Positions 1 through 28,680 of a DNA stretch of 28,680 bases are shown here, piece by piece; positions within the stretch are counted from its first letter, which is position 1, and each line of letters starts with the position of its first letter. Source of the DNA: a virus; the IMG/VR virus record IMGVR_UViG_3300023172_000138, positions 1-28,680 of that record. One strand, 5' to 3'. The notes under the pieces are model-generated. The model saw nothing but the letters and a program-made list of their open reading frames with translations, was not told where the DNA came from and searched no databases. A program made the translations under genes and the position numbers.

Positions 1-90
1 AACACACCTTAAGATAAATACCACGCATTTTAAAGACTTTTGTTAATCTTTTAATATATGCACCTAAATAAATCTGTTAACAGTTTATAT

Positions 91-95
91 AGGAG
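91..95 (+). promoter_or_regulatory. Ribosome binding site of the prohead protease gene
   Basis: AGGAG lies 8 bases before GTG at 104 and fixes that GTG as the start, since no in-frame ATG lies nearby. The rest of the 103-base leader is AT-rich. I found no convincing promoter in it. A 10-base palindrome CTGTTAACAG sits at 74-83 with no known role. Confidence 0.75.
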
Positions 96-103
96 ATGCA
101 CTC

Positions 104-1261
104 GTGAGTGAAATTAAAAATATCGACTTAGAATTTAAAGCAGAAGAAGAAGGAAAAGTTTCTGCTGTATTCTCAGTCTTCAATACATTAGATAGCGATG
201 GCGATGTTGTCGTTCCAGAAGCTATCAAATCAGGATTTAAATCAGGTTCAGTTCCAATGGTATGGGCTCATAAATGGGATATGCCAATAGGTAAAGGTGA
301 AATCAAACAAGATGGCGATAAAGCTACATTTGAAGGTTCATTTTTTATGGACACAGAGTCTGGAAAAGAAGCATACAACTTAGTAAAAGCTATGGGTGAC
401 TTACAACAATGGTCATTTGGTTACAGAGTTAACGATAGCGAAAGAGGAAAATTCAAAAGTAATGATAAAGAAGTTGATGCTAGATATTTAAAAGATTTAT
501 CAGTTTATGAAGTATCACCAGTTCTTGTAGGTGCAAATCAAGAAACCTACACTATGGCTATTAAATCTAATAAGTCATTGCTAGAAGAATTAACAAAAGA
601 TACTTTAAGTTCAGAATCTTTTGCTGAAGAAAAACCAGCAGAAGAGCCAAAAGAAGAAGTAGTATCTCACGATGCAAATGCAGAACATTGTGCTTGTTGT
701 AGTAAAAGCTATAGTGCTTGTGATTACGAGAAAACAGGTAAATGTGCAAAAGATATGAAAAAATCTGCTGACATTGAAGTTTCAGAGGAAGAACCAAAAA
801 CTTTCTCAGAGGAAGTTAAAAGTGTGCTTGCTGCACTTTCTAACTTAATGACACGAGCTAACGCCATTGCGATGTTGCGTGCCAAAGATGGGAGAAAAAT
901 AGGAGCCAAGGCAACTGAAGCCTTAAGAGCTGTTCAAGAAGACCTTATAGATGCATGGACTGAATTAGATGCATTCATCTCTGAGGTTGGTGCTGAAGAG
1001 GTTTTAGATGTTGACTTAGAAGAAGAACTAGCTGAAGAGATTATTGAAGATGATGAACCAACTGATATAGTCGATACTGAAGAAGTTGAAGTTGAGGAAG
1101 TAGCAGAGGAACCTGATGCTGAATCAAGAGAAACTGAAGAAGTTCCAGTAGATAACACTGAATCAGTTGACAATGATGACTTGGAAGATGATGTGTGGAT
1201 AGAAAGCCAAAGATTAATAGCAGAAGCTATTGATGTTGAGGCTGACGACACAGAAGTATAA
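104..1261 (+). CDS. Prohead protease (peptidase S78, HK97 gp4-like) with long Cys-rich and acidic C-terminal extension
   Basis: This is probably the capsid maturation protease, which trims the major capsid protein (MCP) scaffold domain inside the prohead. The N-terminal ~155 residues match the S78 family pattern: a strand with FNTLDSDGDVVVPEA, a His in VWAHKW (His56) and a Ser in QQWSFGYRV (Ser104), the likely catalytic pair, then a YEVSPVLVGANQ segment near 135-146. Family members are often about 200 residues; this one is 385. The extension has a short cluster, His195, Cys196, Cys198, Cys199, Cys206 and Cys214, then a helical stretch (about 232-300), then a tail rich in Glu and Asp to the end. 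The acidic helical part could act as an extra scaffold (inference). The gene starts at GTG with a good ribosome site and lies 25 bases before the MCP gene, the usual order. Protease assignment is solid; the role of the extension is unknown. Confidence 0.88.
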   Translation: MSEIKNIDLEFKAEEEGKVSAVFSVFNTLDSDGDVVVPEAIKSGFKSGSVPMVWAHKWDMPIGKGEIKQDGDKATFEGSFFMDTESGKEAYNLVKAMGDLQQWSFGYRVNDSERGKFKSNDKEVDARYLKDLSVYEVSPVLVGANQETYTMAIKSNKSLLEELTKDTLSSESFAEEKPAEEPKEEVVSHDANAEHCACCSKSYSACDYEKTGKCAKDMKKSADIEVSEEEPKTFSEEVKSVLAALSNLMTRANAIAMLRAKDGRKIGAKATEALRAVQEDLIDAWTELDAFISEVGAEEVLDVDLEEELAEEIIEDDEPTDIVDTEEVEVEEVAEEPDAESRETEEVPVDNTESVDNDDLEDDVWIESQRLIAEAIDVEADDTEV

Positions 1262-1271
1262 GTAATCTAAT

Positions 1272-1276
1272 AGGAG
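1272..1276 (+). promoter_or_regulatory. Ribosome binding site of the major capsid gene
   Basis: AGGAG lies 10 bases before GTG at 1287. It supports the GTG start of the capsid gene, using the same motif and start codon as the protease gene before it. Confidence 0.75.
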
Positions 1277-1286
1277 ATAATTTACA

Positions 1287-2522
1287 GTGAGTAAAGTAGA
1301 AGAGCTTAGAGAAAATATCGCTAAATCTCGTGAAGAACTCAAATCTGTTTTTGATGCTCCAGCTGACAATGGTAAGTACTCACACGACCAAAAAGAGAAA
1401 ATCAAAGGTCTTAATGAGGAATTAGCAACATCATTAGATGAGCTTAAGATTGAAGAATCAAAAGCTGCTAATGCAAAAGCAATGGAAGTTGACGCAGATG
1501 CTGTCAACGAATTGCCAGTTGCTGAACCACAATCTGCTGGTATCAAAACAATTGGTGAGCAATTCACAAACACTGATGCTTATAAATCATATTTAAGCAA
1601 TGGTGTTAAAGGTGTTGACTCTCAAGCAGAATTTAAAACAACTTTAAATACCACAGGTTATCCACCAGAGAGCCTTAGAGCACCTGGAATATTAGAGACA
1701 GCTTTAAGAGACCCTAATGCTGTTATTGGATTGTTTGACCAAATATCAACAACTCAAAACGCATATGTATATCTTGAAGAGACAACTTTCACAAACAATG
1801 CAGGTGAAATCGCAGAATCAGGAGACATCTCCTCTGCAAACGAATCAGCATTGGCTTTCACTGAAAGAACAGAAAGCATTCGCAAGATTGCTACTTTCTT
1901 ACCAGTGACAGATGAGTTGTTAGCTGATGTCTCAGGTATTCAAGGATATGTCAACTCTCGTCTCACCACAATGATGAGATTGAGAATGGACAACCAATTA
2001 CTAAATGGTAATGGTACAGCTCCAAACTTGACTGGTGTTTTGAATAAATCTGGTATTAACACATTTGACTATGCCTTGCCTTATGCAGGTGAATTAGGAA
2101 GACTTGGACAAGTCTACCAAGCTATTACAGAAATCAGAAAAGACGCTTTTGTCGAACCTGATGCAATAGTTCTTCACCCAGAAGACTGGTATCAAATTGT
2201 TACAGCTGTATCTGATGTAACTACAAGTGGTTCTAAGAACCCATTAGTTGTAGCAGCAGGAAACTTCGGTTCCGATGTTGCAGCTAGATTATGGGGTCTT
2301 AAAGTCGTACCATCAACAGCAATTGCTGCTGGAACTGCCCTAGTTGGTAAGTTCGGTGGTGGCGATGCTGCTCAAATTGTTATGCGACAAGGTGTTGACC
2401 TTGCTGTATCTGACAGCCATAGTGACTTCTTTGCGAAGAATCAATTGGCAATCAGATTGACAATGAGAATGGGTTTTGTCATTTACAGACCAACAGCTTT
2501 CTGTTCTATCACAAACTTCTAA
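1287..2522 (+). CDS. Major capsid protein, HK97 fold, with N-terminal delta (scaffold) domain
   Basis: The product forms the icosahedral shell. The 411-residue length is typical of HK97-type capsid proteins. Residues 1 to about 70 are charged and helical (VEELRENIAKSREELKSVF and following), as expected of a delta domain that directs assembly and is cut off by the protease encoded just upstream. The shell-forming part shows familiar stretches: GLFDQISTTQNAYVYLEE (about 148-165), the TERTESIRKIATFLPVTDELL segment around 192-212 typical of the long backbone helix entry, and MRLRMDNQLLNGNG (230-243). The cleavage site cannot be fixed by eye; somewhere between residues 80 and 135 is plausible. The C-terminus carries the usual RMGFVIYRPTAF-type strand. 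A strong terminator follows within 30 bases, so the head-gene transcript may partly end here. Confidence 0.93.
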   Translation: MSKVEELRENIAKSREELKSVFDAPADNGKYSHDQKEKIKGLNEELATSLDELKIEESKAANAKAMEVDADAVNELPVAEPQSAGIKTIGEQFTNTDAYKSYLSNGVKGVDSQAEFKTTLNTTGYPPESLRAPGILETALRDPNAVIGLFDQISTTQNAYVYLEETTFTNNAGEIAESGDISSANESALAFTERTESIRKIATFLPVTDELLADVSGIQGYVNSRLTTMMRLRMDNQLLNGNGTAPNLTGVLNKSGINTFDYALPYAGELGRLGQVYQAITEIRKDAFVEPDAIVLHPEDWYQIVTAVSDVTTSGSKNPLVVAAGNFGSDVAARLWGLKVVPSTAIAAGTALVGKFGGGDAAQIVMRQGVDLAVSDSHSDFFAKNQLAIRLTMRMGFVIYRPTAFCSITNF

Positions 2523-2549
2523 GTTTGAGATAAAACGATAGTGTAGATT

Positions 2550-2570
2550 AGCCCTCTTCGGAGGGCTTTT
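2550..2570 (+). terminator. Rho-independent terminator after the capsid gene
   Basis: A 7-bp perfect stem (AGCCCTC pairing with GAGGGCT) closes a TTCG tetraloop and runs into TTTT. It lies 28 bases after the capsid stop codon. The UUCG loop is an exceptionally stable tetraloop. The T-tract is short, so partial read-through into the neck genes is likely. No promoter is evident between here and the next gene. Confidence 0.88.
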
Positions 2571-2611
2571 CTAATACCAACAATTTTTAATTTATAAGTT
2601 AGGATTTAATT

Positions 2612-2899
2612 ATGTATACAATTCCAGAAAAAAATATTTATAGGCTACCTGATGGAAAGCTATGGGAGGGTGACGCAGTAGATGTGCCAACTTCTCAAGC
2701 TGACTTAATTGCTAAAGCTGGTAAGGAATATCCAACTGATTGGCTCAAAGAGCAAGGTTGGGGTAAAAAAGAAAAACCAGCTAAAAAATCAAAATCCTCA
2801 AAACCTGCTAAAAAAGCAGAAAAAGTTGAGGAAAAAGCAGTTAAATCTGATGAGGTAGAAGATAAATCAGTAAAGAATTTCGATATAGAAGATAAGTAA
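2612..2899 (+). CDS. Small Lys/Glu-rich protein downstream of the capsid gene, function unknown
   Basis: A 95-residue product. Residues 1-52 look like a small folded unit (YRLPDGKLWEGDAVDVPTSQ, then a short helix and TDWLKEQGW). The remainder (about 53-95) is a low-complexity run of Lys, Ala, Glu and Ser, likely disordered. The pattern of a glycine-led strand, a VDVP-type strand and then a helix ending in Gly is common in small proteins beside capsid genes in tailed phages. These are variously called head or head-tail accessory proteins; I cannot say which applies. AGGA at 2601-2604 precedes ATG at 2612. It ends just as the ribosome site of the next gene begins, so the two are probably co-translated. 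Confidence 0.7.
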   Translation: MYTIPEKNIYRLPDGKLWEGDAVDVPTSQADLIAKAGKEYPTDWLKEQGWGKKEKPAKKSKSSKPAKKAEKVEEKAVKSDEVEDKSVKNFDIEDK

Positions 2900-2909
2900 G
2901 GAGGTCTAA

Positions 2910-3572
2910 ATGGCTTTCTCAACTGCAGCCGATGTAGAGGCTTATACTCGTATTGATTTCGATTCTGATTTAGAGACACATTTAACAGACAATTTAATAC
3001 CTTTTGTAGATGAAGCTATTGTTCAATATGTTGGATATGATGTTGAATACAAACAGCAAACAGAAACATTTACAGGTGACCAAACAAAAGAACTCTTTTT
3101 AACACATATACCTGTTCGTTCTATTGTTTCAGTTGTAGAAGATGATTTTACATTAACTGAGGGCTCTAGTGCTGATTATGTATTTTATCCAAATGGTAGA
3201 TTACATAGAATTGGTATAAGATGGTCTTATGCTAGAGAAAGAAACATTGTAGTAACTTATAATGCAGGTTATACAGCACATGGTGGTGGATTAAGTACTG
3301 ATTTGCCTACTGTATTTAAAATGGTTTCAGCCAGAGCTGCTGCAAGACTATTAGAAGCTGTATTAGTTGTTTCTTCTCAACAAGAACCTAGTGCTATTAG
3401 TGACCAAAATACTACTGATGGAACTGCTGGTAACTTTAATTTAGCTAATAATGAAAGAATTGGAGATTATTCAGCAAGTTATTCAATAGGTTTAGATGCA
3501 TTATCTGTAGCACCATTAAGTGGTTCTGACAGAACTCTACTTTCACCATATAGGAAATCCTTTTTCGTGTAG
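2910..3572 (+). CDS. Head-tail connector / adaptor (HK97 gp6-like)
   Basis: Probably the adaptor ring that docks under the portal. The 220-residue protein begins with a helix-rich part (FSTAADVEAYTRIDFDSDLE, then FVDEAIVQYVGYDVE). A strand region with FLTHIPVRSIVSV follows, the 'P-V-xx-I/V-xxV' stretch typical of gp6/gp15-type connectors, then YNAGYTAHGGG and a helix of Ala-rich residues (MVSARAAARLLEAVL). The C-terminal 60 residues are longer and more polar than in HK97 gp6. The strongest ribosome site in the window, AAGGAGGT at 2898-2905, overlaps the previous stop codon and sits 4 bases before ATG. Position between capsid and head-closure genes fits. Family-level confidence is moderate because sequence conservation in this group is low. 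Confidence 0.75.
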   Translation: MAFSTAADVEAYTRIDFDSDLETHLTDNLIPFVDEAIVQYVGYDVEYKQQTETFTGDQTKELFLTHIPVRSIVSVVEDDFTLTEGSSADYVFYPNGRLHRIGIRWSYARERNIVVTYNAGYTAHGGGLSTDLPTVFKMVSARAAARLLEAVLVVSSQQEPSAISDQNTTDGTAGNFNLANNERIGDYSASYSIGLDALSVAPLSGSDRTLLSPYRKSFFV

Positions 3573-3575
3573 ATT

Positions 3576-4214
3576 ATGCCTAATAAGAAAGCACCTAGCG
3601 TGGAGGAAGCAAAGGCTTTATTTATAGGCAGTCCTAATAAATTACTTAAAGAATGGTCCAGTGAATGGGGTGTTTCAATTGAAAGAGTAAGACAACTTAA
3701 AGTAGAAGCTGGTCTATCTATTGGTAATGAAATAGATTACGAAATAGCAAATCAAGTAATTCAAAGAATACAATCAGGTTATGGAACTATAACTACTAGA
3801 AAAACATATGAAGGTTTGCCAGTTGGATATGATAAATTTCGTACTTGGTGTTTAAAAGATGTAGAACTAGCAAAACAAGCAGAAGAGGCCAGAAGTAATT
3901 TTTTAAATTCTTCATTTAATCCTACAGAAAAAGTTTGTTATAAATGTTCTCTTAATAAATCTATTAATGAATATAATAAATCAGCTAAATACAAAGATGG
4001 TTACCACAGATACTGCAAAGAGTGTCAAGTTCAGATAGCTGAAGAAACTGTAAAGCCAGATAAGAAAACTTGTTTATTGTGTAAACAAAGTCTTTCACCT
4101 AGTTCTTTTGATAGCAATTCAAAATTTAGAGATGGGTTATCTTTATTTTGTAAAACCTGTAAATCTAAGGAAAGAAGAAAACAAAGAAGGACAAACGAAA
4201 ATTTAGGAATTTGA
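3576..4214 (+). CDS. HTH plus tandem CxxC-CxxC zinc-finger protein, accessory
   Basis: A 212-residue protein unlike its structural neighbours. The N-terminal ~75 residues are helical and include a helix-turn-helix-like stretch (LLKEWSSEWGVSIERVRQLKVEA, about 23-45). The C-terminal half holds two four-cysteine units with the same spacing: Cys121/124/147/150 and Cys166/169/192/195, each CxxC-22-CxxC with an F/Y-x-K-x-x-K/R-x-x-DG core. This unit resembles the zinc-binding domain found ahead of HNH/endonuclease VII-type nuclease domains in phages. No nuclease domain follows; the protein ends in a basic KERRKQRR tail. DNA or RNA binding is a reasonable inference; regulator or relic of a homing nuclease are both possible. 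It starts 3 bases after the connector stop with no clear ribosome site, suggesting translational coupling. Confidence 0.72.
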   Translation: MPNKKAPSVEEAKALFIGSPNKLLKEWSSEWGVSIERVRQLKVEAGLSIGNEIDYEIANQVIQRIQSGYGTITTRKTYEGLPVGYDKFRTWCLKDVELAKQAEEARSNFLNSSFNPTEKVCYKCSLNKSINEYNKSAKYKDGYHRYCKECQVQIAEETVKPDKKTCLLCKQSLSPSSFDSNSKFRDGLSLFCKTCKSKERRKQRRTNENLGI

Positions 4215-4238
4215 CAAACTCTTATTTTCTGCTAAACT
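4211..4238 (+). promoter_or_regulatory. Candidate sigma70-type promoter inside the structural operon
   Basis: A perfect -35 box TTGACA (4211-4216) overlaps the stop codon of the zinc-finger gene. With a 16-base spacer it is followed by TAAACT (4233-4238, 4 of 6 matches to TATAAT). An alternative TATATT at 4240 would need a 23-base spacer. Transcription would start near 4245, giving a very short leader before AGGAG at 4256 and TTG at 4266. It would express the two small accessory genes, and perhaps those beyond, independently of the late promoter. Not proven. Confidence 0.5.
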
Positions 4239-4265
4239 TTATATTATGCAGAAAAAGGAGAATAA

Positions 4266-4415
4266 TTGAAAGACCAAATCGCAAGTCATATAGTAGCAAT
4301 AACCAAAGAAGTATTTGGTATGAACGCCAAAGATACTTTTTTACAAGTAGGACAAATGTCTAAATTTATCAAAGAACTTGATAAAGAATTTGATATTAAG
4401 TATAAGGGGGAATAA
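4266..4415 (+). CDS. 49-residue protein with TTG start, function unknown
   Basis: The start is TTG at 4266, with an excellent ribosome site (AAAAAGGAG, 4252-4260) five bases before it. The stop TAA (4413-4415) shares its last base with the next ATG. The product begins MKDQIASHIVAITKEVFGM, contains KFIKELDKEFDIKYK near its end, and looks like two amphipathic helices. The good ribosome site, a candidate promoter just upstream and the one-base stop/start overlap all argue that it is a real gene despite its size. Later in-frame ATG codons (residues 19 and 31) have no ribosome site. Small helical phage proteins of this type are often inhibitors or regulators, but nothing here shows a function. Confidence 0.68.
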   Translation: MKDQIASHIVAITKEVFGMNAKDTFLQVGQMSKFIKELDKEFDIKYKGE

Positions 4416-4663
4416 TGAATCAAAGATTATTTAAATTTGATATTGTAAAAATAACGAGAGGAAAAGAAACTCACCCCTATCAAACAGAAGAAGTTATTGA
4501 TAAGGGTCACATTATCTTATCTACCTTTGGTTATGCTAATCCTAGAGAACCATTTTGGAAGTGGTCAGCTAAGGCACAGAGAGAGTACACAAAAGAAAAT
4601 AAAACTGATGCGAGAGAAAGTTTTATTTTTAGAGAGTACTTAAAAGCTGAGGAAGAAGAATAA
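4415..4663 (+). CDS. 82-residue accessory protein, function unknown
   Basis: The start ATG overlaps the previous stop (TAATG), and AAGGGGGA at 4404-4411 provides a ribosome site. The N-terminal half looks like a small beta barrel or SH3-like strand set (FKFDIVKITRGKE, then EEVIDKGHIILSTFGYA). The C-terminal half is charged and aromatic (PFWKWSAKAQREYTKENK), ending in Glu residues. I do not recognise the family. With the 49-residue gene and the zinc-finger gene it forms a block between two neck genes that are usually adjacent, so it is probably accessory rather than structural. The stop lies 11 bases before a long hairpin that covers the next gene's start. Confidence 0.65.
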   Translation: MNQRLFKFDIVKITRGKETHPYQTEEVIDKGHIILSTFGYANPREPFWKWSAKAQREYTKENKTDARESFIFREYLKAEEEE

Positions 4664-4673
4664 AGACAGAAAT

Positions 4674-4712
4674 TTTAGCTTGGCATACTATATTTATAGT
4701 ATGTCAGCTAAA
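4674..4712. repeat. Long palindrome / hairpin covering the head-closure start codon
   Basis: Bases 4681-4691 pair with 4696-4706 (11 pairs including one G.T) around a four-base ATTT loop. After one unpaired T at 4680, bases 4674-4679 pair with 4707-4712, giving 17 pairs in all. ATG at 4701-4703 lies inside the right arm and pairs with CAT at 4684-4686. No T-run follows on either strand, so it is not an ordinary terminator. It could gate translation, be an RNA-processing site, or mark the edge of an inserted block. Confidence 0.8.
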
Positions 4713-5048
4713 TACCCCACAAGATTACTAATTAACAAAGTTCATATTCAAAGAGTTTCTAGCACAGACGTAGATAGTCGTGGTTTACAATCAACTGCTT
4801 GGTCTAATGCATATGAAAATGTTATATGTAGATTAGTTTTCAATACAGAAGTTGAAAATCGAAGTGGTAGAAATACAATATTACAAAGTTATACAGCTTA
4901 TTTTGAGGGAACTGTAGATATTAAAGCATCAGATAGATTGTATGAACCTGCAACAGAAAAGTACTTTGAAATAGATAGTGTCCAAATTAGTGCTAATAGA
5001 TTAGGAAGAGTATTACTTAAAACAGCAAATTTACTCTATAGAGAATAA
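4701..5048 (+). CDS. Head-closure / head-tail joining protein (SPP1 gp16 / HK97 gp7-like)
   Basis: Probably the closure ring that seals the packaged head and joins it to the tail. The protein has ~115 residues and a beta-barrel pattern: LLINKVHIQRVSS at the N-terminus, NVICRLVFN in the middle, then SYTAYFEGTVDIKASDRLYE and KYFEIDSVQ. The last two stretches are the recurrent 'xxDxxxxSDRLxxx...YxIxxV' feature of this family. I chose ATG 4701. TTG at 4680 would add MAYYIYS but has no better ribosome site. Neither start has a Shine-Dalgarno sequence, and ATG 4701 sits in a hairpin stem, so translation probably depends on ribosomes finishing the gene before it. The stop shares a base with the next ATG. 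Confidence 0.7.
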   Translation: MSAKYPTRLLINKVHIQRVSSTDVDSRGLQSTAWSNAYENVICRLVFNTEVENRSGRNTILQSYTAYFEGTVDIKASDRLYEPATEKYFEIDSVQISANRLGRVLLKTANLLYRE

Positions 5049-8000
5049 TGTCAGTAAGACTTCTTAATGATGTTGGAGAAAGAAGAGTTGTTGAAAAACA
5101 AAAATTTGTTTCTGAAACTCGTAAAGATGTAATTCTAAGTAAAAGGGGAGAAGCTCGAATATATAGAGCTAACAGAACTTTCTTATGGGCTAAATCTTTA
5201 GGTGCATCCACTCAAGCAACAAACAGCTTGGTAAATTTATCATATGGTGTTCTACAGACAATTAATGATATTCAAGCATTATTCAGTGCTGGTAACTTTG
5301 TAAGGTCTGTTGCTGCTCGTTATGCTTGGACAATTGGTGGTAGAGCGTTATCAAAAGTACAAAGCAAAATTGTTCCTCAAGGTGGTGGAATTATTGGTAG
5401 GGCTATGCGTGTTCAGGCTGGTAGACAATCTAAAAAAATATTATCTTCTATGTCTAGTAATTTTTTCGTAAAAACAGAAATAGAAATTAAAAATGTAGTA
5501 AATATGGAAAAACATATTAAGAACCAACTAACACAAGGTAAAGGTTTAGCTAGACAGTGGGCACTAATGACTGCTGCAAATGCTGTTTCTAATGCACCTG
5601 ACCCATACACTCAAGCTCAAAAAATTATGGGTAACAATCAAAAAAAAGGTTTAAAAAAAAGTCTTGATGGCAACTTTATGTCAGACCAAAACTATTTAAA
5701 AGACTCAACTATTTTTGGAAATATATTTAGTCAGACTATGAATGTATCAGAAGCTCAACATTATAAAAAATTCTTAGCCACTGGTCGTAATCCTAATGAT
5801 TATTTTGATGCTTATAGAAATAAAATAATTGAAATGAATGATGCTTATGATAAAGCACAAAATCCTTATGGACCTACATATGTAAAAAATATGAAAACTG
5901 GAGAATTAGGCTACCAAAAAAACTTAGTTGATGAAATTAATAAATTAAAAAATGAAGCTAATAACAAGTATGGAACTCTCAAAGATGCTACTGATATAAT
6001 AGAAAATCCTCATGGTTTAGATATAACTAAGAGTGCTGATAGAAAAATTATGAACATGGGTACTGCTTCAATACCATATCAAGACAAATTTACTGTTGAA
6101 GATTTTGACAGAATATTAAATGGTTCTGCTACTTATACAAATAAATATAACGCTTACTACGATTTGACACATTCTCTTAATTCATTAAGTAGAGCTAGGC
6201 AAGAAGGTGTCAAACCAGGTGCGAGAAAACCATTGGGGGGTGGTCCATCAGCTGTAGCCTATAGAGCACAAAAAGGTGGAAAAGAAGAAGCTAAATTTAT
6301 GGATATGTTAAGAAAAGCAGCAAATGAAAGTTGGTACAATAGTAGTATGTCTAATGCAATCATTGATAAAGCATTAGGAACAAAAGGGTTTGGAACTACA
6401 TATCGAGAAATGTTACATATAGAAACAGGTAACAGGGGTGTTCCTTTTGATGGCTTGTTTGTAAATGGTAGATTAAATCCAATATATGAAGGTAGAAATT
6501 TAGGCTATCAATTATTTAAAAGTTCTAACAATCCTAAAGACCCAAACTATATTCCAAGCCGAGACCAAATACAAAGAGCTATACATATTGATAATGAAAA
6601 ATTTAAAGTTAAAGATGCATTTTTAAGAATATCGGTTTCTTTTGGTGGTAGAACTGCACAAAGTAAATTTGCTGATGCTATTAGTGATGCACAAGAAATA
6701 GAATATGGTGGTATACAAAAATCAAAAAGTGGTATTAAAACTGCACATGGCAAAAATGGAAATGATAGAACCTATAGATATACTTATCCAAGAACTTTAT
6801 TTATGCATCAAGCTGCTTACAGTGCTGCTAAATCTTTAGGATTAAACTTTGGTATGACACAGCCAAAAGTTACAAAGCATCAGATAAGAGGAAAATTTTA
6901 TCAAGGCGAAACTACTTCTATGGAACCTAAACAAAAACAAAAAGCATTTAACTTAATGTTAGATAGAAAAACAAAAGAAATCTTAAATGCTGAACTAGAT
7001 ATACGAAGAAAAACAGATTTAACTGGTAGGGTTTCTATAAGGGATGCTTATGAAACTATATTATACGACCCAGAAGGAACTAGGTACAATGCACCTTTAT
7101 TTAGAAATAAAGAATTGATACAAGAAAGTGTTCGTAAAATTACAAGTCCAGCAAATAGAAGGTCAACAATAATGTTTGATGATGCTGGTAATCCTCAAGT
7201 AGTTTATGAAGATACTGAACAAATTGGTGGTGGAGGTTATAAAAACTATTTTGATTCACTTAATGATGCTCTAAAGTCAGGTAATGATGTTGGTGCTGCA
7301 ATTAGAGCTAATCGAATATGGCAAAGCCAATTTAAACAAAATTTAAATGAAATATTTGGTGGTATAGGTGCAGATTTAGGTGATGAGGTAGTCTGGTATG
7401 CAAGATTTTCTGATGAAATGGCTTCAAGATATGGTGTTACTTCTATTGAGGACATTGTAGAAAACATACAAGCTAATGTTAGTAAAGCTAGAAGAAACTA
7501 TATTGAATCAGCACAAATACAATCTAACGATAGATTAAAAAAAGGTAGAGCAAAGAGAGAACAAGATGCTATGGAATTTGCAGCTAAAAATGGTAAAAAT
7601 TCCAAAATAGAAGCTGAGACTTTATACAAAACTAAACTTCAAGAATTAGAAGAAGCAGCAGATATAGAAGAATACATAACCTTAACTAATCAATTAAAAG
7701 ATTTCCCTTATCAACAAGTATGGGATGAAATGGAAGAAGCAGAGTTAGATAGATTAAGAAGAGTCTATGACCCTAAGAGAGGTAGAGCAGCAACAGGTAA
7801 AAAAGTGACTCTAGGTGAAGAATCAATTTCTCTAAAACAATTTATGGGGGAGTTTACTGAGGGTTTTGAAACAGAACTAAAAAATGTTGCACAAAGAATA
7901 TCTAAAGAACAAAACATACCTCTTATAGATGCATATCAAACAAGTGAGTTCTTAGAAGCACAAGAAAGAGTTATTAATGACTACCAAATACTTGCTAATC

Positions 8001-8794
8001 AAGCAGGAATAACATTTGAAGTTGGCTCAGGAGAAGATATATCTGGTGTATTTCTTCAAAAGAGAAACCCTGCTACAGGTGAGTATGAAGAATTTTCGGC
8101 AACAATAAATGAGTTAATGAGAAGTCAACTAGAAGGTTTGGAAAGTAAATATAGACCAAAACAAGCTGACAGAGGTCGTAATGATGTACTAGATGAAATT
8201 GACACATCACAAGGTGCTTTTGGTTCAACGACACAAAAGACTAATGCTTTTGGAGATAATACATTTGAAGAGGCAATGCAGTTATTAGAAGGTGCTGAAA
8301 CTTTAAGAAAAGCTGTTAAGCAAGCTCTACAAAACATAGAGAAACTAAAACCTCAGAGAAGAAAAGGCATGCCAACATTTGGTGGTGGATTGGGTGTTGT
8401 TGTTGAAGGTGGTCAATTTTATTCTCTTATAGGCGAACTGGGTAGAAAAAAAATGACAATAACTAATGATGAAAATTCAAAACTTAGAAATTCTCTAGCA
8501 ACTATAGTAAGTGAGATTGAAAATAATACAATAATTAATACTCGATTATTAGCAATGTATTTATGGGGTTATAAATCAAGTGCAGGTAGTTCTCTTGATA
8601 TAAATGTAATACTTGGTGGTATAAATGGTTCTTTTAGAGATGTAAATTTACCAGCTTATATAAATCAAGGTATTACTACTAATATACAACAAGATATTGA
8701 CAAACTAAATAAAGAGTTAACTAAACAAGATGCTTTAGTAATTTACAATTATTTATTCCACAAAATTAATCTAAGTGGTTTGCGTTATAAATAA
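5048..8794 (+). CDS. 1248-residue neck-region protein of unknown function
   Basis: A very large protein where siphophages usually encode a ~130-residue tail-completion (HK97 gp10-like) protein. It has no signal peptide, clear membrane span or enzyme motif I recognise. Features seen: a basic N-terminus (1-50); an Ala/Gly-rich helical part (50-180) with ALMTAANAVSNAPDP (172-186), followed by GLKKSL; a Gly-rich patch near 385-400; residues 525-600 with FLRISVSFGGRTAQSKFADA, EYGG (552-555) and a YPRTLFMHQAAYSAAKS helix; a charged coiled-coil-like stretch around 820-930 (KTKLQELEEAADIEEY); and a mixed C-terminus. The AP...GLKKSL and EYGG stretches faintly recall the two ends of gp10-type folds, which would imply a large insertion (weak inference). 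A capsid-interior or ejected protein is another possibility. The start overlaps the previous stop (TAATG). Confidence 0.85.
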   Translation: MSVRLLNDVGERRVVEKQKFVSETRKDVILSKRGEARIYRANRTFLWAKSLGASTQATNSLVNLSYGVLQTINDIQALFSAGNFVRSVAARYAWTIGGRALSKVQSKIVPQGGGIIGRAMRVQAGRQSKKILSSMSSNFFVKTEIEIKNVVNMEKHIKNQLTQGKGLARQWALMTAANAVSNAPDPYTQAQKIMGNNQKKGLKKSLDGNFMSDQNYLKDSTIFGNIFSQTMNVSEAQHYKKFLATGRNPNDYFDAYRNKIIEMNDAYDKAQNPYGPTYVKNMKTGELGYQKNLVDEINKLKNEANNKYGTLKDATDIIENPHGLDITKSADRKIMNMGTASIPYQDKFTVEDFDRILNGSATYTNKYNAYYDLTHSLNSLSRARQEGVKPGARKPLGGGPSAVAYRAQKGGKEEAKFMDMLRKAANESWYNSSMSNAIIDKALGTKGFGTTYREMLHIETGNRGVPFDGLFVNGRLNPIYEGRNLGYQLFKSSNNPKDPNYIPSRDQIQRAIHIDNEKFKVKDAFLRISVSFGGRTAQSKFADAISDAQEIEYGGIQKSKSGIKTAHGKNGNDRTYRYTYPRTLFMHQAAYSAAKSLGLNFGMTQPKVTKHQIRGKFYQGETTSMEPKQKQKAFNLMLDRKTKEILNAELDIRRKTDLTGRVSIRDAYETILYDPEGTRYNAPLFRNKELIQESVRKITSPANRRSTIMFDDAGNPQVVYEDTEQIGGGGYKNYFDSLNDALKSGNDVGAAIRANRIWQSQFKQNLNEIFGGIGADLGDEVVWYARFSDEMASRYGVTSIEDIVENIQANVSKARRNYIESAQIQSNDRLKKGRAKREQDAMEFAAKNGKNSKIEAETLYKTKLQELEEAADIEEYITLTNQLKDFPYQQVWDEMEEAELDRLRRVYDPKRGRAATGKKVTLGEESISLKQFMGEFTEGFETELKNVAQRISKEQNIPLIDAYQTSEFLEAQERVINDYQILANQAGITFEVGSGEDISGVFLQKRNPATGEYEEFSATINELMRSQLEGLESKYRPKQADRGRNDVLDEIDTSQGAFGSTTQKTNAFGDNTFEEAMQLLEGAETLRKAVKQALQNIEKLKPQRRKGMPTFGGGLGVVVEGGQFYSLIGELGRKKMTITNDENSKLRNSLATIVSEIENNTIINTRLLAMYLWGYKSSAGSSLDINVILGGINGSFRDVNLPAYINQGITTNIQQDIDKLNKELTKQDALVIYNYLFHKINLSGLRYK

Positions 8795-8828
8795 CACAAA
8801 TTCATTAGTTGTTAGATATTATTAAGTT

Positions 8829-9308
8829 ATGCCTAATACAAGAGACCAAAACCAAAAAGTACCACCTGATGCAGAAATTATTGCTAGGGCTTGGTGCTTA
8901 AGTCAGACTTCCATAACAGATATAGTAGGCACTAGGATTGCTACAAGATTACCAAGAGATGCAGAAATGCCTTTTCTCGTTTTGTTTAGAAGTGGTGGTT
9001 CTTTATTAAATCCTAGAAGTGACGCACATATTCAAAATGCTTTAATACCAATGGAATGTTTTGCAGGTCGTTGGGGTGGAGATAATGATACTGTTGTGCC
9101 TGATTATGGAGAAGCAATGAACCTTGCAAATACCATTATTCAGGCAGCTTTCAATTATAGTAATGGGTATATACAAAGTAGTGATGGTCTAAAAGCCAAA
9201 ATCTATAGTTTTGACATTATACAAATGCCAACACGAATAGAAGAGACTGCCACTGGTTTAGGTAGATATACTATAGCCTTATCTATGACATATAGAGATG
9301 CAAGCTAG
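8829..9308 (+). CDS. Tail terminator-like protein
   Basis: Probably the ring protein that stops tail-tube growth and joins the tail to the neck. The 159-residue protein has an N-terminal helix (PPDAEIIARAWCLSQTSI), a strand pair around GTRIATRLPRDAEMPFLVLFRSGGS (typical of tail terminator/gpU-like proteins, where a basic 'R-I-x-x-x-x-P' strand leads into 'PFLxxxRxGG'), a central helix (YGEAMNLANTIIQAAF), and closing strands with SFDIIQMPTR and YTIALSMTYR. Position after the neck genes and before the major tail protein fits. No Shine-Dalgarno sequence precedes ATG 8829, although 34 non-coding bases separate it from the previous gene. Confidence 0.72.
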   Translation: MPNTRDQNQKVPPDAEIIARAWCLSQTSITDIVGTRIATRLPRDAEMPFLVLFRSGGSLLNPRSDAHIQNALIPMECFAGRWGGDNDTVVPDYGEAMNLANTIIQAAFNYSNGYIQSSDGLKAKIYSFDIIQMPTRIEETATGLGRYTIALSMTYRDAS

Positions 9309-9315
9309 GAGAATT

Positions 9316-9642
9316 ATGTTTGGTAAAAACGAACAAGAGAATAAAAAAGTTAAAGTAAAATTAAACCCTTTATTTAACAAAGCAAACTCAGCTAGAGATG
9401 TCGTGTCTGGACAAGTTTTCCAGACAGGAGAATGGGTGGAAATTGAGTCCAAAGACTGGGATAGGCTAAAGGACAAAAGCTGGACCTTAGATGGTAAAGC
9501 ATATCCTTTGCTTATTTCAGATACTGAGGAAGTCGCTGAAGAACAAGACAATGACGCTTCAGAGGACTATGTGGAAGAAGACATTGAAGACTTTGCCGAT
9601 AATGGCAGTGTCTTGCAAGATACTGAAGTAGAAGAAGAATAA
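9316..9642 (+). CDS. Small acidic-tailed protein before the major tail gene, function unknown
   Basis: I place the start at ATG 9316 because AGGAG (9307-9311) lies 4 bases before it; a longer reading frame would overlap the tail terminator gene. The 108-residue product has a basic N-terminus (GKNEQENKKVKVKLNPLF), a short strand region (VFQTGEWVEIESKDW, DGKAYPLL, about 34-67), and then a run dominated by Glu and Asp to the end. The layout, a small folded unit followed by a charged tail, is like that of the 95-residue gene after the capsid gene. No family is recognised. The location suggests a tail accessory or chaperone-like role (inference only). Confidence 0.7.
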   Translation: MFGKNEQENKKVKVKLNPLFNKANSARDVVSGQVFQTGEWVEIESKDWDRLKDKSWTLDGKAYPLLISDTEEVAEEQDNDASEDYVEEDIEDFADNGSVLQDTEVEEE

Positions 9643-9656
9643 TTAGGAGATAAATT

Positions 9657-10319
9657 ATGCCAAGCACAAATGGTACAATATCCGAAGTTATTGTTGGTAC
9701 TGGTGTACTTTATGTTGCATCAATTGCTAATGATGGTAACACATCTGATGGAAGCGACTATGTTGCTTTCCCAGGTGATGACTCAGGCGATACTGGAAAC
9801 TGGGCAGCCCCAGCTTCCGACTGGGTAGATGTTGGGTATTCTGAAGACGGCTGGACTCTTGAAATGGATAAAACATTTGAAGACATTATGGTCGCTGAAG
9901 AAATTGACCCAATTGCAACATTTAAAACTGCACAAGAAGTCAGATTAACTGGTGAATTAGCACAGGCATCTATGAGTAACTTACAAGTTGCTCTTGCTGG
10001 TGGTACTTTTACAGCAGATGATTCTGACTATGGTACAGGTTACGACAGCTTAAAACCACCTTCAACAGATGACTATGATGAGAAATCATTATTGTTAATC
10101 GTTGATGGTCCTTCTGGTGCTGATAGACATGTGGAAATTCCTCGTGCTATCAATGTTGGAGCTTTTTCAATGGCTCATCAAAAAGCACCTCAAAAGGTCG
10201 TAATTGCAGTTGAGTTTAAAGTACTAAAGCCAAAGGCAGTACAGGCAACAAACCAATTCCTTGAATTGTTTAGAATTGTTGACAATACTGGCGATAGCGA
10301 TGTATTCGACATTAACTAA
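9657..10319 (+). CDS. Major tail (tube) protein
   Basis: Probably the subunit that stacks into the tail tube. The 220-residue size and the position between the tail terminator and the tail chaperones are as expected. Sequence features fit a beta-rich tube protein: ISEVIVGTGVLYVASI at the N-terminus, then DWVDVGYSEDGWTLEMDKTFEDI (the 'vGyt-x-dG-x-x' stretch common in siphophage tail proteins), a strand-turn with EEIDPIATFKTAQEVRLTGE (where the tube hairpin loop would sit), and a C-terminal VEIPRAINVGAF...VVIAVEFKVL. Gly-, Asp- and Ser-rich loops are abundant. AGGAGA at 9645-9650 precedes ATG. Forty non-coding bases follow, without a clear terminator. Confidence 0.85.
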   Translation: MPSTNGTISEVIVGTGVLYVASIANDGNTSDGSDYVAFPGDDSGDTGNWAAPASDWVDVGYSEDGWTLEMDKTFEDIMVAEEIDPIATFKTAQEVRLTGELAQASMSNLQVALAGGTFTADDSDYGTGYDSLKPPSTDDYDEKSLLLIVDGPSGADRHVEIPRAINVGAFSMAHQKAPQKVVIAVEFKVLKPKAVQATNQFLELFRIVDNTGDSDVFDIN

Positions 10320-10348
10320 CAAGGTTAAAAAATAATAATGATAGTGAT

Positions 10349-10355
10349 AGGAGGT
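10349..10355 (+). promoter_or_regulatory. Ribosome binding site of the tail chaperone gene
   Basis: AGGAGGT sits 4 bases before GTG at 10360 and fixes that start. It is a near-consensus Shine-Dalgarno sequence, in line with the high chaperone output needed for tail assembly. Confidence 0.75.
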
Positions 10356-10359
10356 CAGT

Positions 10360-10725
10360 GTGGCTGACAAAAAAACAAAAGAAGTAAGAGACTTTGATTT
10401 AGCTTTGGAAGAAGCTGAAGAAAAAGCAATAGTGGTAAAGATAGCAGGGGAAGTTTACACTTTACCTCACGCTTTACCAGCAAGAACAGTTCTTGCACAA
10501 ATGCGTTGGATGGATGAGACAGGCAGTATGCCTACTCAAGCTATTCCAGAGTGGTTAGCATCAATAGTAGGTCAAGATAAATTAGACCAGATGCTTGATA
10601 ATGGTGCTACTTGGGAACAATTAGAAAAATTGTTAACATATCTGTTAGAGCAATATAACTTAGTACAAGATGCTGAAGAAGAAGTTGAAGCAGCAGATAC
10701 TGAAGAGGATGGCTCCCCAAAATAG
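10360..10725 (+). CDS. Tail assembly chaperone (gpG-like, zero-frame product)
   Basis: The 121-residue product of the first reading frame of the chaperone pair that holds the tape measure protein before tube polymerisation. It starts at GTG. It is helical and acidic, with a central strand-helix part (AIVVKIAGEVYTLPHALPA, then RTVLAQMRWMDE) and a C-terminal helix (LEKLLTYLLEQYNLVQDAEEEVE). This matches the shape of siphophage gpG-like proteins, which are poorly conserved in sequence. The identification rests mainly on position (after the major tail protein, before the tape measure) and on the -1 slippery site in its last codons. Confidence 0.85.
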   Translation: MADKKTKEVRDFDLALEEAEEKAIVVKIAGEVYTLPHALPARTVLAQMRWMDETGSMPTQAIPEWLASIVGQDKLDQMLDNGATWEQLEKLLTYLLEQYNLVQDAEEEVEAADTEEDGSPK

Positions 10726-11063
10726 CATTTAAGCTCAGTGAAATATGGTTACGCTGGGCAGCTGTAGAATCAGACTTTCAACGACACTATAAAATTAGTG
10801 ACCCTTTAGATATTACATATAGAAAGTTTATGATTTTGATAACTAACCTACCTTTAGATAAATCCAATTTTTATGCACCTCACTATGCAGCATATATGGA
10901 TGGTCAAACTTACGAAGGTGCAAACACAGAAAGTGCAAACAATCCACCAAAAGGTTGGTGGAAAAAAGAACTTGATAAAAGGAGAGGTCGTAACAGACCA
11001 AGGCAACAAGTTTCATTAGAAAAATTTGTTAAAGAATCTAAAAATCAAGGAACTAGGAAGTAA
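10360..11063 (+). CDS. Frameshifted tail assembly chaperone (gpGT-like, -1 fusion)
   Basis: Slippage at 10716-10722 joins the 121 residues of the first chaperone to 113 residues of the -1 frame, for a predicted 234-residue fusion. The downstream part begins IAFKLSEIWLRWAAVESDF, continues through HYKISDPLDITYRKF and ends in a basic PKGWWKKELDKRRGRNRPRQQ segment. The open -1 frame continues directly from the slippery site without a stop, so the ATG at 10830 is probably not a real start. The WLRWAAVE stretch resembles the T-domain start of several siphophage fusions. The stop shares a base with the tape measure ATG, so fusion translation may also feed tape measure initiation. The fraction of ribosomes that shift cannot be read from the sequence. 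Confidence 0.83.
10716..10722 (+). other. Programmed -1 ribosomal frameshift site, CCCAAAA
   Basis: In the zero frame the end reads TCC CCA AAA TAG. The heptamer C CCA AAA fits the X XXY YYZ rule for -1 slippage, and TAG directly after it would pause the ribosome. A -1 shift enters a frame open from here to 11063. The geometry is the same as in the lambda G/GT system. I see no obvious strong stem or pseudoknot just downstream. Confidence 0.88.
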
Positions 11064-14000
11064 TGGTAACAGCTAAAGACGCAAAAGTTGTCGTAAGTTT
11101 AGATTTCCAAGCTAATGGACAGAGCTTAGGTCGTGCAGTTAGGGATATTGAGAAAAACCTTAATGCTTTACAAAGAAGGTCTGCTCAAGTTGGTAAATCT
11201 ATGTCAGGAATTATTCCTGCTTTCGCTGCTACTGGTGCGGCTGCTTTCTCAGCTTATAAATTTGCAACAAGTGCGGCAATTCAATTTGAAGACTCATTTG
11301 CAGGTATAAAGAAAACTCTTAACTTTACTGAAGGTGCCGCTGTATCTGCTGAAAAGAAATTTAAAAACCTATCAGATGAAATTAGAGACATTGCTAAAAC
11401 AACACCTATTGCAACTAATGAATTAAATAAGATTGGTGAAATTGGTGGTCAGTTAGGTATACAAGCTAGCCAAATAGGTAAGTTCGTAGATACAATTTCT
11501 AAATTAACAGTTGCTACCAATATGGGTGCAGAAGATGCAGCATTCGCTATTTCAAGATTAGCCAACATAACAGGCACTGCTGAAAAAGACATTGATAACT
11601 TAGCATCAACATTAGTTAGATTAGGCAACGAATTTGCTGCTACAGAAAGTGAAATAATCAATACAGCATTAGGTATAGCTACTGCTATGGAATCTTTGGA
11701 AAGTCCAATAACAAACTCTGCTGTAGATGCAATGGCATTAGCAACAGCTCTTAAAGCTGTAGGTGTTCAATCACAATCTGGTGCTACTGCTGTACAAAGA
11801 GCTCTTGATGTTATGGGTAAAGCAGTTGTTGGTGGTGGTAAAGAACTAGCAGTATTTGCAAAAATATCTGGACTGACTATTCAAGGATTTGAAGAATTAG
11901 CTTTAGTAGACCCAGCACAAGCATTTTTAGCATTTTTAAATGGTTTAAGAGATATATCCAACTCTGGTGGCGATACTATAACTATGTTGGAGCAACTTGG
12001 TCTTTCACAACAGAGAACTGTTAGAGCATTAAGAGCTTTAGCTTTTGCATCTGATGATGTAGAGAGAGCCTTAAAATCAGCTAATGAAGAATTTGTTATT
12101 AACAACGCACTTAACAGTGAAGCAGAAAAAAGATATCAAACAACAACTTCTCAAATAGGTATATTAAGAAACAATATAAACGATATAGGTATTGAATTAG
12201 GTTCTCAAACTTTACCAGTTCTAAATAGATTTATTAGTGGTATAACTACTATTGCTAAAGCAAAGACTGCTGACAATATTACCGACATGATTAAAAAGTT
12301 TGGTATTTTGGCAATAAGTTTAAATACTGTTGTACAAGCCTTAAAAAATGTACAGAGAAATATGTCAATGATGGTTGGTGCTGGTAAAGGTGGTCAAGGT
12401 GCTTTCTTTGCAGATTTTTTCAGAGGTAGACAAACTAATGCAAGTGCTAACGCTAGTGCACAAATAGAAATGTTAAGAAAAGAATTTTTGGAAACATTAG
12501 ATGCAACATATTTAAAAGAATTAAAACACACAGAACCACATCAAATAGGTGCATTAAAAGCTCAATATAGAAACCTTCAGGCATCTGCTGCTCCTGGTAA
12601 TCTACAGTTCTTAAATGAAAATAATCTTGATGGAACTTTTAAAGCATTTTTAGGTACTAATAGAGACACTTTATTACAAGTATTGCAATCGCAAGGATTA
12701 GACACAAAAGATGTTGATTCAGTAATTAGAAGAGCTGCTAATGAGGGTATTGATGTTTTTAAAGATACAAGCAATTATGACCTAGATAATCTTGATGATT
12801 TCCAAAAAAAACATATTAATTATAGAAACCAAGTAAAAGATTCAATTACTGACCAAATAGCAGACCAAACTAAATTAACTGAGTTAACACAGGTTAGAAA
12901 CTCATTATTAGATGATGAATTAGATTTAAAGCAAAAAGGTAAGGATTTAGATTTTGAAGCAAGAAAGTCTTTGAACGCATTACAAATAGAAGTTGAAGAA
13001 CTCAATCGTTTACAAGAACAAGATGTCAAAGAATATGAGGCAAAAACTGAGGAAATTGAAAAACAAACTAAATTACAAAAAGACTTTGCAAATATGACAA
13101 AAGAACAGCAAGCCGCTGCTCGTAAAAATCTTGAAAGTTTAGAAGAAAGTTCTAGCTTAATTACTAGAACAATTACAGAAAATAAAAAAGAAATAGCCAA
13201 AATTGAAGAAGCTAAAGGTAAGGGTAAAGCTACAGATGCAGATTTAGCTAGGTCTAAGGAACTTACATATCAAAATAAACTTTTAAGGGAACAAGAAGGA
13301 CTATTAAGACAAGACATTAAAGTTGCTGAAGGTATCTTAGGTACATTTGAACAAAGTACAGAATTTTTAGAAGAGGAGCAAAAAACACTTAAAAATGTAA
13401 TTAACGATAGAAAGAAAGAACTTTCTCTTCTAAGACTTAGACAAGACCTTCTTTTGGGTGATGAAACTGGATTAGAAAATAGAGAGAAAAAAATTACTGG
13501 AAGAGGTAAGGATGCAGCAATTTCTAGTGAAGTTATGGCTGCTGCAAGTGGTTATGAGGTGTTTGATAGTGACCAAAAATTATTTCAAAAAGTCGAAAAA
13601 GAAAAACAATTATATAACGAACTATCTGAAGATATGTATAATTTATCAAATCAATATATGGAACTCTCAAAAAGAAAAGCTGAGGGGTTAGCAACACCAG
13701 AAGATTTAGAAAGACTTGCACAATTAAATACTGATTTAGAGCAATTAGACCCAATACTTAAAAATCAAAGACAAACTTATTTAAGTTTACAAGATACCTT
13801 AGATGATACTATTACAAATACTGAAGGTTATGTAAAACTTTTAAAAACATTTGAAGAAACCCAATCAGACATTGTAGGTGCAGGTGCACAAAAGAAAATA
13901 AAAGAAGGTGTTGACTTAGATAAAATTGGTGGATTTGATGTAAGAGATGCTGTCAAAAATTTAAATACTTATATAACAGACATAGATACAAACTCAGAAA

Positions 14001-17000
14001 ACTTAAAAAATAGATTACAGAGTATTGGTGATGAAATTGAAGCTCTTACTAAGAGAAATGCTAAATTAAATGATGACATAGCTGAAGCTGCTGTAGACCC
14101 TAGAAAACAAGTTAGTGAAGCAGATTTAGATGAACTTGTTGCAAATAATGAAAAAATTCAGAAACTTAAAGATAAAGAATTGACAATTGATGAAGCATTA
14201 ACATTAAATTCTGAAAAGAGAGCTAAAGCCGATTCTGAAAGACTTAGATATGAAAAAGCTATTGCTGATATTAAAGAAAAATCAAAAGAGGGTGTCTTTG
14301 ATAAAGAGGGTACTGAAGTTGGTGAGTTAAAACAGAGATTAAGAGATGAAGCTACGAAATTAGAAGAAGAAAGAATTGGTCTTACAAGAGATAAAAATGC
14401 AATGGATGATAAATTTTTTGAAAGACCTGATGTTATAGACCAACAGGGCAAGATTGAAGCTATTAATAGAGGAATTGCAGATGAAGTAAGTTTAAAGCAA
14501 AAATCCAGAGAACAATCTAAAAAAATTATTAATGATGCTAAACAAGAAATACAAGGTTTAGAAGATAAAATTTCAGCAAATAAAACATACATTGAAGATA
14601 ATCAGAAATTACTCGATGATAATCTGATTGCTGAAAAGGAGAAAGCTCGTGTACAAAAAAATATTAAGGATTTTAATCAACAAAATATTGAAATGCTTTC
14701 GGAGATTGAAGCTAAAAACTCTGAGATTGCTAGGGCAGAAAAAGATTACGAAAAAGTTAAAAACTCAGCAGACAAAAAAAATAAGCAACTTAATCAACAA
14801 AAAGCTGATATTGAAGCCGAAATAGAGAAAAAACGAGCAAAAAATAATACTGCTGAAGCTAAGTTGAACGAAATTCTTGAAAGGCAGAAAAAAAATAAAC
14901 AAGATATTAATAAACTTGATAGTGAGACACTTACACCTCAAAAATTTGAAGACTTGCAAATCGAAGAATACAACAGAGAAGAACAAAAGCGTATTAATGA
15001 CAGGGCTGTAGCTAGAGGTAAAGAAGTTGATAAAATGTCTAAAGCTCTTCTTGAGCTTAGAGAAATAACTCAAGAAGAAACTTTACATGGTAAGCAAATA
15101 AAAAATAATAATAAACTTCAAGAAATACAAGCTCAAAAGTTACAAACAGTTAATCAATTAATTAAAGACAATATTAAATCTGGTCAATTAACACCTCAAC
15201 AAGCAGAATCTATAGTTCGTATGATTGACACTGGTCAAATTGGCGAAGTTATTGATGAACTTGGTCAAATACAAAGTATAAGTGATATGTTTGGCGAAAA
15301 AGGTATGGATAAGAGAAACTTTTTCGATAGGTTTAAACTAAGACCTGAAACTGTTGAAGGTATAAGAAATATACGAGAAGAAATTAATAATGTTGGAACT
15401 GGACTTTTTGGTTTAGGAAATAAATTTAAAAATTTTGGTCAAAAATTAGTTGATGGAACAATAAGACCTCTTGAAAGTTTGCAAATTAGGTTGCTTAAAA
15501 CTGGTTTTGGTATTAGTAAACTTGTTACAAAAATATTTAAACTTCAAGAATTGCCATTTAGACAAGGTTTTTCAAGATTAGCTAGTTATTTAATAGATAA
15601 TTTTGAAAAGAATAGTAAGCATATAAATTTCTTTACACAAAATGTTGGTCGAATGATAAAAATGGTAGGAAGAGGTATAAAATTCCTTGGACTATTTGGT
15701 AAAAATATGGATAATCTTGCTCAAAAGTTTGTAACAAGTAACAAATTAACACCTCAAATGATAAGAATGATGGTTAAGTTAACAACTGTTATTAGAGGTG
15801 TAGGTGCTGCCATTATGGGTCTTGTAGCAAATATGGCGATAATGGCTGCAATGAGTGCGGCAATGACAGCTTTCTTTAAAGTAAGTGAAAATGCTAATAA
15901 ATCTCAAGCAGCAATAGATGGCATAAGAGGTTCTTTGGATGATTTGTTTGGAGATAGACAAAGTCTTGTTGGACAAAAAGCAAATGTTAATGTTCTTACA
16001 GAATTATTAGATGAATATAAGAATAAAGGCACTGAATTTGCTGAGGTAACTCAAGCTATAGCTGACAGACTTGATGAAGCTGAAAGCAATTTATTAAAAC
16101 AAGAAATAGAATACAACAAAAAACTTGGAGACATAGTACAGACTACTTTATTTGACAGTAAGGTACTAGGAGACAATGCAGATGTTCAGAAATTCTTATC
16201 TGCTGTAGGTGATTTAGCAGGAACAACTATTGATTTAAGAGGAACAAGAGAACTCTTCTTTGATGATTTATTCCAAGGCATTGGTGCACAAGTAGCTGAC
16301 ATACCTACAACTGGACAGTTAACACCAAGAGATATATTAGAATCTTTTGTGGATGTCAATTCCTTTTCAAAATCTAGTAGACAAATATTTGGAATATTAC
16401 TTGAAGGATTAGAAGATAGTTACGATTTAATTTATGACGCACCTGGAACAGGTAGTAGAAACTTCTTCAGTGTTTCACAACAAAACTTAAAAGAGTTCAT
16501 GAAAGAGTTTGAAGTATCAAACAACAAATTCTTAGGTTTTGGTGGAGATGGAATATTTTCCAGAGATGCAGACAAAGAAGGTTATTTTGATTCAAAAGGC
16601 TTTGACAATTATACTAAAAACTTAGATGCAAATCTCCAGTCCATGGCTGACCAAATAGATGTTACGCTAGGTCCTGATTTTATAAAAATTGATAAAGTTT
16701 CTGCACTAGGTTTTAGAGATGAATTAGCAATGATTACTAAAGAGAGCGTTGCTGCTTTCTTACAAGAAACTGATGGTGCTTTATCTGCAACCGACCTAAA
16801 AGCTGGACAAATATTTTTAGATAACTTAATTGGTGGTCTAAGAAGTGATGGAACTGAACAATTTAAAAAAGATTTAGTAACCATGTTTGCATCTGGAAAT
16901 GTAATTGTTGAACAAGCATTTCAAGAAATGTCAGATGGAAAGAGTTTAATAGCCGAAATACAAACACAAGCTATGCTTGCAGAAATGAAACAACTTCAAA

Positions 17001-19807
17001 ATGAAGGTTTCATTGGTGTAATTGTAGACCCAGCTAAAAACTTTGCTCAAGCAAGAGCACAGTTGCAACAAGGTAGGAACTTATTACTTGAACAAGAAAA
17101 AGAAAATGCTCAAAAAATTAGAGAAGAATTAGACCTTGCTGCATTAGAGCTAGATAAATTTAATCAAACTTTAACAGAAAACTTTAACAAAGTTAGAAAT
17201 ACATTATCACAAATATTTAGTGATATGCCTGTACAGGTTAAGAAGAGTATTAAGAGAATAACTGAAGAGTTAATGGTCAAGGGTGCACTTGCTAGAAACT
17301 TTGAAAATATGATTAAGAGATTGTCAACTTTTGCACCAGTATTAGCTGAACAGCTATCAAAAGAAGGACCTAAAGTTGCTCAAATTGTTAGAAACTTCTT
17401 AAAGGATAGAACTATGGCTCAAGTAGCTGAGTCAGGACTTATAAATCTATTCCCAGAAGGTGCTAGCGAAATAGGTGTCAAATCTGACCAATTAGAAGAA
17501 CTTAAGAAAAATGGACTTGAAATCGGTTCAGCAATGGCTGATGGTATTTTATTGGGTTTACATAAGAGAGGTCAAATAGCACTACCTAACACACTTGTAA
17601 TGTTATTAAATAATACTGTACAAGCTGGTGTTGATGCTATGGGTATTAGGTCACCATCAGGTGTTACAAGAGATTTGATTGGTACCCCAATGATTGAAGG
17701 TATTGTATCTGGTTTAGCTGATACTGATACTATTAAAAATGCTATCAAAGGCACTATGGATAAAGCTGTAATGGATGCTAGCAAATATGTTGAAGAACTT
17801 GACAAATATTATTATGCAACTACAAATCAAGCATTAGATGAAATGTCAGAAGCTTTTGATGCTTTATTTGGATTTACAAGTGCTCAAAGAGATTTAGTAC
17901 AAGCTAATTACGCTGTTCAAAAATCTGAACAAGCACTTATGGCTACAAGAAGAGAAATAGCTAGCTGGTCAGATAGATACTTAAAGAACCAAAAAGAATT
18001 ACAACGATTAGAAGTTGAGGGTAGAAAAGGAAATATTACAGGTTCTGAAGAATTATCTATATTAAAACAAAAAGTAGCTTTACAAGATATGCTAGACAGG
18101 GCACAAGGTAAAAGAAGTGCTAGAGATAAATTAGCAATTGCTAACGCTGAAGAAGAATTAGACAAACTTAAATTAGCAGCTGAAGCAGGAATTGTTTCCT
18201 CATTAGAAGTTGATGCTGCTGAAGAATCATTAGCAGAGTTAAAAGGTGATAACTTAAGTATTGATGAGCAAAGAATTGTAGTATTGGAATTAGCTGAAGC
18301 TAACAGAGAATTACAAAATACTGAAGATAAAGCTAAAGAAACTTCTGATGAATTAATTGCTGCTAGACAGACTGCCATACAATTAACTGATGAACAGGCT
18401 AATGCTAATTATGAACTGGAAATTGCTTATGATAACTTAGAAGCTGCTGTTGAGGGTGTTTACTTAGCAGAACATAAATATGAAAAAGCAAGAGATAAAT
18501 TTACTGAATTTGTTGCAACTTCACCTGAATTATTTGATGCACTAATAGAAGGTTATGGTGGTGTAGGTTCTCACATAGATACAGTAATTCAAAAAACAAA
18601 AAATATGGCTTCACAAACTAAAACTGCAATGGATTCTGCTATTGATAGCGTAAGAGCTTATTTACACGAACTTGCTAGAGCAGATGCTGAAGGAATGTTA
18701 GAGTACCATCCTAGTGATTTATCAAAAGGACAACAACTAGCACAAAAGGAATTTGCAAACTTTGAAGAATTTCTTGATTTATCTGGATTTGGGGGAACTC
18801 AATTTAAAGGTGAATTAATGAACGCTATTCAAACTAATAAAGTTGGTGCAAACTTACCAGGAGCTAAAAATCAGTTTGCAGATGATACTGAATATCAACT
18901 TGGAATTAATCAAGCAGAAAGACTTATTCAAGCTAAAGATGATAAAGTTTTAGGTGAAACAAAAGGTAGGAGATATGAATTTGTTAGAGCAATGGAAGGT
19001 TTATTAGGTGTTCCATTTACATTATTTGAAAGTGGTGAATATGGTACTTCAGAAGAAGCATTGAAAAAACAAAATTTAGAATACTTAATACCTGAGTTAG
19101 CTAATAGAGGTGTATTAATATTTGATACTTCTCAAAAACTTAAAGACTATGAAGAAGATTTTTCAAGAAATGTTGTTGCTGGTGTAACTCAAGCAGGATA
19201 CAATCCTATTACTGGTAGACAAAGTTATGGTGGTCAAACAGAAACATATGAAGCTGATTATCTACCAAAATATATAAAAGCATTGGGTGATTGGACTAAA
19301 GTGACAGGTATTAATTATCCAACAAAAGTTCAAGATTTACTAAATGAGATAGGTTTTTCTAACTCATCTAATGCTGAAAATTATTACTATCAAATGAAAA
19401 ATAAAATTGGAAATCGTAATAATTTACCTCCAAATGAAAAAAATGTTTTAGATAATTATTTTTTGAAATTAGCAGGTGCTTTGGACAGTTACCTAAAAAT
19501 GATTGGTATGAAAAATACTGCTGTAGTAAAAGGTTTTAAATATGGTGGTAATGTTAGACCTTTCCAAAGAGCATTAGTTGGTGAATATGGACCTGAATTT
19601 ATACAAGCTCTTCCTCAAGGTGGTTTAAGAGTAACACCACAAGGTTCTGGTGCAGGTAGTAGTATGGTTGTAGAAAACTTAAATGTACAAGTTACTGGCG
19701 TACCAAGTGACCCAATACAAGCAAGAAAAGCAGCACAGCAAATACAAAAAGCTCTTGTTAACTTACAAAAAGAGGGTTCAGTTGGTACAGGTATGAGGAG
19801 AAATTAA
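11063..19807 (+). CDS. Tape measure protein (TP901 core family), 2914 residues
   Basis: Sets tail length and is thought to leave the tail during DNA ejection. Residues ~70-340 match the TP901-type core (FEDSFAGIKKTLNFTEGAA, then LNKIGEIGGQLGIQASQIG, ATALKAVGVQSQSGATAVQR, and LEQLGLSQQRTVRALRAL). A hydrophobic segment lies at ~49-70. Residues ~600-1350 are a long charged coiled-coil. One likely membrane-active helix is at ~1575-1606 (GVGAAIMGLVANMAIMAAMS). C-terminal landmarks are SPSGVTRDLIGTPMIEGIVSG (starting near 2196), another coiled-coil at ~2360-2486, and the common tape-measure ending KYGGNVRP...LVGEYGPEF (~2825-2845). At about 1.5 Å per residue, the usual rule, the tail would be around 0.4 µm long. 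No peptidase or lysozyme domain is seen. The start overlaps the chaperone stop. Confidence 0.95.
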   Translation: MVTAKDAKVVVSLDFQANGQSLGRAVRDIEKNLNALQRRSAQVGKSMSGIIPAFAATGAAAFSAYKFATSAAIQFEDSFAGIKKTLNFTEGAAVSAEKKFKNLSDEIRDIAKTTPIATNELNKIGEIGGQLGIQASQIGKFVDTISKLTVATNMGAEDAAFAISRLANITGTAEKDIDNLASTLVRLGNEFAATESEIINTALGIATAMESLESPITNSAVDAMALATALKAVGVQSQSGATAVQRALDVMGKAVVGGGKELAVFAKISGLTIQGFEELALVDPAQAFLAFLNGLRDISNSGGDTITMLEQLGLSQQRTVRALRALAFASDDVERALKSANEEFVINNALNSEAEKRYQTTTSQIGILRNNINDIGIELGSQTLPVLNRFISGITTIAKAKTADNITDMIKKFGILAISLNTVVQALKNVQRNMSMMVGAGKGGQGAFFADFFRGRQTNASANASAQIEMLRKEFLETLDATYLKELKHTEPHQIGALKAQYRNLQASAAPGNLQFLNENNLDGTFKAFLGTNRDTLLQVLQSQGLDTKDVDSVIRRAANEGIDVFKDTSNYDLDNLDDFQKKHINYRNQVKDSITDQIADQTKLTELTQVRNSLLDDELDLKQKGKDLDFEARKSLNALQIEVEELNRLQEQDVKEYEAKTEEIEKQTKLQKDFANMTKEQQAAARKNLESLEESSSLITRTITENKKEIAKIEEAKGKGKATDADLARSKELTYQNKLLREQEGLLRQDIKVAEGILGTFEQSTEFLEEEQKTLKNVINDRKKELSLLRLRQDLLLGDETGLENREKKITGRGKDAAISSEVMAAASGYEVFDSDQKLFQKVEKEKQLYNELSEDMYNLSNQYMELSKRKAEGLATPEDLERLAQLNTDLEQLDPILKNQRQTYLSLQDTLDDTITNTEGYVKLLKTFEETQSDIVGAGAQKKIKEGVDLDKIGGFDVRDAVKNLNTYITDIDTNSENLKNRLQSIGDEIEALTKRNAKLNDDIAEAAVDPRKQVSEADLDELVANNEKIQKLKDKELTIDEALTLNSEKRAKADSERLRYEKAIADIKEKSKEGVFDKEGTEVGELKQRLRDEATKLEEERIGLTRDKNAMDDKFFERPDVIDQQGKIEAINRGIADEVSLKQKSREQSKKIINDAKQEIQGLEDKISANKTYIEDNQKLLDDNLIAEKEKARVQKNIKDFNQQNIEMLSEIEAKNSEIARAEKDYEKVKNSADKKNKQLNQQKADIEAEIEKKRAKNNTAEAKLNEILERQKKNKQDINKLDSETLTPQKFEDLQIEEYNREEQKRINDRAVARGKEVDKMSKALLELREITQEETLHGKQIKNNNKLQEIQAQKLQTVNQLIKDNIKSGQLTPQQAESIVRMIDTGQIGEVIDELGQIQSISDMFGEKGMDKRNFFDRFKLRPETVEGIRNIREEINNVGTGLFGLGNKFKNFGQKLVDGTIRPLESLQIRLLKTGFGISKLVTKIFKLQELPFRQGFSRLASYLIDNFEKNSKHINFFTQNVGRMIKMVGRGIKFLGLFGKNMDNLAQKFVTSNKLTPQMIRMMVKLTTVIRGVGAAIMGLVANMAIMAAMSAAMTAFFKVSENANKSQAAIDGIRGSLDDLFGDRQSLVGQKANVNVLTELLDEYKNKGTEFAEVTQAIADRLDEAESNLLKQEIEYNKKLGDIVQTTLFDSKVLGDNADVQKFLSAVGDLAGTTIDLRGTRELFFDDLFQGIGAQVADIPTTGQLTPRDILESFVDVNSFSKSSRQIFGILLEGLEDSYDLIYDAPGTGSRNFFSVSQQNLKEFMKEFEVSNNKFLGFGGDGIFSRDADKEGYFDSKGFDNYTKNLDANLQSMADQIDVTLGPDFIKIDKVSALGFRDELAMITKESVAAFLQETDGALSATDLKAGQIFLDNLIGGLRSDGTEQFKKDLVTMFASGNVIVEQAFQEMSDGKSLIAEIQTQAMLAEMKQLQNEGFIGVIVDPAKNFAQARAQLQQGRNLLLEQEKENAQKIREELDLAALELDKFNQTLTENFNKVRNTLSQIFSDMPVQVKKSIKRITEELMVKGALARNFENMIKRLSTFAPVLAEQLSKEGPKVAQIVRNFLKDRTMAQVAESGLINLFPEGASEIGVKSDQLEELKKNGLEIGSAMADGILLGLHKRGQIALPNTLVMLLNNTVQAGVDAMGIRSPSGVTRDLIGTPMIEGIVSGLADTDTIKNAIKGTMDKAVMDASKYVEELDKYYYATTNQALDEMSEAFDALFGFTSAQRDLVQANYAVQKSEQALMATRREIASWSDRYLKNQKELQRLEVEGRKGNITGSEELSILKQKVALQDMLDRAQGKRSARDKLAIANAEEELDKLKLAAEAGIVSSLEVDAAEESLAELKGDNLSIDEQRIVVLELAEANRELQNTEDKAKETSDELIAARQTAIQLTDEQANANYELEIAYDNLEAAVEGVYLAEHKYEKARDKFTEFVATSPELFDALIEGYGGVGSHIDTVIQKTKNMASQTKTAMDSAIDSVRAYLHELARADAEGMLEYHPSDLSKGQQLAQKEFANFEEFLDLSGFGGTQFKGELMNAIQTNKVGANLPGAKNQFADDTEYQLGINQAERLIQAKDDKVLGETKGRRYEFVRAMEGLLGVPFTLFESGEYGTSEEALKKQNLEYLIPELANRGVLIFDTSQKLKDYEEDFSRNVVAGVTQAGYNPITGRQSYGGQTETYEADYLPKYIKALGDWTKVTGINYPTKVQDLLNEIGFSNSSNAENYYYQMKNKIGNRNNLPPNEKNVLDNYFLKLAGALDSYLKMIGMKNTAVVKGFKYGGNVRPFQRALVGEYGPEFIQALPQGGLRVTPQGSGAGSSMVVENLNVQVTGVPSDPIQARKAAQQIQKALVNLQKEGSVGTGMRRN

Positions 19808-21156
19808 TGGCTAATCAAGTTCATGTTGGACAACTTAGTATCACATCACCATCTGGAATAACTTTTAACTCTACAGATGGTGGTAGAGATTTACAAATAC
19901 AAGGTTCTATTGGTGGTACTGCTGTAACTATGGACCACATTAAATACATAAGAGATGAATTAGTTTCACTCGCAGCATATGGTTTGGTTGTTCCATTCAG
20001 ATATGATGGGGATAGTTCTTATGATGGATATGTAAGAGTTCAAAGTAGTTCAATTAATACAACTAGATATACCTTGGGTGGTTTTAAATACAATATACAA
20101 TTTGAATATTTAGGAAGAAGTGGTGAAATACAGTTTGAATCAAGATTTACAGGTGCAGTATTAGATAATGACCATAGTGTCAGCTCAACAACAAATCAAT
20201 TTCATTGTCCACCATCAAATCATTATAACTATTATCACGCTGGTCAACCAGTGGATGGTACTAGATTAGCTAAAGATTTAACAAGTTCCTCTACTGGTGC
20301 TACAACAACTTTAAGACTAAAGACAGATAGTAATTTAAGAGATTTTAATGCTACATACCATGTTGAACCTTCAGATTATTACAAAGGTGCTTGCAGAATA
20401 TCAACTGGTACTTATTATGATGGATTTTCAAGAAATGCAGATGGTTCAAAAACATTTGATGATACTGCTTTAGAGGTAAGATGTGGTCTGTTTTCTAAAA
20501 ATAAACCTACTGACTTAGTTTTAGAAAATGGTTTAGTAAAAATAGAATTTGAAAATTCAACTACACAAGCATTGTTTACAACTTATATATTTGATGTTTC
20601 AGACTATCAAACAAGTAAAGAATGGGCATTTAGTAGAGGTGCACCAAATGGTTCCGACCAATTAGGTGATAACTATCAAGGGTGGAGAACTATGCAAATA
20701 ATTAAAAACCATCCTGAGTGTGCTACTGTTAGGCTTACAAGTTATCTTAACTCTGATTCTAAAGATGGAAGATTAGTTGTAGATTTCACTTTAAGAAGAG
20801 GTGCTCATCATGTTTCTATCGTTGCCAATCAACATACTGCAAGTAGGTTTAATTTATCATTAGCAACAGCATCAGGAACAAATGCAAGTACTGGAACAGG
20901 TTACATTATTGATGGTAGCTCTAGTCCAGAAGATGGAAATAAATGGATATTAGGTAGTCCAGATAGTGCATCTAGTTCACTAAACTTTGATGTAGCAAGG
21001 GAAATGATGTATAAAAGTGGCTCTCAAATGAAAGCATTTATTGGATATGAATTAGCTCAAGAAGATGGTTCTATCAATGATTCAGATGACGCTGTAGATA
21101 TTAGAGACCAATACTTTGATAATGTATACGAATACCAAAAGTTGATAAAAGCATAA
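19807..21156 (+). CDS. Distal tail (Dit-like) or first minor tail protein
   Basis: The first gene after the tape measure, where siphophages encode the distal tail protein that caps the tube and holds the hub. The N-terminal ~110 residues (VHVGQLSITSPSGITFN, then RDLQIQGSIGG, LAAYGLVVPFRYDGDS and RYTLGGFKYNIQFEYLGR) fit a beta-sandwich/belt domain with the 'YxxxGxxxYxxxFEYLG' type of strand seen in minor tail proteins. Residues ~130-430 form further strands. They are rich in Thr, Ser and Asn, as expected of surface or carbohydrate-binding modules, but I do not recognise a named fold. A few scattered Cys are present without a metal-site pattern. AGGAG at 19797-19801 precedes the TAATG overlap. 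The role rests on position more than on sequence. Confidence 0.6.
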   Translation: MANQVHVGQLSITSPSGITFNSTDGGRDLQIQGSIGGTAVTMDHIKYIRDELVSLAAYGLVVPFRYDGDSSYDGYVRVQSSSINTTRYTLGGFKYNIQFEYLGRSGEIQFESRFTGAVLDNDHSVSSTTNQFHCPPSNHYNYYHAGQPVDGTRLAKDLTSSSTGATTTLRLKTDSNLRDFNATYHVEPSDYYKGACRISTGTYYDGFSRNADGSKTFDDTALEVRCGLFSKNKPTDLVLENGLVKIEFENSTTQALFTTYIFDVSDYQTSKEWAFSRGAPNGSDQLGDNYQGWRTMQIIKNHPECATVRLTSYLNSDSKDGRLVVDFTLRRGAHHVSIVANQHTASRFNLSLATASGTNASTGTGYIIDGSSSPEDGNKWILGSPDSASSSLNFDVAREMMYKSGSQMKAFIGYELAQEDGSINDSDDAVDIRDQYFDNVYEYQKLIKA

Positions 21157-21848
21157 TGTCAGTAACAGAAAAATTAATGGCTCAAGGTAGTTTTAATCTA
21201 AGATTAGATTATAACAAAACACCTAACTCAATATTAAATACAATTGATGCATGGGACCAAATTGTAATAATTCCACAAAGAGTTGCTGAAAGCGAACTAA
21301 ATGATAGTGCTATGTTGAATAGTGCTGATTATGTAGGTGTTATAACTGGATTAGGACTTGGAGATGATTCAATTGAAATAAATGGTGCTGGTCTAGGTAC
21401 TTATTTAGGAGATGGCGATACTAGAGGTCTACCTATATCTGATAAAGGTGGCGTATCTTCAATGAGAAAATATACAAATAAATCATTAGAGTATGTGCTA
21501 GACAATTATGATGATGGAGAGCCATATGGTCTATTAAGAGATGGTTCTACAGGTGGTAAAAGAGCTATTAGAGCTGGTACAATTACAAATCCTTCAAAAG
21601 AACAAACTGACTTACTTTTAAATTTTGATGGCACAAATGGTGACAAAGCTACAACTGATGCAACTAAAAGAAAACACGATGTTGAATTTTATGGAAACGC
21701 ACAATTAAGTAGCACACAATCTAAATTTGGTGGAACAAGTCTATATTTAGATGGTCAGAGGTCTTATTTAGAAGTCGACTATTCCTATCATTTTCAATTA
21801 GAGAGTGAAGACTTTACTATTGAATGGTGGGAATATAGGGAGGCTTAA
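21156..21848 (+). CDS. Tail hub (Tal / gp37-like) N-terminal part ending in half a LamG-like domain
   Basis: A 230-residue protein. Residues 1-148 resemble the start of a siphophage tail hub protein (FNLRLDYNKTPNSILNTIDAWDQIVII, then DYVGVITGLGLGDDSIEINGAGL). Residues 151-230 are the first half of a LamG/concanavalin-like lectin domain: LLLNFDGTNGDK, VEFYGNAQLSSTQSKFGGTSLYLDG, then EDFTIEWWEYR, where the frame stops. A normal LamG domain needs about 80-100 more residues. The missing half lies in the next gene, some 425 residues in. The gene therefore looks cut by an insertion rather than complete. It starts by TAATG overlap with no clear ribosome site and ends in a TAATG overlap with the next gene. 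The two products may assemble as a split hub. Confidence 0.7.
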   Translation: MSVTEKLMAQGSFNLRLDYNKTPNSILNTIDAWDQIVIIPQRVAESELNDSAMLNSADYVGVITGLGLGDDSIEINGAGLGTYLGDGDTRGLPISDKGGVSSMRKYTNKSLEYVLDNYDDGEPYGLLRDGSTGGKRAIRAGTITNPSKEQTDLLLNFDGTNGDKATTDATKRKHDVEFYGNAQLSSTQSKFGGTSLYLDGQRSYLEVDYSYHFQLESEDFTIEWWEYREA

Positions 21849-24800
21849 TGCCACAATTTGATTTAGCAAACGCAAACTTAAGTTTAGATGGATTACAGGC
21901 TGTTAAAGACAGAATTGGATTTGTTCCTTTTGTTTATGACACAGGTTATCCAGTTAATGGTAATTATATTGATAATGACCCAGTTCCTTCAGGTTCAACA
22001 ATATATGCAGAAAGTGTTTCAGGTCGTGTTCCTTTTGACCCAGATTTTCACGATGGAGTAAGAGGTAACTTAGTTGTAGGTTATGGTCATACATACAGAA
22101 ACGAAGGTGCTATACACAGAGGTTCTGATTCTTTATTTTATGACTTTTATGGTTTATATGTAAATGATACATTTGAAATTAATACAGTAGATTACAGTTT
22201 CCCAATACAATATGGAGATATATATGCCACTACTGATAGTGGTGGTAATTGGCTTGATTCAAGTGGTACTGTTCAAACTAGGGGTATAAGAGTTTCTTAT
22301 ACAGGTGATGATAGTTCTGATAACAATATGAGATTTTCTGAGTCTATTGCTAGTACATTACTTTCAGAAGATTTAGTAGGTTACATAGCAAAAGTTAAAT
22401 CTATATTTGAAGAATATGTTGATGCTTTTCCTTATGACACAACATTAGCTCAAAAGCATTTTGATATGATGGTTCTTGTTTGTTTTCAAATTGGAAAAGA
22501 AGCATTTAGTAATAGTTATTTTGTTTATTTATATAAGCAAGTTGATGGAACAGCAGTCACAAGTTCTGCTGATTTAAGTAATTATAACGATTGTGGATAT
22601 GCACTTATGTTTCTTGGTGCAAAACCATCACCAGCCGATTATCCATCTGGAACAGACCCAAATAACTTAAAAGTAGCTTATGACCCAATACTTGTTAATG
22701 GTGTAAAAGTTACTTGGAAAACAAAAATGGTTTGGGATGACGCAATGATTAAAGCCAGACAAGCTGATATTGATGACTTACTTGGTGTTAATAGTTCTGT
22801 TAATCCAACTGCTAATCCTCTTGACCCTAGAACAAATTCACAATGGTATCAAGGACCACCTATTATTGAAGACTTCTTTATGGCTAGACCTAATGCACCA
22901 CAATGGGTAGATATTATAACTTCTTCCATGCCTGCTGGTTCAGTTAGTAACACATTATTAGAATTAATAAGATTAGGTAGAGAAGATGAAATACCACTTT
23001 ATTATACAGGAGATGCTTCTATATACGACACAGACCCTGGTAATGCTAATTATTGGGAAGAAGACCCTTTATATCAAAAATACTATTCTTTAGTATGGCA
23101 AATACATAATAGATGGTATAAGGGTAACCAAACATACCTTAATATCAGACCTTCAACTACTAATGGACCTGCAATAGCTGCTCAGGGTGATGGCTCTGTT
23201 CCACCATATATATTAGGACTGGATAATGGTTCAGGTGAATTACAAGTATGGATGACCAGCAATTATGCAGAAAGTACAATTGATGGTATTACAGGAATTG
23301 ATAGCACTATATGGGATATTGCAGAGGGTAAGAAACTAGGGGATAGACAAAATGGTCAATGGGTACATAGAGCTATTACAAGAAAAGGTAATAAATTTAC
23401 TACTTGGGAAAATGGAACAAAAGTAACTGAGTGGAACTCTGATAAGAATATTAAAAGAACTACTAGAGATGCTAAAACTGGTGGCGACCAAAGAGCATCT
23501 TTAAACTTATCAATTGGGAGAAGCCAACAGGCAGATTATTTTAAAGGTTATATTGATGGATTAAAATTTACAAAAGGTGAAGCATTATATACAGCAAACT
23601 TTACACCATCAACATCTGCTCCAGATATAGACCAAACTGTAAACAATTACACAGGCAATCATAACTTAGAAAGTGCATACGCTGCAATTAAAAAAGTTAT
23701 GTCCGAAATGGAAACAGAATACAGAATTAATACAAATGGTACATTAGATGCAGGTTCACCAGAAGATATATTTGTAGGACATGGAGATGAAGTTCCTACT
23801 GCAATAATTGTTAGAGATAGCTCTGGAGAAGACCCTGGAATAGTTGGTTTAAATCCAGATGCTTTAACTACACAGTTTGAAGCAGAAGACTGGGTTGCTG
23901 GTGTAGAGTATGTAGAAAATGTAGGTTCAGATGGAGACAACATTGACCTTATTGAAAGATTTTTAACTGATGTTCCTTACTATGACTTATTTGGAAATCC
24001 ATTAGAGAGAGTTGCTTATGTTAGTGAAAGTGAAGTATCTAGTAACTTAGCACCTAAAAGAGCAGCAGCTTTCTTAGATGAATTTACAAGAATAAAAAAA
24101 TCACTATCACTATCTCTTGAGTATTACGATGTAAAAGGAGATTTTGAAGTTGGAGATAATATATTTGTCTACGACCCAGAAATAGGATTTGTTGATGATT
24201 TAACTAAAGCAATAGCTGATGGTAGAAGTGCACCATATGAACAAATATGGCAAGGTAATTATATCAATCCAGAAAAAATTAGAATTGTAGGAATTACATA
24301 TCCTATAGAAGAGACTTTTGGTGTTTACTTGAGAAAAGTTGTTTCTACAAGTCCATATGCAGTTAAATACTATGACTTAAATGATTATGTTGTTTGGGAA
24401 AGTGGTAATACTCAATTAGAAGTTGGTGAGATTGGTAAACAGATTGGCGATGACTTAAGATTTTCTTCTCAAATATCAGGTGCTGCTACAGGTGATAAGT
24501 TATACAAACCAAACAAAGTATTAGACCCTGATGACCCAGATAATGAAGGTATTAGGTTAACTACTGGTTTTGAAACTGATGCTTTAGGTACACAAAGGTC
24601 AATAATATTTGTTGAGTGGTTAGTTCCTAGAAATAGTGATGGAACATTAATAACCAATGGTCTACAATACGAAATTACAGTTCAACCAGTAAATCCTGCA
24701 CTAGGTGGTACTGAACATTATTTTATTAATTGGGGAAATACAACATTTACTATTCAAGATTTATTACAAGCTACAGATTATAAAGTTGGTGTACAAGCAA

Positions 24801-25858
24801 TTACTACAGGTTCTGCTAGTGGGTTTGTATACGAAACTATTACTTCAGCAGTTGATACTGGAACACCACCTACCCCTGCTGAAGCAACAACTTTAGCAAC
24901 TATTGTTGGTGCAGTACAAGTTATTCATAGATTAGGTGCTGCTACTGATGCACAAGGTAATCCACTTGGAACAATTACAGACTTTTCATTACCATCAGAT
25001 TTGTCACATTTAAATGTTTATGGCTCTACTACTTCTGGGTTTACTGTTGGAGAAAGTTCTTTAATAGGAAAAGTACCAGCAGATGCTTCAATGCTTAGAT
25101 TAGGAATACCTGCTGTTACTACACTTAAAGGAGAAAGTTTAGATAGTGCAGATACTATGTATTTTAGATTTACTGCTGTTGATTTAGCTGGTAATGAATC
25201 TTCTGCTTCTCCAGAGCAACAAAAAAGTGCTGCCCTAGTTGCAACAGCTAATATTGATGATGCCGCTATTACAACTGCAAAAATTAGAAATCTAGCAGTT
25301 GATACTGCAAAAATAGCTGATGCTGCAATCGTAAATGCAAAAATAGGAAACATAATAGAATCAGATAACTATTCTTCTGGCAGTTCTGGTTGGACAATTA
25401 GAAAACAAGATACTGGTTATCCAAATGGTTATGCAGAATTTAATGATGCAGTATTTAGAGGTAATGTAACAGCTACAACTGGAAATATTGGTGGTTGGAC
25501 AATTGAAAGTGATAAGTTGTCAGCAGATGATGGTGAATCAAACTCTATGGAAATAGATGGTGCTAATGCTTACATTCAAGCAAATTATACAGCTGGTAGT
25601 GCAGGTTTTAAACTAAATGCAGATGGTTCAGTAGAGTTTAATGATGGAACATTTAGAGGTGACTTATCAGCAGGTACAATAAGTATTGGTTCTGGTAATA
25701 CAGTATTTAATGTAGATGCTAATGGTAACTTATGGCTAGGACATGCCATTCAAGGCAACGCACCATTTACAGTTTCAAATTCTGGTGTACTAACAGCTAG
25801 TGGTGCTACAATTGCTGGTACAATGACAATAAATGCAGGCTCGGTACATATAGGATAA
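21848..25858 (+). CDS. Tail hub C-terminal part: lysozyme-like segment, second half of LamG domain, hub, FN3-like and fibre-repeat regions
   Basis: A 1336-residue mosaic, read in order. Residues ~12-260 recall a phage (T4-type, GH24) lysozyme fold: LDGLQAVKDRIGFVPFVYD, VVGYGHTY (76-83), and helices with AQKHFDMMVLVCFQIGKEAF (201-220). The position of the catalytic Glu is Ile23, so activity is doubtful. Residues ~260-425 are unrecognised. Residues ~427-590 complete the LamG domain begun in the previous gene (GQWVHRAITRKGNKFTTWENG, GYIDGLKFTKGEALYTANFTP). Residues ~600-830 continue the hub (AIKKVMSEMETEYRINTNG, LSLEYYDVKGDFEVGDNIFVY). Residues ~900-1130 look like two FN3-like domains. Residues ~1135-1336 hold 'TAKI' repeats and EFND.FRG fibre repeats. 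AGGGAGG precedes ATG. A single in-frame stop separates it from the next gene. Confidence 0.8.
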   Translation: MPQFDLANANLSLDGLQAVKDRIGFVPFVYDTGYPVNGNYIDNDPVPSGSTIYAESVSGRVPFDPDFHDGVRGNLVVGYGHTYRNEGAIHRGSDSLFYDFYGLYVNDTFEINTVDYSFPIQYGDIYATTDSGGNWLDSSGTVQTRGIRVSYTGDDSSDNNMRFSESIASTLLSEDLVGYIAKVKSIFEEYVDAFPYDTTLAQKHFDMMVLVCFQIGKEAFSNSYFVYLYKQVDGTAVTSSADLSNYNDCGYALMFLGAKPSPADYPSGTDPNNLKVAYDPILVNGVKVTWKTKMVWDDAMIKARQADIDDLLGVNSSVNPTANPLDPRTNSQWYQGPPIIEDFFMARPNAPQWVDIITSSMPAGSVSNTLLELIRLGREDEIPLYYTGDASIYDTDPGNANYWEEDPLYQKYYSLVWQIHNRWYKGNQTYLNIRPSTTNGPAIAAQGDGSVPPYILGLDNGSGELQVWMTSNYAESTIDGITGIDSTIWDIAEGKKLGDRQNGQWVHRAITRKGNKFTTWENGTKVTEWNSDKNIKRTTRDAKTGGDQRASLNLSIGRSQQADYFKGYIDGLKFTKGEALYTANFTPSTSAPDIDQTVNNYTGNHNLESAYAAIKKVMSEMETEYRINTNGTLDAGSPEDIFVGHGDEVPTAIIVRDSSGEDPGIVGLNPDALTTQFEAEDWVAGVEYVENVGSDGDNIDLIERFLTDVPYYDLFGNPLERVAYVSESEVSSNLAPKRAAAFLDEFTRIKKSLSLSLEYYDVKGDFEVGDNIFVYDPEIGFVDDLTKAIADGRSAPYEQIWQGNYINPEKIRIVGITYPIEETFGVYLRKVVSTSPYAVKYYDLNDYVVWESGNTQLEVGEIGKQIGDDLRFSSQISGAATGDKLYKPNKVLDPDDPDNEGIRLTTGFETDALGTQRSIIFVEWLVPRNSDGTLITNGLQYEITVQPVNPALGGTEHYFINWGNTTFTIQDLLQATDYKVGVQAITTGSASGFVYETITSAVDTGTPPTPAEATTLATIVGAVQVIHRLGAATDAQGNPLGTITDFSLPSDLSHLNVYGSTTSGFTVGESSLIGKVPADASMLRLGIPAVTTLKGESLDSADTMYFRFTAVDLAGNESSASPEQQKSAALVATANIDDAAITTAKIRNLAVDTAKIADAAIVNAKIGNIIESDNYSSGSSGWTIRKQDTGYPNGYAEFNDAVFRGNVTATTGNIGGWTIESDKLSADDGESNSMEIDGANAYIQANYTAGSAGFKLNADGSVEFNDGTFRGDLSAGTISIGSGNTVFNVDANGNLWLGHAIQGNAPFTVSNSGVLTASGATIAGTMTINAGSVHIG

Positions 25859-26180
25859 TTTATGGCAATACATATAGATACAGATGGTAATTTTTGGTTT
25901 GGTCAAACAGGAACAGAAGAATTAGATGAAATAAGCTATACACCTGTATTTTCTGTAACTAATGAGGGTGTATTAACAGCAACTTCAGGAACTGTAGGTG
26001 GTTGGACATTAGGTTCTGATTATCTGAGAGCTGAAAATAGTAGTAATCAATATATATATTTAAATGCTGATGGAAGTATTGCAGGAAATTTTATATCTGG
26101 AACTCAAGGTTGGAGAATAAATGCAAGTGGAGATGCAGAATTTAATGATGTAAAAATTAGAGGTGAACTTACTGGTGTTG
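25380..26180 (+). repeat. Fibre-type protein repeats spanning the hub/fibre gene boundary
   Basis: Degenerate coding repeats run across the stop codon at 25856. Units are EFND...RG (three copies, near 25435, 25633 and 26137), 'xxDGxLWxG' type (NVDANGNLWLG and HIDTDGNFWFG) and 'VSNxGVLTA' (FTVSNSGVLTAS and FSVTNEGVLTAT), and GGWTI/L with a following YIxLNADGS. Copies exist in both genes, so the two proteins seem to share one ancestral repeat array. Confidence 0.7.
25845..25877 (+). repeat. 9-base direct repeat flanking the hub stop and fibre start
   Basis: TACATATAG occurs at 25845-25853 and again at 25869-25877, 24 bases apart, so in the same reading frame. The stop TAA (25856-25858) and the ATG (25862) lie between the copies. 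A small in-frame duplication or slippage at the gene boundary would explain it. Confidence 0.65.
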
Positions 26181-27604
26181 AACTTAAAGGTATATTAGAT
26201 TTTGATGGTGGAACATTTAGGACTTCTGCTAATGAACCAAGAATAGAAATAACAGACAATAGTGGACGAGAAGGTGAAATAAGATACGAAACATCTAGTG
26301 GAACTGCAATGAGATTAGCAGTCGAATCTACTAGCCCAACAGACTTTTTTATAGAAAATGGTATTTTAAATGGAGATACAAGGCTTATCACATCAAGTGG
26401 TGGAACAATTAGCTTAGAAGGAGATACTTTAAATTTAAGCAATGGTGCTTCTAATAATGACCCAATATTAACATTCAATGGTATTAACGCTGCCTCAAAA
26501 ACAAGTACTACTTTAAGTAAATTACTTGGTGTAACTAGCACAGGTAGACTTGCAGTTGGTTCTGCTACTTCTGGTGTATCTAGTATTTCTGTTACTGGAG
26601 AATTACAGTTATCTGGTAGTTCAGGAGTATTAAATATAAATCATAATGACAGTGACCATGATGACCAATATTACACAAAAGCAAGCGTAAATACATTACT
26701 TTCAGGTAAAGATAATTATGGTTCATGGACTGCAAAAGCAGGTGGAAACAATATGACTGTTATAACTGGTTATGGAGTTGAGTGGAAAGCAGGTTCTGGT
26801 CTTAGTTTGTCTGTTAATACTAGCCCTTATGAAATAACATTTTCTCATGGTGCAGGAACTCATGTAAGTTCTTCTACAGCAGTACAGGCTCTTTATCCTG
26901 GTGGATTAAGAGGTAGTATTACTCTTGGTAGTGGAACTACAGGAAGATTTTACAATGGTATAGGACAAAGTGGGCAAAATTATACTTGGAACACTACAAC
27001 AACTTTTAATGGCACCCCTACATTTGGTGGAACTATATATGTTGGCTCAAGTATTTTTCATCCTTCAAGTAATGATGGTAATGGTTTTATAGGTTGGTCA
27101 GATAATAGGTTTAATAGAGTATACGCTTCAAATGGTGTATCTACTTCTTCTGATGAAAGATTAAAAAATAATATAGAAGATATTCCTTATGGATTAGATT
27201 ACTTAAATACTTTAAGACCTGTTCAATTTGAATGGATACCTAAATATAAAAACGAATGTACTATATGTGGTTGTATTGTACAAGAAGGAAATGACAATTG
27301 TGGAAATTGTTGGGAAGATGTAACAAACGAAGATGGCGAAATAATTGACAAGACTTATTGTGCATGTGAAACAATATCAATTAAAACAACAGGCGATAAA
27401 AAACTATGGGGTTTTATTGCACAAGAACTAATTGAAACACCACCAGAACCAGATATTGATATAGAGCTTATAGATTATGATAACGAAACTGATTCTTACA
27501 ATATGAATTACTCACAATTAATAGCACCATTAGTAAAAGCTGTACAAGAACTAAGCACACAGATTTTAGATTTAACTGCTAGAGTAGAAGCATTGGAGGG
27601 ATAA
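25862..27604 (+). CDS. Tail fibre / spike with C-terminal S74 intramolecular chaperone carrying a Cys-rich insert
   Basis: A 580-residue trimeric-fibre-type protein that should bind the host surface. Residues 1-110 continue the fibre repeats of the preceding gene. Residues ~110-400 are Gly/Ser/Thr-rich strands (DFDGGTFRTSANEPRIEITD and similar). The C-terminal domain is the S74 chaperone that folds the trimer and then cuts itself off. SDERLK gives the expected Ser430 and Lys435, five residues apart, and cleavage at Ser430/Asp431 would release ~150 residues. Then come LDYLNTLRPVQFEWIP, GFIAQEL and a C-terminal coiled-coil. Between FEWIPKYKN and KKLWGFIAQEL lies an insert with Cys466, 469, 471, 480, 483, 500 and 502, which looks metal-binding and is not part of the usual domain. 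The stop overlaps the next ATG. Confidence 0.85.
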   Translation: MAIHIDTDGNFWFGQTGTEELDEISYTPVFSVTNEGVLTATSGTVGGWTLGSDYLRAENSSNQYIYLNADGSIAGNFISGTQGWRINASGDAEFNDVKIRGELTGVELKGILDFDGGTFRTSANEPRIEITDNSGREGEIRYETSSGTAMRLAVESTSPTDFFIENGILNGDTRLITSSGGTISLEGDTLNLSNGASNNDPILTFNGINAASKTSTTLSKLLGVTSTGRLAVGSATSGVSSISVTGELQLSGSSGVLNINHNDSDHDDQYYTKASVNTLLSGKDNYGSWTAKAGGNNMTVITGYGVEWKAGSGLSLSVNTSPYEITFSHGAGTHVSSSTAVQALYPGGLRGSITLGSGTTGRFYNGIGQSGQNYTWNTTTTFNGTPTFGGTIYVGSSIFHPSSNDGNGFIGWSDNRFNRVYASNGVSTSSDERLKNNIEDIPYGLDYLNTLRPVQFEWIPKYKNECTICGCIVQEGNDNCGNCWEDVTNEDGEIIDKTYCACETISIKTTGDKKLWGFIAQELIETPPEPDIDIELIDYDNETDSYNMNYSQLIAPLVKAVQELSTQILDLTARVEALEG

Positions 27605-27777
27605 TGGCTGATTTAACTCAAGAAGAAAAGCAAAATATATTATTAACAAATATTAAAGCTGCTAGAGAAAATTTGTATATTGCTGAAATTAATGATAGTG
27701 AGCAATCAATTATTGATAATTTACAAGCAAAAGTAGATTCTTTAGAAGCAAAATACGAAGAACAATTTGGTGAATAA
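27604..27777 (+). CDS. 57-residue helical protein, function unknown
   Basis: A short gene with TAATG overlaps at both ends and GGAGGG (27597-27602) as ribosome site. It begins MADLTQEEKQNILLTNIKAA and is one long charged helix with heptad-like spacing (IIDNLQAKVDSLEAKYEEQ near the end), so probably a coiled-coil oligomer. The context, directly after a fibre gene with exactly coupled stop and start codons, supports a real gene. A role as fibre assembly chaperone or trimeric linker is possible but not shown. Confidence 0.72.
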   Translation: MADLTQEEKQNILLTNIKAARENLYIAEINDSEQSIIDNLQAKVDSLEAKYEEQFGE

Positions 27778-28046
27778 TGTCTGATTATGACATAAACTAT
27801 CAATTCATGGACCACGAAGCTAAAAGAACTTATTTATTAGCAAGAATGGCCGAAGCAGAGCAATTACATTTTGAGCTTTGCGTTGATAAATTAGAAGAAG
27901 GTCACTCAGATTACAATAACTGGCATGAAACAGTAGTTGCTTTAAAAGATGAAATAGAAAGATTGCGATATTTATATAAGCAATATGGAGGCACATTAGG
28001 TAGTGAACTACCTGTTATACAGGATAATGTGCTAAATGGCGATTGA
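27777..28046 (+). CDS. 89-residue helical protein between fibre genes, function unknown
   Basis: The start ATG shares a base with the previous stop. The product is mostly helical and charged: HEAKRTYLLARMAEAEQLHF, then NNWHETVVALKDEIERLRYLY, ending in a short polar tail. The pattern suggests a helical hairpin or small coiled-coil. It overlaps the next fibre gene by 11 bases in another frame. No family is recognised. Together with the 57-residue gene it may form a pair of small assembly factors for the fibres on either side (inference from position). Confidence 0.68.
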   Translation: MSDYDINYQFMDHEAKRTYLLARMAEAEQLHFELCVDKLEEGHSDYNNWHETVVALKDEIERLRYLYKQYGGTLGSELPVIQDNVLNGD

Positions 28047-28680
28047 TACAACTTTTGATGCTTCCCAGCGAATAGCTGGTTCTACAGACTATAACGACCA
28101 TATATTTTCTTTAGATAGTAATGGTGACCCATATGGCTATCAGCTTTCTAACGCAATAGTACATATTGATGACACTACCACTGATGGTGTTGATGAAGTT
28201 GGTTATAATCTTTATGCAGATGCTCAAACATTAGTATCTGATGGACCATTTGTTATTGGTACTATTGCATCTAAAAAATTAATATTTGCTACAGATTCTA
28301 CAATTCGTGCTGAAATAACAACTGATGGTTATTTTGACTTAAAGTCAGCAAAACTTAAGCTGAATGGCAATACAGGTGCAGCTAACCAAGTTTTAAAAAC
28401 AGATGGATATGGAAATGTATCTTGGACTGATTTACCTACTCAACAACAAGCATTTGGAAATATTACAGTTAGTGGACAAAGCACATTACAAGCAGACCAA
28501 ACTGGAGATACACTAGACCTAGTAGCTGGCTCAGGTATCTCAATTACAACAGACGCTAGCAATGATAGAATTACTATATCTGCTAGTGGTGGTGGTGCCT
28601 CAAACGCTTTTAAAACTATTGCTGCTGGTGGTAATAATATTGTTGCAGACAGTTCTACAGATACAGTAACTTTAGTTGCA
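28036..28680 (+). CDS. Fibre-like structural protein, N-terminal part (runs off the window)
   Basis: Open from ATG 28036 to the window end (215 codons, no stop), so the C-terminus is missing. The product begins MAIDTTFDASQRIAGSTDYN. It continues with Gly/Asp/Thr-rich strands, including LKLNGNTGAANQVLKTDG, YGNVSWTDLP, and TLDLVAGSGISITTDASND. The 'GxxGQVLKTDGxGNxxW' and 'LxLxAGxGIxIT' stretches are frequent in tail fibres and other surface proteins of environmental tailed phages. The start overlaps the end of the previous gene by 11 bases, and GGATAATGTG upstream gives only a weak ribosome site. A second host-binding fibre or an adhesin-like decoration is likely. Confidence 0.75.
   Translation, partial: MAIDTTFDASQRIAGSTDYNDHIFSLDSNGDPYGYQLSNAIVHIDDTTTDGVDEVGYNLYADAQTLVSDGPFVIGTIASKKLIFATDSTIRAEITTDGYFDLKSAKLKLNGNTGAANQVLKTDGYGNVSWTDLPTQQQAFGNITVSGQSTLQADQTGDTLDLVAGSGISITTDASNDRITISASGGGASNAFKTIAAGGNNIVADSSTDTVTLVA

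Follow-up and report, generated by a model that had tools for sequence, protein, structure and literature searches.

Tail-tip hubs of the gp27/pb3/J type are trimeric in known phages. Two-gene hubs are known as well, in phage lambda and in RcGTA, and we are aware of no account of how they arose. The lambda hub has its HDII-insertion domain shared out between gpL and gpJ, K and I lying in between, and the RcGTA hub is likewise cut in the HDII insertion, between g13 (hub) and g15 (megatron), with g14 in between (PMC10721106); g14 is a peptidoglycan peptidase (PMC7296036). Broken phage proteins can reassemble, as for Aeh1 nrdA (split by mobE), T4 gene 60 (split by mobA) and split gene 43, and a UAAUG stop/start overlap has been described for T4 nrdA/mobE (PMC2988022).

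Here we analyze a hub locus in a 28,680-nucleotide stretch of viral DNA (IMG/VR virus record IMGVR_UViG_3300023172_000138, positions 1 to 28,680), referred to below as the window. A preliminary description had claimed that the hub is encoded by two ORFs, as a result of nested insertions that split the gene. The split is confirmed in what follows, and the interpretation is supported and largely right. We found no description of a hub split inside LamG by a lysozyme in the open-access literature.

Results and Discussion

Layout of the Locus

The tail module lies on the + strand and runs from a 2914-aa ORF, in the tape-measure position, through a 449-aa ORF to ORF1, ORF2 and a fibre-like ORF that carries an S74 chaperone domain. 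ORF1 and ORF2 lie exactly where they had been placed (Table 1), after the tape measure and distal tail gene (the 2914-aa and 449-aa ORFs), and carry tail-tip domains at the C-terminal end, with Pfam matches in ORF2 to Phage_Tail_Tip (E 1.3e-10) and to fn3. Foldseek returned 3cdd, the MuSo2 43 kDa tail protein, with prob 0.90 and E 2.4e-3 but with a low TM over the long model.

ORF1 was said to end midway through a LamG-like domain, and indeed PHROG LamG/baseplate profiles match its residues 149-228 (E down to 1.6e-18) and then break off in mid-domain; the ORF1 stop is 2 codons past DFTIEWWEYR and overlaps the ATG of ORF2 in TAATG. The missing half resumes in ORF2, as claimed, where residues 432-574 correspond to positions 26-140 of the 151 of Laminin_G_3 (Pfam, E 1.4e-3, alone below the curated cut-off). 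The unrelated start of ORF2 is also present, its length being about 436 residues (1.31 kb) and not the ~425 given earlier.

Table 1. Features of the two-gene hub locus (positions are those of the window)
Feature	Position	Strand	Evidence
ORF1 (230 aa), N-terminal part of the hub: hub domain 1 and N half of LamG	21156..21848	+	ORF calls, profile search
Hub domain 1 (D1, ORF1 residues 1-148); also in unsplit hubs with and without LamG	21156..21599	+	purpose-built HMM
N half of LamG (ORF1 residues 149-230), final strand DFT[IV]EWWEYR	21600..21845	+	PHROGs, HMM, alignments
AGGGAGG Shine-Dalgarno-like sequence inside ORF1 end and TAATG stop/start overlap; varies in relatives	21837..21850	+	sequence, relatives
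ORF2, insert + C half of LamG + remaining hub/J-like tail tip protein, 1336 aa	21848..25858	+	ORF calls, Pfam
MPQFDLANA, N-terminus of ORF2	21848..21874	+	alignment
Lysozyme-like domain, GH24 (T4-type); I/T/V in place of the catalytic E/D/T in the window's clade	21875..22777	+	Pfam, hhalign, Foldseek, triad alignment
Return linker of insert; conserved block YYTGDxSIYDTDPG..YW..DP.YQ..YS..WQ	22778..23155	+	alignment
C half of LamG (ORF2 residues 437-600)	23156..23647	+	Pfam, HMM, alignment
HUB2, hub continuation (ORF2 residues 601-872), gp27-like	23648..24463	+	HMM, Foldseek match 3cdd
Fibronectin type III domain (ORF2)	24593..24814	+	Pfam
Phage_Tail_Tip domain, J/tail-tip type (ORF2)	25298..25486	+	Pfam

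Three States of the Hub among Relatives

When IMG/VR was scanned with ORF1, the inserted segment and the continuation of the hub, 64 distinct hubs emerged. They were classified with five profiles built for this purpose (D1, LamG N half, insert, LamG C half and HUB2), and every one of the 64 fits one of three states. In the split state, found in 20 distinct hubs of uncultured phages, D1 and the LamG N half occupy one ORF and the insert, the LamG C half and HUB2 a second. A further 20 have D1, both LamG halves and HUB2 in a single ORF; these are the unsplit LamG hubs, free of the ~1.3 kb segment, for which the preliminary description had proposed a search. The remaining 24 are plain hubs in which D1 joins HUB2 directly in one ORF with no LamG, bearing out the placement of LamG between two hub parts. 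Splitting and insert co-occur without exception (20/20 split hubs, 0/44 unsplit). Chance or an assembly error was rejected as a source of the split, since the same break at the same LamG residue recurs in about 20 distinct contigs with strongly diverged inserts (identity down to about 22-40%).

The uncut homologues fix the insertion point exactly. Intact hubs read ...DFTIEWWEYR-TSTSGNPT..., whereas split hubs read ...DFTIEWWEYR-(2-5 residues)-stop with ORF2 returning at ...T(T/K)(N/H)G(P/A)..., so that the break falls between EWWEYR and the T that follows and agrees residue for residue with the intact LamG; uncut homologues in which the break corresponds to the insertion point are a feature shared with split phage genes of the Aeh1 nrdA kind. 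One unsplit relative, L067, carries a complete Laminin_G_3 (PF13385, E 4.7e-18, profile positions 2-142/151), and the two LamG halves of the window align piecewise to it. Bacterial and archaeal genomes searched with the hub part gave no match. The LamG of Marine virus AG-345-F15 was considered as a relative and rejected, as it belongs to an unrelated multi-LamG protein that is no hub.

The Lysozyme-like Insert

Pfam places Phage_lysozyme on ORF2 residues 157-237 with an E of 1.1e-3, slightly under the cut-off. A GH24 nature of the insert is supported by hhalign, which aligns it to the lysozyme of phage Gurke (E 3.3e-8), and by Foldseek, which relates it to solved GH24 muramidases (6h9d, TM 0.79; 7m5i, TM 0.75); by these three methods it is GH24-like and not a homing endonuclease gene. 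The start of ORF2, MPQFDLANA followed by LS..GL..IK..EGF, aligns to MQISPEGLKLIQSTEQF of the Gurke lysozyme, a protein that starts MQISPEGLKLIQSTEQFEPEVYYC, the ORF2 of relatives reading MPQFDLANA.LS..GL..IK..EGFVPFVYDD. ORF2 thus begins about where a free lysozyme gene begins, in agreement with the earlier proposal that the insert brought its own start codon. MPQF opens ORF2 in 22/22 split loci listed (preceded in L046 by an upstream in-frame GTG), and MPQF together with A9 is invariant in the eight representatives compared. Profile scans for a free-standing relative or stand-alone ancestor of the insert gave split hubs only.

GH24 enzymes carry the catalytic residues Glu-x8-(Asp/Cys)-x5-Thr (PMC8228626). 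The E and D, at the x8 spacing, and the T are kept in 12 of the 22 split loci listed (L051-L059, L012, L033, L037), D and T being separated there by a long insertion. The triad is missing from all 9 loci of the window's clade, in which E is replaced by I or V, D by T or S and T by V, and L063 has V, D and R at these positions, so that only D is kept. The loss of all three catalytic residues in the window's clade is unexpected; most sister clades keep them. The insert had been called lysozyme-like, which holds for the fold and, in this clade, fails for the catalytic residues: the window's clade keeps the GH24 fold but not the known catalytic residues, so that the hub gene retains a lysozyme domain whose active site has been lost. 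No other Phage_lysozyme match occurs in 34 of the relatives' records, which may be fragments, and a Pfam scan of the ORFs of one 46.5-kb contig of the window's clade, which may likewise be a fragment, showed no endolysin families.

Order of the Insertions

Split hubs form one clade in both hub trees and unsplit LamG hubs do likewise. LamG is older than the insert within the split clade because of the nesting, and the nesting together with the unsplit LamG clade gives the order in which the two insertions had been proposed, LamG first and lysozyme second; the hub trees leave a single gain of LamG unsettled. In the HUB2 tree the plain hubs stand next to the split hubs to the exclusion of the unsplit LamG hubs (96/88), a topology under which a single LamG gain needs either a loss in the plain clade or a tree error, and otherwise a second gain. 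This topology speaks for two separate acquisitions of LamG at one hub site, in which the split clade took up a LamG-lysozyme module that was interrupted beforehand. We think this unlikely: set against other phage LamGs, those of the split and unsplit hubs form one group (support 97/97), a grouping of split with LamG hubs is not rejected by the AU test (p 0.08 for HUB2, 0.44 for D1) and the site is the same to within a few residues.

A LamG Domain Predicted from Two Chains

In relative L001 the two ORFs share one frame with a TGA between them, and they were folded with AlphaFold2 as a single read-through chain. In the joined chain the blocks of the LamG N half have pLDDT 80-94, with 93 in the EWWEYR block, and the C half is mostly at 77-96. 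When ORF1 is folded alone with the matching alignment rows the EWWEYR block drops to 32, and the end of D1 is at 28-41, where the joined chain gives 59-81. The latter model is a single covalent chain of modest overall confidence (pTM 0.43) with weak linkers, and the unsplit LamG rows in its alignment may help the halves to fold together; Foldseek LamG matches of the whole model cover mostly about 140-200 columns, which alone is no proof of a complete two-chain LamG. The predictions support, and do not prove, that ORF1 needs ORF2 to complete both LamG and hub, in which case we likely have a natural case of a beta-sandwich built from two chains.

It is also conceivable that the halves do not co-fold, ORF1 being a truncated hub piece, the LamG halves remnants and ORF2 on its own a lysozyme-bearing tail tip protein, since LamG is a decoration that plain hubs lack entirely. 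Both halves are, however, conserved over deep divergence, DFT.EWWEYR is near-invariant, and the ORF1 end is predicted to be unfolded alone and folded when joined to ORF2, so that we regard such a loss of co-folding as quite improbable.

Expression of the Two Halves

In the window AGGGAGG lies four bases before the ATG of ORF2. The coupling of the two halves by TAATG that had been suggested applies to the window and some other split members; elsewhere it does not, as the two ORFs of split loci range from overlapping by one base to lying 1-8 nt apart. A strong Shine-Dalgarno-like site at the ORF2 start is missing in members with ...CCGTGATAATATG, which would depend on coupling or re-initiation to translate ORF2. 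Two polypeptides from adjoining cistrons are the simple reading. Among split loci ORF2 occurs in each of the three possible frames with respect to ORF1 (0, +1, +2), and no fixed recoding or programmed frameshift can therefore join them. Synonymous sites near the junction vary to the same degree as those elsewhere, with no unusual synonymous conservation, and constraint over the insert was found at the protein level. Between the window and L007 the final 30 codons of ORF1 seemed to have few substitutions, an impression that further pairs did not bear out.

The exact insertion point, and an open frame that continues from the insert into the downstream half, might call to mind a group I or II intron or an intein, both of which occur in phage genes, removed at the RNA or protein level such that a continuous LamG hub is also made. 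This we take to be very improbable, given that no catalytic RNA family of the group I/II intron type was matched in Rfam within E 2, that the insert codes for a GH24 fold and not a homing or HINT domain, that ORF1 stops after 2-5 extra, variable codons, and that both the relative frame of the flanks and the junction synonymous sites vary as described. That a programmed frameshift or stop read-through joins the ORFs into one long hub with lysozyme is scarcely credible: the one-base overlap in the window (-1 frame) and the shared frame with a single stop in L001/L047 would allow it, but the shift required is not constant, gaps reach 8 nt, many relatives have double stops such as TGATAA, and neither a conserved slippery site nor synonymous constraint is present.

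Proposed Origin and Role

Starting from the observed gene layout, homology, three hub states, exact insertion point and triad loss, we consider it probable that the locus encodes a two-gene tail-tip hub (gp27/pb3/J type) of a siphophage-like virus that arose by nested insertions and whose products jointly form one LamG. A LamG domain, concanavalin-like and probably glycan-binding, would have been inserted between the first hub domain and the hub continuation, after which a GH24 lysozyme gene, start codon included, would have come into a LamG loop just past the EWWEYR strand. With the lysozyme stop codon lost or never brought, reading would continue into the second LamG half, leaving ORF1 to stop within 2-5 codons of the former LamG strand. 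Both polypeptides, made side by side and in part by stop/start overlap, are predicted to co-fold into one LamG domain and one hub subunit, of which the tail tip would presumably hold 3+3 copies. The triad-bearing lysozyme of most split relatives would open peptidoglycan locally during entry, while in the window's clade the triad-less version probably persists in a structural or wall-binding role.

Because plain, LamG-bearing and LamG+lysozyme split hubs coexist in related phages, a path from one gene to two becomes readable and testable. One might go further and imagine the two-chain LamG, with one part of its sheet from ORF1 and the remainder from ORF2, as a working joint of the tail tip, the non-covalent break and the dead lysozyme within it letting the hub open on host contact, and the hub series as a replay of the origin of lambda L/J and RcGTA 13/15 by a wall-hydrolase gene landing in the hub insertion domain; this is a conjecture that we hold to be doubtful.

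Comparison with Known Systems

The closest solved GH24 fold by Foldseek is the muramidase domain of SpmX (the 6h9d match above), which is, however, a bacterial protein and no phage hub. T4 gp5-gp27 likewise has a GH24 lysozyme at the tail tip beside a gp27-type hub, but gp5 is a single chain cleaved after assembly with its lysozyme between an OB fold and a beta-helix (PMC3004832), whereas here the lysozyme is nested in a LamG that is itself nested in the hub, and it is the gene that is cut, ahead of the lysozyme. As in Aeh1 nrdA, T4 gene 60 and gene 43, an insertion splits a phage gene and two polypeptides reassemble (here by prediction); the insert in those cases is an unfused homing endonuclease gene or untranslated spacer, here a cell-wall hydrolase domain.

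In RcGTA g13/g14/g15, as in the present locus, the hub is split and a peptidoglycan hydrolase gene lies where it breaks (PMC7296036, PMC10721106); RcGTA differs in that the hydrolase is a separate peptidase gene and not a GH24 domain that is fused to the second hub gene and catalytically degenerate in the window's clade. LamG looks like it occupies a putative counterpart of the HDII-insertion region, between the first hub domain and its continuation. Lambda gpL/gpK/gpI/gpJ also has a two-gene hub in which one domain is completed by both halves, with J-like C-terminal parts and fn3. Lambda gpL has a 4Fe-4S site, whereas domain 1 of ORF1 has no cysteines and hence no site of that kind. Lambda has K and I as genes of their own between L and J, whereas here the inserted piece is GH24-type and makes up the N-terminal part of the second hub protein, it is a LamG that is split, and relatives with an uncut hub are available.

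Split hub genes in relatives

In L063, an IMG/VR relative in which the tail hub is likewise split over two ORFs but which does not belong to the clade of the window, the lysozyme-like domain carries V, D and R at the positions of the GH24 catalytic residues E, D and T (split hub from 7701 on). Since both E and T are thus missing here too, as they are in the window's clade, these residues suggest that catalytic-residue loss in L063 was a second, independent event. The linker of L063 includes an EF-hand-like motif.

The second hub ORF (ORF2) of the subclade L028-L031, L053-L055 is 1585-1801 aa long where complete, versus 1336 aa in the window. The ORF2 start is less certain in L046 (7669-7700), because the frame stays open upstream of the MPQF N-terminus that split loci share, with a GTG 24 nt before it.

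A Pfam scan of ORFs from the 46.5 kb contig of L009 (L137-L139), a member of the window's clade, found no recognised endolysin; ferredoxin-like, 2OG-Fe(II) oxygenase and glycosyltransferase genes are present.

Other proteins of the window

The cysteine-rich stretch of the fibre-like protein (CTICGC...CGNCW...CACE) lies in or adjoining the chaperone domain and weakly resembles a double zinc ribbon.

Two further features of the window
Feature	Position	Remark
Major capsid protein	1287-2519	compared with phages in the collection
S74-chaperone fibre-like protein	25862-27604	cysteine-rich stretch at residues about 464-510

Identity of the major capsid protein to the collection phages (Manatee Spring phage, Microcystis phage Mwe-Yong1) is at most 37%.
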